From Gemmatimonas aurantiaca T-27 (GTDB lineage Bacteria; Gemmatimonadota; Gemmatimonadetes; Gemmatimonadales; Gemmatimonadaceae): a DNA stretch of 64,000 nt. This document shows positions 1-64,000 of the stretch, in pieces. Positions within the stretch are counted from its first letter, which is position 1. Every line of letters begins with the position of its first letter. The stretch is from NCBI RefSeq assembly GCF_000010305.1, contig NC_012489.1, forward strand, positions 4,471,646-4,535,645. The letters run 5' to 3'. The translations under genes and the position numbers were made by a program. A model generated the notes under the pieces. That model made no database searches. It was not told the DNA's origin and was given only the letters and a program-made list of their open reading frames with translations.

Positions 1-657
1 CAAATCCAGCACCACGCGGGCAGGTGCGCTGACCAACGCGTCCCGCAGCGCCACTTCAGCGCGCGAGGAATAGCGGGTGGCGGTGGGCATCGTCACCACC
101 AAAATGCTGTCGGCGGTGCGCTCGACCGAGATCTCACCAGCGGCCACATCAGCCGCACTCCCACGATCGGCCGTGCCAGCCGCCTGCAGCGGTTCGACCC
201 GCGTGAGGGGATCGTTGAGTGCGGCCAGAAACCGGGCGTAGGCCACCTGCAACAGCGCGGGATCCTGCGCCCGCCGCACCAAGGTCACCGCACGGATGAA
301 TGCCGAATCGAAGGGCGCGCCGCGCACCGCCACCGCGGGATGATGCAGCGACACGAGGTGCCACACGTGTGTGAGCTGCACCAGACGCGCCACACCCGCC
401 GAATCTGATGCTGCTGGATCGGGCTCGGGATCGGCCGGCGCATCGGGCATGCTGACACGAGGCGTTTCGATCGGCCGTTCGATCAGCTCGGTCGATGGGC
501 CGGCCGGCGTGGCAGACTTGCCGAGTGCACCACCCAATGGCTGGCACGCGGCCAGTGTCAGGAACGCCGTGGCGCACAGCAGCCGTGGAAGCGCTCGCGG
601 GAATACTCGCGGAAGCGGGTACCGCGCTGGGGCTGGTCGCAGATCGCGAAGTGGCAT
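1..657 (-). CDS. S41-family (C-terminal-processing-like) protease lipoprotein, 3' end cut off by window
   Basis: The minus frame is open from an ATG at 657 to the window edge (219 codons, no stop), so only the N-terminal part is present. A signal peptide ending in a lipobox (LTLAAC, about residues 29-34) predicts an outer-membrane or periplasmic lipoprotein. The next 60 residues (start LVQLTHVWHLVSLHHPAV) look like the N-terminal helical region found in S41 peptidase-like proteins, and the last residues (RVVLDL) match the start of the S41 core strand that usually continues as DLRxNxGG. The catalytic Ser/Lys lie outside the window, so activity cannot be judged. It is divergent from the alaX-like gene with a 47 bp gap. 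S41 membership is an inference from the partial sequence. Confidence 0.6.
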   Translation of the reverse strand, partial: MPLRDLRPAPARYPLPRVFPRALPRLLCATAFLTLAACQPLGGALGKSATPAGPSTELIERPIETPRVSMPDAPADPEPDPAASDSAGVARLVQLTHVWHLVSLHHPAVAVRGAPFDSAFIRAVTLVRRAQDPALLQVAYARFLAALNDPLTRVEPLQAAGTADRGSAADVAAGEISVERTADSILVVTMPTATRYSSRAEVALRDALVSAPARVVLDL

Positions 658-704
658 ATTGCCTAAGATACTCCACTGTCCGGATCTGCCACCTGCCTCC
701 GCTC

Positions 705-1937
705 ATGTCTGAATCGTCTGCCGCTTCGTCGACGGGTTCCTCCGCCACCGCGCGACTCTATTACGACGACGCCACCCTGGCTCGTTTCAGTGCCACCGTG
801 ACCGGCGTCGCTGGCGATGGACGGATCGTCTATCTCGATCGCTCGGCGTTCTATCCCACATCGGGCGGACAGCCACACGACCTGGGATGGCTGGCGGATA
901 TTTCCGTGGTGGATGTGGTGGACGAAGACGAACGTGTGGCGCATCACCTGGCCGAACCGCTGGGGCTGCCGATTGGCGCGATGGTAGTGGGGTTGGTGGA
1001 TATGGCACGCCGCTTTGATCACATGCAGCAGCATACCGGGCAGCACCTGCTGTCAGCGCTGATGGCTGATCGGTACGGATGGCCCACCGTCAGTGTGCAC
1101 TTCGGCGACATCACTTCCACGGTGGATGTGGCGGCGGCCGAGGTGACACCGGCGCAGTTGATCGAGATCGAGCAGCGGGCCAACGCGCTGGCACTCGACA
1201 ATCTCGAAGTATCGGTGAGCTATGAAGACGCTGAAACGGCGTCGGGGCTGCGCAAGGCCAGTGATCGATCGGGCACGCTGCGCATCGTGACCATCGACGG
1301 ACTCGATCGCAGTGCCTGTGGTGGCACACATGTGGCGCGCACGGCGGAAATCGGCGCCGTGTTGTTGCGCCGCGCCGAACGCACCCGCGGGCATACACGC
1401 ATCGAGTTTGTTTGCGGACATCGTGCGGTGCAACGCGCACGACTCGACGCGGATCTGCTCACGCGGGCTGCACGACCGCTGTCGGCCGCACCCCACGACG
1501 TGCCGGCACTGGTCGAACAGATGCAGCAGCGTCTGCAGGATCTCGAACGGGAGCTCAAGCGCACCACGCTCGCACTCGCGGCGCACGACGCACTCGCGCA
1601 TTGGAATGCCGCCATACCCGACGCCAACGGTGTGCGCCGTGTGCGTCTCACCGTGAATGGTGCGGTGAAAGACTCCGAAGCCCTGGCCCAACAACTCACC
1701 GCGCGCGGTGGTTGTGTGGTGTTGGTGACAAGCGCCACGGTGGGTGGAGTACTGCTCGCAACGGCCGACGATGTGTCCATCGACGCGGGGCAGCAACTCC
1801 GCGCCGCATTGCAATCCGTCGGCGGCCGTGGTGGTGGTTCTCCGCGTGTCGCGCAGGGAGCCGTCCCCGGCGGCAGCGATGGGAATGCGCATCTGCGCGA
1901 AACCCTGGACGCGGTCGCCCGTATGCTCGGGTTCTAG
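705..1937 (+). CDS. Alanyl-tRNA editing protein (AlaX-like, with DHHA1-type C-terminus)
   Basis: Predicted trans-editing hydrolase that clears Ser (or Gly) from mischarged tRNA-Ala in the cytoplasm. The 410-residue product has the AlaRS second-additional/editing fold. The zinc-site histidines sit in QQHTGQHLLSAL (H110, H114) and the Cys/His pair in SACGGTHV (C205, H209). A coiled linker (about 270-310) leads to a DHHA1-like Gly-rich C-terminus (GGRGGGSPRVAQGA), which matches the long AlaX-L architecture. The frame is open upstream to 495, but that stretch overlaps the divergent lipoprotein gene, so the ATG at 705 is preferred. No aminoacylation domain is present, so this is not AlaRS itself. 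Confidence 0.85.
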   Translation: MSESSAASSTGSSATARLYYDDATLARFSATVTGVAGDGRIVYLDRSAFYPTSGGQPHDLGWLADISVVDVVDEDERVAHHLAEPLGLPIGAMVVGLVDMARRFDHMQQHTGQHLLSALMADRYGWPTVSVHFGDITSTVDVAAAEVTPAQLIEIEQRANALALDNLEVSVSYEDAETASGLRKASDRSGTLRIVTIDGLDRSACGGTHVARTAEIGAVLLRRAERTRGHTRIEFVCGHRAVQRARLDADLLTRAARPLSAAPHDVPALVEQMQQRLQDLERELKRTTLALAAHDALAHWNAAIPDANGVRRVRLTVNGAVKDSEALAQQLTARGGCVVLVTSATVGGVLLATADDVSIDAGQQLRAALQSVGGRGGGSPRVAQGAVPGGSDGNAHLRETLDAVARMLGF

Positions 1938-1994
1938 CCGACGCGCGCCGTCCTCCATGGCGAAGTGTCGGCCCCCTTCACCGTGGAGTCATAG

Positions 1995-2753
1995 ATGCCG
2001 TTCACCATCGCTCGTTCCGTGCGTCGCGCCGTCGCGTCGCCTGTTGTCTTCGCCGCTGCTATGGCAACTATTGCCACAGCGAGTCTCGCCACGTCTGCCA
2101 CTGCGCAGGGTACGCGGTTCGGGACGCTGGCCGGCCCGGCACTCACCTCCATCACCGATCTCGACAAGTCCGCCGATGTCGGCATGGACGTGCTCACCAG
2201 CAAGAGCCGCATCGGTCTGCAGGGTGGCCTCTTCGCCACCATTCCCGTGAAGGGCGCGCTGTCGCTGCAGCCCGAAGTGCACTACTCGCAGAAGGGCGGG
2301 AAGCTCGAGACGAACATGGAAATGCCGGAAGAACTCGATGGCACGGACGGCCTCACGATGGGATTTCGTCTGGCCTATGTGGAGATCCCGGTGCTGGCGC
2401 GGATCGACCTCGGCAACCGCAACAGTTGGCATCCGTTCGTGACCTTTGGTCCGTCGTTTTCCATGCGGGCCTCATGCAAGGTGAGTCTCGAGGTGGGCGG
2501 AGCCGGATCGATGAGCACCGGCTGTGACGAGGGTGACCTGGGCGAAGAAGGCGAGGCGGCATCCCGTGATCCGTTCTCCAAGACCGATATCAGCGGAATC
2601 GCCGGCGCCGGCTTGACGGGATCGCTGCTGGGCCGCTCCGTATTTGTGCAGGCGCGATACAGCCAGGGCTTCTCCTCGATTGCCAAGGAGTCGACGGCCA
2701 ACGTATCGCCAAAGAACCGGGGCTTTTCAGTGGTGTTCGGCCTCGGGTTCTAA
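1995..2753 (+). CDS. Outer-membrane beta-barrel protein (PorT-like)
   Basis: The 252-residue exported protein has a cleavable signal peptide (cleavage probably after ATSATA, about residue 37). Alternating hydrophobic strands follow, including one typical of small barrels (LSLQPEVHYSQKGGK), and the protein ends in an aromatic residue (VVFGLGF), as expected for BAM recognition. An acidic, cysteine-containing loop (about 160-190, CKVSLEVGG to CDEGDLGEEGE) could form a disulfide in a surface loop. No enzymatic motif is visible. It lies 57 bp downstream of the AlaX-like gene, and the next gene follows almost without a gap. The exact role is unknown. Confidence 0.75.
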   Translation: MPFTIARSVRRAVASPVVFAAAMATIATASLATSATAQGTRFGTLAGPALTSITDLDKSADVGMDVLTSKSRIGLQGGLFATIPVKGALSLQPEVHYSQKGGKLETNMEMPEELDGTDGLTMGFRLAYVEIPVLARIDLGNRNSWHPFVTFGPSFSMRASCKVSLEVGGAGSMSTGCDEGDLGEEGEAASRDPFSKTDISGIAGAGLTGSLLGRSVFVQARYSQGFSSIAKESTANVSPKNRGFSVVFGLGF

Positions 2754-2774
2754 TTGCCCCCTCTGGCCACACCC

Positions 2775-3320
2775 ATGCCAATCCCCCGTCCAGCCAGCAC
2801 CGAATTTGCCCCTTGGGCGCAGACGTATATCGATTCAACTGATTCGATACTGTCTTCTGAAGGATACGATAATGTCGCTACATTACTGGAGCGACAGCCT
2901 CAGAAATTGCGGGAACTGCTGACCGGGGCACCGGCCGATATCGGTGGGTTTGCCTATGCTCCCGACAAATGGACGTTGGGCGAATCCCTGCTGCACGTGG
3001 CCGACACGGAGCGAGTCTTTGCCTACCGCTTGCTCCGCGTCGCCCGCGCGGACACCACGCCACTCCCCGGTTTCGACCAGGATGCCTGGGTGCCGGAAAG
3101 CCGATCCGCGCGGCGACCGCTCGACAGCATTCTGGCGGAACTGGAGTCGGTGCGGGCCGCCACGCTGGCGCTCGTGCATTCACTCGATGCCACGGCGCTG
3201 ACGCGGGTGGGGGTCGCTTCCAACCATGCGGTCTCGGCCACCGCGCTCATCTGGATGATCACCGGCCATATGGCGCACCATCACGGGATCACTCGCGACC
3301 GGTATCTGGCCGCGCGCTGA
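2775..3320 (+). CDS. DinB-family putative metal-dependent hydrolase/thiol transferase
   Basis: The 181-residue protein belongs to the DinB/YfiT four-helix fold, whose characterised members are metal-dependent thiol transferases or hydrolases. The three usual metal-ligand histidines appear to be present: one in ESLLHVADTE and the pair in ITGHMAHHHGIT. Trp-Thr in KWTLGE precedes the first His, as in the family. A TTG at 2754 directly after the preceding stop would add seven residues; the ATG at 2775 is preferred because the family begins near the SxxFAPWAxxYID helix. The substrate cannot be read from the sequence. Confidence 0.8.
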   Translation: MPIPRPASTEFAPWAQTYIDSTDSILSSEGYDNVATLLERQPQKLRELLTGAPADIGGFAYAPDKWTLGESLLHVADTERVFAYRLLRVARADTTPLPGFDQDAWVPESRSARRPLDSILAELESVRAATLALVHSLDATALTRVGVASNHAVSATALIWMITGHMAHHHGITRDRYLAAR

Positions 3321-3429
3321 CCAGAGCGCGCGGCAATCCGGGGGCCGTTTCCGAAGCGGACCTTGGCTAGATTTGGGGGCTGCGGCGCGTCGGGATTCGA
3401 TGGCGAATCTCGCGCGCCCACCCCGAATC

Positions 3430-3449
3430 GGCCCCACTGTGGGGCCTTT
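3430..3449 (+). terminator. GC hairpin with short T run in front of tkt
   Basis: A 7-bp perfect stem (GGCCCCA/TGGGGCC) with a 3-nt loop is followed by TTT. It ends about 25 nt before the transketolase GTG. It could terminate the DinB transcript or act in the tkt leader. No alternative pairing or leader peptide was recognised. Confidence 0.35.
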
Positions 3450-3473
3450 GCCTGATCCCTCCGGAGCGCTTTC

Positions 3474-5519
3474 GTGTCCGCGTCACCCTCTGCGTCTTCT
3501 GCTGGTTTGTCCGTTCCTGCCGCATCGCCCGAGACCGTGCGTCTGGCGATCGACACCGTCCGCACACTGGCCATGGACGCTGTCCAGGCGGCCGAGTCCG
3601 GGCACCCCGGCACACCGATGGCGCTGGCGCCGTTGGCGTATGCGCTCTATGCAAAACATCTGCGGCACGATCCGGCCGCACCGGATTGGGCTGACCGTGA
3701 CCGCTTTGTCTTGTCAGTGGGTCACGCATCGATGCTGCTGTACGGCACGCTGCACCTGGCCGGCTACGATCTCTCGCTCGAAGAGATCAAGCACTTCCGT
3801 CAGTGGGACAGCCTGACGCCGGGACACCCCGAAGTGCACCACACCAAGGGTGTGGAAACCACCACCGGTCCGCTCGGACAGGGTGTGGCCAATGCCGTTG
3901 GATTTGCCGTCGCGGAAGCACATCTCGCGGCCACGTTCAATCGTGAAGGCCATGCGATCGTCGATCACTACACGTACTTCATCGCCGGCGATGGCTGCCT
4001 CATGGAAGGCATCTCGCACGAAGCGGCGAGCTTCGCGGGCCACATGCAGCTCGGCAAGCTGATCGGCTTTTTCGATGACAACGGCATCACGATCGATGGC
4101 AGCACGTCACTGACCTGCAGTGATGATGCCGCCAAGCGCTTCGAATCGTATGGCTGGCAGGTGCTGCACATCGCCGACGTGAACGATCTTGCGGCCATCG
4201 ATGCGGCGATCGCGGAAGCGAAGGCCGACACGCAGCGTCCGTCGATGATCATCACGAAGACGCACATCGGTTTTGGTTCACCGAATCGTCAGGACACCGC
4301 CAAGGCTCACGGCGAACCGCTCGGCAAGGACGAAATCACGCTCACCAAGCAGGCGTACGCCTGGCCGGGCACCGAGCCGTTTTTTGTGCCCGATGCCGCG
4401 CTCGCACATTGGCGTGAAGCCGCTGCTGCGCGTGGCGCCACACATGCCGACTGGAAGCAGACGTGGAGCGCGTATGAAGCCGCGCACCCGGAACTGGCCA
4501 CCGAACTCTCGCGTCGTCTCGAGGGCAAGCTGCCCGCATCACTCGATGCGGCGTTCCCCACCTTCGACGCGAAGAGCGGCAATGTGGCCAGCCGCGCGGC
4601 GAGTGGTGTGGTGGTGAATGCCATCGCGCCGGTGCTGCCGGAGCTCATCGGCGGCAGCGCCGACCTGTCGGGTTCCAACCTCACGACCGTGAAGGGTGCG
4701 CCGCTGTTCTCGGGCGCGAATCCGGCCGGCCGCAATTTCCCGTTCGGCATTCGCGAGCACGCGATGGGCGCGATCATGAACGGTATGGGCCTGCACGGCG
4801 GTGTCATTCCGTACGGCGGTACGTTCCTCGTGTTCAGCGACTACATGCGTCCGGCCATTCGCCTGGCCGCGCTGATGGGTGTGCAGGCCATCTACGTGTT
4901 CACGCATGATTCGATCGGTCTGGGCGAAGACGGCCCGACGCACCAGCCGGTTGAGCATCTCGCCGCGTTGCGCTGCATTCCGAATCTGCTCGTGCTGCGC
5001 CCGGCCGATGCCGACGAAGTGAACGAAGCCTGGCGCACCGCGTTGCATCATCGCAGCGGCCCGTCGGCCATCGTGCTCACGCGTCAGAAGCTGTCGTACT
5101 TCGGCGAACCGGCGCGCGCCAGGACCGGTGTGCCGCAGGGTGCATATGTGGTGGCCGATGCCGCCGGTCGCGCACCGAACGTGGTGCTGCTGGCCAGTGG
5201 TTCCGAAGTGGAGATCGCCATTGCCGCGCGCGAGAAGCTGTCGGGCGAAGGCATTCATGCACGCGTGGTGAGCTGTGCCAGCCTCGAGCTGTTCGCGCAG
5301 CAGCCGGTGGAGTACCGCAATCATGTGCTGCCGGCCGGTGTGCCGCGCGTGGCCGTGGAAGCCGCGCATCCGATGCCGTGGTATCGCTGGGTCGGTGATA
5401 CCGGTGCCATTGTCGGTATCGAGCGCTTCGGCGCCAGCGCACCGTATCAGGTGCTGTACGAGAAGTTTGGCATCACGGTCGACAACGTGGTGCGTACGGC
5501 CAAGTCGGTGCTCTCCTAA
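3474..5519 (+). CDS. tkt: Transketolase
   Basis: Thiamine-diphosphate enzyme of the non-oxidative pentose phosphate pathway, moving two-carbon ketol units between sugar phosphates. At 681 residues it has the usual full length. Visible motifs are the N-terminal active-site loop [16 protein letters not shown], the donor-phosphate/His region ([12 protein letters not shown]), the ThDP diphosphate/metal motif ([14 protein letters not shown] with DDNGITIDG about 30 residues on), the pyrimidine-domain start ([13 protein letters not shown]) and the C-terminal domain ([18 protein letters not shown]). The start is GTG at 3474; there is no better in-frame ATG before the conserved region. It also supplies erythrose-4-phosphate, the substrate of the DAHP synthase encoded near 54 kb. 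A strong hairpin follows. Confidence 0.97.
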
Positions 5520-5560
5520 CAACACGACGTGTAACACACGACGCACAACACGCTCAATGC

Positions 5561-5595
5561 AAAGCGGGCCCGGGAGATTGTCCCGGGCCCGCTTT
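5561..5595. terminator. Perfect 15-bp bidirectional terminator between tkt and susD-like gene
   Basis: The stem AAAGCGGGCCCGGGA and its exact complement are separated by GATTG. The A/T runs form the base of the stem, so either strand ends its hairpin in UUU. It sits between convergent genes and probably serves both. Confidence 0.85.
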
Positions 5596-5638
5596 GTCAT
5601 TCACCTCTCAGGCCGTTACTCGCAGCCGGAGACTGCCG

Positions 5639-7237
5639 TTACGGGCATCGCGCCAAGCCTGTCGCCGGGCAACGCTCCGGATCACGTGCCGGTGCGCTGG
5701 ACTGACCACCGGGGCCGCCAAAGGTGTAGAGCGGAAGACGCAGCGTCTGCAGCTCACGGCCCGGAATCGGCAGTTGCACCGGTGTGTTCTCTGGCAACGT
5801 CTGCCAGCCACGGGCATCGAGGAATGCGATGACACCGTTCACACCCATGCCTTCGATGCCCTTCTCGTAACGCAGAGCATCCCACAGGCTGCCGCAGCCA
5901 CCGGCTTCCTTGCGCGGTACGCAGCCGGGTTCATTCGGCGGCCCATCGAGCGTGACCGGCGGCAACTGGCCGTTGGCCACACGCGACTTGTTGATGAGCG
6001 GCACAGCTTCTGCAGCACGACCCAGTCGGATGAGCGCCTCGGCCTTGAGCAGATCCATCTCTGCCACTGTCATCGCGACCTGCGGGCCGGTCTGCCACGT
6101 CACATTGGTACCGGCACGCAGGAAGTAGTAGTGCGACCAGCGATAGCTACCACGGTCGGCGGCAAAGATGTTGTTCAAGTTGTAGCCGGCATACTTGCCC
6201 GGCGTGGCCGGTCCCCCCGCGCCCTGAATGCGGCGGTCCTTCGTGCGCATCTGGAACGGCTGACGCGCATCGTTGGCCGTCGCCACCCAGTTCCTCCAGC
6301 CATCCGAGGAGTCGGCGGGGCCGATGAGCCAGTAGCTCGGGCGACCGAAGTCGGACGGACGGCCCGCGGTGCGAAGACGTGCCACCAGGCGCTTCCAGTC
6401 ATCCCACAGGATGTCCGGCTGGGCCGTCGGCGTGTAGTCCGCGATGATGCCAGCGTCCACGCGACGGATCACTTCCGCCCAGTTCACCGCTGCGCGCTCC
6501 GCACGCGAGCGCGCGTTGTACACCAGAATGCGTGCCGCATACGAGTTGGCGAAGCGCACGAACTGGTCCTTGGTCATCGCCTGGAACAGCCACGACTCCA
6601 CCGGGAACGTCATGGTGGGATTCGCGTTGGCGATCGCAATGGCAGAATCGAGCTGCTTGATGGCAAACGGCGCGATGTCCTTGTACTCGGTGAACTGCGG
6701 CGTCGTCATCGTATCGAGCTGGGTGAACTCGTCGATGATGGGCCCCTTGTCGAAATAAAAGGCCACGTGACCGTACGACAGGCCCTGCATCAGCTTGCCC
6801 ATCGCCTTGGCACGCGCGGTGCGCGTCGCGTTCTCGATCACCAGTCCGTTGTTCACGGCGCTGACCACGTCGTTCACCGATGAGATCGTGCGATAGAGCT
6901 GGTACCACGGCTGTTCGTTGACCAGTCGGCGCACATTCACCGGGCTGTTGTTCCAGCCGATGCGTGGCTCCGCCGACATTTCGAGCTGACCGAAGTCGGC
7001 AAATCCCGACGTGATTTCGCGGGCCATCGTGCTGAACGCCCATGCCGGATAGTCGTCATGGCCAGCCACCGGCCACCACGTACGGAACGACGAGGCCACA
7101 AAGGTCTCGGTGGTGAGCGCCTGTGCGGTGGCACGGGCGGCATCAGGCCGATTCGGGTTCACCACATCGAGGTCCTGACAGGACGCTGCGATGAGGGTAA
7201 GACCGATTGGCAGTGCGAACTTCTTGAGTGCTGTCAT
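5639..7237 (-). CDS. SusD/RagB-family nutrient-binding outer-membrane lipoprotein
   Basis: Surface lipoprotein that forms the lid of a SusC-type channel and captures substrate outside the cell. The 532-residue product has a lipobox (LTLIAASC, Cys about residue 20) followed by the family's acidic DLDVVNPNRPD segment. TPR-like helices follow, including an AEALIRLGRAAEAVPLIN helix pair near residue 400, and a C-terminal RRxxLWDALRYEKGIEG-type region. It lies 16 bp downstream of the SusC gene in the same operon. Glycan and peptide (RagAB) systems share this fold; nothing in the sequence settles the substrate. Confidence 0.92.
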   Translation of the reverse strand: MTALKKFALPIGLTLIAASCQDLDVVNPNRPDAARATAQALTTETFVASSFRTWWPVAGHDDYPAWAFSTMAREITSGFADFGQLEMSAEPRIGWNNSPVNVRRLVNEQPWYQLYRTISSVNDVVSAVNNGLVIENATRTARAKAMGKLMQGLSYGHVAFYFDKGPIIDEFTQLDTMTTPQFTEYKDIAPFAIKQLDSAIAIANANPTMTFPVESWLFQAMTKDQFVRFANSYAARILVYNARSRAERAAVNWAEVIRRVDAGIIADYTPTAQPDILWDDWKRLVARLRTAGRPSDFGRPSYWLIGPADSSDGWRNWVATANDARQPFQMRTKDRRIQGAGGPATPGKYAGYNLNNIFAADRGSYRWSHYYFLRAGTNVTWQTGPQVAMTVAEMDLLKAEALIRLGRAAEAVPLINKSRVANGQLPPVTLDGPPNEPGCVPRKEAGGCGSLWDALRYEKGIEGMGVNGVIAFLDARGWQTLPENTPVQLPIPGRELQTLRLPLYTFGGPGGQSSAPARDPERCPATGLARCP

Positions 7238-7253
7238 GTGAATGGCTCGTCGG

Positions 7254-10200
7254 TCAGAAGATGATCTCGACGCTGCCCGTCACCGTGCGATAGCGCGGAT
7301 AGGCAAAGCTGTCCAGACGATTGAGCACCGATCCGACTTCGGGATCGTAGCCCTTGTACTTGGTGAACGTGAGCATGTTGCGGCCGATGAGCGACAACGA
7401 CGCCTGGCTGGCGCCGAGGCGCGCGAGGGCGCCGCTGAAGCTGCTCGGCAGGCGATACTTGAGGGAGAGTTCACGAAGCTTCACGTAGCTCGCGTCTTCC
7501 ACGAAGTAGTCCGTCGGGCTGTTGGCGGCATACAGCGCCACGTAGTAGTCCGTCGGCTTCTTGAGCTCCTCCGGCTTGCCGGCCTGATCGACATCCGCGT
7601 GCCGGCCCCACTGATACATGCGCTGGCGCGTCTGGTTGTACACGTCGCCGCCCACCTGCGCGTCCCACAGCATGAACACCTGCAGGTTGCGCCAGCCGAT
7701 CGTGTTGGAGATACCGAAGCGGAAGTCGGGGTTACCATCACCCATGCGCTTCACCGCAGCGCTGCCGGTGGAATCGACGGCGGTGATGGGCTGACCCCAG
7801 CGATAGACGCCGGATCCGATCGTCACCGCGTCCGATGCCCACTTGCCGCTGGTGTAGCTGTTGCCGTTGCCGACGTAGACCAGCAGCCCTTCGTCGTTCA
7901 CCTGGAATTCGTTCGCACGAGCCTGCGCCGCGGCCGGCAGTTCGCTCGCGTCCTTGATGAAGCGGAAGCCATACATATTGCCGAGCGTTTCGTTGCCGCA
8001 ACGGAATCCAATCGTTCCCGTGGTGAAGCAGGGGAGATTGAAGTCGGTGATCTTGTTGCGGTTGCGGTCGGCCACGAGGCCGGCACGCCATGTGAAGTTC
8101 GGCTTGCGCACGAGCTGCGCCTCAAGCGTGCCTTCCCACGAATTGCCTTCCACCGTGCCCGCGTTCCGCCACTGGTTCGCGTATCCGAAGTAACCGGCCA
8201 GCGGTACCAGCAGGAGCTGATCGGTGGTCTTCTGCCGCGCCCGCGAGATCTGCAGCGAGTAGCGGTTCTTGAAGATGGCATCGAAACCGAATTCCGTTTC
8301 CTTCGAATATTCCGGCTTGAGGAAGCGGTTACCGAGGTTCGCCTTCACCAGACCGCCACCTTCGGTGAAGTTGTAGGTCTCGTACTGATCGGAGAAGTCA
8401 GGACGTCCGCCCGCGGTACCCTGCGAAGCGCGGATCTTGAAGTCGCTGATGAAGCCCTTGAACGGGAACCACGACTCTTCCGACATGCGATACGCCGCGC
8501 TGGCGCGGTAGTACCAGTTTTCCTGCTCTTCCGGGCCGAACAGCGAGCTGCCGTCGAGACGGGCCAGACCGTCGATGATCAGCTTGCCACGATAGTCGGT
8601 GGCCGCGCTGACAAAGAACGAATTGGTCTTGATGGTTTCGCTGTTGGACGACACGAAACGCACGGTGGCGTTGTTGAGCGCGTTCACACCGGGCGTGGCG
8701 AAGATCTCACCGCTGGCGTTGACCGTGTTGTTGGTCTCGCGCTCCATCAGGCCGCGCACCGTGGAGCGCAGCGTGAAGTCGCCGACCTTCTTGAGCAGGT
8801 TGGCCGACAGCGACGCGTTGAGCGCGTTGGTGATGCCGTTGAAACGCGAGATTGCGCCGGGGCCGCCATTGGCATAGCCCTCGGTCTTCACACCCTGGTC
8901 GAGGAAGAAGTTGTTGTCACGGTCCGAGCGATCGAAGCTCAGGTTGCCGTCCACCGTGAGCCAGGAGCGCGGGGTATACCGGCCCTCGAGGCTGCCCTGG
9001 AGGCGAGCACGGTTGCGATTGTTCTTCTCGGTGGAAAGCACATACAGCGGGTTCTCTTCACGGCCTTCGAAGTCGGGCTGGAAGATGTACTTCGTGCCGT
9101 CCGGGTCGGGCTGACGCAGGTCGACGTCGGGCGCCTGGTTGATCAGATCGAAGAACACGTCGCCGTACAGATTCTGACGCGTGGACTTGCTGTAGTACGA
9201 GCTGACACCGAACTGCAGATCGCTGCGCGGACGGTGATCGAGATTGAAACGGAAGTCGTTCTGGTCGTAGCGGCCGCTGTTGAGCACCACACCGTCTTCG
9301 CGCTGGTTCACGTAGGCGAAGAACCAGTTCGTCTTGCCACCGTTCTGCGCAATGTTGAGCGAGTTGCGCATGAAGTTGCCCGGATCGAAGAACCGGTCGA
9401 CCTGGTCATACGCCGTACCCGGCGCGTACGGACGATCCTGGAATCGCACAGGCAATGGTACACGCTGCTCACGCGGCACGAGCTGGCCGGCGGCATTGGT
9501 GTAGTTGCCGTTTGCGTCGGAGTAGTAGTAGTGGTTCTGAGCCCAATCCACCTTCCGCGCCAGCGAGTTCGAACCCCACTCGGAACGCACCGTGAACTTG
9601 GTGGTGCCTTCCGCGAGGCTGTTACCACGACGCGTGCGGATCTGAATGACGCCGGCCGAGGCGCGCGAGCCGTACAAGGACGCCGCTGCGGCACCCTTGA
9701 CCACTTCGACGCTCTCGATGTCCATCGACTGGAGGTCGGCGCTGGCCGCATCGAACGATGCCGACTGGATGACACCGTCCACCACCACCAGCGGTGAGTT
9801 GCTCTTGCTGATGGACGTCGGCGTACGGAGCTGAATGTTCGTGCCGCTACCGGCCTGGCCGGTGGGCACCACACTCACGCCGGCGATCTTGCCCTGAATC
9901 GTTTCCAGGGCGTTGGTGGCCGGCACGGGGGCGTCTTCTGCCGAGACGCGACCAACGGAGAACGGCACGCGTGTGCCGCTGGTCGGATCGACCACGCCGG
10001 TGGTGACCACGGCCTGGAGGTTCAGCGCCGCCGCATTCATCGTGAGGTCCAGCGTGAGCTGCTCTGTCCCCACCGTGATTCCCGAGCGAACCAGTCGTCG
10101 ATACCCCAATCGGATGGCTTCAAGGCCATAGCTGCCCGCAGGCACATTCACAAAGGTGTATCGTCCATCAGCATTGGTGCGGGCTTCGAGACGCGTGGTG

Positions 10201-10373
10201 CCACGCGCCAGGAAGAGCTGCACCGACTGCAGGGGTTGTCCGGTAGCGGAATCAGAGACCGTACCGACAACGCGGCCGGCCGCTCCTTGCGCTGACAACG
10301 GCGCTGTGGTGCCACACAAGGCACCGAACAGCAACGCCGTCAGCACACGGGCCACGGCAGATCGAGAGACCAT
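7254..10373 (-). CDS. SusC/RagA-family TonB-linked outer-membrane transporter
   Basis: TonB-driven channel partner of the adjacent SusD-like lipoprotein. The 1039-residue product has a signal peptide (ending near GTTAPLSAQ), a carboxypeptidase-regulatory-like domain (about 33-115, VGTVSDSATGQPLQSVQLFL), the plug (about 130-240, with NALETIQGKIAGV and SPLVVVDGVIQS) and a long beta barrel ending in the aromatic terminus VTGSVEIIF. The ATG at 10373 has a GGAGG ribosome site a few bases upstream. The 270 bp upstream (10374-10643) hold no other gene and no convincing consensus promoter. Neighbouring amino-acid catabolic genes suggest a peptide or amino-acid-derived substrate, which is inference only. 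Confidence 0.93.
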   Translation of the reverse strand: MVSRSAVARVLTALLFGALCGTTAPLSAQGAAGRVVGTVSDSATGQPLQSVQLFLARGTTRLEARTNADGRYTFVNVPAGSYGLEAIRLGYRRLVRSGITVGTEQLTLDLTMNAAALNLQAVVTTGVVDPTSGTRVPFSVGRVSAEDAPVPATNALETIQGKIAGVSVVPTGQAGSGTNIQLRTPTSISKSNSPLVVVDGVIQSASFDAASADLQSMDIESVEVVKGAAAASLYGSRASAGVIQIRTRRGNSLAEGTTKFTVRSEWGSNSLARKVDWAQNHYYYSDANGNYTNAAGQLVPREQRVPLPVRFQDRPYAPGTAYDQVDRFFDPGNFMRNSLNIAQNGGKTNWFFAYVNQREDGVVLNSGRYDQNDFRFNLDHRPRSDLQFGVSSYYSKSTRQNLYGDVFFDLINQAPDVDLRQPDPDGTKYIFQPDFEGREENPLYVLSTEKNNRNRARLQGSLEGRYTPRSWLTVDGNLSFDRSDRDNNFFLDQGVKTEGYANGGPGAISRFNGITNALNASLSANLLKKVGDFTLRSTVRGLMERETNNTVNASGEIFATPGVNALNNATVRFVSSNSETIKTNSFFVSAATDYRGKLIIDGLARLDGSSLFGPEEQENWYYRASAAYRMSEESWFPFKGFISDFKIRASQGTAGGRPDFSDQYETYNFTEGGGLVKANLGNRFLKPEYSKETEFGFDAIFKNRYSLQISRARQKTTDQLLLVPLAGYFGYANQWRNAGTVEGNSWEGTLEAQLVRKPNFTWRAGLVADRNRNKITDFNLPCFTTGTIGFRCGNETLGNMYGFRFIKDASELPAAAQARANEFQVNDEGLLVYVGNGNSYTSGKWASDAVTIGSGVYRWGQPITAVDSTGSAAVKRMGDGNPDFRFGISNTIGWRNLQVFMLWDAQVGGDVYNQTRQRMYQWGRHADVDQAGKPEELKKPTDYYVALYAANSPTDYFVEDASYVKLRELSLKYRLPSSFSGALARLGASQASLSLIGRNMLTFTKYKGYDPEVGSVLNRLDSFAYPRYRTVTGSVEIIF

Positions 10374-10643
10374 CAGTCCTCCAGGAGGCGGAATAAGGTG
10401 ACGCTGTGTTCACCCCCGGTACGCCGCACGATCGGGAGCCGTTGACCGCGGCGTCATGGCGTCCGGCGGTCGGGCGGGAGTGAACGGCTAACCTATCCTG
10501 CACACGGGAGGAGGGAAAGCACACGAGGCGAGAAGAAGGCCGCGTGCACCGAAGCGGCGCGCACAGTGACGCCGCATGCGCCTGGGTTGTTGTCGCCGTG
10601 CCCCTGTTTCACTCCTGGCCTGCGCGATGACGTCGGTGCCGTG

Positions 10644-12251
10644 CTACCGCTTACGCAACGCCCGGCCGGCCAGCGCGCGGGTCAGCGATCCGTCGCGCAC
10701 CGCCGCCTTTCCATTCACGAACACGAACCGCATGCCGGTGGCCAGTTTCGTGGGCTCCGTGTACGTGGCTTCGTCGCGAATGGTACGTGGATCGAACACG
10801 ATCACATCGGCATACGCGCCTGGACGCAATGCCCCACGATCCGTGAGTCCATAGGTGCGTGCCACCTGACCCGATGATGCTTCCACCATGCGCGCCATCG
10901 TGATCACCGGCTTGTCGAGCACATAGCGGCGGATCTTGCGCGGAAATGTGCCGTACAGACGCGGGTGACCACTGGATCCGTCGGAGCTGGTCATCACGAA
11001 GGGATCACGCATGAACGTCTCGATATCGGATTCCGTCATGTTGAATGACGCCACACCCATGTCGAGCCCACGTTCAATGAGACCAAGCGCCGCATCCACC
11101 GCCGAACGCCCACTGCTGCGCGACACGTCACGCAGCGTCTTGCCGATGTACGGTGCCGAACCAACACCTCCGTTGATCAGCAGCAGTGTGCTGTCCCCAC
11201 CACGGCGACGCAGGTTCTCTTCCATCTCCGTGAGAATGCGCGTCCGTGTGGCGCCATCGTTCGTGCGGGCAAGCAGAGAGTCACGTCCACCGGCTTGCAC
11301 CCAGCGTGGCAACAGCGCCGCACTGAGGCCGGTGCCACTGGCCGTCCACGGGTACTGATCAGCCACCACCACACAACCGCGCTTGCGTGCCGCACCCATG
11401 ATCGACAGCACGCTGTCGGCCTTGCCCCACACATCCACACCCAGTGCCTTGATGTGGCCGATGTTGGTGGTGAGTCCCGATTCGCAGCCGATGCGAATGG
11501 ATTCCTGCACGGATGCAAACAGCCCGATGGTGTACGAGCTCTCGTCGCGCTGGTGCGTATCGTACACACCACCGAATGGTCGCGCCGCAGAGACCACAGC
11601 CAGCACTTCATCGGTGGTGGAATACGATTGTGGCGCATAAAAAAGACCGGAGCCCACCCCATAGGCCCCCTCTTCCATGCCTTTCACGATGAGCGCACGC
11701 ATCGCGGTCACCTGTGCCGGTGTGGCCGGTGCCGATGACGCCCCCAGTACACGCCCCCGCACGGTGCCAAAACCCACGAGGGCATACGTGTTGGTGCCCA
11801 ACCCGGCGCGCTCGGCAGAATCGAGCGCGATGCGCACATCGATGGGACCTCGACCATCGGCACCCAACACCACGGTGGTGACACCCTGCATGAGCGATGA
11901 AGCATTCTGCCGCGCCGTGGCATTGAGCCGAGGCAATCCTTCGTACGCGTGGGTGTGCGGATCGATGAATCCCGGTGCGACGATCAATCCTCGCGCATCG
12001 ATGCGTTCCCGCGCGACGACCCCTCGAGGTACGGCGCCCACAAATCGGATGCGATCACCGCGCAGGCCAATGGCGGCTGTGCGTGCCGGCGCGCCGGTGC
12101 CGTCGTACACCTGACCGCCCGTGATGAGCACATCGACAGTGTCGGCCGTCTCCTGAGCCTGTGCCGCGCCGGCGAGGCAGAACAATCCGGCAAGACCCGT
12201 GCAACACGTGAAGAAGGCGCGGGCGAACAGGGAAACACGAGGCGAGATCAT
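10644..12251 (-). CDS. N-acyl-D-amino-acid deacylase family amidohydrolase, exported
   Basis: Zinc amidohydrolase that would release a D-amino acid from its N-acyl form. The 535-residue product starts with a signal peptide (cleavage near AGAAQAQ), so it should act in the periplasm. It has the metal motif VAPGFIDPHTHAYEG, a DTHQRDESSYTIG segment, the NIGHIKALGVDVWG strand-loop and the DQYPWTASGTGLSA region seen in D-aminoacylases. A C-terminal beta-sandwich part (RPGAYADVIVFDP) closes the fold. It follows the cyclodeaminase-like gene on the same strand after 77 bp that carry three 11-nt direct repeats. Dihydroorotase- or dihydropyrimidinase-like activity is a less likely alternative. Confidence 0.85.
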   Translation of the reverse strand: MISPRVSLFARAFFTCCTGLAGLFCLAGAAQAQETADTVDVLITGGQVYDGTGAPARTAAIGLRGDRIRFVGAVPRGVVARERIDARGLIVAPGFIDPHTHAYEGLPRLNATARQNASSLMQGVTTVVLGADGRGPIDVRIALDSAERAGLGTNTYALVGFGTVRGRVLGASSAPATPAQVTAMRALIVKGMEEGAYGVGSGLFYAPQSYSTTDEVLAVVSAARPFGGVYDTHQRDESSYTIGLFASVQESIRIGCESGLTTNIGHIKALGVDVWGKADSVLSIMGAARKRGCVVVADQYPWTASGTGLSAALLPRWVQAGGRDSLLARTNDGATRTRILTEMEENLRRRGGDSTLLLINGGVGSAPYIGKTLRDVSRSSGRSAVDAALGLIERGLDMGVASFNMTESDIETFMRDPFVMTSSDGSSGHPRLYGTFPRKIRRYVLDKPVITMARMVEASSGQVARTYGLTDRGALRPGAYADVIVFDPRTIRDEATYTEPTKLATGMRFVFVNGKAAVRDGSLTRALAGRALRKR

Positions 12252-12271
12252 GAGGTGGGAATTGTGAAATC

Positions 12272-12304
12272 GTTCAGTAGTCGTTCAGCAATCGTTCAGT
12301 ACTC
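12272..12304. repeat. Three tandem 11-nt direct repeats upstream of the deacylase gene
   Basis: Copies GTTCAGTAGTC, GTTCAGCAATC and GTTCAGTACTC follow each other without a gap, 21-53 nt upstream of the deacylase ATG. One copy per helical turn is the geometry of operators bound by OmpR/PhoB-type response regulators. The cognate regulator is unknown. Confidence 0.6.
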
Positions 12305-12328
12305 GATGTGTGCAATGAGCGACCATCG

Positions 12329-13339
12329 TCATGACATGCCACGTCGCGTGAAGACCAGTGCTGCCGCCGCGAGATCTTCGAGGGCATGGCCCACGGACTT
12401 GAACATCGTGATCTGTTCGGCGTGCTGCCGGCCCGGATGCACGCCCTGCAAGACCTCGCGCAAGTCGGCCTGTAGATGATCGCGGCCAATCGTGCCATTG
12501 GCGAGAGGCTGGAGTACATCACCGGCTTCCCGCAGCGCTGCGTCGTAGTCATCCACCACGAGCACCGAGCGACGCACCGCCTCGTCGTCCACTTCGCGCA
12601 TGGCTGGGGTAAACGCCCCCACGAGATCGACATGTGTGCCGGGTTGCAGCCATGCCCCCTGCACCACCGGCTCGGTGGCCGTGGTGGCACAACTGATGAT
12701 CTGCGCGGCACGGCAGCCCTGCTCGAGCGAATCGATGACCTGTACTGTACGGGCGATATCGGGCGTCTCGCGCTGCCATTCGCTCCGCACGGTCTCGGCG
12801 AGCGCGTCGGCTCGATCCGGTCGTCGCCCCCAGATCAGCACCCGTCGGAGAGAGGGTCGCAGTGCCACATGGGCACGTGCCATCCAGGCGGCGAGGCGGC
12901 CGGTACCCACGACGAGCAAGGTGTCGGCTTCCGCCGGCGCCAACGCACGCGCGGCCACCGCCGACGTGGCCGCCGTACGGCGTACGGTGAGCGCCTCCCC
13001 ATCGAGTAGCAGGCGTGGCGCACCCGTGAGCCGGTCGAGCAGGAGATAGCTGGCGTCCACGGTGTGCCCACCATGCCGGGGTGCGTCGGGCAGCACGGTC
13101 ACCAGCTTGATGCCGATGTGCTCCGTATTCCAGGCCGGCATCAGTAACAGGATGTCACTGGTTGACCCGGTCGCCCCCGGTGCCACCAGCGGATGCGCGT
13201 GCCTCGTGGGAACCGCCGGTGGTGCGCGGAATGCGTCGCTCAGCGCCGTGGCCAAAAGCTCCCAATCGAGCAGGGCGTGGATCTGGTCAGCGGTGCACTG
13301 CGGCAGCAGCTTCCGGTCGGCAGAGGATTCGAGAGACAT
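12329..13339 (-). CDS. Ornithine cyclodeaminase/mu-crystallin family protein (ketimine reductase-like)
   Basis: The family holds NAD(P)-dependent enzymes: ornithine cyclodeaminase, alanine dehydrogenase of the archaeal type, and delta1-pyrroline/piperideine-2-carboxylate reductases. The 336-residue product has the substrate-side strand (MPAWNTEHIGIKLVTVLP), the LLLDGEALTVRRTAATSAVA segment with the RRTAA signature, and a Rossmann motif (LLVVGTGRLAAWMARAHV) with GTGxxA in place of GxGxxA. A conserved CATTATEP-type loop follows. The TTG at 13348 is possible, but the ATG at 13339 is preferred. It is divergent from the FAD oxidoreductase gene (40 bp apart), and together they could oxidise an amino acid and then reduce or cyclise its imine. 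The precise reaction is not determinable. Confidence 0.85.
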   Translation of the reverse strand: MSLESSADRKLLPQCTADQIHALLDWELLATALSDAFRAPPAVPTRHAHPLVAPGATGSTSDILLLMPAWNTEHIGIKLVTVLPDAPRHGGHTVDASYLLLDRLTGAPRLLLDGEALTVRRTAATSAVAARALAPAEADTLLVVGTGRLAAWMARAHVALRPSLRRVLIWGRRPDRADALAETVRSEWQRETPDIARTVQVIDSLEQGCRAAQIISCATTATEPVVQGAWLQPGTHVDLVGAFTPAMREVDDEAVRRSVLVVDDYDAALREAGDVLQPLANGTIGRDHLQADLREVLQGVHPGRQHAEQITMFKSVGHALEDLAAAALVFTRRGMS

Positions 13340-13379
13340 AGGCAGCAATTCTACATCCGCATCGACGTGAGGAGACGGG

Positions 13380-14573
13380 ATGGAGCGTGTGGTTATTGTG
13401 GGTGGCGGCGTGATGGGCTCAGCGGTGGCCTGGTTTTTGGCTCACGACCATGGAATACGCGCCACGGTGCTGGAACGCGACGCGTCCTACACCTGGGCAT
13501 CAAGCGCCCGCTCAGCCTGCGCCATCCGGCAGCAGTTTTCCACCGCCATCAATATCCGCGTCTCGCAATCGAGTCTCGCCTTCTATCGCGCCATCGGTGA
13601 GGCCCTGAAGGTTGGCGATGACCGACCGTCCATTGGTCTGGTGGAGCCGGGCTACTTGTATCTCGCGGCTACCGGCGATGGGGCGCTGCTCTTGCGTGAG
13701 CAACACGCGCTCCAGGCATCACACGATGTACACACGGCACTGCTCGACGCGCCGGCGCTTTCTGCCCGCTTCCCCTGGCTGCACACCGACGACGTCACAC
13801 TCGGCTCGCTGGGTCTCTCCACGGCCACCAGCGGTGAAGGTTGGTTCGATGGCTATGCGGCCATGCAGGCATTCCGCCTGGCGGCCATCGCGGCGGGTGC
13901 GGAATTCGTAGAAGCGGAAGCAGACCAGTTCGAACGACGTGATGACGGGCATGGAGCTCATGTGCAGGCGGTGCGCTGCACCGATGGTCGCGTCTTCCCT
14001 GCCGATGCTGTGGTGATTGCGACGGGTGCGTGGTCGGGCCATGTGACCACTCGACTCGGGGCGCCATTGCCGGTGTTTGCCCGCAAGCGCGATGTGTTCG
14101 CCGTCGAAGCGGACATCGCGCTGCCTGACGCGCCACTGCTCATCGACCCGTCAGGCGTGTGGTTCCGTCCCGAGCAAGAGCACGGGCGCTTTCTCTGCGG
14201 TGCGCCGCCACGCATCGACGACAACGATGTGCCACTCGATCGAGTGGATCATGCGTTGTTCGAAGAGTTCATCTGGCCCGCTCTCGCGCATCGGGTGCCG
14301 GCGTTCGATGCGCTGCGTGTCACGGCGTCGTGGGCTGGCTACTACGAGATGAACGACTTCGACCACAACGGACTGGTGGGACGCATGCCGTCATTCGACA
14401 ACGTGTACGCGGCGTGTGGATTCTCCGGTCACGGACTGCAGCAAGCACCGGCGGTCGGGCAAGGGCTCGCGGAACTGATCGCGACGGGGGCCTATCGATC
14501 CATCGATCTGGCACCATTCGGGATCGAGCGCATTGCTGAAGGACGGCCGTTGCTCGAACGCAATGTCATTTGA
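13380..14573 (+). CDS. FAD-dependent amino-acid oxidoreductase (DAO/sarcosine oxidase/FOXRED1-like)
   Basis: The 397-residue flavoprotein of the DAO superfamily oxidises amine substrates such as D-amino acids, glycine derivatives or proline analogues. The N-terminal dinucleotide fold VVIVGGGVMGSAVAWFLA (residues 4-21) ends at the ribose-binding Glu of VLERD. ADAVVIATGAWSG marks the second FAD contact, and AACGFSGHGLQQAPAVGQGL near the C-terminus is the usual flavin-binding GHG loop. It has no signal peptide, so it is cytoplasmic. The neighbouring deacylase and cyclodeaminase family genes point to an amino-acid degradation pathway. Confidence 0.88.
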   Translation: MERVVIVGGGVMGSAVAWFLAHDHGIRATVLERDASYTWASSARSACAIRQQFSTAINIRVSQSSLAFYRAIGEALKVGDDRPSIGLVEPGYLYLAATGDGALLLREQHALQASHDVHTALLDAPALSARFPWLHTDDVTLGSLGLSTATSGEGWFDGYAAMQAFRLAAIAAGAEFVEAEADQFERRDDGHGAHVQAVRCTDGRVFPADAVVIATGAWSGHVTTRLGAPLPVFARKRDVFAVEADIALPDAPLLIDPSGVWFRPEQEHGRFLCGAPPRIDDNDVPLDRVDHALFEEFIWPALAHRVPAFDALRVTASWAGYYEMNDFDHNGLVGRMPSFDNVYAACGFSGHGLQQAPAVGQGLAELIATGAYRSIDLAPFGIERIAEGRPLLERNVI

Positions 14574-14598
14574 TGCGTTGGTACGAGAACAGCAACTG

Positions 14599-14759
14599 CT
14601 TTGCCACGGATGACACGGAAACGCGCGGAAACTACACGGATACTGCGTGGTGCGCCGCTGTTCACTACAAACATCATCTGTCACTCAGCGAAGATGTTTG
14701 AATTGAAAGCGGTTCGATCCGTGTAGTTTCCGCGCGTTTCCGCGTCATCGGTGGCAAAG
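14599..14759. repeat. 161-bp long inverted repeat (43-bp arms, nested inner repeat)
   Basis: The 43-nt arms at 14599-14641 and 14717-14759 are reverse complements with only two mismatches. The 75-nt centre holds a second inverted repeat (CAAACATC/GATGTTTG) in the same axis and part of a third (CCGCTGTTCA...), so the whole unit can fold into one long imperfect hairpin. It lies between two convergent genes. A MITE-like element, a palindromic intergenic repeat or a strong terminator are all possible; no transposase is nearby. Confidence 0.8.
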
Positions 14760-14801
14760 AAGTTCAGTGCAGTTCCCGCTGTTCGTATTTGAGCTTCGCG
14801 A

Positions 14802-15608
14802 TCAGGCCCGGCGACGACGCGCCGCCAGCCCGACGGCTGCCAGACCAACCACCAGGAGCGTCACGGTCGACGGCTCCGGCACCACACTCGCGCGCGCGGA
14901 TGCTGCATACAGACCGTCGCCGAAGATCTGCGCGGTATATCCGGCTCCATTCGGTCCACCCAGCGACAGGCTGTTGCCGTTGTTGGAATAGAGCTGCGAG
15001 ACCCCGCCGAAAAGCCCGGCACCATAGGGTGCGGCGGACGACCAGGTGGAGGTGTTGTGAACACCACCGATGCCGTTGTATGAGGCGGCGGCCTGGATGC
15101 CAAAATGGCCAAGGAACGTGTTGAACGCCGCCGCCTCGTTGGCCGAGGACATGACACCAGTCCCCAGATTCACGAACACACTGCCACCGCCCAGGACATA
15201 GCTCTGTAGATCGGCCTGCAGTTGGGCATTGCTGCTTGCTGCGATCGTGCTCGCGTCGACAAAGACGGCGCTGTATCCGGTGAACACCGCCAGACTGGCG
15301 CCGGAATTGTTGTTGGTCGTGGAAAAGGTGTAACCGCCAGTGCTCAGGTCATTGCCAATGGCGGACGTTGGAAACCCGAAATTGCCGCTGGCGATCAGCA
15401 CCGAACCGGAGGTGCCGCCCGTGAGCCATGAGGCCAGGTTGCGGGTGAACTGCGTCACGTTCCCCGCACCCGCCTGCGAGATGCCCGACTGGTCGAGTGT
15501 CCATTCGTCGTTGTTGACGAAAACGCGACCTTGCGCTTCGGCTGAGGAAAACGACGACACCAACAGCGTGAGGACGGCAGCACTGCGGAGGAACGTCGAT
15601 CGGATCAT
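14802..15608 (-). CDS. PEP-CTERM sorting domain protein
   Basis: The 268-residue exported protein has an N-terminal signal peptide (cleavage near SSAEAQG) and a C-terminal PEP-CTERM tripartite signal: VPEPST, a hydrophobic helix (VTLLVVGLAAVGLAA) and the basic tail RRRRA. Such proteins are processed by an exosortase and usually end up at the cell surface or in the extracellular matrix. The body is rich in Ser, Asn and Gly with no Cys; YVLGGGSVFVNLGTG resembles the core of ThuA/DUF4350-type glutamine-amidotransferase-like folds, but this is weak. No exosortase gene is in the window. The ATG at 15608 is chosen because the upstream codons spoil the signal peptide. Confidence 0.85.
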   Translation of the reverse strand: MIRSTFLRSAAVLTLLVSSFSSAEAQGRVFVNNDEWTLDQSGISQAGAGNVTQFTRNLASWLTGGTSGSVLIASGNFGFPTSAIGNDLSTGGYTFSTTNNNSGASLAVFTGYSAVFVDASTIAASSNAQLQADLQSYVLGGGSVFVNLGTGVMSSANEAAAFNTFLGHFGIQAAASYNGIGGVHNTSTWSSAAPYGAGLFGGVSQLYSNNGNSLSLGGPNGAGYTAQIFGDGLYAASARASVVPEPSTVTLLVVGLAAVGLAARRRRA

Positions 15609-15779
15609 GGAGGTGTCCAGAAGGTGGGCGGTCGCGAGCAAGCGGTGTGACGTGCTTACCGCAAGATGAGCGCCACCTAATCAGTGACCAACTGCACATT
15701 CGTCACCTTGATTTTGCGCGTTTTCGGGCGCCTTCCGGGGTGATCGTGGCGCCGATGTCGCATCGGTGCGGAATGGCCG

Positions 15780-17174
15780 CTACAGTCCGGTCCGGCCTTT
15801 GCGGGTAACGCCCAGCGTTACGGCCATGCCGAGCAGCGCGAGTGCCCCAAGCGCGAGAAAGGCGCCGGTCGTGCCGCCGGTCGCCGCTCGCACGCGGCCA
15901 ATCAGATCGGGGCCAAAATGTCCGCCAAGATTGCCGATGCTGTTGATCCAGGCGATGCCGGCCGCCGCAGCAGAGCGCTGCAGGAATGAGGTGGGCAATG
16001 ACCAGAAAGTCGCGAAGAAGGCCAGCACACCACTGGCCACCAGCGCGAGTCCGATGAGCGACGGAATGACGGCGTGTCCGACCAGCGACAAGGTGGCGTG
16101 ACCAGCCGCCGTGACGGCCAGCGCTCCAGCCACGTGCCAGCGACGCTCACCAGTACGATCGGAATTCTGCCCGGCCCACACCATTGCCAGACCGGCCACG
16201 CCCCACGGGATCATCGACAGCAGGCCAACACGCAGGTACGCCGTGCGATCGATGCCCAGCTCCTGGATGAGTGTCGGCATCCAGAAGTTCACACCGTACA
16301 ACGACACCGTGCCGGCGAAGTACACAAACGCCAGCGCCCACACGCGCCGATCTGTCATCGCCGCCTTCACGGTGGCTGGACCATGCCCACCGCTCATCTG
16401 TTCACGGCCCGCTGCCTGCGTTTGGGACGTGCGCGCTTCCTGATCCGCTGCCAGTCGACGTTCCACGACATCACAGTCGTGCGCTGACAACCAGCTCGCC
16501 TGTCGTGGACCATCGGGCAACCAACGCAGCACCGCCACGCCCATGAACACCGACGGAATGCCTTCCAGTACAAACAACCAGCGCCAGCCACTCCATGCAC
16601 CCGAGCCATCGAACACGTCCATGATCAGCCCGGACAACGGCCCACCGATCACGTTCGCAAACGCAATCGCCGTCATGAACCACGCCACTGTGCGCGCACG
16701 TCGGGCGGCGGGAAACCAGTACGTGAGGTAGAGAATGATGCCCGGGAAAAACCCGGCTTCCGCAATGCCCAGCAGCAGGCGCAGGGCGTAGAACCCGAAC
16801 ACATCCGGCGCCACGCCGAACATGGCCGGCAAGGGTCCCCACGGAATGCGATCGACAAACGCGAACAGACTGGAGATGATGCCCCAACTGATCATGATGC
16901 GCGCAATCCACCGCCGTGCCCCCACCCGTTCCAGCAGCAAGTTGCTCGGCACTTCGAACAGGAAGTAGCCGAGGAAGAAGATACCGGCACCGAAACCATA
17001 GATCGCATCCGACCATTGCAACTCGGCCGCCATCTGCAACTTGGCGAAGCCGACGTTCACCCGGTCGAGATAGGCGACGATGTAACAGAGGAACAGCAGC
17101 GGAAGCAGCCGTCGCGCGATGCGCGAGAACATCGCATCATCGTCGTACTGCACGGTGGGGCGGTTGGACATCAT
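15780..17174 (-). CDS. MFS transporter, anion:cation symporter (ACS) family-like
   Basis: The roughly 464-residue inner-membrane permease has 12 predicted helices. The ACS-type first-helix signature (CYIVAYLDRVNVGFAKLQM) is followed by FLGYFLFEVPSNLLLERVGARRW, the usual motif A region of this subfamily. The central cytoplasmic loop (about 225-260) is hydrophilic and His/Gln-rich. Relatives carry organic acids such as tartrate, phthalate, galactonate or 4-hydroxyphenylacetate; the substrate here is unknown. Two adjacent ATGs (17174 and 17171) are equally good starts. Confidence 0.85.
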   Translation of the reverse strand: MMSNRPTVQYDDDAMFSRIARRLLPLLFLCYIVAYLDRVNVGFAKLQMAAELQWSDAIYGFGAGIFFLGYFLFEVPSNLLLERVGARRWIARIMISWGIISSLFAFVDRIPWGPLPAMFGVAPDVFGFYALRLLLGIAEAGFFPGIILYLTYWFPAARRARTVAWFMTAIAFANVIGGPLSGLIMDVFDGSGAWSGWRWLFVLEGIPSVFMGVAVLRWLPDGPRQASWLSAHDCDVVERRLAADQEARTSQTQAAGREQMSGGHGPATVKAAMTDRRVWALAFVYFAGTVSLYGVNFWMPTLIQELGIDRTAYLRVGLLSMIPWGVAGLAMVWAGQNSDRTGERRWHVAGALAVTAAGHATLSLVGHAVIPSLIGLALVASGVLAFFATFWSLPTSFLQRSAAAAGIAWINSIGNLGGHFGPDLIGRVRAATGGTTGAFLALGALALLGMAVTLGVTRKGRTGL

Positions 17175-17238
17175 GCGTCGAAGATACGCCCGGGGCCGAC
17201 ACATCGCCCGCTCGCGAGTGACCCCCTACTATTCAGCT

Positions 17239-17826
17239 ATGGCCAAGCCTCCCGTCGCCCGCACAGCACGCAACGTCACCAAGTCGCTCAAGACCCAGGT
17301 CTCGACGCTCGGCACCACCATGGGTGCGTTCTGGATCACCTTCGTGGTGAACGGCATGCTCGGCGGCGCACTCAATCAGTTCGGCATCGTGCCACGCACG
17401 GTGAGTGGTCTGCGCGGCATTCTGTTCGGACCATTCCTGCACGGCAACCTGCAGCACCTGGTGGCCAATACCATCCCCTTCCTCGCCCTCGGCTGGATGG
17501 TGATGCTGCGCGACGCACGTCACTTCCTGCCGGTGACACTCTTCTCGATGCTGGGGGCCGGTCTGTTCGCCTGGACACTCGGTGCACCCGGTTCGGTGCA
17601 CATCGGTGCGAGTGGCGTGATCTTCGGCTATCTGGGCTTTCTGCTGCTGGCCGGTGTGTATTCCCGCAGCGTGGCGAGCATCCTGCTCAGCCTCGTGACG
17701 GCGGCCTTGTGGGGCGGACTCGTGCTCGGCATCGCACCGGGCCAGGCGGGGATAAGCTGGCAGGCCCACCTCGGCGGATTCATCGGCGGCATCCTGGCGG
17801 CGCGGGCGTTTCGGAAAGCGCGCTGA
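17239..17826 (+). CDS. Rhomboid-family intramembrane serine protease
   Basis: The 195-residue polytopic membrane protein has six likely helices. The catalytic dyad is visible: Ser125 in HIGASGVIFG and His177 in WQAHLGGFIGG. The oxyanion-side HGNLQHLVAN motif (H68, H73, N77) is also present. It cleaves transmembrane segments of other membrane proteins; the substrate is unknown. The frame is open upstream to 17119, but that part overlaps the MFS gene start region, and the ATG at 17239 gives a typical compact rhomboid. Confidence 0.92.
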   Translation: MAKPPVARTARNVTKSLKTQVSTLGTTMGAFWITFVVNGMLGGALNQFGIVPRTVSGLRGILFGPFLHGNLQHLVANTIPFLALGWMVMLRDARHFLPVTLFSMLGAGLFAWTLGAPGSVHIGASGVIFGYLGFLLLAGVYSRSVASILLSLVTAALWGGLVLGIAPGQAGISWQAHLGGFIGGILAARAFRKAR

Positions 17827-17852
17827 GCGCATTGTCGGGTACACCAGAAGTC

Positions 17853-19352
17853 TCAGCCGCTGCGCCGTCTCCCGATGGCATCCACCACCAGATCAGCGAT
17901 GGCCTTTGTATAGCGAACGGTAGCGCGATCGGGCACTTCGGTAGTGCCAACGCGGTCGCAATAGATGCAGCCCACGATCTTGCCCAGCACGATCAGCGGA
18001 AACACGCCGAACTGCGTGAGTCCCATGGATTGCACCCAACGCACTTCGAGCGTGGTCAGTGAGCGATCGGCGGGCAGATACACCGCCTGTCGTTGCTGCG
18101 TGAGTGATACGATCGGCCCACCGCGCACCGAGACGGCAAAATCGAACTGCGCGATGAGTGTTTCCACGCCTTCGCCCAGTCCGGTCCGCGCAATGAGACG
18201 CTGCCGATCGGGCGTGAAGAGACAGGCCAACGTGCGATCATACGGGCCACCGCGCATCACGGCTTCGAGTGCCTGCAACAGCACTTCACCCACTCCGGCG
18301 CCCGAGGCCACGTCCACCTTCTCTTCGAGTTCCTGACGTAGACGCACACGCAGGGCACCAGCGTCCACGTGGCCCGTGTCGGTGGGAGTGTCTTCGTCGC
18401 GCGCCGTGACGCTTTCTCCCAACGCACCACGTGCCGCCGTGGTGAGTTGACGGAACCGCATCCGATCAGTGGCGATCTGCGGATTCACGAACAGCTCCCG
18501 CGTTTCTTCCAACGCATCGGTGACAATGCCACCGATCTGCTCGCGCGTGAGCTTCACCTTGGCGCCGTGCTGCTCGATGACGGCGTCCACCGCGAGCGGG
18601 ATGTCAGTGACATCTGCATCGAGCCGGTACAGGGCGTGCGTGAGATCGTGACTGAACGACGTAATGGCCGCGCCCACCGACGCGGATGCCGCCGCCCGGG
18701 CCCGGATGCCCTGTACCACGGTGTCCGGCATGCCCCAATGCCGCGAGACTTCCACACCGAGATCGGCAAACGGGAATCCCAGCACGAGACGCGTTGCCGC
18801 CGTTTCACTGCGCGTCCCGTCGGCCATCAGCGCACGGATGCGCGCATAGTCCTCCGGGAAATGCCCTGCGACCAGCACCTCACCCAGGTTGCGGAACATG
18901 CCACACAGATGCGCTTCCTCGGGGTCTTGCTGCAAACGGGCCGCTGCTGCACGGGCATGATTGGCCGTGAGCAACGACAGCAGCATGAGCTCCTTCAGCT
19001 CGGGCGACTTGCGTGCGTAGTTCTCGAACAACAGCAGGCTGCTGGCGAGCTGGCGTACGGTACGCGCCCCCAGCATCATCATGGCGTGGGTGGCGCTCTG
19101 GATGGGGCGGGCACCGCGCCGGTAGTGCACGCTGTTGGCGGTGCGGACCACCGACAGGGTGAGGCTGTACTCACGCAGCACGACATTGGCGAGTCGCTGC
19201 AGCGAGTGGGCATCGTCATCGAGCGCTGACAGCGTGTCGATGATCTGCTTGGACAGTGCCGGAAAGTCCGAGCCTTCGAGAATACGCGCCAGGCGTTGCC
19301 TGACGGGCATCGGATCATTCGCGGTATCGGCGGGGTCGTGCGGAGACATCAT
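17853..19352 (-). CDS. HDOD-domain signalling protein with C-terminal GAF-like domain
   Basis: The roughly 499-residue cytoplasmic protein has an HDOD domain (about 20-230; FPALSKQIIDTLSAL, the AHAMMMLG-type helix and HLCGMFRNLGEVLVAGHF). In this domain the catalytic HD metal residues of true HD phosphohydrolases are not expected. A C-terminal GAF-like region (about 330-490) ends near IVGCIYCDRVGT. Such proteins are regulatory, often linked to cyclic-di-GMP, motility or kinase pathways. A GTG at 19373 and two ATGs at 19352/19349 are possible starts. No partner gene is adjacent. Confidence 0.8.
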   Translation of the reverse strand: MMSPHDPADTANDPMPVRQRLARILEGSDFPALSKQIIDTLSALDDDAHSLQRLANVVLREYSLTLSVVRTANSVHYRRGARPIQSATHAMMMLGARTVRQLASSLLLFENYARKSPELKELMLLSLLTANHARAAAARLQQDPEEAHLCGMFRNLGEVLVAGHFPEDYARIRALMADGTRSETAATRLVLGFPFADLGVEVSRHWGMPDTVVQGIRARAAASASVGAAITSFSHDLTHALYRLDADVTDIPLAVDAVIEQHGAKVKLTREQIGGIVTDALEETRELFVNPQIATDRMRFRQLTTAARGALGESVTARDEDTPTDTGHVDAGALRVRLRQELEEKVDVASGAGVGEVLLQALEAVMRGGPYDRTLACLFTPDRQRLIARTGLGEGVETLIAQFDFAVSVRGGPIVSLTQQRQAVYLPADRSLTTLEVRWVQSMGLTQFGVFPLIVLGKIVGCIYCDRVGTTEVPDRATVRYTKAIADLVVDAIGRRRSG

Positions 19353-19472
19353 GGATAGTATCGGTAGGTGCACACGGTATTATCCATGGACTGGTGCCGC
19401 AACTGCACGGCCGGTGGAGCCGTCGTTCTTTCGATGGCCCTACGTTCCTCCCACTCCTCCCGTTCCGCTCCC

Positions 19473-19856
19473 ATGCCTCGCTCCACTGCCTTCAGCCCGC
19501 GCGGCCCCCAGGCCATCGGCCCCTACTCCCACGCCACGTGGGCGGGTGACCTGCTGTACTGCTCCGGCCAGACCCCGATCGACCCGGCCACGGGGAAGCT
19601 CATCGACGGTGACGTCGGTGCGCAGACCAATCGGGTATTCGACAACCTGCAAGCCGTGGTGGAAGACGCCGGCCTGACGATGGACGATGTGGTCAAGTGC
19701 AATGTGTACCTCACCGACATGGCCAACTTTGCGGCCATGAATGCGGTGTACGGCACGCGTTTCACGGCGCCATTCCCGTCGCGCACGACGGTGGCCGTAG
19801 CGGGGTTGCCGCTGGGTGCGGCAGTCGAGATCGAGCTGATCGCGAAGAAGGGATAA
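19473..19856 (+). CDS. ridA: RidA-family enamine/imine deaminase
   Basis: Hydrolyses reactive 2-aminoacrylate and related enamines made by PLP enzymes such as threonine dehydratase. From the ATG at 19473 the product is 127 residues, the standard RidA length. It shows the family motifs GPYSHA, LLYCSGQTPIDPATG, VVKCNVYLTDMANFA, and PSRTTVAVAGLPLGAAVEIE with the conserved carboxylate-binding Arg. Open frame upstream (to 19368) has no family similarity and runs into the divergent HDOD gene's promoter region. Confidence 0.93.
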   Translation: MPRSTAFSPRGPQAIGPYSHATWAGDLLYCSGQTPIDPATGKLIDGDVGAQTNRVFDNLQAVVEDAGLTMDDVVKCNVYLTDMANFAAMNAVYGTRFTAPFPSRTTVAVAGLPLGAAVEIELIAKKG

Positions 19857-19892
19857 GGCTGGACAGCAGGAAAACAGAACCACGACGTCAAA

Positions 19893-19957
19893 GAGGAGGG
19901 GGAACGGGGAAGAGTTGGGAGCGTTGCGCTCCCCGCCTTCCGGTTCCCCTCCCTCCT
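19893..19957. terminator. Imperfect purine/pyrimidine hairpin between convergent genes
   Basis: A purine-rich arm (GAGGAGGGGGAACGGGGAAG) faces a partly complementary pyrimidine arm (CTTCCGGTTCCCCTCCCTCC) around an inner GGGAGCG/CGCTCCC stem. It lies between the ends of ridA and the BNR-repeat gene and probably terminates one or both. Confidence 0.5.
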
Positions 19958-19968
19958 GACGTGGCGGT

Positions 19969-22900
19969 TTACTTTCGCGCCTCTGCAGCCATTGCCACGC
20001 CAGCACTGGCCAACACCGCACTCATGCGCTGCGCACGGGCCGTGAAGCCCTCGGCCTCGCGTATCGCCACCTGAAGCGCTTCACGGGCTGCCCGCGATTG
20101 ACCGCGCAACGCCTCGCTCGGCACTTCCCACACCGCCAGCACATTTGTCTTGGTCGTGGCGACGCGACCCAGGACATTGATCTCATTAGCTGCGGCCGCC
20201 GCAGCACCACCGCCACCCGGACCACCAGCGGCCGGTGCTCCCACGCCGAACTTCGCGCGCAGGGCATCAAAATCGCGGCGGAACGCCGTGAATTGTGTTT
20301 TCACACTGTCCGGCGCCGTCGGCAGGGAATCGAGCTTTGTCGCGGCACGATTCACCTCGCCCATGAGCGCGGTCAGTGTTGCCACCGTAGGCATCGCATT
20401 CTGCTGCGCCCCATGCAGCTCCATGGCTGCGGCATCGTACGCCGTGCGCTGATCGGCCGTGAGCTGAACCTGCGGGTCCATCACCAGTGTGAGTGGCTTG
20501 CTGTCCACTTCCTTGCCGTCCACGAGCAGCGCGACCGTGTAACGCCCCGGCTTGACCATCGGACCGACCAAGGTGGCGGCGCCTGGACGCGGTGCGGCGC
20601 CGGCGCAGGGATTCTCCGCGTCATAGCCGATGGCCGGTAGCGGCTCCGGATACCCCGGAATCGGACGACGCGGCGGCGTGGTGTTGGCTGGACCACCCGG
20701 GCCACCGGCGGGCGGTGTCGTGTTTCCATCACGCACGGGCTCCACCCGCTGATCCCAGCACACCGACTGAATGCCCACCGCATTGCGATTGGTCGGCACC
20801 ACGAGTTCACGCACCACCGCGCCCTTCGCGTCGCTGATACGCAACACGGGGTTGGTCACCGGACGACGGAAATGCATTTGCAACACCGCCTCCGTGGGCG
20901 GGTTCTCGCCGGTGAAGAACTGGTGACCCCAGAACTCGTCATTGCGATCGTCCTTGCTCTTCCACTGCAGCGTGATGCCCGGAGTGAACAGTGCAGCCTC
21001 CTTCTGCTGGGCCGCCGCATACTCCTGAATGGGCTCGAGATGATCCAGCACCCACAACGCGCGACCATGAGTCGCCACCAGCAACGCATTGTCGCGCGGA
21101 TGAATGGTCAATTCGTCCACTCGCACGGTGGGCATGTTGCCACGCAGGCGTCGCCAGGTGAGCCCACGGTCGATCGACAGGAAGATGCCGGTCTCCGTGC
21201 CCACATACAGCACATCGGGATTCCGTGTGTCTTCGGTGAGCGTACGCACCACTTCGCCGGCCAGCGTAGCCGCCAAGGTGCGGAACGTGACACCGTAGTC
21301 GGTGCTCACCCAGATGTACGGCTGGTAGTCGTTCTGTCGATGATTGTCGACGGTGACGTACACGGTTGCCGCATCGAAGCGACTGGGCACCACCTCCGAC
21401 ACGAACGCATGTCCTGTGGGAAATCCAGGCAGGCTGTACGTGATGTTCTGCCAAGTCTTGCCATCGTCACGCGTGACACTCACCGTGCCATCGTCCGTGC
21501 CGGCGTAGAACACACCACGCTGCTTCGGCGACTCGGCCAGCGCCACAATCGACGGCCACTGCGAAATGCCATCGTTGCGGGCGATGGTGATATCGCGTCC
21601 GCGCTGCCCCATGGTGGTGATGGTGTCGCGTGACGCGTTCTGCGTGAGATCGGGGCTGATGGCTTCCCACGAATCACCACGATTGCGGCTGCGGAACACC
21701 TTGTTGGCGGCAGCGAGCAAGGTGCCCGGATCGTGTGGCGAGAACATCAGTGGCGTATCCCAGTGAAAGCGATAGGCCTCGCGTGGTGTCGCATTGCTCA
21801 CATTGAGCGCGGTTGGACGAATGGACCGCGACTCGCCGGTGATCTTGTTGCGGCGGATGATGTTGCCATCCTGCGACTCGGTGTAGATGATGCGCGAATC
21901 GCGTTGATCGGGGATGGCCACGAAGCCGTCACCGCCGAGGATCTGGAACCAGTCGTGATTGAAGATGCCGCGATTGTGCCGCGACGCGCTGGGTCCGCAC
22001 CAGTTGTAGTTGTCCTGCATGCCGCCGCAGATGTTGTACGGCCACTCCATATCGAAGCTCACATGGTAGAACAGTCCCACCGGCAAATTGGGAATGAACT
22101 GCCACGTCTTCGCGAGATCGTACGACACCGCCAGCCCACCGTCATTGCCGGTCAGCACGTGATCCGGGTTCTTCGGGTTGACCCAGATCGCATGGATGTC
22201 GTCATGCGTGACGAGCGCGGCATCGGTTTCGAACGTCTTGCCGCCATCGAGCGAGAGATGCAACCCCACGCCGCCCATGTACACACGATCCGGGTTGGTG
22301 GGATCCACACGGATCTGACTGAAGTACATCGGCCGAGCGTTCGCACTGCTCGTTTTGGTCCACGTCACGCCACCATCATCGCTGCGATAAGTGCCGGTGA
22401 CCGATGCCGTTGGTGGTGTGGGCGCCGCAGGTACGCCTTCGGCACCCGCAGGACGACCCGGTGCCGAGGGGCCTTCAACGGTGGCATACACCACACGTGG
22501 TGAGGAACGCGCCACGTCCATGGAGATGCGGCCGAGGGTGCCGGCGGGGAATCCGCCTCCGGTCACCTTGGTCCACGATTCACCGCCGTTGACACTCTTG
22601 TACATCGCACTGCCGGTCCCGCCGCCATTCATGCAGCAGGCCGTGCGTCGACGCTGATACAGACTGGCATACAACACATTCGGATCGTCGGGCTGCATCG
22701 CGATGTCATTGGCGCCGGTGTCGTCATCGCCGGCGAGCACACGCGTCCAACTCTTGCCACCGTCGATGGTCTTGTACACACCACGATCACCGCCCGGACC
22801 AAACAGCGGACCGGTGGCGGCCACCCACACGATGTCTTCATTGCGCGGGTGAATGAGGATGCGATTGATGTGCTTCGAATTGGGCAGCCCCATCAACGCG

Positions 22901-23376
22901 AACGTGCGGCCGCCGTTCGTGCTCTTGTAGATACCACCGCCCCACGACGTACTCTGGCGATTGTTGGACTCGCCGGCCCCGACCCACACCAGGTCGGCGT
23001 TGCGCTGCGAAACCTCCACATCGCCGATGGCGATGAGTCCTTCGGTCTGAAATTGTGGCGTGAATGTGGTGCCGTTGTTGACGGTCTTCCACACGCCGCC
23101 GTGCGCCGTGCCGACGTAGTAGACCGCCGGATTGGCCTCGTACACGGCGACATCGGAAATGCGGCCGGACATGGTGGCCGGCCCGATCGAGCGAAAGTGC
23201 AGTTTGTCGAACGCATTGCCGGCAGCCGGACTTGCCGCCGGGGTCGGAGAAGGCGCCTGAGCGTGCAGACTGTCGGCACGCACGAAATGCATCGGGAGCT
23301 GCACGGGCTCGAGAGCGAGCGCGGTCAGCGCCAGCGGAACGCCCCAAAGGGCACGCTGGCGAAGCGGAGTGAACAT
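19969..23376 (-). CDS. BNR/sortilin-type beta-propeller exported protein
   Basis: The 1135-residue secreted or periplasmic protein starts with a signal peptide (cleavage near DSLHAQ). Most of it consists of BNR/Asp-box repeats typical of VPS10/sortilin-like and sialidase-like propellers: GGVWKTVNNGTTF, GGIYKSTNGGRTF, RGVYKTIDGGKSW, AMYKSVNGGESW, GTYRSDDGGVTW, FRSRNRGDSWEAI and GIFLSIDRGLTWRRL. The last 300 residues switch to a beta-sandwich (KPGRYTVALLVDGKEVDSKP) and a helical tail. Such proteins are often annotated as glycosyl hydrolases without proof; no catalytic residue can be assigned here. The ATG at 23376 restores a clean signal peptide. Confidence 0.85.
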   Translation of the reverse strand: MFTPLRQRALWGVPLALTALALEPVQLPMHFVRADSLHAQAPSPTPAASPAAGNAFDKLHFRSIGPATMSGRISDVAVYEANPAVYYVGTAHGGVWKTVNNGTTFTPQFQTEGLIAIGDVEVSQRNADLVWVGAGESNNRQSTSWGGGIYKSTNGGRTFALMGLPNSKHINRILIHPRNEDIVWVAATGPLFGPGGDRGVYKTIDGGKSWTRVLAGDDDTGANDIAMQPDDPNVLYASLYQRRRTACCMNGGGTGSAMYKSVNGGESWTKVTGGGFPAGTLGRISMDVARSSPRVVYATVEGPSAPGRPAGAEGVPAAPTPPTASVTGTYRSDDGGVTWTKTSSANARPMYFSQIRVDPTNPDRVYMGGVGLHLSLDGGKTFETDAALVTHDDIHAIWVNPKNPDHVLTGNDGGLAVSYDLAKTWQFIPNLPVGLFYHVSFDMEWPYNICGGMQDNYNWCGPSASRHNRGIFNHDWFQILGGDGFVAIPDQRDSRIIYTESQDGNIIRRNKITGESRSIRPTALNVSNATPREAYRFHWDTPLMFSPHDPGTLLAAANKVFRSRNRGDSWEAISPDLTQNASRDTITTMGQRGRDITIARNDGISQWPSIVALAESPKQRGVFYAGTDDGTVSVTRDDGKTWQNITYSLPGFPTGHAFVSEVVPSRFDAATVYVTVDNHRQNDYQPYIWVSTDYGVTFRTLAATLAGEVVRTLTEDTRNPDVLYVGTETGIFLSIDRGLTWRRLRGNMPTVRVDELTIHPRDNALLVATHGRALWVLDHLEPIQEYAAAQQKEAALFTPGITLQWKSKDDRNDEFWGHQFFTGENPPTEAVLQMHFRRPVTNPVLRISDAKGAVVRELVVPTNRNAVGIQSVCWDQRVEPVRDGNTTPPAGGPGGPANTTPPRRPIPGYPEPLPAIGYDAENPCAGAAPRPGAATLVGPMVKPGRYTVALLVDGKEVDSKPLTLVMDPQVQLTADQRTAYDAAAMELHGAQQNAMPTVATLTALMGEVNRAATKLDSLPTAPDSVKTQFTAFRRDFDALRAKFGVGAPAAGGPGGGGAAAAAANEINVLGRVATTKTNVLAVWEVPSEALRGQSRAAREALQVAIREAEGFTARAQRMSAVLASAGVAMAAEARK

Positions 23377-23516
23377 GGGCGGGATTCGAAGCAGAGGTGG
23401 GACCTCACGCACAATGCCCCGGCCACACCCGGTTGCCGAGACACTGACGCCACAGCTAACGTGGCGAGGAACCACCCCACCGTCCATTCCACGACCGACC
23501 CGCTTCCGGCCTGCTC

Positions 23517-24149
23517 ATGCACATCGAACACGATGCCGACGCTTTTCGCCTGCGCGTGCCTGTTTCGGCGTCCCCGCACGACGCCTGGCTGCTGCTCACC
23601 TCGCCCAAGGGCATCGCCAAGTGGTGGGGGCCACGGGTGTCACTCGACACGCAGCCCGGTGGAGCGCTCCAGGAGGTCTGGCAGGACGGCGACCGCGAAG
23701 TGACCACCTCCGGCACCGTCACACAGCACGAGCCCGATCAGGTCATCGAATTCACCTGGGCCGATCACGACTGGGACGCCAGCACGACCGTGCGCTGGTC
23801 GTGCGAACCCACGACCGAGGGCGTGGTGCTGCATCTCGAGCACCGGGGGTGGCACGCATTGCCGGCCGATCGTCGCGAAGTACTCCGTCAGGCCCATGTG
23901 GACGGCTGGTCAAAGCACCTCACCCGGTTTGCGGCACTGCACACGCTCACACGCGCCTATCCGGCCAACCAGATCACGGTGGAATGGCGCGAGGGACGCT
24001 GTGCGCACAGTGGCAACTGCGTGCGGGCGCTAGGCGTGGTGTTCAACCCGAAGCTCAAGCCGTGGATCAATACCTCGACCGCCAGCGACGACGAAATTCG
24101 CGCGGCGGTGGCCAAGTGTCCGAGCGGGGCACTCGCAATCGCGGAGTAG
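23517..24149 (+). CDS. Fusion of a START/AHSA1-like domain to a divergent [4Fe-4S] domain (Fer4_19 type)
   Basis: The 210-residue cytoplasmic protein has two parts. Residues 1 to about 145 look like an SRPBCC/AHSA1 lipid- or hydrophobe-binding fold (SPHDAWLLLTSPKGIAKWW, the VIEFTWADHDW strand and a long C-terminal helix with HVDGWSKHLTRF). Residues 148-210 match the divergent single-cluster ferredoxin-like family that normally occurs alone or with GNAT proteins: GRCAHSGNCVRALG, FNPKLKPWI and KCPSGALAI, giving three Cys plus a His in the usual spacing. It is divergent from the BNR gene. The function is unknown. Confidence 0.8.
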   Translation: MHIEHDADAFRLRVPVSASPHDAWLLLTSPKGIAKWWGPRVSLDTQPGGALQEVWQDGDREVTTSGTVTQHEPDQVIEFTWADHDWDASTTVRWSCEPTTEGVVLHLEHRGWHALPADRREVLRQAHVDGWSKHLTRFAALHTLTRAYPANQITVEWREGRCAHSGNCVRALGVVFNPKLKPWINTSTASDDEIRAAVAKCPSGALAIAE

Positions 24150-24186
24150 CAGCAGCACCGGGTCGCCACAACACGACCCGGTCGTC

Positions 24187-24696
24187 TCACCGCATGAAAT
24201 GACAGCTATATCCGCCAGGATTCTTCACGAGATAGTCCTGGTGGTACCCCTCGGCGCTCCACCACTTCGCCTCGGGCACAATCTCGGTCACGATGGGCTT
24301 TGACCAGAGACCGCTCTGCTGCACCTGCGCCTTCACACGCTCGGCGGTCTCGCGCTGCGCGTCGCTCGTGTAGAAAATCGCGCTACGGTACTGCGTGCCG
24401 ATGTCACCGCCCTGCCGGTTGAGCGTGGTCGGGTCGTGCATGCGGAAGAACCAGTTTTCCAGCAGTGACTCGTAGCTCAGCACCGTCGGGTCGAAGACCA
24501 CGCGGATGCTCTCCGCGTGGCCACTCTTGCTGTCATGGGTGTCGTGATACGTGGGATTTTCCAGCCATCCGCCGGTATAGCCCACGTCGGTGTCGAGCAC
24601 ACCGGGAATGTCGCGCAGCAGCGCTTCCATGCCCCAGAAACATCCACCGGCAATGATCGCCACTTCCTGCGGCTGCGCGCCGTTGGCATCAGCCAT
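24187..24696 (-). CDS. msrA: Peptide-methionine (S)-S-oxide reductase MsrA
   Basis: Reduces the S epimer of methionine sulfoxide in proteins. The 169-residue product has the catalytic motif [13 protein letters not shown] and the family strands [35 protein letters not shown] and GYHQDYL. There is no signal peptide, so it is probably cytoplasmic. The ATG at 24696 overlaps the end of msrB by 8 nt, indicating translational coupling; the longer open frame upstream is msrB in another phase. Confidence 0.95.
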
Positions 24697-25201
24697 GGGT
24701 TCCGCCGGAGGCCGCATCGTTGAAAAGCGACACATACTCGCCGTACCCTTCTCCTTCGAGATCGGCCACCGGAATGAATCGCAGCGACGCGGAGTTGATG
24801 CAGTACCGCATGCCGCCCTCAGTGCGCGGACCGTCCGGGAAGACGTGGCCCAGGTGGGAGTCCCCGTGTTTGGAACGCACTTCCACGCGGCGCATGCCGT
24901 ACGCGTTGTCGGCATGCTCGGTGACGTTGGGCGCGACGGGCCGCGTGAAGCTGGGCCAGCCGGTACCCGAATCGAATTTGTGAATCGATGCGAACAGCGG
25001 CTCGCCGCTCACCACGTCGACATACAGCCCGTCTTCGTGGTTGTCCCAGTAGGCGTTGCGGAATGGTGGTTCGGTACCGCACTGCTGCGTGACCGTGAAC
25101 TGCTCGGGCGTCAGAGTGCGGGCGAGTTCTTCCGCCGTCGGCTTGGTGTAGCCGCTGGTATCGCTGTTGGTGCTGCTGTTGGTCTTGCCGTTGGTGTCCA
25201 T
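24689..25201 (-). CDS. msrB: Peptide-methionine (R)-S-oxide reductase MsrB
   Basis: Reduces the R epimer of methionine sulfoxide. The 170-residue product starts at the ATG at 25201 with a low-complexity Ser/Thr/Asn-rich tail. It then shows [52 protein letters not shown] and the catalytic RYCINSASL. The two CxxC pairs of the zinc-binding form are absent ([11 protein letters not shown] stands where CxxC would be), so this is the zinc-free type. It is upstream of and overlaps msrA, and lies 23 bp after the NlpE-like gene. Confidence 0.95.
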
Positions 25202-25224
25202 AGTCCTTCTTGTAGCCGGAAAGG

Positions 25225-25950
25225 TCAGCGACAGTTCCCGTTGATCGACGGACCGATGTATTTCGAGACCTCGAAGACAAACGGCTCGGTGCCTTCCATG
25301 TCGGCCGGGCGGGGCACCAGACGCGCCTGCACCTCCACCTGCTGGCCGCTGCCCGCGGGCAACTTGGCCGCGGTGTAGGCTTTCTCCAGCACCTTGTAGT
25401 CGCCCTTCATCATCACGGGGATCGTCTTGCCGGAATTGCATTCCCGCAGGGTGGGCGCGTCGGCCCAGTACACAAACGAGCCAACGTAGACCGCCGATTC
25501 GCTGATCGGATCCATCCCGTCAGCGCGGCGCAGGCTCATGGGCATCGGGCTGTCGATGGGCTGTCCGGCCTGATCGAGCATACGCAGGCTATCGCCCGGC
25601 ATCAGGGCCCAGCGTCCCACCACGCCCGTGTCACCTTCGAGCGTCAGCGTTTTGCCGTCGAACTGGTATCGGCCCATGCGCACGAACGGCGTCTTGCTCT
25701 TGCCGTCATACGTTTCGCGCAGGCGATACAGGCTGTCCGGCCATACGGTCAGCGTGGTGATGAGGCCGGAACAATCAGCGCATGGCAGTGTCCCGTTATA
25801 GGTAGCCGGCGCGATGGACGCGATCGTGATCGCCGGGCCGGCCTTGGCAGCCGTCGAGTCGGCACCCTGTTCGGCGGTGTCGCCGCCACACGCGGCCAGC
25901 AAGGCTGCCGCCAGCGCCACTACGGGCGCCACCACCGTCTTCTTGATCAT
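25225..25950 (-). CDS. NlpE-like copper/envelope-stress lipoprotein
   Basis: The 241-residue lipoprotein has a lipobox (AALLAAC, Cys21). Its first domain is NlpE-like: [20 protein letters not shown] contains the CxxC typical of NlpE, followed by [11 protein letters not shown] and a [14 protein letters not shown] hairpin. The C-terminal half contains another Cys-bearing segment ([15 protein letters not shown]). NlpE proteins sense surface contact, lipoprotein traffic or copper in enterobacteria; here no Cpx system is adjacent. It precedes msrB and msrA on the same strand, which suggests a periplasmic redox or metal-stress theme. Confidence 0.8.
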
Positions 25951-25982
25951 CTGTCTAGCTTTCCCGTTGTGAAGACTTTCTC

Positions 25983-27563
25983 GTGAACACCCAGGTGCAG
26001 ACGCTGCGATTCGACAACCGCTTCGTCGACGAGCTCCCCGGGGATCCTGACCCGAGGAACCAGCGGCGACAAGTGCTGGGGGCCGCCTGGAGTGCGGTCC
26101 AACCCACGCCCGTGACGGCGCCGCAACTGCTGGCGGTAGCCCCCGACGTGGCCGCCATGCTCGGCTTTTCCCCGGAGCAGACCGCCTCGCCCGAGTTCGC
26201 GGCGGTGTTTGGCGGCAATGCGCTGCTCGAGGGCATGCGCCCGTGGGCCGCCTGCTATGGGGGGCATCAGTTTGGCCAGTGGGCCGGCCAGTTGGGTGAC
26301 GGCCGCGCCATTTCGCTTGGCGAGCTGGTGACCACCGCCGGTGACCGCTGGGAGCTGCAACTCAAGGGCGCCGGCCCCACGCCGTATTCGCGCACCGCGG
26401 ACGGACGTGCCGTGTTGCGCTCGTCCATCCGCGAGTTCCTGTGCAGCGAAGCGATGCATCATCTGGGGGTGCCCACAACCCGGGCGCTGTCGCTCGTGAC
26501 CACCGGCGATCCGGTCGTACGCGACGTGTTGTACAACGGCAATCCAGCCCCCGAGCCGGGCGCCGTGGTGTGCCGCGTGGCCCCGTCGTTCGTGCGCTTT
26601 GGCAACTTCGAGATCTTCACGGCCCGACACGATCTCACCACACTCGCTCAGTTGGTCGACTTCACCATCGCGCGGGACTTTCCGCATATCGACGGCGATG
26701 TGGACGCCCGTCGTGCGGCCTGGTTCCGCGAGGTGTGCGAACGCACCGCGCATCTCATGGTGCACTGGATGCGCGTGGGCTTTGTGCATGGTGTGATGAA
26801 CACCGACAACATGTCGATCCTCGGCCTGACCATCGACTACGGTCCTTACGGTTGGCTCGACAACTTCGATCCGCAGTGGACCCCCAACACCACCGACGCA
26901 CAGGGGCGCCGCTATCGCTATGCGCAGCAGCCGGCGGTGGCGCAGTGGAATCTCATGCGCCTCGCCGATGCGATCGCACCGCTCTTTCGCGATGTCACGC
27001 CGTTGCAGGCCGGGCTCGATCACTACGGGGATGTCTTTCTCGTGGCGCACGAAGCCATGCAGGCCGCGAAGTTCGGCTTCGTGCGGCAGGGTCCCGACGA
27101 AGACGCGCTGATCACCGAAGCTTTTGCGCTGATGGAGCGTGTCGACATCGACTTCACGCGGTTTTTCCGCGCGCTGGGCGATGCCCCGGCAGCGCTGGGT
27201 GATGCCTCGGCCGTGACCGTACTGGGTGATGTCTTCTACGATGCCACGCTGCGCGACACGCACGCCGATGCGTTGACGGCGTGGTTGCGTCGATGGCATG
27301 TCGCCGTGGGACGACAGCGTCCCGATGCTGCCACACGCCGCACCGCGATGCACGCGGTCAATCCGTGGTTCGTGTTGCGCAACTATGTCGCGCAGCAAGC
27401 GATCGATGCGGCCACCGCCGGAGATCCGTCGCAGGTGCGGCTGTTGCTCGAGGTGTTGCGCCGCCCATACGACGAACAGCCCGAACACGCCGCGTTGGTG
27501 GCTCGGCGGCCGGAATGGGCGCGCCACAAGGTGGGTTGCTCGATGTTGTCCTGCAGCTCCTGA
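25983..27563 (+). CDS. selO: SelO/YdiU-family protein AMPylase
   Basis: Pseudokinase-fold enzyme that transfers AMP from ATP to Ser/Thr/Tyr of target proteins, linked to redox stress in characterised members. The 526-residue product shows [13 protein letters not shown] at the N-terminus, [23 protein letters not shown], the [14 protein letters not shown] nucleotide loop, and [24 protein letters not shown], which supplies the catalytic Asp/Asn metal motif. It ends in CSMLSCSS, the C-terminal Cys motif where eukaryotic SelO carries selenocysteine. The GTG at 25983 is the likely start; it is divergent from the NlpE-like gene. Confidence 0.93.
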
Positions 27564-27579
27564 AGCCCGCTCCGGCGGC

Positions 27580-27607
27580 GATGGCCGAGGATTACCGCTC
27601 GGCCATC
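27580..27607. terminator. Hairpin spanning the end of the small lipoprotein gene
   Basis: The 10-bp perfect arms GATGGCCGAG/CTCGGCCATC have an 8-nt loop. It lies between the convergent selO and lipoprotein genes and overlaps the lipoprotein stop. No U-run follows. Confidence 0.5.
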
Positions 27608-27999
27608 TCCGCCTGCTTCTGCACGATTGCCCCAACGAAGCGCAGGGCGTCCAACTGCGTGAACACGGCCCCTTCGCGTCCGTCGCCGACCTCGAAGATC
27701 TTCATGCCGATGCCGTCGATATCAAAGCGCAGGCGGCTATCGGCGTATTTCACATTCTGAATGTGCGTAGCGGGCACGCTCACCACGCTGTTGGGCAGGA
27801 AGACGTGCACCGAGTCGCCCACGACCTCGAGGCCCACGGTGCCATCCATGCTCATGATCTGAACATCCTGGGGGCCCAAGATCCGGGCTGAAGCCACCCG
27901 CTTGGCAGCGGCTTCGGCAGAGCGGGTCTGTTCGTCCTTGCAAGCGACGGCAAGCAGCAGGGCCAGGCAGAGGCCCGAGGTCAGGTGAGTTCGGCGCAT
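27592..27999 (-). CDS. Small lipoprotein of unknown function
   Basis: The 135-residue product has a short signal peptide and lipobox (LLLAVAC, Cys20). It has one compact domain of alternating strands (VQIMSMDGTVGLEVVGDSV, VHVFLPNSVVSVPATHI, RLRFDIDGIGMKIFEV) and a short C-terminal helix. No family was recognised. The start at 27999 gives the clean lipoprotein signal; the longer frame upstream overlaps the divergent molybdenum hydroxylase gene. Confidence 0.65.
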   Translation of the reverse strand: MRRTHLTSGLCLALLLAVACKDEQTRSAEAAAKRVASARILGPQDVQIMSMDGTVGLEVVGDSVHVFLPNSVVSVPATHIQNVKYADSRLRFDIDGIGMKIFEVGDGREGAVFTQLDALRFVGAIVQKQAEMAER

Positions 28000-28070
28000 G
28001 GGAGGAACGTGGTGCGTGAGCCGCTCACCGGCCAGTGGTGTCCGTCCCGTTCGACCGACATTTTCTCCGT

Positions 28071-30380
28071 ATGAGACGGCGGGCGTTTCTGCTGGCGGGA
28101 CTGGGCACGGGTGGCGCGCTTTTCCTCGGGTGGACATTGCTCCCCCCAAGACAGCGGCTGCAGGGCCGGCATGCGCCCGAAGTCCCCGCTGGCAGTGGCA
28201 TCGTAGCGCTCAATGGCTGGCTCACGATCGCCCCCGACGATACGGTCACCATCGTGGCGCCCAAAGCGGAGATGGGTCAGGGCATTCACACGGCGCTGGC
28301 CATGCTGGTGGCCGAAGAACTCGACTGCGACTGGCAGCAGGTGCGGGTGACTCACAGTCCGATCGATCGCATCTATGGCAATGTCGCCGCACTGGTCGAT
28401 GGCCTGCCCATCCATCCGGATCAACTGGACGCGCCGCTCGTGCGCGGCGTGCGGTGGCTCACCGCCAAAGTCGCTCGCGAGATTGGGGTGATGATGACCG
28501 GTGGTTCGTCGAGTGTGCGCGACTGCTGGATGGTGGCCCGCCAGGCCGGCGCCACCGCGCGCGAGGCATTGCTCTCGGCGGCGGCCGAGCAGACGGGTGT
28601 CCCGATTGCGGAATGTCGCACGGAACGTGGTGTGGTGGTGTGTGGCACGCAGCGCCTGCGGTACGGGTCCCTGATTTCGGCAGCGGTGCGTCAGCGCCCT
28701 TCCCGGGTGGTGCTCAAGACACCTTCGCAATTCACACGCATCGGCGTGTCCACGCCGCGTCTCGATGCGCGCGACAAGGTGCAGGGTGCGCCGCTGTACG
28801 GTATCGACGTCGCGCTGCCGGACATGCTGTATGCGGCGGTGGCCATGCCACCGGTGTTGGGCAGTCGACCGCTGCACTTCAACCAACAAGCCGCGATGGC
28901 CCGTCCGGGAGTGCGCGCGGTGGTGGCACTCGAAGGCACGCGTTATGGTGACCCGCCAGGCGTCGCGATCGTTGCCGAATCGTGGTGGCAGGCGCGCCAG
29001 GCATTGCCAGCGTTGGCCATCGAATGGAGCCCCAGTCCGCATGCGGCCCTCTCCAGCGACGGTATCATGTCGACGCTGCGGGAGCGCGCGATGCGTGGCG
29101 ACGCGTTTGCCTTTCGCCGCAGTGGTGATGCCGAGGCGCTCGTGAACGCCCCCGGTGCGCGCGTGATGGAATCGCTGTACGAAGCGCCGTATCTGGCGCA
29201 TGCGGCCATGGAGCCCATCAACGCCACCGCTCGAATCTCCCGCGACCAGGCGGAGATCTGGGTGGGCACGCAGGTACCGGGATTTGTGCGTGATGCGGTG
29301 GCGCATGTCACGGCGATCGATCCCTCGCGCATCACCGTGCACCAGTATCAACTGGGCGGTGCGTTCGGGCGGCGCCTCGAAGCCGACTACGCCGCACAAG
29401 TGGCAATGATTGCCAGAGCGATCCCCGGTGTGCCGGTGCAGGTGATCTGGACACGCGAAGACGACATGCGGGCCGATTTTTATCGACCGGCGGCGGTCAC
29501 ACGCTTCCGGGCAGCCCTGTCACCCACGGGCAACGTGCGTGCCATCGTCGTACAGTCGGCCAGTCAGGCGCCGTTCAAAGCACTGAGCCAGCGCGTGGGC
29601 TTTGTTCCCACCATGCGGGGGCCCGACCGCACCATGGCCGAGGGAACATGGGATCAGCCCTACGAATTCCCTGCTGTGCGGGCGGCCCATGCGGAGGTTT
29701 CGCTACCGGTGCCGGTGGGTTCGTGGCGCAGTGTGGGTCACTCACATCAGGCGTTTTTTCTCGAGTCGTTCATCGATGAACTGGCGCAGCAGGCCGGACA
29801 GGATCCACTGGCGTATCGACTCGCGTTGCTGGCCCGTCATCCCCGAGCGGCCACGGTATTGCGACGCGCCACCGATGCCGCCGGATGGAACACACCCATC
29901 GCACGTGGAGACGATGGGTTGCTGCGTGCCCGCGGACTCGCGCTGCACTGGTCGTTTGGCAGCTATGTGGCGCAGGTGGCGGACGTGTCGATCGACGGCG
30001 CGCAACAACTCCGTGTGCATCGCGTCGTGAGTGCCATCGATTGTGGCCTGATCGTGAACCCGGCCGGCGTGACACAGCAGGTGGAGAGCGCGATCATTTA
30101 TGGACTCTCGGCCGCGCTGCACGGCGAAATCACGATCGAAAACGGTCGTGTGCGACAGGGCAATTTCCACGAATACCGTCCATTGCGTATCGACGAATGC
30201 CCGGTGATCGAAACGCATCTCATCGCGAGTTCGGAACCGCCCAGTGGTGCCGGCGAGGTGGCCCTGCCACCGGTGGCGCCGGCGGTGGGTAACGCCATCG
30301 CCGTGTTGATTGGTCGACGACTTCGGCAACTGCCGCTGCGTTTGACGTCGCGCGCGGTGCGGGGTGGTGCCGGCACATGA
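28071..30380 (+). CDS. Molybdenum hydroxylase large subunit (xanthine dehydrogenase family, IorB-like), TAT-exported
   Basis: Molybdopterin-binding subunit of an aldehyde or aromatic-ring oxidoreductase. From the ATG at 28071 it is 769 residues, with a twin-arginine leader (MRRRAFLLAGLGTGG). Cofactor contacts include VAPKAEMGQGIHTALAMLVAEEL, QLGGAFGRRLEADYAAQVA and, near the C-terminus, the SEPPSGAGEVALPPVAPAVGNA segment with the catalytic Glu. The order within one chain and the length resemble isoquinoline 1-oxidoreductase beta subunits. The next gene overlaps by 4 nt and encodes the iron-sulfur subunit. No FAD subunit or cytochrome is adjacent. Confidence 0.92.
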   Translation: MRRRAFLLAGLGTGGALFLGWTLLPPRQRLQGRHAPEVPAGSGIVALNGWLTIAPDDTVTIVAPKAEMGQGIHTALAMLVAEELDCDWQQVRVTHSPIDRIYGNVAALVDGLPIHPDQLDAPLVRGVRWLTAKVAREIGVMMTGGSSSVRDCWMVARQAGATAREALLSAAAEQTGVPIAECRTERGVVVCGTQRLRYGSLISAAVRQRPSRVVLKTPSQFTRIGVSTPRLDARDKVQGAPLYGIDVALPDMLYAAVAMPPVLGSRPLHFNQQAAMARPGVRAVVALEGTRYGDPPGVAIVAESWWQARQALPALAIEWSPSPHAALSSDGIMSTLRERAMRGDAFAFRRSGDAEALVNAPGARVMESLYEAPYLAHAAMEPINATARISRDQAEIWVGTQVPGFVRDAVAHVTAIDPSRITVHQYQLGGAFGRRLEADYAAQVAMIARAIPGVPVQVIWTREDDMRADFYRPAAVTRFRAALSPTGNVRAIVVQSASQAPFKALSQRVGFVPTMRGPDRTMAEGTWDQPYEFPAVRAAHAEVSLPVPVGSWRSVGHSHQAFFLESFIDELAQQAGQDPLAYRLALLARHPRAATVLRRATDAAGWNTPIARGDDGLLRARGLALHWSFGSYVAQVADVSIDGAQQLRVHRVVSAIDCGLIVNPAGVTQQVESAIIYGLSAALHGEITIENGRVRQGNFHEYRPLRIDECPVIETHLIASSEPPSGAGEVALPPVAPAVGNAIAVLIGRRLRQLPLRLTSRAVRGGAGT

Positions 30381-30919
30381 GTCAGGGCGCCCCGATCCTG
30401 TTGCTGGTGAACGGCCGTGAACACGCAGTGGCCATGAGCGAGGACACTCCGTTGCTGTGGGCGCTGCGTGAATCGATGCAGCTCATGGGCACCAAGTTCG
30501 GCTGCGGCATGGCGCTGTGTGGTGCCTGCACGGTGCATGTGGACGGCGCGCCGACGCGGGCCTGCGTGACACCCATCGGTACGCTCGCGGGTCGATCCAT
30601 CACCACGATCGAGGGGCTGCAGGGCGCCGTGGTCGAAGTCGTACGCGCCGCCTGGGTCAACGCCGATGTGCCACAGTGTGGCTACTGTCAGTCGGGACAG
30701 GTCATGGCCACGACGGCGCTACTGCTGCAACATCCCATGCCCACCGACGCCGATATCGATGCAGCCCTGATAGGCAATATCTGTCGGTGTGGTACGTACC
30801 CACGCATTCGCGCCGCCATTCACGCTGCGGCACAACAGTTGCTCACCGCGTCGCCTGCGATGCCCACGTCCGATTCGTCGTCTGCTCCAACGCCTCCACC
30901 TCCATCGTCCTCGCCATGA
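30377..30919 (+). CDS. [2Fe-2S] subunit of molybdenum hydroxylase (IorA-like)
   Basis: Small electron-transfer partner of the preceding subunit. The 180-residue product carries the plant-type ferredoxin cluster (KFGCGMALCGACTVHVDG) and the C-terminal second cluster (QCGYCQSGQVMATTALL plus GNICRCGTYPRI). It ends in an unusual Pro/Ser-rich tail (about 158-180) not seen in the core family. It is coupled to the large subunit (ATGA at 30377) and to the DUF1080 gene (ATGA at 30916). With no signal of its own, it would be exported folded with the TAT partner. Confidence 0.93.
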   Translation: MSQGAPILLLVNGREHAVAMSEDTPLLWALRESMQLMGTKFGCGMALCGACTVHVDGAPTRACVTPIGTLAGRSITTIEGLQGAVVEVVRAAWVNADVPQCGYCQSGQVMATTALLLQHPMPTDADIDAALIGNICRCGTYPRIRAAIHAAAQQLLTASPAMPTSDSSSAPTPPPPSSSP

Positions 30920-31905
30920 GCCATACGCCGCTGTTTTTGTTGCGATCCTTGTCGGGAGCTTTCGTGCGCACGTTGATGGCAGGCACGATGCTCGCGGCCA
31001 TGCCGCTGCTCGACAGTAGTGCTCTGCGCGCGCAGGCCGCCGCACCGATCATCGGGCGCTGGGATCTCACCGTGCAGGGCGCCAACGGCCCGTATCCGTC
31101 TTGGCTGGAAGTGAGTCAGTCGGGCGTTCGTACGCTGGTGGGCCGGTTCGTGGGATCGGGAGGCAGCGCACGCCCGATCGCGAAGGTGGAGTTTGTGAAC
31201 AACACCATGCGGTTTGCGATTCCGCCACAGTGGGACGCAGAATCGAACGACCTGCGCGTGGAAGGCGCGTTTGCCGATGACCGGCTCACGGGCACGCTCA
31301 CGACGCCGCGCGGTGATGTGCATCGCTTCGTAGCCGTGCGCGCCCCCCTCCTGCGTCGCACTTCGGCGCCGGTATGGGCTGCCCCCATCGTGCTGTTCAA
31401 CGGCAAGACCATGGACGCCTGGGCGCCGCTCGCTGGCACCAGTCAGTGGTCTGTCGTGGATGGCGTGCTCACCAACCGGCGCTCGGGCGCCAACCTCGCC
31501 ACCAAGCAGCATTTCACCGACTTCAAGCTGCATCTCGAGTTCCGCTACCCGAAGGGCGGCAACAGCGGCGTATACCTGCGCGGCCGCTATGAAGTCCAGG
31601 TGGAGGACAACGGCGATCTCGAACCCTCACCAGTGCATCTGGGTGGGATCTACGGTTTCCTGACCGCGAATGAGAACGTGTCCAAGGGGCCCGGCGTCTG
31701 GCAGACGTACGACATCACCCTCATTGGGCGCCGGGTGACGGTGGTGCTCAACGGCAAGACCGTCATTGCCGATCAGACCATTCCCGGCATCACCGGTGGT
31801 GCGCTCGACAGCAATGAAGGCGCACCGGGGCCGATCTACCTGCAGGGCGATCACACGGCCGTGGAATACCGCAACATCGTGATCACGCCCGCGAAAACGC
31901 CGTAA
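30916..31905 (+). CDS. DUF1080 (3-keto-disaccharide hydrolase-like) exported protein
   Basis: The 329-residue product has a signal peptide (cleavage near SSALRAQA). An N-terminal beta domain (about 45-140, IIGRWDLTVQGANGPYPSW) is followed by a concanavalin-like DUF1080 domain (about 150-325, WAAPIVLFNGKTMDAWAPL, FKLHLEFRYPKGGNSGVYLR, GPIYLQGDHTAVEYRNI). Some members hydrolyse 3-keto-glycosides, which fits a neighbouring sugar- or aldehyde-oxidising enzyme, but this is inference. The start ATG overlaps the stop of the iron-sulfur subunit by 4 nt. Confidence 0.88.
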   Translation: MSHTPLFLLRSLSGAFVRTLMAGTMLAAMPLLDSSALRAQAAAPIIGRWDLTVQGANGPYPSWLEVSQSGVRTLVGRFVGSGGSARPIAKVEFVNNTMRFAIPPQWDAESNDLRVEGAFADDRLTGTLTTPRGDVHRFVAVRAPLLRRTSAPVWAAPIVLFNGKTMDAWAPLAGTSQWSVVDGVLTNRRSGANLATKQHFTDFKLHLEFRYPKGGNSGVYLRGRYEVQVEDNGDLEPSPVHLGGIYGFLTANENVSKGPGVWQTYDITLIGRRVTVVLNGKTVIADQTIPGITGGALDSNEGAPGPIYLQGDHTAVEYRNIVITPAKTP

Positions 31906-31938
31906 CAAGACGTGATGGCGAAAGCCACGCCAAAGGTG

Positions 31939-32577
31939 TCAGGGCCCGCGCGGCACCTTTGGTGGACCACCGGCCGTCACGATCGCCTCACGTGCGCTGC
32001 GTCGGCCGAAAATCACGCCATGGACGCGGCGTGTGAAAAACACCAGCAGCAGGATCACGGCGACCAGCGTCAGGATCGGCAGGAAAATCGCCAACGCACT
32101 CGTCACCACCGCGCTGATCAGCTCCAGGGTGGACACCACCGGATTGCCCACCCCACCGGTGAGCGTGGTGCTTTTGAAGCGCGTGAACACGGTGGCGCCC
32201 TGCGTCATACCGGCCGCGCCGGCGGCGAGCACCACGGCACTCCACTTGATGAGCGGCGGCAAGTCTACCACCACCGATGCGGCGGCCAGCATGCCGGCCA
32301 GCATCGCAGCCGGCGTGGCCACGATATCGAGCAACTGATCGAGCCACGGCACCGCGTACGCGCCCACCTCCAGCACCGTGGCCGTACCGAGCGCGGCCAA
32401 TGCTGGTGTGCTGGCCAGCCACTCGAAGCCCGGCGACAGTGGCAGCAGGCCGGTCTTCGCGGCCACCGCGGCGGCCAGCAGCGGGACAAACACGCGGAAC
32501 CCGGCGGCGGCGGCGAGGCCAAGGCCCACCGCCACGCCCAGAAGAGCCTCTGCGGAAACCGGCAGCGCCATGATCAT
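31939..32577 (-). CDS. DUF4126-family membrane protein
   Basis: The 212-residue polytopic membrane protein has about five hydrophobic helices. The Gly/Ala-rich first helix and following FRVFVPLLAAAVAAKTGLLPL segment, the WLASTPALAALGTATVLEVGAY stretch and the GGVGNPVVSTLELISAVV helix are typical of DUF4126. Function is unknown. The C-terminus is basic and cytoplasmic. ATGs at 32577 and 32571 are both possible starts. Confidence 0.8.
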   Translation of the reverse strand: MIMALPVSAEALLGVAVGLGLAAAAGFRVFVPLLAAAVAAKTGLLPLSPGFEWLASTPALAALGTATVLEVGAYAVPWLDQLLDIVATPAAMLAGMLAAASVVVDLPPLIKWSAVVLAAGAAGMTQGATVFTRFKSTTLTGGVGNPVVSTLELISAVVTSALAIFLPILTLVAVILLLVFFTRRVHGVIFGRRSAREAIVTAGGPPKVPRGP

Positions 32578-32635
32578 GCATGAGAGATAGTGCCTTCCCG
32601 TTCCCGGCGCGAATCCGACCGGCTACCCTAACCCC

Positions 32636-33169
32636 ATGCGGATCTTCAGTTGGCTGTTCCTTGCAACACTCTCGCTGGTGCTCCTGGTCCAGCTCACCGT
32701 GCTCGGTGCGCCGCTGCGCGGACCTGAAGCGCCGGCGGGCATCATCAGTTTTGAACTGGCGTTCGCCACCGAACGAGCCGACGCCATCGTGCACGCCTGG
32801 CGCAACGCCGGGGTGTTGGAGACCGCACGCGTCAGTCTCGGGCTCGACGTGGTCTTCCTGCTCGTGTATCCGCCCTTCCTGGCACTGAGCGTCGGGCTCC
32901 TCCGGACCGTCGAGCAGCGCCACGCCGCCTCATCATTCGGCGATCTGGGGCGCCCCCTCATGTGGCTCGTGTTGTGCTGCGCGCCACTCGACGGTCTGGA
33001 GAACTACCTGTTGTGGCAGACGCTGGCGCAGGGGCCCACCCCAACGCGCGCCCTGCTTGCCGGAACGGCCGCAACGATCAAGTTCCTGTTGGTGGCAACG
33101 GCGGGCCTGTGGTGCCTGATCGCCGTCGCCCGGTTCGCCCGTCGGCTTTCGCGACGGGCGACCCGTTGA
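32636..33169 (+). CDS. Hypothetical four-helix membrane protein
   Basis: The 177-residue protein has hydrophobic segments at about 5-25, 70-90, 107-127 and 141-163 and a basic C-terminal tail (RFARRLSRRATR). No domain was recognised with confidence. It is divergent from the DUF4126 gene and 56 bp ahead of the next membrane protein gene, with which it may be cotranscribed. Confidence 0.6.
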   Translation: MRIFSWLFLATLSLVLLVQLTVLGAPLRGPEAPAGIISFELAFATERADAIVHAWRNAGVLETARVSLGLDVVFLLVYPPFLALSVGLLRTVEQRHAASSFGDLGRPLMWLVLCCAPLDGLENYLLWQTLAQGPTPTRALLAGTAATIKFLLVATAGLWCLIAVARFARRLSRRATR

Positions 33170-33225
33170 TCGTATGAGGCCACGAGTTCCCTGTTGGTTG
33201 GCTCTTCACCCTGACGCACCCGGTC

Positions 33226-33657
33226 ATGGCCACTGCTCCCGGCTTTAGCGGCATTCTGCTGCGCGCACTTGCAGCACTCGTTCTGGTTTTCGCGACCTAC
33301 AACCCCGAGGGGTACTCGTACTTCCACTGGGCTCTCGCGCCGCTGATCTCCGGAGTGCAGACGGCCGGTCCTGCGTCCGTGAAGTTCCTGGTTGGTCTCG
33401 CCCTGCTGGCCGGGTGGGCCATCTTCCTCAATGCCACCCGCCGCTCCATCGGCCTCGGCGGCGCGGTCATCGTGCTCGCCATCTCGGGCGCACTGGTATG
33501 GCTGCTGCTCGACTTCGGCATCGTGAGCGCATCGTCCGGACGTGGCCTCACGCACGTGGTGTTGTTCTGCACCGCGCTGCTGCTGGCGGTGGGCATGAGC
33601 TGGTCGCATCTCTCGCGCCGGCTCAGTGGTCAGGTCGACATGGACCCGACCGACTGA
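33226..33657 (+). CDS. DUF6524-like small membrane protein
   Basis: The 143-residue protein has four predicted helices. The conserved FATYNPEGYSYFHW segment after helix one resembles the DUF6524 family of unknown function. A strong hairpin terminator begins 21 nt after the stop. Confidence 0.7.
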   Translation: MATAPGFSGILLRALAALVLVFATYNPEGYSYFHWALAPLISGVQTAGPASVKFLVGLALLAGWAIFLNATRRSIGLGGAVIVLAISGALVWLLLDFGIVSASSGRGLTHVVLFCTALLLAVGMSWSHLSRRLSGQVDMDPTD

Positions 33658-33678
33658 CGCGCATCACCACGTGTGCAT

Positions 33679-33713
33679 GACGAAGGGGCTCCCATTGCGG
33701 GGGCCCCTTCGTC
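33679..33713. terminator. 15-bp hairpin terminator between convergent genes
   Basis: GACGAAGGGGCTCCC pairs with GGGGGCCCCTTCGTC (one G-U pair) around a 5-nt loop ATTGC. It separates the DUF6524-like gene from the convergent barrel-protein gene. Confidence 0.8.
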
Positions 33714-33744
33714 GTTCATGTCTGTATCACGATCGCGGGCGGAC

Positions 33745-34392
33745 TTATTTGCCCAGGCCGATCGCGAGACCCGCACGAATGACCAGGTTCTGACCGGTGC
33801 CGCTGCTTCCGTCCACGGTGGTGTTCCCCATGCCGGGCACATTCACTTCCACATCACCGAAGCGAATCATGCCGAACGTGGCGCCGAGGTCGAGGTTCAC
33901 ACGCGGGGACATGCGGAACAGCAGTCCACCTCCGGCGTTGACCTGACTGCCGCTCGCCTTGGCCTGCACGTCCACCGTTTCGCGGCCATCGGACAGTGTG
34001 AAATCGATAGACTGGCGCAGATAGGCAAAACGCGCCGAGATGTATGGCGCGACCACCGTGCTGCCGACGTCGATCACCCGGCGCGGCTCGAAGAAGACAC
34101 CGGTCAACTTCACCTGCTGTCCTTCAAAGCCCGGTCCATCGAGATCGTGGGTGGAGAGCTGCCCGCCGACACCAAAGGACCAAACGCTGGGCGTGTAGCG
34201 CAACTGCGCTTCACCACCCACACCGGGCTTGAGCCCTTCGTACGCGTCACCGTACGCGCCGACATACAGCCCCGACGCCTGAATGGACACACGCTGCGCC
34301 GACTGCGCGGCCAGGGGACCCGCGAGTGGGGAAACCACCATGCCACAGTACACGGCGGCGGCCAGCAGGGAGCAACGACGAACTGCAGACAT
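33745..34392 (-). CDS. Outer-membrane beta-barrel protein
   Basis: The 215-residue exported protein has a signal peptide ending near AGPLAAQS. Alternating strands follow (RVSIQASGLYVGAYG, VWSFGVGGQLSTHDL, GQQVKLTGVFFEPRRV, APYISARFAYLRQS, VNAGGGLLFRMSPRVNLDLG) that suit an 8- to 10-stranded barrel; the C-terminus (IRAGLAIGLGK) lacks the terminal aromatic. No function was recognised. The ATG at 34392 gives the clean signal peptide. Confidence 0.7.
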   Translation of the reverse strand: MSAVRRCSLLAAAVYCGMVVSPLAGPLAAQSAQRVSIQASGLYVGAYGDAYEGLKPGVGGEAQLRYTPSVWSFGVGGQLSTHDLDGPGFEGQQVKLTGVFFEPRRVIDVGSTVVAPYISARFAYLRQSIDFTLSDGRETVDVQAKASGSQVNAGGGLLFRMSPRVNLDLGATFGMIRFGDVEVNVPGMGNTTVDGSSGTGQNLVIRAGLAIGLGK

Positions 34393-34654
34393 GGACCGAT
34401 CCTCGGGTTCTGGAGAGTCGGGAGAGCGCCACGCCACCATGACCGTGGATCTCCCTTCTATCAGCACACGCGCAGACCGGCCGCCAAATGGCTCATCGCC
34501 GGGAAATGCCAAGTGCCTGATGCGGGCATGAGCCGTTTTTTGCGGCGATTGCGCGTGAGGAAATGAGCGATGCCACGGGACCTGCCTCCACACGGCCCAC
34601 ATGCGCTCCACTTCCCGGTGCCGCCCGCACCGCCTCTCATGGAGATCCCAAGCA

Positions 34655-36394
34655 ATGGAACGCGTCGTCCTCCGCCACCTCAAAGGATCGAAGGCCAGTC
34701 AGCTCGAGGAATTCCCGCTGGAGCAGTTTGGTGAACTCACCATCGGCCGCGATCCGAGCGCCGGCATCCGGTTCGATCCGGACAAGGACGATCTCGTCGG
34801 CCGCCAGCATGCCCGTATTGTCCGGGATCTCAAAGATCCGTATCGCTTCACGCTCACCGATCTCAATAGCCGCAACGGCACATTCCTCAACAAGCTGCGT
34901 GTGGTGGGCGATCGCCCGCTGCAGCCAGGTGATGTGATCCAACTGGGCGCTGGTGGGCCGGAGTTGCAGTTCGATATCGATCCGTTGCCGGCGATGTACG
35001 TGAAAGCCACGCGCCTCGATGGCCCGGTGGCCAGCGTGGCGGAGACGCGCATCGGTGGATCGGGTGCGGCGCCCAGCATGGCCGGCGGTTCGGGCAATGC
35101 ACCGGGTGCGCCGAACGGCATCGGCAAAGCCACCGTGGAGCGCATGATCGGCGAGACCCGTAACCAGGGCCGTCGCAACATGTTTGCGGTGCTCGGCGTG
35201 GCGGCCGCACTCATTCTGGGTGTGGTGGGCTTCAATCAGATCCAGGCGGCGCGTACCGACGAGCGCGCGGACGCGGATCGCGCGCGTCTCGACAGCCTCG
35301 GCAAAGCGCAGGGCCGTGCTGGCGAATTGTCGAAGCAGATGCAACCGGCCGAGATCGCGGCCGCGCACAGTGGCGCGGTGGTGCAGGTCGATTTCAGTTG
35401 GAAGCTCACGCATCGTGGTTCGGGCGGACAGGTCTATCACCGGCTCGTGCCCAACGTCATCAAGATGCGAGACGGCTCACGCCGCCCCATCGTGGACAAC
35501 GGCCGGCAGATGGTGCCCGCCTACGTGCAGGTGCAGAGTGGCGTGGAACCGGCGCTCACCCTCGATGCCAATTCGGGCGAACCGATCGGCGTGAGTTCGC
35601 GCGGATCCGGCTTCGTCGTCACGTCCAACGGGTTCATCATCACCAACCGTCACGTGGCCTACAACTGGCAGACGTGGTATCGCTTCGATGCCAACGATGT
35701 CGGCCCGATCATCGATTCGCGCACCGGTCTGCCGATGATGGACGAAGGCGGCAATGCGGTCGTGACCCGTCCGCCGGGACAGTGGATCCCCTCGGAAACC
35801 AAGCAGGCTGGCCCCAAGGGCGACATCGGCGATTTCCAGGCGCGTGTGGAATACCTGTATGTGCGTTTCCCGAAGGATCCCACACCGTTCGAAGCCAGCA
35901 ATGTGCGCCCCTCGCAGCGCCATGACGTGGCCCTGATCAAGGTGGACGCACCGCAGTCACTGTCCTACGTGACGATGGAAGACACCTACGATGCCACGCG
36001 TCAGGGTGATGCCGTCACCGTGATGGGTTATCCGGGAGTCTCGGAAGAAGTCATCACCGTCATCAAGTCACGCGACATGTTCAACCGCGAGGCACAGCAG
36101 CGCATCCTCCCCGACCCGACACTGTCGACGGGCAACATCGGCAAGATCCTGCGTGCGGCCGATGCGGAAGTGCGTGACGGGTTCATGACGTACGCACCGA
36201 GCGGTGACACCTACCAGCTCACCATCAACTCCACCGGCGGCGGCAACAGCGGTGGTCCGATGTTCGATGCGTTTGGTCGGGTGATCGGCATCTACTTCGC
36301 CGGCAAGACGACGGACGCGCAGGTCTCCTTCTCGATCCCGATCCGCTACGCGATGGAGCTGCTCAAGATCGGCGATCCGACCGCGTCGCGCTGA
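34655..36394 (+). CDS. FHA-domain transmembrane trypsin-like serine protease
   Basis: The 579-residue single-pass protein has a cytoplasmic FHA phospho-threonine-binding domain (about 1-115: LTIGRDPSAGIRF, GRQHARI, LNSRNGTFLN). An Ala/Gly/Pro linker leads to one transmembrane helix (about 175-192, MFAVLGVAAALILGVVGF). A short coiled stretch and an extracytoplasmic chymotrypsin-fold protease follow, with His in IITNRHVAYN, Asp in RHDVALIKVD and Ser in TGGGNSGGPMF. The triad is intact. Insertions of about 100 residues separate His and Asp. It is first in an apparent operon with two Ser/Thr kinases and a PP2C phosphatase, so phosphorylation inside could control proteolysis outside. Confidence 0.9.
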   Translation: MERVVLRHLKGSKASQLEEFPLEQFGELTIGRDPSAGIRFDPDKDDLVGRQHARIVRDLKDPYRFTLTDLNSRNGTFLNKLRVVGDRPLQPGDVIQLGAGGPELQFDIDPLPAMYVKATRLDGPVASVAETRIGGSGAAPSMAGGSGNAPGAPNGIGKATVERMIGETRNQGRRNMFAVLGVAAALILGVVGFNQIQAARTDERADADRARLDSLGKAQGRAGELSKQMQPAEIAAAHSGAVVQVDFSWKLTHRGSGGQVYHRLVPNVIKMRDGSRRPIVDNGRQMVPAYVQVQSGVEPALTLDANSGEPIGVSSRGSGFVVTSNGFIITNRHVAYNWQTWYRFDANDVGPIIDSRTGLPMMDEGGNAVVTRPPGQWIPSETKQAGPKGDIGDFQARVEYLYVRFPKDPTPFEASNVRPSQRHDVALIKVDAPQSLSYVTMEDTYDATRQGDAVTVMGYPGVSEEVITVIKSRDMFNREAQQRILPDPTLSTGNIGKILRAADAEVRDGFMTYAPSGDTYQLTINSTGGGNSGGPMFDAFGRVIGIYFAGKTTDAQVSFSIPIRYAMELLKIGDPTASR

Positions 36395-36439
36395 ACTTCC
36401 GGCTGACCTTCCTGATTTTCGACGACACGCATTCAGCCC

Positions 36440-37756
36440 ATGTCTCCTGCTCTCATCCGACGTTCGACGATCGGACCGTACCGGGTCATCGACTTTGTCG
36501 GGGCAGGTGGCATGGGCGCGGTGTATCGCGTGATGCATCGCGACACGGGGCGCGTGGCGGCGGCGAAGGTACTCAATGCCGATGCCGTTGGCAGCACCGG
36601 GCTTGAACGGTTCCGCAATGAAGCGCGCATCCACCAGACGTTGGTGCATCCGAATGTTGCCCGGATGTTCGAGTATCTCGAGGTGGATGGCCTGCCCTGT
36701 CTCATCATGGAGTATGTCGACGGGGAATCGCTCGACGAACGCCTGCACCGCGAAGGGGCGCTTCCAGTAACCGAAGCGGTGCGCATTTTCTCGGCGCTGG
36801 CCGAGGGCGTGGCGTATGTGCACAAGAGCGGCGTCGTGCACCGCGACCTCAAGACCAACAATGTGCGCATCGCCGAAGACGGCACGGTGAAGCTGCTCGA
36901 CTTTGGCATTGCCACCAGTTCCGGCGGACCACGGCTCACCAGCACCGGCAATGTGGTGGGCACGTTGCAGTCGCTGGCACCGGAGCAGCTCACCACCGGA
37001 CGTGCCGAACCCCGTTCGGATATCTGGGCACTGGGCATCGTGTTTTATGAATTGCTCACCGGAGCCGTGCCATTTTCCGCGAATGCGCCGGGCCTGCTGG
37101 GTGAGCGCATTCTCAAAGGGATCTACACAGCACCGTCGGCGTTACGCTCGGCAATCCCACGCGACGTCGATCGGATTGTAGCGCGCTGTCTGCGTGTGCG
37201 TGCCGACGATCGGTATCCCGATGTGAAGGCGCTGCTGGACGATGTGCGCCGGTTGTCGATCGGGAGCCCGGCCGGTATGGGCCTCGGGGCAGCGCGTCTG
37301 GCACCGGCCTGGAATCTCATCTCCGAGCCGTCGTTGCTGTTCGGCAAGAGTGGTGAGGTCGCGCGACGCGCCTCCCGGGAATGGCGGCTTGTGCTGGCTG
37401 CCGTGTCGGCCATCGCGATGCTGTTGTTTCTGCTCGTGACGCTGCAACCGTCGCCTGCGGTCGACGACACCGACGTGTCAGATACCACACAGGCGGCGTC
37501 TGGGCGCAACGACGGGCGAAATGGCCCGACGCGGGCGCTGCTTCACGTCACCATCCGCGTTCTCGAAGGTGAAGCGGCGGTGTTTCGTGATGATGTGCAA
37601 GTCGGCGTCACGCCCTACCGACTGGAAGCGCCACTGGGCACCGAAGTTTCGCTCGAATTGCGCCGCGCAGGCTGCGACAACACGCCACTGCGCCTTCGCA
37701 TCACGGAAGGGCTCGATGCGGTGATGGAAAGCATGCGCCGCTGTCGGCCACCCTGA
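36440..37756 (+). CDS. Ser/Thr protein kinase with transmembrane helix and PEGA-like domain
   Basis: The 438-residue Hanks-type kinase has all catalytic motifs: Gly loop GAGGMGAV (21-28), Lys43 in AAAKVL, HRDLKTNN (134-141), DFG (154-156) and APE (180-182). A transmembrane helix (about 316-335) follows, then a small extracytoplasmic PEGA-like domain (about 368-435, ALLHVTIRVLEGEAAVF and VGVTPYRLEAPLGTEVSLEL). It is 45 bp after the FHA-protease gene and in the same direction as the PP2C and second kinase. Confidence 0.95.
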   Translation: MSPALIRRSTIGPYRVIDFVGAGGMGAVYRVMHRDTGRVAAAKVLNADAVGSTGLERFRNEARIHQTLVHPNVARMFEYLEVDGLPCLIMEYVDGESLDERLHREGALPVTEAVRIFSALAEGVAYVHKSGVVHRDLKTNNVRIAEDGTVKLLDFGIATSSGGPRLTSTGNVVGTLQSLAPEQLTTGRAEPRSDIWALGIVFYELLTGAVPFSANAPGLLGERILKGIYTAPSALRSAIPRDVDRIVARCLRVRADDRYPDVKALLDDVRRLSIGSPAGMGLGAARLAPAWNLISEPSLLFGKSGEVARRASREWRLVLAAVSAIAMLLFLLVTLQPSPAVDDTDVSDTTQAASGRNDGRNGPTRALLHVTIRVLEGEAAVFRDDVQVGVTPYRLEAPLGTEVSLELRRAGCDNTPLRLRITEGLDAVMESMRRCRPP

Positions 37757-37841
37757 CGTTTGTCATGCGACATCGTCGCGGTCTTTTCTCTTCTGGTCAA
37801 CGTTCGCTGACTCTCTGCTGAACTTCTTGCTGAGCGCTGTC

Positions 37842-38795
37842 ATGTCGTTACTGCAAACTGTCGTCGGCTGGTTCTCCGGCACATCGTCTGCCGCGGGTGC
37901 GCGTGCACACGCGGCCTCGTCCGGCTCCGCAGGTCACGCGCTGCGGGACACCAACGAGCAGCGTCGGACCGTCGCGGCCGCCGCACCCTGGCAACTCGAG
38001 ACAGGAACGGCCACCGATCCCGGTTGTGTGCGCGAGCTCAATGAGGACACCCTGTTGTTGCAGGTGCCCGGATCGCCCGATGCGATGCGTCGCCACGGGG
38101 TATTGGCTGTGGTGTGTGACGGCATGGGTGGTCATGAAGCAGGTGAAGTGGCCAGCGCACTCGCCCGCGATACCATTGCTGCTGCGCTTCGTGCCGACGA
38201 CGCGCAACTGCCCGATGCACTCGTGCACGCCATTCAGGCAGCGAATGGTGCCATCTTCGATGCCGGGCGCAAACAGTCGGCGCTCCGGGGTATGGGCACT
38301 ACCTGCTGCGCGCTGGTGTTGCGCGACGGGGCGGCGTGGTGTGCGCACGTCGGTGATTCGCGTTGTTACCTGCTGCGTGATGGCGATTTGTTGCTCATGA
38401 CCGAAGATCATTCCGCCGTCATGGACATGGTACGCCGTGGCATCCTGTCGCTCGAAGAGGCGCGCCATCACCCCGACAAGAATGTCATCTCCCGTGCGCT
38501 CGGCAGCCATGCTGCGATCGAGGTGAGCAGTTGGAATCACCCGTTTGTGGTGCAGCCGGACGATGTGTTTCTGCTGTGCTCTGATGGTCTCTATGACCTC
38601 GTGAGTGATGAGGACATTCGTACCGTCATGATGCATGGCACCCCGCATGCGCAGGTCGCCTGTGACCGGCTCATTGCCCTGGCACGGGAGCGTGGTGGAC
38701 TCGACAACATCTCGGTGGTGATGCTGCACCTGCGTGCCGCCGACCGACCGGCTGCCTCACCTGGCGCGACACGTACCATCGAGATCATGCGATGA
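37842..38795 (+). CDS. PP2C-family Ser/Thr protein phosphatase
   Basis: The 317-residue metal-dependent phosphatase has intact motifs: TDPGCVRELNEDTLL, CDGMGGHEAGEVAS (Asp93), AHVGDSRCYLLRDG, EDHS, LLCSDGLYDLVSDEDI and GLDNISVVMLHL. An N-terminal Ala/Ser-rich segment (about 1-50) precedes the catalytic domain. It probably reverses phosphorylation by the two flanking kinases. The ATG at 37842 is preferred over an upstream TTG at 37827. The stop overlaps the next kinase by 4 nt (ATGA). Confidence 0.95.
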   Translation: MSLLQTVVGWFSGTSSAAGARAHAASSGSAGHALRDTNEQRRTVAAAAPWQLETGTATDPGCVRELNEDTLLLQVPGSPDAMRRHGVLAVVCDGMGGHEAGEVASALARDTIAAALRADDAQLPDALVHAIQAANGAIFDAGRKQSALRGMGTTCCALVLRDGAAWCAHVGDSRCYLLRDGDLLLMTEDHSAVMDMVRRGILSLEEARHHPDKNVISRALGSHAAIEVSSWNHPFVVQPDDVFLLCSDGLYDLVSDEDIRTVMMHGTPHAQVACDRLIALARERGGLDNISVVMLHLRAADRPAASPGATRTIEIMR

Positions 38796-40675
38796 TCGGG
38801 CGCGTGGTGGGGAACTACCGCATCGTCGATCGCCTCGGTGACGGGGGCATGGGCACCGTGTACCGCGCGGTCGATCGCATGCTCGATCGCGAAGTGGCCA
38901 TCAAGGTGCTGCGCGCCGACCTCGCACGGAAAGACTCGCTGGTGGAGCGCTTCCGGCAGGAGGCCCGTGCTCTGGCACGTCTCAGTCATCCGCGCATTGC
39001 CACCTTGCACGGACTGGAGCAGCACGAGGACGAGCTGCTCATGATCATGGAGTTCGTGCGTGGGGATACCCTGGAAGCCATCGTGGAGCGCTCAGGGCGC
39101 ATCACCTGGCCACGTGCCTGTGAGCTGTGTATCGCGGTGCTGGATGCTCTCGATCATGCCCACGACATGGGCGTGGTGCATCGGGACATCAAACCGGCCA
39201 ACGTGATGCTGGCGCACAATGGCGCCGTGAAAGTGATGGACTTCGGTATCGCCCGCATGCTGGGTCGTAGCCGGCAGACGCAGGTGGGCCACTCGGTGGG
39301 TACCCCGATGTACATGGCGCCAGAGCAGTTGCGGGGCCACGAGGTGGACGCGCGCACGGACATTTACGCGGTCGGCGCGGTGCTCTTCGAGCTCATCACC
39401 GGACGCATGGCGTTCGATGCCGACTCGGACTACGCGTTGATGATGAAAAAGCTCAATGATCCGCCGCCACCAGCCAGCCAGTTCGTGCCGGACGTGCCGA
39501 GCATTGTCGATGCGATCGTGTTTCGGGCGATGGCCAACGAGCCTGCCCATCGATTCCCGAATGCCATGGCGTTTTCGCAGGAGCTCACGCGAGCGCTCGA
39601 AGCGGCGCCATCGAGTGCGCGAGGCAGTGCGGCCAAACGCTCCACACCAGCTCCCGAGACCCGACTGGCCGTGGACGCACCGAACGACGCGGTGCTCGAT
39701 GAGGCGCCGACGACTCGTGATCCGCGTGAGGTGCGCGAGCCGGTCGCAACCCGGCTCGCGGCACCCAAGGCCACCGTGGCACAGGGTGGAGATATCGCCG
39801 AGACCCGCGTGGTGGCAGAAACCAACGAGCACGCACGCCCCTCGGCGATGCTGTCTGGAAAGTTCGATAGTGGTGCCCCGATTGCAGGAAGTCGGTGGAG
39901 TGACTGGCGTGTGTATGCATCAGCCGGCGCACTGTTTGCGGCCGTGGCGGTTGGTATGCGTCTGACCCGCACCGATCCGGTGACGCCGGTGAAGCCTGGT
40001 GCGGACACCACCACCGCGATCATGCCAGCGGGACCCGTTTCACCCGCGCCGCCGAGCGCTGGCGAAGATCTCGCCTCACTGCGTGTACCACCTTCGTCAG
40101 CGCCGGTGGTGCCACCCGTGTCGAACCCCGCACCGCAACCTGCACCCAGGCCGACCCCACCCCCGTCGGCAGACAAGCGCCGTGAACGTGATGCGACGCC
40201 TCCAACGCGGGACCGTGGAGCGAGCGGCGGTGCGGAGCGCCCCACGCCACCTCGCAATGAGGTGCCACGAGAAGCACCGGATGTCCCCGTGGTGAGTGTC
40301 ACGCCAACGCCGGCACCGTCATCGCCCGCCGAGAGTGCCGCGGCAGCACGTGAATCGATTCGTGCGGCGCTGGGCAACGCGTTGGGGGAACTCGCACAGC
40401 CTTCAGGCGCGGAATCGTTGCTGCAGGGCGGCGTGAAGAACGACTGGGTGGCGCTCGCGCGTGAAGGCCGAGTGTCGGCCAGTGCTCCACAAGGTCTCGA
40501 TATCTCCCTGCAAGGCACACAGGCCACGGCCACATTTTCTTCGGACGTCAATGTGCGATCGCCCTTCGGAGCCAATCGCCGACGTGCGGCGCAGTTCACC
40601 GCCGAGTTGCATCGCGATGGAACGCGGTGGCGCGTGACCAGTGTACGCCCCACCGGATCGCTGTCACTCAAGTAG
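38792..40675 (+). CDS. Ser/Thr protein kinase with transmembrane helix and Pro-rich extracytoplasmic tail
   Basis: The 627-residue Hanks-type kinase has the Gly loop LGDGGMGTV (about 15-23), Lys38, HRDIKPAN (130-137), DFG (150-152) and APE (176-178). A disordered charged linker (270-365), a transmembrane helix (about 373-390) and a long Pro/Ala/Ser-rich region (395-500) lead to a terminal domain (about 505-627, with KNDWVALAREGRVSASAPQ and TAELHRDGTRWRVTSVRPTG). That terminal domain has no catalytic motif and may be a sensor. It is translationally coupled to the PP2C gene. Confidence 0.94.
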   Translation: MIGRVVGNYRIVDRLGDGGMGTVYRAVDRMLDREVAIKVLRADLARKDSLVERFRQEARALARLSHPRIATLHGLEQHEDELLMIMEFVRGDTLEAIVERSGRITWPRACELCIAVLDALDHAHDMGVVHRDIKPANVMLAHNGAVKVMDFGIARMLGRSRQTQVGHSVGTPMYMAPEQLRGHEVDARTDIYAVGAVLFELITGRMAFDADSDYALMMKKLNDPPPPASQFVPDVPSIVDAIVFRAMANEPAHRFPNAMAFSQELTRALEAAPSSARGSAAKRSTPAPETRLAVDAPNDAVLDEAPTTRDPREVREPVATRLAAPKATVAQGGDIAETRVVAETNEHARPSAMLSGKFDSGAPIAGSRWSDWRVYASAGALFAAVAVGMRLTRTDPVTPVKPGADTTTAIMPAGPVSPAPPSAGEDLASLRVPPSSAPVVPPVSNPAPQPAPRPTPPPSADKRRERDATPPTRDRGASGGAERPTPPRNEVPREAPDVPVVSVTPTPAPSSPAESAAAARESIRAALGNALGELAQPSGAESLLQGGVKNDWVALAREGRVSASAPQGLDISLQGTQATATFSSDVNVRSPFGANRRRAAQFTAELHRDGTRWRVTSVRPTGSLSLK

Positions 40676-40718
40676 AGAACACATTTCGGCGCATCAAGAC
40701 CAGCACCAGGATCAACAG

Positions 40719-40764
40719 CAACACAAAGCGCGACCGTGAATGTCCACGGTCGCGCTTTGTGTTG
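40719..40764. terminator. 20-bp perfect bidirectional hairpin terminator
   Basis: The arms CAACACAAAGCGCGACCGTG and exact complement have a 6-nt loop. AAAG/CTTT and CAACA/TGTTG lie at the stem base, so both strands end in a U-containing descending arm. It closes the kinase operon and the convergent small-protein operon. Confidence 0.88.
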
Positions 40765-40838
40765 TCGAATCCCGATGTTGTCTTCGAGCCTGCGAGATGC
40801 GGCGCGCTGCCGTGGTTTGCAGCGCGCCGCGGACGGTA

Positions 40839-41132
40839 CTACTTGCCGCGCACCGCCGGTGTGGTTGCTGCCTTGGCGGCCGGCTTCGCCTTCGTTGCCG
40901 GTGCCACCACCGGCGCAGCAGGCGCCTTGGCCATCACCGCGCTGGTGCTCCGCGCGCTCTTGTCGACATCCCGCACGGCGGCAGGCTTTGCCCGCACTGC
41001 CGCCGACTTCTGCTTGGGGTGCTTCTGCACATGAGATCCCACCGCGTTCACCGACGCCACGCCACTGACAGGCGCCGCACCGACGGGAGGCTGCACGAGG
41101 GCCAGGGCAAGAGCAAGTGTCGTGTAGAACAT
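40839..41132 (-). CDS. Small Lys/Ala/Pro-rich exported protein
   Basis: The 97-residue product has a signal peptide (LALALALVQPPVGAAPVSG) and a low-complexity basic remainder (KHPKQKSAAVRAKPAAV, ATKAKPAAKAATTPAVRGK). It is probably disordered and could bind nucleic acid or an acidic polymer. Its ATG overlaps the stop of the DUF6438 gene by one base (TGATG), so it appears to be translated from the same message. Confidence 0.55.
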   Translation of the reverse strand: MFYTTLALALALVQPPVGAAPVSGVASVNAVGSHVQKHPKQKSAAVRAKPAAVRDVDKSARSTSAVMAKAPAAPVVAPATKAKPAAKAATTPAVRGK

Positions 41133-41737
41133 CAGCGATTTCCTCCGGGTCCGACGACCCAGGTTGGTGTGCGGGCGATGCTGTCCACCGCCACGGCCAA
41201 TTGACGAATGATCGGTGGCGCGCCGGTGCATCCCGTATCGAGACGCACGGTGCGCGTGTGTGTGCCATCACGGAACGACAGGAAGATGCTCGGGCCATCG
41301 GTCATGAATTGACCGCAGCCCGGCGCCTCGTGCACGTACAGACTGTCCTTGATGTTCGAGAATTCGGTCTGAAAGCGACGCGTGAGGGCCGCCACATCGT
41401 TGGCCGGCACCGCGCCCTTGTGAATACCCAGGCTTTGTGTGTGCTGCCGACCATCGAAGTGCACCGAACCGTCCGCGAACAGTGCCACCGCATACACGGG
41501 GCACCGTCCGTAACACGGACCGCGCTCGAGCATCAGCACCGCCGGCGCGGTGGACGTGGCCTGCGGCGACGTCGATGCATCTGCGGGTTGCGCCGTGGCC
41601 GTCTCCCCCGCCGGCTGCTGTTCAGCAGCCGGCGTACGGCACGCCGTGGTGAGACTCGCCGAAGCGAGACACGCCAGCGTGAGGGACACTCGAACCACGC
41701 GCGTCATGGCCATCGAGGCATTGCGCAAGCGACTCAT
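41132..41737 (-). CDS. DUF6438-domain lipoprotein
   Basis: The 201-residue lipoprotein has a lipobox (ASASLTTAC, Cys33) and a Thr/Ala/Gln-rich spacer. A DUF6438-type domain follows (about 65-195: MLERGPCYGRCPVYAVALFA, SVHFDGRQH, and a second Cys pair in EAPGCGQF and DTGCTGAP). The four Cys suggest disulfides outside the cytoplasm. Function is unknown. It starts with an ATGA overlap at the end of the metzincin gene. Confidence 0.8.
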   Translation of the reverse strand: MSRLRNASMAMTRVVRVSLTLACLASASLTTACRTPAAEQQPAGETATAQPADASTSPQATSTAPAVLMLERGPCYGRCPVYAVALFADGSVHFDGRQHTQSLGIHKGAVPANDVAALTRRFQTEFSNIKDSLYVHEAPGCGQFMTDGPSIFLSFRDGTHTRTVRLDTGCTGAPPIIRQLAVAVDSIARTPTWVVGPGGNR

Positions 41738-44700
41738 CGACGGAGGGCCCCGGTGGTGGCATCAATGACCAGCCGCGCGCTCTTGGTGCCGTCGGATACG
41801 TGCAGGTCGAGGCGTTCGATTGCACCGAACTGCGAGAGATCGAGTGTGCCGGTGCGCCCAAGGGCGATCACTTCACCGGTCGTGCGATCCCGGACCATCA
41901 CCGCCGGGGACACCGCGGGCGACCAGGTGAGTTCTGTTCTGCCGCCACTACGCCGCAGTTGGGCCATGGCATTCACCGGTATCGCGGTCGTGGCACCGGC
42001 ATTCGCCGCCATGGCCAGTGCACTCGTGCGCACGGCACTCCGGGCGGAGCCGAAGGCCCCGGTCGCTTCACGCACCGACAGGCGCACCAGCTTCTGCTGC
42101 GTGGCTTCACTCATCGGCACGGCCACCACAAACGCTTCCTGTTCACTGCGCGCATCGTCCACACGATACGGCGAGAAGCGCCACGTGAACACCGGACGGT
42201 TGTTCGCATCGAAACCCTCGATGACATGCGTGCCACGCGCATCGGCCGTTGCCGGCGACGCGGTCACCGAGAAGGCCGGGTCGAGCGTGATCCCATCGGC
42301 CGCAATGCCGCCCGACACCAGCAACGCTCGCGTCGGCGCCAGCAGGTTCCCCACACCGTTCGGGTTGGCCTGACGGAAGTCCATCACCTTGCGGTAGTTG
42401 TGCGCGCTCACCCACTGGTTCGGGCAGTACGTCATGATGTCGTTCACCACCGGTCCCTTGATGGCATTGCCGCCGAAGGTATCCATGCCGTACACACCAA
42501 TGCGGCCATCGGAGAACGGGTAGTTCGGGTCAGGGCCGGCTGCACCACCACACGGTGCATGACGCAGGCCCATCGTGTGCCCCAACTCGTGTGCGAACGT
42601 CAGGCGGCTTTCCGCGGGACCGAAATCTGAGCCTTCGTCGATGCCGATCGCGGTGCGTGCGGGAATGCCGTTGGCGAGACCCAGGACACCGCTCGTGCCA
42701 CGCGTGCGGATCAGACCGTAGTAGTAGTGCGCACCACCTTCTGCCTGCCGCACGATCTCCACGTCACGTACGAGGCGAATCCAGTCGTCGAAGTTCTGCG
42801 AGCCGATCGTGTAGTCGATCACCAGTGCCGTGCGCACCGTCGCGTTGATCACTTCGAGCGGCCACACCGAGCGGAAGATGTTGAACAGCGAACTGCTGGC
42901 CACACCCACCGCGCCGCTCCGCCCCTGCTGCACCGGGATGAGCTTCATCGTCATCGGCGGCACCGAGATCACGTTGAGCGGCATCGGGCCGACCACGGGA
43001 TACACGTTGTCCGTTTCGTTCGATTCGCCCACCAAGTTGTTCGGATCCACATCGGCCAACAATGACACGCCGGCCCGGATCATGGAGCCCGAAATCGAGA
43101 AGTCGGCCGAGCAGCAGCTCTCATCGAGCGTCGAGGTCGGCGTCGCCGTGGCATTGAACGTGGCAATGGTCGCGTTCCCTTCGATGACCCGGAGTCGCAC
43201 CTGCGCCGTGCCCAGTCCGGTACGGCTGCTGCGGACAAACACTCGTGCCACTGCCTGCCGATTGGCGACCAGCGGAATGCGGCCGTCGGCCTGCTGCACC
43301 GACTGTACCACGTACATGCCCGACACGTCGAGATTCACGCTGCCGTCGGTGGCCGCCACGGTCACGGCAATCGTTCCCGAACGACGGGGATCTGCCTGCG
43401 AGATCGCCGAGATGGTGGTGGTACCCGGCGTGAGCGCACGGACCACACCATCCGTGGACACGGTCGCCACATTGGTGTTGCTACTCTGCCAGATCACCGC
43501 CGTGTTGGCCGACCCGGTGACCGTCGTGCGAGCCGACTGCGTCTGGCCAGGCACGAGCGACATGACGGACGGCGTCACGCTCACGTTCACGGTGGAATTC
43601 GGCGCGACCGTCGCGCTGATCTGGTAGGCGCCTGTCTCCCCTGTGTTGTACGTGGTGGTGTTGATGATGTAGTTGCCGGCCGGCAGCGTCGCGAGAATGC
43701 GCGCATTGGTCGTCGTGCTCGAGGCATCGTCATTCTCGGCCACCACCGCACCGGTCGCGCCGTTCTGCAGAATGAGGTACGCGTCGACCACCGTGCTGGT
43801 CATCTCGATCTGCACCGACGTGGTGGTGGTGAGTGTCAACCCCGTCCGATGCATGTACCGCGCAGGGCCACCACCATCCGAGAGGGCACAATCGGTGGTG
43901 CTCAGCGTGTTGATGGTCGACTGCCCCAGGGTGATGGTGCGGTTCACACCACACGGGTCGACGGCCTGCACCAGCGAAATACGATAGGGACCCGTCTGGC
44001 CCGGATAGCCGGTGGCCAGCACGGTGTAGCGGCCAGGCGCGAGGGCGACTTCGAGATAGGCATCGGTGCCCGTGCCGCTGTCGTCGTCCTGTGCCACCAC
44101 ATTTTCATTCTGGTCGAGCACCACCGCCACGGCATCAAACGCCGTGCTGGCCACTTCCACACGATAAAGACCACGTGTGGCCACGGTGATGTCGTACCGA
44201 TCCTGATAGCTGCCATCGTTCATGCGACACGCCGACGTGGCGAGAGTCGCCGCGAGCGTGGTCGGAAACGTCGTCGTCCGTCCGGTGGTGCATGGGACGG
44301 GTGCGTTGCGCAGCGTCAGTTGGTAGGCGCCGTACGTGCGCGGGTCGAACACATTGGCGATGATCTCGTACCGACCGGCCGGCAGCGTGCGCATGATGCG
44401 CGCATTGCGACCCGTGTCGCCGTCATCGTCTTCCACGATGATGTTGAGTGCCGAGTCGACGAGGAAGAGATAGGAATCCAGCACCGTGCTGGACATCAGG
44501 ATCTCCACCTTCGTACGGGTCGTCAGCGTGAACGCATAACGCTGCAGGGCCGTGCTGTCACTCAGCACACAGTCGTTGGCCGTGAAGGTGCCGGCGACGG
44601 TCTGCCCCATCGGAAGCGCGCGGACCACGTTGCACGGGTCGGGCGCGACCGTAATGGCCGCCGATCCGGTGATCCCTTCGCTGGTCGCGCTGATGGTGGC

Positions 44701-45258
44701 CGTGCCGGGTGCCACCGCAGCCACGAGGCCGGTAGCGGTCACGCTCGCAATCGTCGGCGCCGAGGAGCTCCACGTCACGGCGCGGCCGGCCAGCGTGGCG
44801 CCCGCCGCGTTGCGCGGAGCCGCGCTGAGTTGCACGGGCGTGCGGCCCATGGTCACCGTGGCGGTGGTGGGCGTGATCCCCACCGTCGCCACCGTCGATC
44901 GCACCACCACGGCTGCACTGCCGCTCACCGAACCCACCGTGGCCGAAACCGACGTCACGCCATCGGTCACGCCGGTCACCACCCCCGTGGCCGACACAGT
45001 CGCCACGGCCGGGTTGGAGCTGCTCCACACTACCGACCGTCCGGTGATCGCCGTGCCATCGGCTTCACGGGCGGTCGCCGTCAAACCGGTCGACTGAGCT
45101 GGCTGCACAGTGACCGAGGCCGGCGAGACATCCACAGACGACACGACACGGGGGGCGGCCGCTTCACCACCTCCACATGCCGTCATGAGGGCAACAACGG
45201 CCGCCAGCGAGGCGGCGCGCCACGCTCTCGCGACCGTGGATTTTCTGGTGGCGATCAT
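41734..45258 (-). CDS. Giant lipoprotein metzincin protease with Ig-like (BIg2) and PPC-type domains
   Basis: The 1174-residue surface or periplasmic protein has a lipobox (VVALMTAC followed by GGG). In order it shows two bacterial Ig-like BIg2 domains (about 35-200, SVDVSPASVTVQPAQS and WSSSNPAVATVSATGVVTGV), three PPC-like beta domains with LPAGRYEIIANVF-type strands (about 205-590) and a third BIg2 (about 595-680). A CARDB-like section comes before the protease, whose zinc motif HELGHTMGLRH (about residue 890) and Met-turn VNDIMTYC define a metzincin. C-terminal strands end the protein. The ATG at 45258 gives the lipoprotein signal. It is followed by two coupled genes. Confidence 0.88.
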   Translation of the reverse strand: MIATRKSTVARAWRAASLAAVVALMTACGGGEAAAPRVVSSVDVSPASVTVQPAQSTGLTATAREADGTAITGRSVVWSSSNPAVATVSATGVVTGVTDGVTSVSATVGSVSGSAAVVVRSTVATVGITPTTATVTMGRTPVQLSAAPRNAAGATLAGRAVTWSSSAPTIASVTATGLVAAVAPGTATISATSEGITGSAAITVAPDPCNVVRALPMGQTVAGTFTANDCVLSDSTALQRYAFTLTTRTKVEILMSSTVLDSYLFLVDSALNIIVEDDDGDTGRNARIMRTLPAGRYEIIANVFDPRTYGAYQLTLRNAPVPCTTGRTTTFPTTLAATLATSACRMNDGSYQDRYDITVATRGLYRVEVASTAFDAVAVVLDQNENVVAQDDDSGTGTDAYLEVALAPGRYTVLATGYPGQTGPYRISLVQAVDPCGVNRTITLGQSTINTLSTTDCALSDGGGPARYMHRTGLTLTTTTSVQIEMTSTVVDAYLILQNGATGAVVAENDDASSTTTNARILATLPAGNYIINTTTYNTGETGAYQISATVAPNSTVNVSVTPSVMSLVPGQTQSARTTVTGSANTAVIWQSSNTNVATVSTDGVVRALTPGTTTISAISQADPRRSGTIAVTVAATDGSVNLDVSGMYVVQSVQQADGRIPLVANRQAVARVFVRSSRTGLGTAQVRLRVIEGNATIATFNATATPTSTLDESCCSADFSISGSMIRAGVSLLADVDPNNLVGESNETDNVYPVVGPMPLNVISVPPMTMKLIPVQQGRSGAVGVASSSLFNIFRSVWPLEVINATVRTALVIDYTIGSQNFDDWIRLVRDVEIVRQAEGGAHYYYGLIRTRGTSGVLGLANGIPARTAIGIDEGSDFGPAESRLTFAHELGHTMGLRHAPCGGAAGPDPNYPFSDGRIGVYGMDTFGGNAIKGPVVNDIMTYCPNQWVSAHNYRKVMDFRQANPNGVGNLLAPTRALLVSGGIAADGITLDPAFSVTASPATADARGTHVIEGFDANNRPVFTWRFSPYRVDDARSEQEAFVVAVPMSEATQQKLVRLSVREATGAFGSARSAVRTSALAMAANAGATTAIPVNAMAQLRRSGGRTELTWSPAVSPAVMVRDRTTGEVIALGRTGTLDLSQFGAIERLDLHVSDGTKSARLVIDATTGALRR

Positions 45259-45451
45259 GAACCGACCTCTATGGTTCGGTAGTGAACGGTTTGGACGGTG
45301 ACCCGCCCCGGACTCGTGGGTCGCCCCCGGCTGCTGCGCCGGCCGACGTATGGCATGCATTCCGTGCTCCTCTGGTAACAGGTTCCCGCATTTCACGCGT
45401 AGAAGTGCGCGCTGATGGCTCATTTCGCAAAGAAGCGAACGTTTTTCCTGG

Positions 45452-46132
45452 TCATCCCGCCACGAGCATGGCCGATGCGAGCGCCGTGGAGGCGGTTCGC
45501 TGCCTGGCTGCGGCTACGACGGCATTGCAAGCCACCTGAGGGTGGTCGGCCGTTGGCCGCTGCGCCAGCACGTCCAGCCCCTCTCCGGCGACGGCGCGAG
45601 TGCACAGCAGGAAGCGGTCGTCAGCATCTACCATGAAAGGCTGTGCCCACGTCACCGCCACGGCACGAGACAGCGGCTGCGTCACGGTGTCGCCCGAGAG
45701 CCGGTAACGATCTCGCCCGCGAAGCAGGTAAAGCGGCGCGCTGCCGACAAACGCACCACTGGCCATGCCCTGGTGCACCAGCAGGACCGCGCCGCTCACC
45801 GTCACGCCCCGCATGAATCGCTGACGTCGCGCGGTGCCACGCACCGCATCACACCCGGCCTCCAGCGCTCGCACCAGCCAACCAGCACGGAGCGGTCCAT
45901 CGCGTTCGAAGTAACCGGCCACCGTTTCGAGCATCAGGCGAGAGGCCAGGCTCGCGCCGGGTGCGCCGCGGCATTCCACCACCATGGCCAACACCCCCCG
46001 GGCGCCCAGCGCTTCCGGAGTGACGGGTCTGATGACACGCGCCTGTGCCTCATGTTGGGGGTCGGCACCTGCGTCCACGCACACGCCGGCCCGCACCCGC
46101 GCGTCCACGCTGTCCCACGCGATCGACTCCAT
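45452..46132 (-). CDS. Degenerate PP2C-fold protein lacking metal-binding residues (pseudophosphatase candidate)
   Basis: The 226-residue protein aligns by eye over its whole length with the PP2C at 37842-38795. VLAMVVECRGAPGASLASRL stands where VLAVVCDGMGGHEAGEVASA is expected, GAFVGSAPLYLLRGRDRYRL where AHVGDSRCYLLRDGDLLLM is, DRFLLCTRAV where DVFLLCSDGL is, and ASTALASAMLV in place of LDNISVVML. All the metal-site acidic residues are therefore lost, while the scaffold is kept. It lies 59 bp downstream of a Ser/Thr kinase in the sigma-kinase operon. A GTG at 46153 would add seven residues. It may bind phospho-Ser/Thr or regulate the kinase or sigma factor. Confidence 0.7.
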   Translation of the reverse strand: MESIAWDSVDARVRAGVCVDAGADPQHEAQARVIRPVTPEALGARGVLAMVVECRGAPGASLASRLMLETVAGYFERDGPLRAGWLVRALEAGCDAVRGTARRQRFMRGVTVSGAVLLVHQGMASGAFVGSAPLYLLRGRDRYRLSGDTVTQPLSRAVAVTWAQPFMVDADDRFLLCTRAVAGEGLDVLAQRPTADHPQVACNAVVAAARQRTASTALASAMLVAG

Positions 46133-46191
46133 ACCTCTACACGCGCAATTCACGCCGCAATTGGCTCATGGCCCGGCGACGCGGCGATCCT

Positions 46192-48756
46192 TCAGGCGCG
46201 AGCCCGCCAGCGTTGTGCCTCGGCCGATCGCCCCATGGTCTCGTACAGTTCGGCCAGTCGGGTCGCCACCCGCTTGGTGACGTTGGCGTCCGCCCCACGG
46301 GCTTCCACCAGGCGGTCGTAGGCGCCCAGCAGCAGCCGCTCCGCTTCGCCATGACGGCCCCAGCGACCGAGGTGATAGCCATACACGGCCTCGGCGTTGG
46401 CAATGGCCCAGTGTTCCGGCGGCATGAACTTCCGGCGCTGTGCGAGAGCGGCCAGCAGAAACGTGTCCGCCGCAGCGAACTGTCGCAGGGAATCGAGCGC
46501 CAGCCCAAGGGCCTGCAACGCCGAGCCGGTGGTCGCGTCGGCTTCGGGCATGCCTTTGCCCACCTGTGCCACCACGGTGCGTGCGGCGGTGATCGTGCCG
46601 GGCATGTCATTCGCGGCATATCGCAACTGCGCGAGCATCGAGGTGGATCGCAATGTCTCGTAGTGATTCGGCCCTGCCGCACCGCGCAACACCTGAATGG
46701 ACTTGTGAATGAGCGTATCCGCACGCGCCTGCTGGCCCATCTCGTCCACCAGCGATGCATAGGCACGCAGCAGATTTCCCATGTTGAACGACCCCGGGCC
46801 GTGCACACGCGACTCCACGTCCATCGCTTCCACCAGCAACGATTCGGCTTTGGCGTACTCTCCCTTGTAGGTGTACGACACTGCCACGTTGTTGAGAGTG
46901 TAGGGCAGCGCCGCGAGGCTGTTGGAGTCGTCCTTGATGGTGCGGCGCAAGGTGATCGCTTCGAGCTTCACGGCAAGCGCATCGTCGAGACGTCCCTGCT
47001 GCTCGATGGTGCGCGCCAGATTGTCGAGCCCTGTCGCCAGCTCGGTGGCGTTGTACTGCCCACGCGGCATGCGCTGTTGGCGACCCACCAGATCACGCGC
47101 CAGCGACTCCGCCTGCACGAATTCGCCGCGCGCCTCGGCCAGGGCCACCACGTACGACAGACTCATCGACGTGCGCTGATCGAGATCCCCGTACTCCTTG
47201 CGCCGGAGATCCCAGGCACGACGGGCATGTGTTTCGGCAGAATCGTAGAGGCTCAACCCGTAGTAGGTCTGGCCCAGGGTATGCCGGATCTGCGCCTCCA
47301 CCTCGGGTTCGAGCTTCGCCTCCTCGATCCCTTTGGCCGCCTGCGACAGCACCTGCGCCACCGTCACGTCGCGTCCACCCAGTTCGGGATCGACGGCGCT
47401 CAGCATGTTGGAGAGGAAGCTGTTCACTTGCTCCATCTTGCTGCGTTCCAGTTCCGCACGACGCGCCTGCTGCGACGTGGCCACGATGCCACCCACCAAC
47501 GATGCGCCGATCAGGCCCAGCGCGGTGACTTCCAGTCGGCGGCGACGCACGAACTTGCCCACGCGATAGGTGAGCGTGTCACGCTGCGCCGACACCGGCA
47601 ACCCATCGAGAAACCGCTGCAGGTCGCGCGAGAACTGTTCCACCGATCCATAACGGCGCTCGGGTTCCTTGCGCAGCGCTTGCAGAATGATCGCGTCGAG
47701 ATCACCGGACAGATCGCGCCGTAAACGCAGCGTGCGCATGCCAAACGATTCGGCGATCGCATCGGTGACCTGCTGCGATGGCACCGCCGGCGGTGTCTGA
47801 ACGATCAGCGTCTGCAATTCGGCGAACAGCAGACCCTGCACCTGATACGGCCGTGCGCCCGACAGCAGCTCCGCCGCGATCACACCCAGCGAGTAGATGT
47901 CACTCGATGCGGCGACCGGCATACCACGCACCTGTTCAGGGCTCGCGTACTCCGGTGTGAAGGCCAGAGCGCCACCCTGGGTGGCCGGCAATTGCTCGAG
48001 TCCTTCGGCGTCGCGGGTGAGACGCGCAATACCAAAATCGAGCAGCTTCACACTGCCATCTGCCGTGACGAGGATATTGCCCGGCTTGAGATCGCGGTGC
48101 ACCACAAAATTCTGGTGTGCGTGCTGCACGGCCGCACACACCTGCCGCAGCAACGCGATGCGTGCGCGCAGGTCGAGGCGCTGCGCGTTGGCGTAGGCCG
48201 TGAGCGATTCCCCCTCGACGTACTCCATGACGATGTACGGCTGACCGTCGTCCGTCATGCCGCCATCCATGAGCGCCGCAATGTTGCGGTGGTTCAGGTT
48301 GGCGAGAATCTGTCGTTCATAGCGGAAACGACGGATGGCCAGGTCCCCTTCGCCGCCCCGTCGCAGGAACTTGAGTGCCACGCGCTTGCGGAACTGATCG
48401 TCGACCCGCACGCCTTCGTACACGGCGCCCATGCCACCCATGCCGATCAGACGGGTGATCTCGTATACCCCGATGCGCCCGCCGACCGCATGACGCTCAC
48501 CCTGGTGCGGCCCACGCGGCACGCCCAACCCGTCGGCCATGGCACCGGCCACCGCCGCACCGGCCCGGTGATCCCACGTGTCACCGCTGCGCGCGATCGC
48601 CGCCAGCAGCTCCTGGACTTCCTGCTTGAGGGTGGGATCGTCCGGGCACGCCGACACGAGGTACGCCTCGCGCTCCTCCTCCGGCAGCTCCACGGCCGCA
48701 TCGAAGAGCACCCGCAGACGATGCAGGCGCGTGGGAGTAAGCGGTGGTTCGCTCAT
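46192..48756 (-). CDS. Ser/Thr protein kinase with C-terminal TPR domain
   Basis: The 854-residue kinase belongs to a class paired with ECF sigma factors. An N-terminal helical leader (1-95, TPTRLHRLRVLFDAAVELP) is followed by the kinase domain: Gly loop GMGGMGAV (105-112), Lys129, HRDLKPGN (220-227), DFG (240-242) and SPE (272-274). A transmembrane helix (about 409-427) leads to tetratricopeptide repeats (about 450-850, LGQTYYGLSLYDSAETHARRA and LNNVAVSYTYKGEYAKAESLL). The start overlaps the sigma factor stop by 4 nt (ATGA). Confidence 0.95.
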   Translation of the reverse strand: MSEPPLTPTRLHRLRVLFDAAVELPEEEREAYLVSACPDDPTLKQEVQELLAAIARSGDTWDHRAGAAVAGAMADGLGVPRGPHQGERHAVGGRIGVYEITRLIGMGGMGAVYEGVRVDDQFRKRVALKFLRRGGEGDLAIRRFRYERQILANLNHRNIAALMDGGMTDDGQPYIVMEYVEGESLTAYANAQRLDLRARIALLRQVCAAVQHAHQNFVVHRDLKPGNILVTADGSVKLLDFGIARLTRDAEGLEQLPATQGGALAFTPEYASPEQVRGMPVAASSDIYSLGVIAAELLSGARPYQVQGLLFAELQTLIVQTPPAVPSQQVTDAIAESFGMRTLRLRRDLSGDLDAIILQALRKEPERRYGSVEQFSRDLQRFLDGLPVSAQRDTLTYRVGKFVRRRRLEVTALGLIGASLVGGIVATSQQARRAELERSKMEQVNSFLSNMLSAVDPELGGRDVTVAQVLSQAAKGIEEAKLEPEVEAQIRHTLGQTYYGLSLYDSAETHARRAWDLRRKEYGDLDQRTSMSLSYVVALAEARGEFVQAESLARDLVGRQQRMPRGQYNATELATGLDNLARTIEQQGRLDDALAVKLEAITLRRTIKDDSNSLAALPYTLNNVAVSYTYKGEYAKAESLLVEAMDVESRVHGPGSFNMGNLLRAYASLVDEMGQQARADTLIHKSIQVLRGAAGPNHYETLRSTSMLAQLRYAANDMPGTITAARTVVAQVGKGMPEADATTGSALQALGLALDSLRQFAAADTFLLAALAQRRKFMPPEHWAIANAEAVYGYHLGRWGRHGEAERLLLGAYDRLVEARGADANVTKRVATRLAELYETMGRSAEAQRWRARA

Positions 48757-49328
48757 GAACGCTCCAGTTCCCGCTGCAGGAACGCGCGCGCGAAGGTCCA
48801 GTCGCGCTTCACCGTGGCGGCCGAGATGCCGATCACGGCGGCGGTCTGCTCGATATCCAGTCCACTGAAGTAGCGGAGCTCCACCACGCGCGCCTGCCGG
48901 GGATCGAGTGCCGCCAGCCGGTTCAGGGCATCATCGAGGGCGATCAGATCGATGGATCGCTGCGGGCTTTCTGCCACCGATTCGTCGAGCGTCACCCGTT
49001 CACCGCCCTCACGCTTCCCGGCACGGGCCTTCCGTGCATGATCCACGAGGACCCGTCGCATGGCCTGCGCGGCGATCCCGAAGAAGTGGGAACGGTTTTG
49101 CCAGGACGTTTCGCGCTGCCCCATCAGACGCAGATAGGCGTCGTTCACCAGCGCGGTCGGCTGCAGCGTGTGGTCCGGTCGTTCGCGCCGCATGAAATGC
49201 TCGGCCAGCTCGTGCAGTTCCCGATACACGACGCGCATGAGCTGATCTGCCGCCCCGTCGGCTCCGTTCTGCAGCTCGGCCAGGAGGCGGGTGACGTCGT
49301 GTGGCGTCGCCGAAGGGTCGGAGGTCAT
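48753..49328 (-). CDS. ECF-type RNA polymerase sigma factor (kinase-linked subfamily)
   Basis: The 191-residue sigma-70-like factor has region 2 (about 10-100, LLAELQNGADGAADQLMRVVY to QAMRRVLVDHARKARAGKREGG) and region 4 (about 130-190, LNRLAALDPRQARVVELRYFSG then TAAVIGISAATVKRDW). It matches the sigma family typically encoded beside large Ser/Thr kinases in Gemmatimonadota, Acidobacteria and Planctomycetes, with no anti-sigma gene next to it. The kinase immediately downstream, coupled by ATGA, is the obvious regulator. Three 12-nt repeats lie upstream of its ATG at 49328. Confidence 0.93.
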   Translation of the reverse strand: MTSDPSATPHDVTRLLAELQNGADGAADQLMRVVYRELHELAEHFMRRERPDHTLQPTALVNDAYLRLMGQRETSWQNRSHFFGIAAQAMRRVLVDHARKARAGKREGGERVTLDESVAESPQRSIDLIALDDALNRLAALDPRQARVVELRYFSGLDIEQTAAVIGISAATVKRDWTFARAFLQRELERS

Positions 49329-49354
49329 GGGCGCGCCTTCACTGCGCGGTCTAG

Positions 49355-49390
49355 TGTGAACGCCGATGTGAACGACAGTGCGAACGTCGG
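49355..49390. repeat. Three tandem 12-nt repeats upstream of the sigma factor gene
   Basis: Copies TGTGAACGCCGA, TGTGAACGACAG and TGCGAACGTCGG are contiguous, 27-62 nt upstream of the sigma ATG; a looser copy TGCGAACA lies at 49405-49412. On the sigma gene's strand the core reads CGTTCRCA. They may be an operator or the sigma factor's own target. Confidence 0.5.
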
Positions 49391-49484
49391 GGGCGGCCTT
49401 CGTGTGCGAACACCGAGCTGTCCCGCTGGGCAATTGTAGCGCACCCGGCTGTGAAGCGCAGCCGGTCTGCGCTAGCTTCCCCGC

Positions 49485-50684
49485 ATGAGTACCGAAGCCG
49501 TGACGCAGTCCCCCGAGGGAGCGCCGAACGGACGTTTGCATGGCCGTCCCGCGCAATCCTCACCAGGCCACCGCAAACAACTGCGAGCGCTGGTGCGGGA
49601 GGGGTGCGAGAATCGGCCGGGTGTGTACCGCATGATCGGGCCCACCGGCGGCGTGATCTACGTCGGCCAGTCGCGGGTGTTGCGCACGCGCCTGCTCTCC
49701 TACTTCCGCGCCAAGGGACGACGGAACAAGGCGGCGCGTATCCTGCGCCACGCGTTTCAGATCGAGTGGGAATACACCAACACCGAGTTCGGCGCCCTGC
49801 TGCGTGAGCTGCGGCTCATCAAACAGTATCGGCCGCACTTCAACTCGATGATGGTGCTCGACGATTGGCCACGCGCCTACGTGGCGCTCACCGGTGGCAA
49901 CGTGCCCGGGCTGCGTGTAGTGGCACGTTCCGACGACCCGGCCGCCGTTGCGCTGTTCGGGCCATTCCGTCGTGTGCAGCAGTTACGTGAAGCGGTGCGT
50001 GCGTTGGCCGAGACGATGTCGTTGCGGGATTGCACGCTGGAAGAGGGGAGTCTGCGCACGCCGCGCCGCACCTCGCGCGCGGCAACCCTGTGGTTTGCCG
50101 GAGATCCTGACGCCCCAACCGGAAAGGTCGTCGCGTCGGGCCGCTCACGGGCACCGGGTTGCCTGCGTCACGACCTGGGCACCTGCGCTGGCCCGTGCAT
50201 CGGCGCCGGCGACGCGGTGGACTACCGTGCAGCAGCCGCCGATGTTCGTGCGTTCTTCGAAGGTCGTGGCGATGTCCCCGTGCGCCGGCTTGAAGCCGCC
50301 ATGCAACACGCCGCCGATGAACTGGCCTTTGAGCGGGCGCGCGTGCTGCGTGATCGCCTCATTCTCGTGCGCTGGTTGTTCGAACGCCTGCAGCATTTTC
50401 ATGCCAACGTCGATCGTCTCACGTTCCGCTATCACGCCGTCGGACATGCCGATCACGAATGGGTCTATCTCATTCGGCGCGGCACCGTGCGCGCCGAACT
50501 GCGTGCGCCACAGACCGAGACGGAACACGAGGCGTTCCGGGCTCTTGTCGCGCGCATCTACGACGGGCCGGATCTGTCGGGTGCGGATATCCCCACGCAC
50601 GATCTCGACGAATTTTTCCTCGTGGCGAGCTGGTTTCGCCGGCGGCCGGTCGAGAAACAGCGCACACGGTCGGCGCATGACTAA
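49485..50684 (+). CDS. UvrC-like GIY-YIG nuclease lacking the C-terminal nuclease half (Cho-like)
   Basis: The 399-residue protein has a GIY-YIG nuclease domain (about 42-125: RPGVYRMIGPTGGVIYVGQS, LSYFRAKGRRNKAARIL, NTEFGALLRELRLIKQYRP) and the UvrC Cys motif region (CLRHDLGTCAGPCIG). It also has a UvrB-binding UVR segment (AAMQHAADELAFERARVLRD). The RNase-H-like 5' nuclease and tandem HhH of UvrC are absent, so it should make only the 3' incision, like Cho. The ATG at 49485 is chosen. Confidence 0.88.
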   Translation: MSTEAVTQSPEGAPNGRLHGRPAQSSPGHRKQLRALVREGCENRPGVYRMIGPTGGVIYVGQSRVLRTRLLSYFRAKGRRNKAARILRHAFQIEWEYTNTEFGALLRELRLIKQYRPHFNSMMVLDDWPRAYVALTGGNVPGLRVVARSDDPAAVALFGPFRRVQQLREAVRALAETMSLRDCTLEEGSLRTPRRTSRAATLWFAGDPDAPTGKVVASGRSRAPGCLRHDLGTCAGPCIGAGDAVDYRAAAADVRAFFEGRGDVPVRRLEAAMQHAADELAFERARVLRDRLILVRWLFERLQHFHANVDRLTFRYHAVGHADHEWVYLIRRGTVRAELRAPQTETEHEAFRALVARIYDGPDLSGADIPTHDLDEFFLVASWFRRRPVEKQRTRSAHD

Positions 50685-50685
50685 T

Positions 50686-50749
50686 CAGTGGCGACAAACA
50701 CAAAACGACGTGCCCGATGTGACTCGGACACGCCGCTTTGTGGCCACTG
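50686..50749 (+). terminator. Extended hairpin terminator after the UvrC-like gene
   Basis: A 19-nt arm (CACAAAACGACGTGCCCGA) pairs with TCGGACACGCCGCTTTGTG (three imperfect pairs) around TGTGAC, flanked by an outer CAGTGG/CCACTG. It starts 2 nt after the stop. Confidence 0.75.
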
Positions 50750-50897
50750 CTCGCTTGCTTCGGGTCCCGCCCCTGGGTTGGCGTCGCAGTGGTACGGCGG
50801 GAAGTGTACGGACGGGTACCTTTCATGCCGATTAACAGGATTGTGTGTGTTTTACCGGGGCCGTCTTCCCCCTTCCGACCAGTGCTCACCCCTCCCC

Positions 50898-51578
50898 ATG
50901 CGCCTGCTCGTCGTTGAAGATGACCCGAAACTGGCCCGTCTCATTGCGCGCGGGCTGCGCGAAGAGTCGTACGCCGTAGACACCTGCGAGCTGGGCAAGG
51001 ACGCCATCGCGCAGGCGGCGGTGAACAGCTACGATGCGATCGTGCTCGACGTGATGTTGCCCGATATCAATGGCTTCACCGTCGTGCAGACGCTGCGCAC
51101 GCGCGATATCCGTACACCGGTGCTGATGCTCACCTCGCGCGACGCGGTGGCGGATCGCATCGTCGGGCTCGACAGCGGCGCCGACGACTATCTCGTCAAG
51201 CCGTTCGACTTCGGTGAGCTGCTCGCGCGCTTGCGGGCCCTGTTGCGTCGACCGGAATCCTTGCAGGCCATGCAGGTGCGCGTTGCCGATCTGGAAATCG
51301 ACCTGCAGTCGCACGCGGTATCCCGTGGTGGCACCCCCATCTCGCTCACGGCCAAGGAGTACGCGCTGCTGGAGTTGCTCGCACGCAACGTGGGCCGTGT
51401 GCTTTCGCGCAGTGACATCGTGTCGCACGTATGGGATGACAATCACGATCCGTTCACCAATGCGGTGGAGGTGTACGTCAATCGCCTGCGCGGCAAGATC
51501 GATCGGGATGGTCATGCACCGCTCATCCACACACGGCGCGGCGCGGGGTACATCCTCACCGACATTCCGCCGGCCTGA
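50898..51578 (+). CDS. OmpR/PhoB-family response regulator
   Basis: The 226-residue two-component regulator has a receiver domain (1-120) with acidic pocket EDD (8-10), the phospho-Asp in VLDVMLPD (Asp52), Thr in MLTSRD and Lys in YLVKPFDF. A winged-helix DNA-binding domain follows (about 130-222, LTAKEYALLELLARN and TNAVEVYVNRLRGKID, RRGAGYIL). The histidine kinase gene follows after 6 bp. Open frame upstream to 50688 overlaps the terminator and is not part of the gene. Confidence 0.96.
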   Translation: MRLLVVEDDPKLARLIARGLREESYAVDTCELGKDAIAQAAVNSYDAIVLDVMLPDINGFTVVQTLRTRDIRTPVLMLTSRDAVADRIVGLDSGADDYLVKPFDFGELLARLRALLRRPESLQAMQVRVADLEIDLQSHAVSRGGTPISLTAKEYALLELLARNVGRVLSRSDIVSHVWDDNHDPFTNAVEVYVNRLRGKIDRDGHAPLIHTRRGAGYILTDIPPA

Positions 51579-51584
51579 CGGCAC

Positions 51585-53138
51585 ATGAAGCCCGTTCGCA
51601 TTTCCATTCTGCTGCGCCTCACGCTCTGGAATGCCAGCGTGCTCGCGCTGGTGCTCACTGTGTTTGTGGTGGGTGGGTGGTTCACGCTCACGCAGGTGGT
51701 GCAGGAACGCGCGATCACGGCGGTGAGCGAATCCGCGCAGGTCGTGGCCGGCGCCGTGCGCGCAGAACGTCGTGCCATTGCGGCACGCGGCGAAGTGGAA
51801 GAGGAGCGTGGTGCCACCGAGCAAGCGGTGTTGCGGGAACTGCGCGTGGGCAATCTCGACATCTTCATCACCGATGAAGCGGCGCAGATGATGGCAGCGC
51901 GGCAACCGCGTCTCCCCTCGGACGCCGCTTCCGACGGCGAAGAGGAGCATCGCGTGACATTGCCGCAGCCCGTGCTGATGCTGCTCGACGCCATGCGTGC
52001 GGGACACGACGAAGACATGGCCCGCACCCTCGGCACCGAATCAGGCGTCGCCGTGCGGCAGGTGATTCTGGCGGATGGCCCGGCGCGGGTGGCCATGATG
52101 CGCGTGGTGCCCGAGGAACACGACTCTCCGGAAGAGCCCACGCTGCTCGTGACTGCGCTGATGTCGGAGGCGGGTGACCGGTTGCTGCTGCGTCAGGTGC
52201 GCAACACCCTCATCCTCGCCATTCCGGCCGCACTCCTGGCGTCGATCCTGGCCGGCTTCGCAATCGCCCGACGCAGCCTCGCGCCACTCGAGGCCATCAA
52301 TGTGCGGACGGCCTCCATTACGACAGCCAATCTCGACGACCGATTGCCGGTGGTGAATCCACACGATGAACTCGGTCGTCTGGCGCAGATCATCAATGGT
52401 CTGCTGGGGCGAGTCGATCTCGCATTCCGTACCCAACGACAGTTCGTGGCCGATGCCTCGCACGAACTGCGCACCCCCATCGCCATCATTCGCGGTGAAG
52501 CCGACGTGACCTTGCGGCGCACCGCGCGCACGGAAGCGGAATACCGCGAAGCACTGTCCGTGATTCAGGGTGAGTCCATTCGGCTCACCCGCATCGTGGA
52601 AGACTTGTTCCTGCTGGCCCGTGTCGACGCCGGTGGCCCCATTGCCACCCGCGACGCCGTGGAACTGCCGGAGCTCGCCGTGGACGCCGTACGCAGCGTG
52701 CGTTCGCTGGCACTCTCCCAGGAAGTCACCGTCACCTGCGAAATCGAACATGCCGCCGGCAGTGCCATCACCAGTGGCGACGCCAGTCTACTCCGCCGCT
52801 TGCTCATCAACCTGCTGGACAACGCCATCAAACACACACCACGCGGCAGTACGGTGCGTGTCGTGGTGGACCGCGATGCCAACGACTTGATCCTGCGTGT
52901 GAGCGACGAAGGCCCCGGGGTACCGGAGACCATTCGCGCCCATGTCTTCGAGCGTTTTGTACATGGTCCGAAGGTGACGGAATCCTCCGCCAGCACCGGC
53001 GCGGGCCTGGGCCTCGCCATTGCCCAGGCCATCGCGCAGGTACACGGTGGTCAGATTACCCTGGCCGCGTCGCCCGCCGTCGGTGCCACGTTCGAGGTGC
53101 GTCTGCCCTCGCCCTCACCCACTGGTGACATCGCGTAA
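51585..53138 (+). CDS. Two-component sensor histidine kinase
   Basis: The 517-residue membrane kinase is the partner of the preceding regulator. Two transmembrane helices (about 13-36 and 204-226) flank a roughly 165-residue extracytoplasmic sensor rich in Glu/Asp and Met. HAMP (about 228-280), HisKA with the phospho-His in DASHELRTPIAII, and the ATPase domain with the N box (LLINLLDNAIKHTP), VSDEGPGVPE and GAGLGLAIAQAI follow. The stop overlaps the end of the convergent chorismate mutase gene by 24 nt. The stimulus is unknown. Confidence 0.96.
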   Translation: MKPVRISILLRLTLWNASVLALVLTVFVVGGWFTLTQVVQERAITAVSESAQVVAGAVRAERRAIAARGEVEEERGATEQAVLRELRVGNLDIFITDEAAQMMAARQPRLPSDAASDGEEEHRVTLPQPVLMLLDAMRAGHDEDMARTLGTESGVAVRQVILADGPARVAMMRVVPEEHDSPEEPTLLVTALMSEAGDRLLLRQVRNTLILAIPAALLASILAGFAIARRSLAPLEAINVRTASITTANLDDRLPVVNPHDELGRLAQIINGLLGRVDLAFRTQRQFVADASHELRTPIAIIRGEADVTLRRTARTEAEYREALSVIQGESIRLTRIVEDLFLLARVDAGGPIATRDAVELPELAVDAVRSVRSLALSQEVTVTCEIEHAAGSAITSGDASLLRRLLINLLDNAIKHTPRGSTVRVVVDRDANDLILRVSDEGPGVPETIRAHVFERFVHGPKVTESSASTGAGLGLAIAQAIAQVHGGQITLAASPAVGATFEVRLPSPSPTGDIA

Positions 53139-53435
53139 CTGCGCCCGCCGCGCGAGCGCCATGAGCTGCCAGTAGAGCGCGCGCATCTCCTGTTCCGGCA
53201 GCCCGGCGTCGCGCGCCCGGGCTGCCGCCCGTGTCACCACCGACGCCTCCCGCGCCGGATCGAGCACTGGCTGCCCAGTACGCTGCTTGATCTCGCCGAT
53301 GGCGCGCGCCAGCGACAACCGGCGCACCAGCGCCGTCAGGATTTCATCGTCCACGCCATCGATGTCCAAGCGGAGCTGCTGCAATTGCTGCAGCTCCTCA
53401 TGCGTCGGTTGATTTGCGCCGGGGGACGTATGCAT
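53115..53435 (-). CDS. Chorismate mutase (AroQ type)
   Basis: Converts chorismate to prephenate on the way to Phe and Tyr. From the ATG at 53435 it is 106 residues, typical of stand-alone AroQ. It has LRLDIDGVDDEILTALVRRL, the IGEIKQRTGQPVLDPARE stretch with the active-site Arg/Lys, and a C-terminal helix. The start overlaps the DAHP synthase stop by one base (TGATG), so it is translationally coupled and behind the same attenuator. Confidence 0.92.
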   Translation of the reverse strand: MHTSPGANQPTHEELQQLQQLRLDIDGVDDEILTALVRRLSLARAIGEIKQRTGQPVLDPAREASVVTRAAARARDAGLPEQEMRALYWQLMALARRAQLRDVTSG

Positions 53436-54481
53436 CACGCCACCACCGGCTCGGTCCACGGACACCCGCGGCCCACCGCCTGCGCAACCGCCTGCACCTG
53501 CTGCATCATGCTCGCAAACGCCGACGGTTCGAGTGACTGCTCACCGTCGCTCTTGGCCGTGGCCGGCGTGGGATGCACTTCCACAATGAGGCCATCGGCG
53601 CCTGCCGCAATCGCCGCCATGGCGAGCGGCGCCACCAGCGAGGCACGCCCACCAGCGTGACTCGGGTCGACAATCACCGGCAGGTGTGACTCGCGCTTGA
53701 GTACGGGGATGGCCGCGATGTCCATCGTGTTGCGGGTGGCGGTTTCGTACGTGCGGATGCCACGCTCACACAGGATCACATCCCCGTTCCCCTGCGCCAT
53801 GATGTACTCGGCGGCCATCAGCAGCTCGGTGATGGTGCCCGACAAGCCACGCTTGAGCAGCACCGGACGCTGCACTTTGCCGACCTCGGTGAGCAACGTG
53901 AAGTTCTGCATGTTGCGCGCACCGATCTGCAACACGTCCGCGTACGAGGCCACCAGCTCCACCTGACGGGGGTCCATCACTTCGGTGACGATGGGCATGC
54001 CTGTTTCCGCGCGCACATCGGCCATGATCTTGAGCCCCGCTTCCCCCATGCCCTGGAAAGCGTACGGCGACGAGCGTGGCTTGAATGCCCCGCCGCGCAG
54101 CAGCCGGGCACCGGCACGCTGCACATGATGCGCCGTCTCATGCATCATCGCTTCGCCTTCCACCGAACACGGACCGGCGATGACCACGATATCGCGACCG
54201 CCAATGACCGTGTCGGCCGGATCGCCAAAGCGGATAGCCGTATCACCCACCGAGAACTCGCGGGATGCGAGCTTGTAGGGCTTGAGGACGGGCAATACCC
54301 GTTCGACGCCTTCGAGCTGCGTCAGGCCGTGTTCACTGAGGCGGCCTTCATCGCCGATACAACCAACGATGGTGCGATGTTCGCCGCGTGAGACATGGGT
54401 GCGCAGCCCAGCGGTCTCGACATGTTCGATGATGCGGTCGAGGGCGTCGGCGGATATGGTAGCGGTGGTGACGATGATCAT
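53435..54481 (-). CDS. aroF: 3-deoxy-7-phosphoheptulonate synthase (DAHP synthase, type I-beta)
   Basis: First committed step of the shikimate pathway, joining phosphoenolpyruvate and erythrose-4-phosphate. The 348-residue product has an N-terminal ferredoxin-like (ACT-like) domain (1-75) of the Thermotoga type, often used for feedback inhibition. The TIM barrel carries VIAGPCSVEG, RGGAFKPRSSPYAFQG, LQIGARNMQNFTLL, LLKRGLSGTITE, CERGIRTY and IVDPSHAGGR. It follows a leader peptide and hairpin with an aromatic-residue run (54560-54700), implying regulation by charged tRNA-Phe/Tyr. Confidence 0.97.
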   Translation of the reverse strand: MIIVTTATISADALDRIIEHVETAGLRTHVSRGEHRTIVGCIGDEGRLSEHGLTQLEGVERVLPVLKPYKLASREFSVGDTAIRFGDPADTVIGGRDIVVIAGPCSVEGEAMMHETAHHVQRAGARLLRGGAFKPRSSPYAFQGMGEAGLKIMADVRAETGMPIVTEVMDPRQVELVASYADVLQIGARNMQNFTLLTEVGKVQRPVLLKRGLSGTITELLMAAEYIMAQGNGDVILCERGIRTYETATRNTMDIAAIPVLKRESHLPVIVDPSHAGGRASLVAPLAMAAIAAGADGLIVEVHPTPATAKSDGEQSLEPSAFASMMQQVQAVAQAVGRGCPWTEPVVA

Positions 54482-54487
54482 CGGGGT

Positions 54488-54530
54488 CTCGTGGTGTGGA
54501 GTGGATCACTCCGTGGTTCACTGCCACGAG
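54488..54530 (-). promoter_or_regulatory. Second hairpin just upstream of the aroF start
   Basis: An outer 7-bp pair (CTCGTGG at 54488-54494 with CCACGAG at 54524-54530) encloses an inner 6-bp pair (GGAGTG/CACTCC, 3-nt loop, 54498-54512). On the message it ends 6 nt before the aroF ATG and would cover its ribosome site. Its role is inference. Confidence 0.4.
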
Positions 54531-54550
54531 GTCGTGTTCGCCAGGCCCGG

Positions 54551-54584
54551 AAACAACAAAGGCCCGTGCGAATTGCACGAGCCT
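54551..54584 (-). terminator. Intrinsic terminator (attenuator) in the aroF leader
   Basis: On the minus strand AGGCTCGTGC pairs with GCACGGGCCT (10 bp, one G-U) around AATTC, directly followed by TTGTTGTTT. It begins 23 nt after the leader peptide stop and lies 79 nt ahead of the aroF ATG. Confidence 0.8.
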
Positions 54585-54607
54585 CTCAGCGGTGGGTGCG
54601 TCAGCGG

Positions 54608-54700
54608 TCAGCTACGCATGCCAAATTCGCCGGGGCCCATGCGGGTCGGCGGATAATAAAATCGGCAGGCGTAGGTGATGGCGGAGGCGTGACGCGTCAT
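54608..54700 (-). CDS. Aromatic amino acid leader peptide, 30 codons
   Basis: A short open frame from the ATG at 54700 encodes MTRHASAITYACRFYYPPTR plus ten more residues, ending at a TGA at 54608. The Phe-Tyr-Tyr run (residues 14-16, codons TTT TAT TAT) followed by Pro-Pro, plus Tyr10 and Phe26, is the composition expected of a Phe/Tyr-sensing attenuation peptide. There is no Shine-Dalgarno sequence; the predicted promoter places the transcript start on or next to the A of the ATG, so translation may be leaderless. A hairpin terminator and the DAHP synthase/chorismate mutase genes follow. Confidence 0.72.
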   Translation of the reverse strand: MTRHASAITYACRFYYPPTRMGPGEFGMRS

Positions 54701-54707
54701 ACCAAGG

Positions 54708-54736
54708 AGCCTATCCCGGCCACGGAACGAAGTCAA
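54708..54736 (-). promoter_or_regulatory. Sigma-70-type promoter for the aroF leader
   Basis: On the minus strand TTGACT (54736-54731) and TAGGCT (54713-54708) are 17 bp apart. The -35 box matches five of six consensus bases, the -10 box three. Seven bases separate the -10 box from the leader ATG. The region is also just upstream of the divergent pheA start. Confidence 0.6.
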
Positions 54737-54748
54737 TATCATGCGCAC

Positions 54749-55342
54749 ATGACGAATCCGGTCGTGACACAGTCCATGCATCCGGCGTGGCCCCGCGTGG
54801 CCTTTCAGGGCGAAGCAGGTGCGTTCAGCGAGATGGCCATTCGGCAGCATTGGCCGGATGGCGCCGACGCCATCGCCTGCCACACGTTCATCGAGGCGGT
54901 ACAACGTGTCTGCGAGCAAGCCGTCGACTTTGCGGTCATTCCGGTGGAAAACGCGATCGCGGGGCTGGTACGACCGGCTCATGATGCGATGCACGAGGCC
55001 GGCGACCGTCTGCAGTCGTGCGGCGAAGTGCGCGTGCCGATCCACCTGTGCCTGATGGCGCCACACGGTGCATCGCTGGCCGGATTGCGGGAGGTGCGCA
55101 GTCATGCCGTGGCCCTGGCCCAATGCCGGCTGTTCTTCGCGCGACACGAATGGCTGATCTCGATGCCACATGCCGACACGGCTGGTGCTGCCCGCGATGT
55201 GGCCGAGTGGGGTGATCGCACCCGAGGCGCCGTGGCCAGTGAATCGGCAGCGGCGCGGTACGGGCTCGAAATCATCGCCCATCACATCCAAGACATCCCG
55301 CACAACTGGACGCGCTTCGTGGTGCTGCAGCGTCGATCGTAG
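54749..55342 (+). CDS. pheA: Prephenate dehydratase without ACT domain
   Basis: Makes phenylpyruvate from prephenate, the last but one step to Phe. The 197-residue product is only the catalytic domain: VAFQGEAGAFSEMAIRQHW, FAVIPVENAIAGLV, GLREVRSHAVALAQC, GAVASESAAARYGLEII and the catalytic HNWTRFVVL. It stops at residue 197, where canonical enzymes continue into a roughly 80-residue Phe-binding ACT domain, so allosteric control by Phe is not expected. The ATG at 54749 is preferred over 54776. It is divergent from the aroF leader with only 48 bp between starts. Confidence 0.92.
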   Translation: MTNPVVTQSMHPAWPRVAFQGEAGAFSEMAIRQHWPDGADAIACHTFIEAVQRVCEQAVDFAVIPVENAIAGLVRPAHDAMHEAGDRLQSCGEVRVPIHLCLMAPHGASLAGLREVRSHAVALAQCRLFFARHEWLISMPHADTAGAARDVAEWGDRTRGAVASESAAARYGLEIIAHHIQDIPHNWTRFVVLQRRS

Positions 55343-55395
55343 GAATCACGGCGGCCCCCCTCGACACGGCGCGCCGGATGGTCAAAGATGTTGTC

Positions 55396-57156
55396 ATGCC
55401 TTCCTTCCTCCGCATCACCACCGCGGCGGTGTTGACCTGTGCGCCCGGGCTGCTGTTGGCCCAACGCTCGGCGACCTCCACCCCCGCGTCCCGCCCCGCC
55501 CCCACCAGTTCGTCACAAGCGGCGTTTGTGCCGCTCACCAAAGCCGTGCACGACGCCATCGACGGTGCGCGTGCGCTCCGTACCGTGGACTACGTGCAGC
55601 GCTACTTCCGCCTGCCCGGCAACCACGGTTTCGACCTCGCCATCGACACGGTCGCATCGTTGCTGCGCGCCGCCGGCTATGTGCGCGAAGACAGCGCGCC
55701 CGCGTCGGCCCGACTCGTGTACCGCGTGGAGTCCCGTCCCATGGCCAATCAGGCCTGGACGCCACTCGCCGCATCACTCACCATCGGTGGACGCAGCACG
55801 CCGGTGCAGCAGTTCTCCACCAATCTCAACATGATTGCCATCAACTCCGGCTCCACGCCGGAGGGTGGTGTCACAGCCGATGTGGTGGACGTGGGCACGG
55901 GCAGCGACGCGGAATTTGCCGCGGCCACCGTGACCGGACGCATCGTGCTCTCCACCGGCGTGGCGCGCACCGTGTTTCCGCGTGCCATGAAAGCAGGTGC
56001 CATTGGTGTACTCAACACACAGAAACTCCCGGCCTACAACCAGCAGGCGAAGAACACACGCGCCATTCAGTTCACGAGTGTGCCGCGCGACTCCATCCGT
56101 CAGGGGTGGTTGATCTTCATCTCCACGGCAACCCACGATTCGTTGCGCGCGGCTTTGGCGTCGGCCACACCGACACAACCGTTGCGGGTGAAGGCGGAAG
56201 TGCGCACGCTGTTCGAAACGCGCCCCGAGCTCACGGTGGTGGCCGAGATCCGTGGACGCAGCCGTGCCGCCGAACGGTTCGTGTATTCGGCGCACGTCCA
56301 GGAACCGGGTGCCAATGACAACGCGTCGGGAGTCGGCGCGCTGGCCGAGATGGCGCGCGTGGCCGCCACGCTGGTGCGCCGCGGCGTGAGCAATCCGCAG
56401 CGCACGGTCACGTTCCTGTGGGGCGATGAAATTCGCTCCACCGATCGATTTCTCAAGGAAGACAGCGTGCGCCGCGCCGGCGTGAAATGGGGTATGTCGC
56501 TCGACATGGTGGGCGAAAACACCGAGCTCACGGGCGGTTCGTTCCTGATCGAAAAGATGCCCGATCCGTCGGCGGTGTGGGTGCGTGGTGAAGACCAGCA
56601 CACCGAATGGGGCGGCAAGGTGCTCGCGGAGAAGGACATTCGCGCTCATTGGTTCAACGACTTCGTGCGGCAGCGTTGTCTCGATCGTGCACGGCAGACG
56701 CAGTGGGTAGTGAAGGCGAATCCGTTCGAAGGAGGCAGCGATCACACGCCGTTCCTCAACGCACAGATCCCTGCCGTGCTGCTATGGCACTTCACCGATC
56801 AGTACTACCACACGGATCTCGATCGCATCGGCATGGTGAGCCCCAAGTCGCTGGCCAATGTGGGCGCCTGTGCGTTGTCCACCGGTCTGCTGTTGGCTGA
56901 TGGGTCACGCAGCATCGTGTTGGCGGCACTCGAAGAGCTGACCGGTGTGGCCGAGCGCACGATTCGCGCGCAGGCCGTGCTGAGCGCCGATACGCTCACG
57001 CGTGGGGGCAACGCACAAACCGAAGCGCACATTCTCGACACGTGGCGCGCGTATTACATCGGCGCCATTGATCGCATCGGCGAAATCGCCGTGGGTCCGG
57101 TGGATTTGCAGGCTGCCACCGAACGCGCCAAGGCCCGGGTGCGCGCGGCCAAATAG
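55396..57156 (+). CDS. M28-family zinc aminopeptidase, exported
   Basis: The 586-residue exported peptidase has a signal peptide (MPSFLRITTAAVLTCAPGLL, cleavage near LLAQ). An inserted PA-like domain (about 120-240, with VVDVGTGSDAEFAAATVTG) precedes the di-zinc core: VYSAHVQEPGANDNASGVGAL, LWGDEIRSTD, the SLDMVGEN strand and GGSDHTPFLNAQIPAVLLWHF. Its expected ligands are all present, although YSAHVQEP replaces the usual GHxDS form. An ATG at 55378 would add six residues. Confidence 0.9.
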   Translation: MPSFLRITTAAVLTCAPGLLLAQRSATSTPASRPAPTSSSQAAFVPLTKAVHDAIDGARALRTVDYVQRYFRLPGNHGFDLAIDTVASLLRAAGYVREDSAPASARLVYRVESRPMANQAWTPLAASLTIGGRSTPVQQFSTNLNMIAINSGSTPEGGVTADVVDVGTGSDAEFAAATVTGRIVLSTGVARTVFPRAMKAGAIGVLNTQKLPAYNQQAKNTRAIQFTSVPRDSIRQGWLIFISTATHDSLRAALASATPTQPLRVKAEVRTLFETRPELTVVAEIRGRSRAAERFVYSAHVQEPGANDNASGVGALAEMARVAATLVRRGVSNPQRTVTFLWGDEIRSTDRFLKEDSVRRAGVKWGMSLDMVGENTELTGGSFLIEKMPDPSAVWVRGEDQHTEWGGKVLAEKDIRAHWFNDFVRQRCLDRARQTQWVVKANPFEGGSDHTPFLNAQIPAVLLWHFTDQYYHTDLDRIGMVSPKSLANVGACALSTGLLLADGSRSIVLAALEELTGVAERTIRAQAVLSADTLTRGGNAQTEAHILDTWRAYYIGAIDRIGEIAVGPVDLQAATERAKARVRAAK

Positions 57157-57286
57157 CTGATTGCGGCGCAGGTTGCTGTGAGGCCGCCCTGTGGTGGAAT
57201 CCCTCACATCAACCTGCGCAATCGCCGGATTGAATCACCGCTGACAATGCACGACTCTGCGAAGGTCATTCCATCGCGGAGTACGA

Positions 57287-58738
57287 ATGCTGGATTTGCA
57301 GGTGTCGTCGAAAATCTCCCCGGAGCTGCTGGCCAAGTACGACGTGGCCGGCCCCCGCTACACCAGCTATCCGGCCGTACCGGACTGGAACGGCGCACCG
57401 GATGCCGCCGGATGGGCAACGCAGCTACGGGCACTGGGCCGGCAACGCGAGCCAATCGCGCTGTACGTGCATCTGCCCTTCTGTGCCGCGCAGTGCCTCT
57501 ACTGCGGCTGCAATGCCACGGTGACAACCCGAGCGGAGATTGTCGATCGATACCTGAGCCGGCTGCGGATCGAGCTCGACATGCTGGCGCGAGCGATGGG
57601 CGAACGGCCCCGTGTGGCCGAGATGCATTGGGGTGGTGGCACGCCGAATTTTCTGAGCGACGCCCAGTTGGCCACCTTGCACGACATGCTGCTCACCACC
57701 TTCGAGCTCGGCGCGCATACCGAGAGTTCCCTCGAAGCCGATCCACGCCTCACCACACGATCCCAGATGCGCATGCTGCGGCAACTGGGATTCACGCGGG
57801 TGAGCTTCGGCGTGCAGGATCTCGATCCGGTGGTGCAGGAAGCGATCGGGCGCGTACAACCGCGTGCCATGGTGCAGGACGCCGTCACGCTGGCCCGCGA
57901 AGAAGGTTTCACTGGCATCAACTTCGATCTCATTTACGGTCTGCCACACCAAACACCTGATCGGTTTGCGGCGACCGTCGAAGACAGCCTGGCCATGCGC
58001 CCCGATCGTATCGCCTGCTTTGGGTACGCCCACGTGCCGTGGATGCGCGCCCATCAGCGTCGCATCGATGCCCAGGCGCTCCCCAATGGCGCGGAACGGT
58101 TTGCACTCTTCCGCGATGCTGTGCAGCGGTTCGTTGGTGCTGGTTATGAGTGGATCGGTATCGACCACTTCGCGTTGCCCACTGATGCCCTCACCAAGGC
58201 CATGCACCACGGTGTGCTGCACCGGAACTTCATGGGTTACACCACGCAACACAGCCCGCATCTGCTCGGCGTGGGGGTGAGCGCCATTTCGGCGGTCAAT
58301 GGCTGGTTCGTGCAGAATGCGCCTCAACTGGGAGAGTGGCAGCGACAGATCGATCGTGGTGCGCTGCCGGTGGCCGGAGGACACATCCAACAGGGCGATG
58401 ATCAGGGACGCGGCGCCGCCATCACGCACCTGATGTGTCACGCGGCGCTGCCGGCGTCACTGTTCCCAGTGGACCGCGAGGCTATGCAGGCCCTGTATGC
58501 ACCGCTGGTCGACGACGGACTGGTCACGTTCGACGCAACGGGCATGCAGGCCACCGATCAGGGTCGGTGGCTGCTCCGCAATCTCGCCTTTCCACTCGAT
58601 GCCTATCGCGCCAGCCGGGCCGCCGAGCAACTAGCCCAACAATCGGCCGAACACTCGGTCGGTCTCGTGCGGCAGGGCACCGCGTCGCACCCTGGTATGC
58701 CCGCCGTGCATCCCCCGCGCTTCTCTCAGGCGGTGTGA
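57287..58738 (+). CDS. hemN: Oxygen-independent coproporphyrinogen III dehydrogenase
   Basis: Radical-SAM enzyme of heme synthesis that decarboxylates coproporphyrinogen III without oxygen. The 483-residue product has GPRYTSYPAVPDW near the N-terminus, the HemN cluster motif LPFCAAQCLYCGCN (CxxxCxxC) with the extra Cys, MHWGGGTPNFLSD, and the RVSFGVQDLDPVVQEAIGR strand. The C-terminal HemN domain (YEWIGIDHFALPTD) is intact, which supports true HemN rather than HemW. hemJ follows after 18 bp. Confidence 0.95.
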   Translation: MLDLQVSSKISPELLAKYDVAGPRYTSYPAVPDWNGAPDAAGWATQLRALGRQREPIALYVHLPFCAAQCLYCGCNATVTTRAEIVDRYLSRLRIELDMLARAMGERPRVAEMHWGGGTPNFLSDAQLATLHDMLLTTFELGAHTESSLEADPRLTTRSQMRMLRQLGFTRVSFGVQDLDPVVQEAIGRVQPRAMVQDAVTLAREEGFTGINFDLIYGLPHQTPDRFAATVEDSLAMRPDRIACFGYAHVPWMRAHQRRIDAQALPNGAERFALFRDAVQRFVGAGYEWIGIDHFALPTDALTKAMHHGVLHRNFMGYTTQHSPHLLGVGVSAISAVNGWFVQNAPQLGEWQRQIDRGALPVAGGHIQQGDDQGRGAAITHLMCHAALPASLFPVDREAMQALYAPLVDDGLVTFDATGMQATDQGRWLLRNLAFPLDAYRASRAAEQLAQQSAEHSVGLVRQGTASHPGMPAVHPPRFSQAV

Positions 58739-58756
58739 CGCACGTACATTGGCCGC

Positions 58757-59194
58757 ATGGCACTCGAGACATCATATCTGTGGATCAAGGCGATGCATGT
58801 GGTGGCCGTCATCGCCTGGTTCGCCGGCCTCTTCTACATCTTCCGACTCTTCGTGTACCACGTGCAGCAGCGCGAGCAGCCTGCGGTGGTGGCAACACTG
58901 GAAGTGATGGAGCACCGGCTGATGCGCGTGATCATGGCACCAGCCATGATCGTAGCCGTCACCATGGGCGCGTGGATGCTGGTGAAACAGCCCGCGCTGC
59001 TGCGCATGCCATGGATGCACATGAAACTCGGCGCGGTGTTTTTCCTGCTGGGCTATCACGGGTTTGCGTCATATACCCGGAAACGGCTCGCGCGTGGTGA
59101 CTATTTCCTCAGTGAGCGCGCGTGCCGGGCGTTCAATGAAGTGCCCACGCTGCTGCTCATCATCATCGTGATCGCGGTCATCGTACGCCCCTGA
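58757..59194 (+). CDS. hemJ: HemJ-type protoporphyrinogen oxidase
   Basis: The 145-residue membrane protein has four helices and oxidises protoporphyrinogen IX in bacteria that lack HemG and HemY. The heme-ligand His lies in LWIKAMHVVAVIAWFAG. The conserved FYIFRLFVYH follows, as do PWMHMKLGAVFFLLGYH and the FNEVPTLLLIIIVIAVIVRP C-terminus. It is next to hemN, so two late heme steps form one unit. Confidence 0.92.
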   Translation: MALETSYLWIKAMHVVAVIAWFAGLFYIFRLFVYHVQQREQPAVVATLEVMEHRLMRVIMAPAMIVAVTMGAWMLVKQPALLRMPWMHMKLGAVFFLLGYHGFASYTRKRLARGDYFLSERACRAFNEVPTLLLIIIVIAVIVRP

Positions 59195-59219
59195 TCCCCT
59201 GCGGAATGCAGGAGCGGGT

Positions 59220-60056
59220 TCAGGGCTCCCGCACCCGTTCCTGCTGCAGCATCATGGTCGGACCCAGCATGGTTTCGATGCGCAACAGCCGGCGTGACTG
59301 CTTGCCAATCCACACCACCGATTCCCGGCCCTTGGCGATGGTGAAAATCACCACGTGTGCATCTTCGTCCTGCACGACGGTGCTGCCGGTGACCTTCACT
59401 TCGTATTCCTTGAGTCCCGCGTCGAGGTCGAAGACGGCAAAGCGTGTGCTGTAGCCTTTCTCGAGGGGCAACGATCGCACGAGCAGATCCCAGTTGCCAG
59501 AATCGAACGCGGCGAATGGCAGCGTGGTGTCCACCGGTACCAGCGGCGCATCCACCGGACCGATGCTGGCCTTCACGCGCCGGCCATTGAAATCGAGCGA
59601 CATCCGCCGTGTCGGTTGCAACGAGCGGTGCATACGAGGCGCGAGGGTCAGCCCATCGCTGACCGTGGAATCGATCAACTGCGCCGTGCCGCGTCGCACG
59701 GTCTGCACACGACGGACCAGCACACGGTCCCTGGTGGAATCGCGCTGCGTTTCATCGATGACCTGACCGGCCGAGGTCACCGCCCCATCGCGGAGCAGCG
59801 TGAGCGCATAGCGCACCGTGGCCGTGGTCACGTGGCGACCATCCACCACCGCATCGCCGGGACGAAGGGCCCGCACACTGTCGGATGATGCCGGTGCCCG
59901 TGATACGCTGTCCCGATTCGATGTTTGCGCATGCACCGACGCAGACATGGTCAGCATCGACGCATACGCCGTCATGGCGACCAGGGCGACCCGCGCCTGC
60001 ACAACTGTTGTTCTCACGACCACGATGACGGGGACGAGCACAGCAATGATGCGCAT
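59220..60056 (-). CDS. DUF3108-like exported protein
   Basis: The 278-residue product has a long N-terminal signal segment (IIAVLVPVIVVVRTTVVQ and a second hydrophobic stretch ending ASVHAQ) and then only beta structure. The pattern of RYALTLLRDGAVTSAGQVI, RMSLDFNGRRVKASIG, STRFAVFDLDAGLKEYEVKV and SVVWIGKQSRRLLRIET resembles DUF3108/lipoprotein-sorting folds. The match is weak. Several in-frame ATGs exist; 60056 avoids overlap with the divergent TonB receptor gene. Confidence 0.6.
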   Translation of the reverse strand: MRIIAVLVPVIVVVRTTVVQARVALVAMTAYASMLTMSASVHAQTSNRDSVSRAPASSDSVRALRPGDAVVDGRHVTTATVRYALTLLRDGAVTSAGQVIDETQRDSTRDRVLVRRVQTVRRGTAQLIDSTVSDGLTLAPRMHRSLQPTRRMSLDFNGRRVKASIGPVDAPLVPVDTTLPFAAFDSGNWDLLVRSLPLEKGYSTRFAVFDLDAGLKEYEVKVTGSTVVQDEDAHVVIFTIAKGRESVVWIGKQSRRLLRIETMLGPTMMLQQERVREP

Positions 60057-60099
60057 GGCGGAAGGCAACCTTTCCAGGGCAGATGACGTCGTACGGCGC

Positions 60100-63000
60100 A
60101 TGAACCTGTCCTTCACTTTCATGGCGCCGGTCGTGCAGCGCCTCATCGGGGCGCTGACCCTGACAATGTGCGTGACCAGCGCGCTCCATGCACAGGCCGA
60201 CGTGGTCCGCGGCCGCGTGCTCGACGATTCGGCGCGTGTTCTTTCCGGAGCTGTGGTGAGCATCACCCGTGGGCCTGATCGACTGGTCCAGCAAGTGACC
60301 ACCGACTCCAGTGGTCGGTTCAGCAGCCGCTTCGACCCGGGCACGGGCGACTATCTCGTGCACGTGATGGCACCGGGCTTCCGTCAGGCCCGGCGGCGCG
60401 TGGAACGGGTGGCCGAGGAACGCGAGCTCGTTGCCGATTTCACTCTGCAGCGCGACCTGGCCACCACGCTCGACGCCGTGCGGGTGACCGCCACCCCGCC
60501 CGTGCGCGCCCAGGCCCAGGTAGCCAGTGGGTACAGTCGCGAAGTGGGTGCCTCCGAGCAGTGGAACCAGGGCGTCGAAGGACGGGTGAGCCCCAATGCC
60601 GCCGGCAACCTGACGGCCATCGCCGGCACCGTGCCCGGCGTGACCATGACACCGTCCGGTCCTTCGATGCTTGGCGCCAGCCCCGGCTCCAACCTGACCA
60701 CCTTGAATGGCATGGCCATGCCGGGCGGCTCGCTTCCCCGTGCGGCACGGGCCGATGTGCGCGTGACCGGCGCCACGTTCGATGCCACACGCGGCGGATT
60801 TGCCGGTGCCAATATCGATGTGCGCCTCGGCGCTGGTGATCGCAATTTCCAGAATCGCAATGCGTTTCTCACGCTCAATGCGCCGCAGTTGCAGACCACC
60901 GATGCGGTAGGCCGTTCACTGGGCCTGCTCAATGGCGGCTTCCGGGCCAGCGTGGGCGCCGATGGAGAAGCCATTCGCCGCGTCCTCACGTACAACGTGG
61001 CACTCGATGTCGGTCGCACCAGCAGTGACCCGGCCACCTTGCTCAGCAGCGACGCCGAGGCCCTGCGTCGCGCGGGACTGGCCCCTGATTCGGCCCAGCG
61101 TCTGCGCTCGATTGCCTCCAACATCGGCCTGCCTCTGGCAGGCACCGGGATCCCGACAGCGCGCGTGCAGAACAACCTCACGTTCCTCGGTCGCATTGAT
61201 GACGTACGTGACACCCTGCGCACGCTGACGCTCACCACGTTTGCCGGCTCCACCACGGAGGGCGCACTGGGTTTCGGTCCACTGAGCGCGCCAGGCAACA
61301 GTGGCAAGCAGTCCCAACAAACGGTGGGTGCACAGTTCCTGCAGAGTCAGTACGTGGGCAAAGGCTACTTCACGCTCATGGAGAATCGCATCGCCGCCAG
61401 TCGTGTGCGTGATCGCAGCACACCGTATCTCGAACTGCCAGGCGCCACCGTGCTTGCGCGCTCGGCATCCGACGCCGCCACGAGCGACATCGTCCCCGTG
61501 GCGTTGGGTGGCAATCCGTTTCTCGCCACCAATGACACGCGCTGGACCGCGGAAGCGGCCAATGAAATGGTGTGGAACGCACAGGGACGTCGTCATCGCT
61601 TCAAGACATCGGCGTGGATCCGCGGCGACGGCCTGACACAGGAAGGCCAGCCCAACGCCCTCGGTCAGTACACGTTCATGTCGCTCGCCGATCTCGCCGC
61701 CAATCGTCCGGCATCGTACTCCCGCACGTTGTCGCAGCCGGTGCGGGAAGCCAGTGCGTACAACGCCGCACTCGCGTTCTCGCATCAGTGGAATCCGAGC
61801 CGGTGGTTCAGCACTCTCGCCGGCGCACGGGTGGAAGGCAATCGCTTCGGGGATGCCCCGCCAGAGAATGCCGCACTCGAACAGGCATTGGGCGTGCGTA
61901 CCGGCGTCGCGCCGAGTCGAGTGCACGTGTCGCCACGCGTCGGGTTCAACTACACCTATTCGCGGTCGCGCGAAAACGGCAACGGCCAGATGAACAATGG
62001 GTCGGGCAGTTGGTATCGCAACACGATGGGCATCATTCGTGGTGGCGTCGGCGAGTTCCGCGACCTGTATCGTCCCGGCACGTTGGCCGATGCGATGGTC
62101 AATGCCGGTCTGCCTGGCAGCACCGTGGCACTGACGTGCGTGGGGAGCGCCGTACCGGTACCCGACTGGCGCGCCCTCAGCAGCGGCAGCGCGACACTGC
62201 CCTCCGCCTGCGCCGATGGCTCCGGCGCGCTGGCAGAGCGTGCACCCACCGTTACGCTGGTCGACCCGTCGTTCGATGTGCCACGCAGTTGGCGCGCATC
62301 GTTGGGTTGGGCCGCCACGGTGCAGCGCTTCCTGGTGCGCGTGGACGGCTTGTCGTCGTACGATCTGTCGAATCCCAGCACCGTCGACGCCAACTTCTCC
62401 GGCACGAGTCGCTTCACGCTCGCCGGTGAAGGCGGTCGGCCGATGTACGTCACGGCGTCAGGCATCGATCCCACGTCGGGCGCCGTGTCGGCTCGGGAAT
62501 CGCGTGTGAGCCCCAACTATGGCCGTGTGTCCATGCGCACGAGTGATCTGCGCGGCTATGGATCGCAGCTTACCACCACTATCCAACCCGAGATTTTCCG
62601 TGGACGGCGCGGTCCGCCGCCGGTGATGTTCTCGGCGGCCTACACCATTCAGCAGGTGCGTCAGCAGTTCCGTGGCAGCGATGGGGCCAACTTCGGCAAT
62701 CCGCTCACGCGCGAATGGGCGGCCGGCGCCAACGATGCCCGGCATGCCGTCGTGCTCCAGGCCAGCACCACCGTACCACGTGTCGGTGTGTTCACCATGT
62801 TCACGCGCCTGCAGTCGGGCACACCGTTCACGCCCATCGTGCGCAGTGACATCGATGGTGACGGACGTGCCAACGATCGGGCGTTCGTGCCCAATCCCGG
62901 CACCGACACCGATGCCGCTACCCGTGCGCAGATGCAGGCCCTGCTCGCGTCGGCGCCTGGCAACATCCGCGACTGTCTGTCATCGCAGCTTGGCGCCGTG

Positions 63001-63894
63001 GCCGCGCGGCAAAGCTGCCGCGGACCCTGGACGCAGCAGATGAATCTGCTGTACCGTCCGCCGCTGCCGTCCATCCGGGGCCGCAATGTCTCGATGAACG
63101 TGGTCTTCGAGAACCCGCTCGCGGGTCTGGACCAGCTACTGCATGGCGCCGACGGGCTGCGCGGCTGGGGCACGCAGGCGATCCCTGATCCCGTGTTGCT
63201 GGTGCCACGTGGCTTCGATGCGACCGGTCAGCGTTTCCGCTACGACGTGAACCCGCGCTTCGGTGATACGCGCGCCTTCCGCACGCTGTCCCGTGTGCCG
63301 TTCCGCATCGTGATGGACATTTCGATGGATCTATCGGTGCCGTACGACCTGCAGACCTTGCGTCGTGCCATTGAGCCCATCAAGGGTCGCGACAAGGCCA
63401 CCAACAAGACCACGTGGACACGTCGAAATGCCGACTCGGTGGCGGCACTGTACCTGAGCCGCACGTCGAACCTGCACCGTGTGCTGCTGGCCGAAAGCGA
63501 TTCGCTGTTCCTCACGAAAGATCAGATCGCCCGACTGTTGGCCGCCGACAGCCTGTATTCAGAACGCGTGCGCGGTCTCTACAAGCCACTCGCGGTGATG
63601 CTGGCCGAACAGCCGGATGGAGCCGCGGGCAAGGCGGCACTCGATACCGTGCAGGCCACCACCCGGTTGTACTGGCCCATCTTCTGGGAACAGGTGGACC
63701 TGGCGATGGAGGTGCTCAATCAGCAGCAGCGCGAGCTGATGCCACTGTTCAACAACATGAGCGCGGTGACGAAGGAAGAACGTCGCAACGCCCGTTGGAC
63801 ATTCGGGTACCCGGTGCCGTTGGTGCACAACCGGCCGCGGGTAGGTGGGCAGCCGGGAAGCCTGAATACCTCGGTGACACGAGGCGCCTTCTGA
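60100..63894 (+). CDS. TonB-dependent receptor-like outer-membrane protein with C-terminal extension
   Basis: The 1264-residue protein has a signal peptide (ending SALHAQ) and a carboxypeptidase-regulatory-like domain (about 35-120, VVRGRVLDDSARVLSGAVVS). A plug-like part (about 150-260, GNLTAIAGTVPGVTM and LTTLNGMAMPGGSLP) and a barrel follow, containing RSRENGNGQMNNGSGSWYR and EFRDLYRPGTLADAM. About 180 residues (1085-1264) after the last barrel-like strand are helical and hydrophilic, so the barrel does not end the chain. It begins 43 bp from the divergent DUF3108-like gene. No SusD partner is adjacent. The substrate is unknown. Confidence 0.85.
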   Translation: MNLSFTFMAPVVQRLIGALTLTMCVTSALHAQADVVRGRVLDDSARVLSGAVVSITRGPDRLVQQVTTDSSGRFSSRFDPGTGDYLVHVMAPGFRQARRRVERVAEERELVADFTLQRDLATTLDAVRVTATPPVRAQAQVASGYSREVGASEQWNQGVEGRVSPNAAGNLTAIAGTVPGVTMTPSGPSMLGASPGSNLTTLNGMAMPGGSLPRAARADVRVTGATFDATRGGFAGANIDVRLGAGDRNFQNRNAFLTLNAPQLQTTDAVGRSLGLLNGGFRASVGADGEAIRRVLTYNVALDVGRTSSDPATLLSSDAEALRRAGLAPDSAQRLRSIASNIGLPLAGTGIPTARVQNNLTFLGRIDDVRDTLRTLTLTTFAGSTTEGALGFGPLSAPGNSGKQSQQTVGAQFLQSQYVGKGYFTLMENRIAASRVRDRSTPYLELPGATVLARSASDAATSDIVPVALGGNPFLATNDTRWTAEAANEMVWNAQGRRHRFKTSAWIRGDGLTQEGQPNALGQYTFMSLADLAANRPASYSRTLSQPVREASAYNAALAFSHQWNPSRWFSTLAGARVEGNRFGDAPPENAALEQALGVRTGVAPSRVHVSPRVGFNYTYSRSRENGNGQMNNGSGSWYRNTMGIIRGGVGEFRDLYRPGTLADAMVNAGLPGSTVALTCVGSAVPVPDWRALSSGSATLPSACADGSGALAERAPTVTLVDPSFDVPRSWRASLGWAATVQRFLVRVDGLSSYDLSNPSTVDANFSGTSRFTLAGEGGRPMYVTASGIDPTSGAVSARESRVSPNYGRVSMRTSDLRGYGSQLTTTIQPEIFRGRRGPPPVMFSAAYTIQQVRQQFRGSDGANFGNPLTREWAAGANDARHAVVLQASTTVPRVGVFTMFTRLQSGTPFTPIVRSDIDGDGRANDRAFVPNPGTDTDAATRAQMQALLASAPGNIRDCLSSQLGAVAARQSCRGPWTQQMNLLYRPPLPSIRGRNVSMNVVFENPLAGLDQLLHGADGLRGWGTQAIPDPVLLVPRGFDATGQRFRYDVNPRFGDTRAFRTLSRVPFRIVMDISMDLSVPYDLQTLRRAIEPIKGRDKATNKTTWTRRNADSVAALYLSRTSNLHRVLLAESDSLFLTKDQIARLLAADSLYSERVRGLYKPLAVMLAEQPDGAAGKAALDTVQATTRLYWPIFWEQVDLAMEVLNQQQRELMPLFNNMSAVTKEERRNARWTFGYPVPLVHNRPRVGGQPGSLNTSVTRGAF

Positions 63895-63900
63895 CGACCA

Positions 63901-63931
63901 AGGGGGCATGAGCCAGTCGCTCATGCCCCCT
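63901..63931. terminator. 12-bp hairpin terminator after the TonB receptor gene
   Basis: AGGGGGCATGAG pairs exactly with CTCATGCCCCCT around CCAGTCG. The last 69 bases of the window hold no complete gene; a minus-strand frame ending SHYKY at 63978 may be the tail of the next gene. Confidence 0.6.
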
Positions 63932-64000
63932 CGTCTGTGGTCCACCATCACGGTAGACCACATCAGGTGCCCAAGGCTCAATACTTGTAGTGGCTCGCCT

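Follow-up and report, generated by a model that had tools for sequence, protein, structure and literature searches.

What does the short frame with a run of aromatic codons and a terminator-like hairpin behind it do ahead of aroF in Gemmatimonas aurantiaca T-27? The arrangement lies on the minus strand, between aroF-aroQ and a divergent prephenate dehydratase gene. It raises the possibility that DAHP synthase, which catalyzes the opening step of aromatic amino-acid synthesis, is controlled by a ribosome translating a leader peptide, and that this ribosome loads on the very first bases of the transcript. A sequence-only reading of the locus had proposed precisely such a leaderless attenuator, which we here assess in a window of 64,000 nucleotides (bases 4,471,646-4,535,645 of the single-contig genome of 4,636,964 bases; positions below are those of the window) and in the upstream DNA of aroF orthologs gathered over the phylum.

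Layout of the aroF leader

The elements named by the sequence-only reading are in place (Table 1): a promoter-like pair of TTGACT and TAGGCT set 17 bp apart, a frame of 30 codons that starts 7 nt (CCTTGGT) after the -10 box and contains Phe-Tyr-Tyr before its stop, and no Shine-Dalgarno (SD) sequence ahead of the leader. The control codons, TTT TAT TAT, are minor codons for the group of G. aurantiaca. The hairpin and U-rich tail behind the leader stop were also recovered, although the distance from the stop, given as 23 nt, is corrected to 21 nt when the outermost A-U pairs are counted. One stem-loop (54586-54558, tail GTTGTTT) was found against 0.0 expected in shuffled sequences, and its stability (z -3.26) was equalled in 0/200 shuffles. 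The genes downstream are those that had been named, as family matches identify aroF (PF18152 and PF00793), which starts at the ATG at 54481, and a chorismate mutase gene (PF01817) coupled to it through TGATG.

The divergent prephenate dehydratase is 197 aa long and ends with its catalytic domain, and the protein is equally short in other Gemmatimonas species. A family search of the window's copy gave no match to the C-terminal ACT regulatory domain, and feedback control by Phe may therefore have been lost at this enzyme.

Table 1. Elements of the aroF leader region and neighboring genes, in window positions
Feature	Position	Strand	Basis and remarks
-35-like hexamer TTGACT	54731..54736	-	sequence; TTG kept in nearly all of 61 relatives
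-10-like hexamer TAGGCT	54708..54713	-	sequence and relatives; spacer 17 bp from -35, leader ATG 7 nt on
Leader peptide frame, 30 codons, MTRHASAITYACRFYYPPTRMGPGEFGMRS*	54608..54700	-	predicted leaderless start (first transcribed base)
Control codons TTT TAT TAT (Phe-Tyr-Tyr)	54653..54661	-	sequence and relatives
Region 1a ACCTACGCCTGCCGA	54662..54676	-	folding and set-wide pairing test; partner is the 3' part of the leader frame
Region 1b CCGCCGACC	54644..54652	-	folding; local pairing with region 2 and flank if ribosome-free
Region 2 core GCATGGGCC, antiterminator arm	54634..54642	-	in leader frame, 10 nt past last aromatic codon
1:2 hairpin 3' arm TTGGCATGCGTAGC	54611..54624	-	folding; adjoins leader stop
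Region 3, terminator 5' arm AGAGGCTCGTGC	54575..54586	-	also alternative partner for region 2
Region 4, terminator 3' arm GCACGGGCCTTT	54558..54569	-	terminator scan and relatives
Terminator U-rich tail GTTGTTTCCG	54548..54557	-	terminator scan and relatives
aroF, type I-beta DAHP synthase, PF18152 (N-terminal ferredoxin-like regulatory domain) and PF00793	53435..54481	-	family matches
aroQ, chorismate mutase (PF01817)	53115..53435	-	start overlaps aroF stop as TGATG
Prephenate dehydratase, divergent to aroF	54749-55342		family match

Distribution of the leader in Gemmatimonadota

Among the orthologs gathered, the detector called a leader at 61 loci and none at 34; its -10 criterion had been relaxed, since requiring TANNNT at a fixed distance left out true leaders with CATCAT, CACACT or GAACAT boxes. 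The conservation of the short frame, aromatic run and hairpin on which the attenuator proposal hung was thus found in 61 orthologous leaders from five families, each with a terminator between the aromatic-run frame and aroF. In counts made by hand from the ortholog tables, the leader is present at 34 of the 36 loci that could be read in the window's family (a further locus is cut at a contig end) and at 5/5 loci in family f4, 3/3 in f6, 5/6 in f2, 14/40 in f5 and 0/4 in f10. The absences in f5 are concentrated in one genus, g66; there and in f10 the orthologous aroF stands without leader and without terminator, an apparent loss or absence of the attenuator. Leader and terminator go together across the set, with terminators at just 4/34 orthologs without a called leader, one of the four being cut at a contig end.

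Two comparisons led us to reject plain gene-family conservation as the explanation: a paralogous aroF, a second copy about 50% identical, had the leader in 0/12 cases examined in the phylum, and orthologs from outside it (Nitrospirota, Bacillota, Planctomycetota, Chloroflexota and others) had it in 0/57. The paralog in G. aurantiaca itself is a PF18152-type DAHP synthase, about 50% identical, at C1:1417094-1418113. Of the two DAHP synthase copies, one looks attenuated and the other not.

Although the nucleotide sequence changes between relatives, the leader frame and aromatic run persist, and nearly all of the 61 leaders hold 3-7 F/Y/W within eight residues. The peptides (for example MSRTIAYAYYYYFATPTPGRSWRRTR, MLSARAYYYFYFRSLSRAAGVGVRA, MTTAPRFYAFYYYFATRTTGRGCRRARG and MSTHRASFFFGYFWFSYRPEGRELEDARA) have little in common beyond this run, and selection therefore appears to act on codons and RNA. 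Tyr occurs in the run of 61/61 leaders, Phe in 46 and Trp in 31; the description of a Phe/Tyr attenuator holds for G. aurantiaca but is too narrow for the phylum, across which the attenuator is predicted to sense aromatic amino acids in general. Codon choice within the leaders is also distinctive. TTT makes up 62% of Phe codons in leaders versus 18% in aroF (p 3e-15) and TAT 41% of Tyr codons versus 12% (p 3e-9), whereas the codons of Cys, Ile and Asn showed no U-ending shift between leaders and aroF (p 0.5). Slow decoding and avoidance of structure are both possible reasons for the U-ending aromatic codons.

Alternative hairpins and the proposed mechanism

The alternative antiterminator pairing that an attenuator calls for exists and covaries over the 61 loci. 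Within the leader frame, region 2 (GCAUGGGCC, 54642-54634) has its complement in GGCUCGUGC, part of the terminator 5' arm. Over the set, the duplex of a leader with the terminator arm of its own locus averages -24.5 kcal/mol, compared with -20.3 (sd 0.42) for permuted partners (0/10,000 permutations reach the own value) and -18.4 kcal/mol (sd 0.37) under codon shuffling, where the permutation tests ignore relatedness and the base composition common to a genome and the codon shuffles address composition only. Region-3 arms vary (for example GGCCCGTG, GGCTCCCGG, CGGCCCTCGG, GGCCTCCGGGG, ACGCCCTGGGG and AGGCTCTCGGCT), with 45 distinct cores among the 61, most of which are matched in their own leader, and in partial transcripts stopping before region 4, the state expected when the decision falls, the leader frame takes up half or more of region 3 in 60/61. 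In the window, the antiterminator folds at -30.6 kcal/mol and the terminator at -21.2 kcal/mol, and the full leader fold (z -4.66, 0/200 shuffles) has the terminator formed. On these pairings, the antiterminator and the terminator would be mutually exclusive. Region 2 begins 10 nt (median and mode, 61 loci) past the last aromatic codon, which is where, from the textbook size of the ribosome footprint, the front edge falls when the last aromatic codon is in the A site. A ribosome stalled on the control codons would therefore leave region 2 free directly in front of it.

A protecting hairpin may form through two further pairings. The start of the frame pairs with its end, in the window as CUACGC.UGCC with GGCA.GCGUAG, and over the 61 loci this pairing reaches -27.4 kcal/mol for own versus -24.2 (sd 0.45) for permuted partners (0/10,000), in a test that ignores relatedness and the base composition common to a genome. 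In addition, a local hairpin right after the aromatic codons takes in region 2 and its flank; at -12.0 kcal/mol in the window it is equalled by 17/200 shuffles, and over the set the mean z is -1.1, with 18/61 leaders at the 0.05 level versus 3 expected from codon shuffles. The two pairings together would constitute the 1:2 hairpin, with moderate support for the local part. Since region 2 ends about 21 nt ahead of the leader stop, a ribosome waiting at the stop would leave it uncovered, and termination under plenty would therefore depend on region 1:2 pairing. The securing of termination in well-fed cells is the least certain step of the model.

With the frame, promoter spacing, absence of an SD site, terminator, antiterminator and codon-to-antiterminator spacing established by sequence and covariation, we regard the element as very probably a transcription attenuator of the trp/pheA type, operated by a ribosome that translates a leaderless leader peptide, an interpretation that the computable tests failed to refute. 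From this arrangement we infer the transcript start, the stalling, the response to tRNA charging and the occupancy of region 2 behind a ribosome at the stop. RNA polymerase would start at the leader ATG or within a base or two, and a ribosome would initiate on the 5'-terminal AUG without Shine-Dalgarno pairing. When Phe- or Tyr-tRNA is short, the ribosome would stall on TTT TAT TAT, covering region 1 and leaving region 2 free at its front edge, such that 2:3 pairing forms in place of the terminator and aroF-aroQ is transcribed. When the tRNA is charged, or the ribosome absent, region 2 would be held by region 1, through the local post-codon hairpin and the longer pairing of frame start with frame end, and region 3 would pair with region 4 to stop transcription. 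Points against the model are the weak -10 box in the window's species and the absence of the leader from one f5 genus and from 4/4 f10 genomes.

The window's TAGGCT is weak, matching at 3 of 6 positions, which is why a promoter scanner made no call in the window at TTGACT/TAGGCT, and support for the promoter therefore comes from conservation in relatives. The same attenuator might have its start several bases upstream and a short SD-free 5' UTR, as could be argued from the 14/61 leaders in which the gap between -10 box and ATG is 8 nt or more, from the 5/61 in which it is 3-5 nt, and from the uncertain, score-based assignment of -10 boxes that are themselves weak. Yet the gap is 6-7 nt in 42/61, with a TTGAC-like box at the expected distance, and 6-7 nt past the -10 box is the usual distance to +1. 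Similar spacing recurs in the hisG leaders described below. The absence of an SD sequence before the leader, confirmed in the window, extends to 58/61 leader starts; anti-SD pairing reaches -5 kcal/mol at the other 3/61, compared with 41/61 aroF starts. We consider a start displaced in this way unlikely, and a transcript start far upstream is also unlikely, given that 42/61 leaders keep 6-7 nt from promoter to ATG. That the transcript begins at the leader ATG is predicted from the distance between -10 box and ATG only.

Beyond the question of the exact start, the frame could in principle be incidental and the terminator governed by a T-box, a small-molecule aptamer or a protein, since amino-acid genes of other phyla are known to be under the control of T-boxes and proteins. 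This is very improbable: the frame and aromatic run are kept despite nucleotide change, the spacing from codons to region 2 is fixed, and His codons occupy the same place in the hisG leaders. A T-box or other Rfam element was rejected, as the whole window gave zero Rfam family matches, the T-box model included. It is hardly conceivable, finally, that a short frame has come by chance to lie beside a terminator serving another transcript. Short frames are common and the promoter scanner was silent, but conservation refutes a chance frame, with covarying stems in 61 leaders, no leader at the paralog or in orthologs from other phyla, and leader and terminator occurring together.

Related attenuators and other leaders in the genome

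The proposed leaderless attenuator resembles the enteric trp and pheA attenuators in its control codons, its predicted exclusive 1:2, 2:3 and 3:4 hairpins and its intrinsic terminator. Enteric leaders possess both an SD site and a 5' UTR, and their region 2 is covered by a ribosome that sits at the stop codon. In the aroF leader, by contrast, the frame itself contains region 2, which ends about 21 nt ahead of the stop. T-box riboswitches read tRNA charging to control a terminator, as the aroF leader would, but need no translation. Leaderless leader peptides of Actinobacteria are described for leuA and other genes (Seliverstov 2005 and Neshat 2014, as cited in PMC8079986) and for ilvBNC of C. 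glutamicum (Morbach 2000, as cited in PMC4046766); the S. lividans leuA case is without a typical terminator (PMC8079986). These share with the Gemmatimonadota leader the missing ribosome binding site and the association with amino-acid genes, and differ in the amino acids and the phylum.

The nearest counterpart is aroR of C. glutamicum, for which a Phe-Tyr-Phe leader peptide before the DAHP synthase gene aroF (Neshat et al. 2014, J Biotechnol 190:55) and an attenuator transcript detected by RNA-seq are recorded in the accounts of PMC4046766 and PMC11802643; transcription of its aroF rises under Phe, not Tyr, limitation (PMC11802643). Both systems place an aromatic leader peptide ahead of a DAHP synthase gene, but in different phyla, and the C. 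glutamicum system responds to Phe while the runs in Gemmatimonadota are mostly Tyr. The DAHP synthase downstream of the present leader is of type I-beta and has PF18152, a family that a search found in the G. aurantiaca genome and did not find in the C. glutamicum control genome. Because of this difference, the two devices most likely arose independently, by convergence. All C. glutamicum attenuators from the study that described aroR, aroR included, are reportedly leaderless. Leaderless attenuation of aroF is therefore not without precedent, and the present case lies in another phylum, with region 2 placed inside the frame. A literature search, with subscription journals mostly outside it, returned no report on amino-acid attenuation or leaderless transcripts in Gemmatimonadota, where the aroF attenuator is apparently a widespread instance independent of that in C. 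glutamicum.

A strict leaderless pattern has 17 matches in the G. aurantiaca genome versus 5 for the reversed control. One match, MPTLRQHHHHAHHGHGPTGRGYYVHAQVIGR, contains the run HHHHAHHGH and is followed by a terminator directly before hisG (C1, near 171,982-170,869). A His-run leader precedes hisG at 27/29 loci of the window's family, and in nearly all of these leaders a TTG box at the spacing of a leaderless start is combined with a U tract and a GC-rich hairpin. Because leaderless His-run leaders also precede hisG, leaderless attenuation looks like the house style of the lineage. Elsewhere in the genome (C1, near 3,722,103), a 37-aa frame that is Cys-rich near its end (CPCVAVRAACCRRGAVAGGVC) has a leaderless-type promoter, is followed by a terminator-like hairpin and sits upstream of a TonB-dependent receptor-like gene; it is a possible cysteine attenuator. 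No Trp leader was seen ahead of trpE in the same genome. Leaders of ilvB and leuA do not apply, as the models for acetolactate synthase (TIGR00118, ilvB) and isopropylmalate synthase (TIGR00973, leuA) find nothing in the genome although they match in 14/14 control genomes, and branched-chain amino-acid synthesis seems to be absent.

A broader proposal, to which we give somewhat less than an even chance, is that at least the aroF and hisG attenuators of Gemmatimonadota form a matched set whose mechanism makes use of the fusion between promoter and start codon. The ribosome would load on the first bases leaving the polymerase, setting the timing for which SD-led attenuators use a pause hairpin, and the response would be sharpened by slow aromatic codons ending in U, in a design that arose independently of the actinobacterial one.

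The Gemmatimonadota case indicates that leaderless attenuators are no actinobacterial peculiarity. The aroF and hisG leaders together provide about 90 natural sequences for studying the coupling of ribosome and polymerase without a Shine-Dalgarno site, and they predict that soil bacteria of a large, poorly cultured group regulate their synthesis of aromatic amino acids and histidine.
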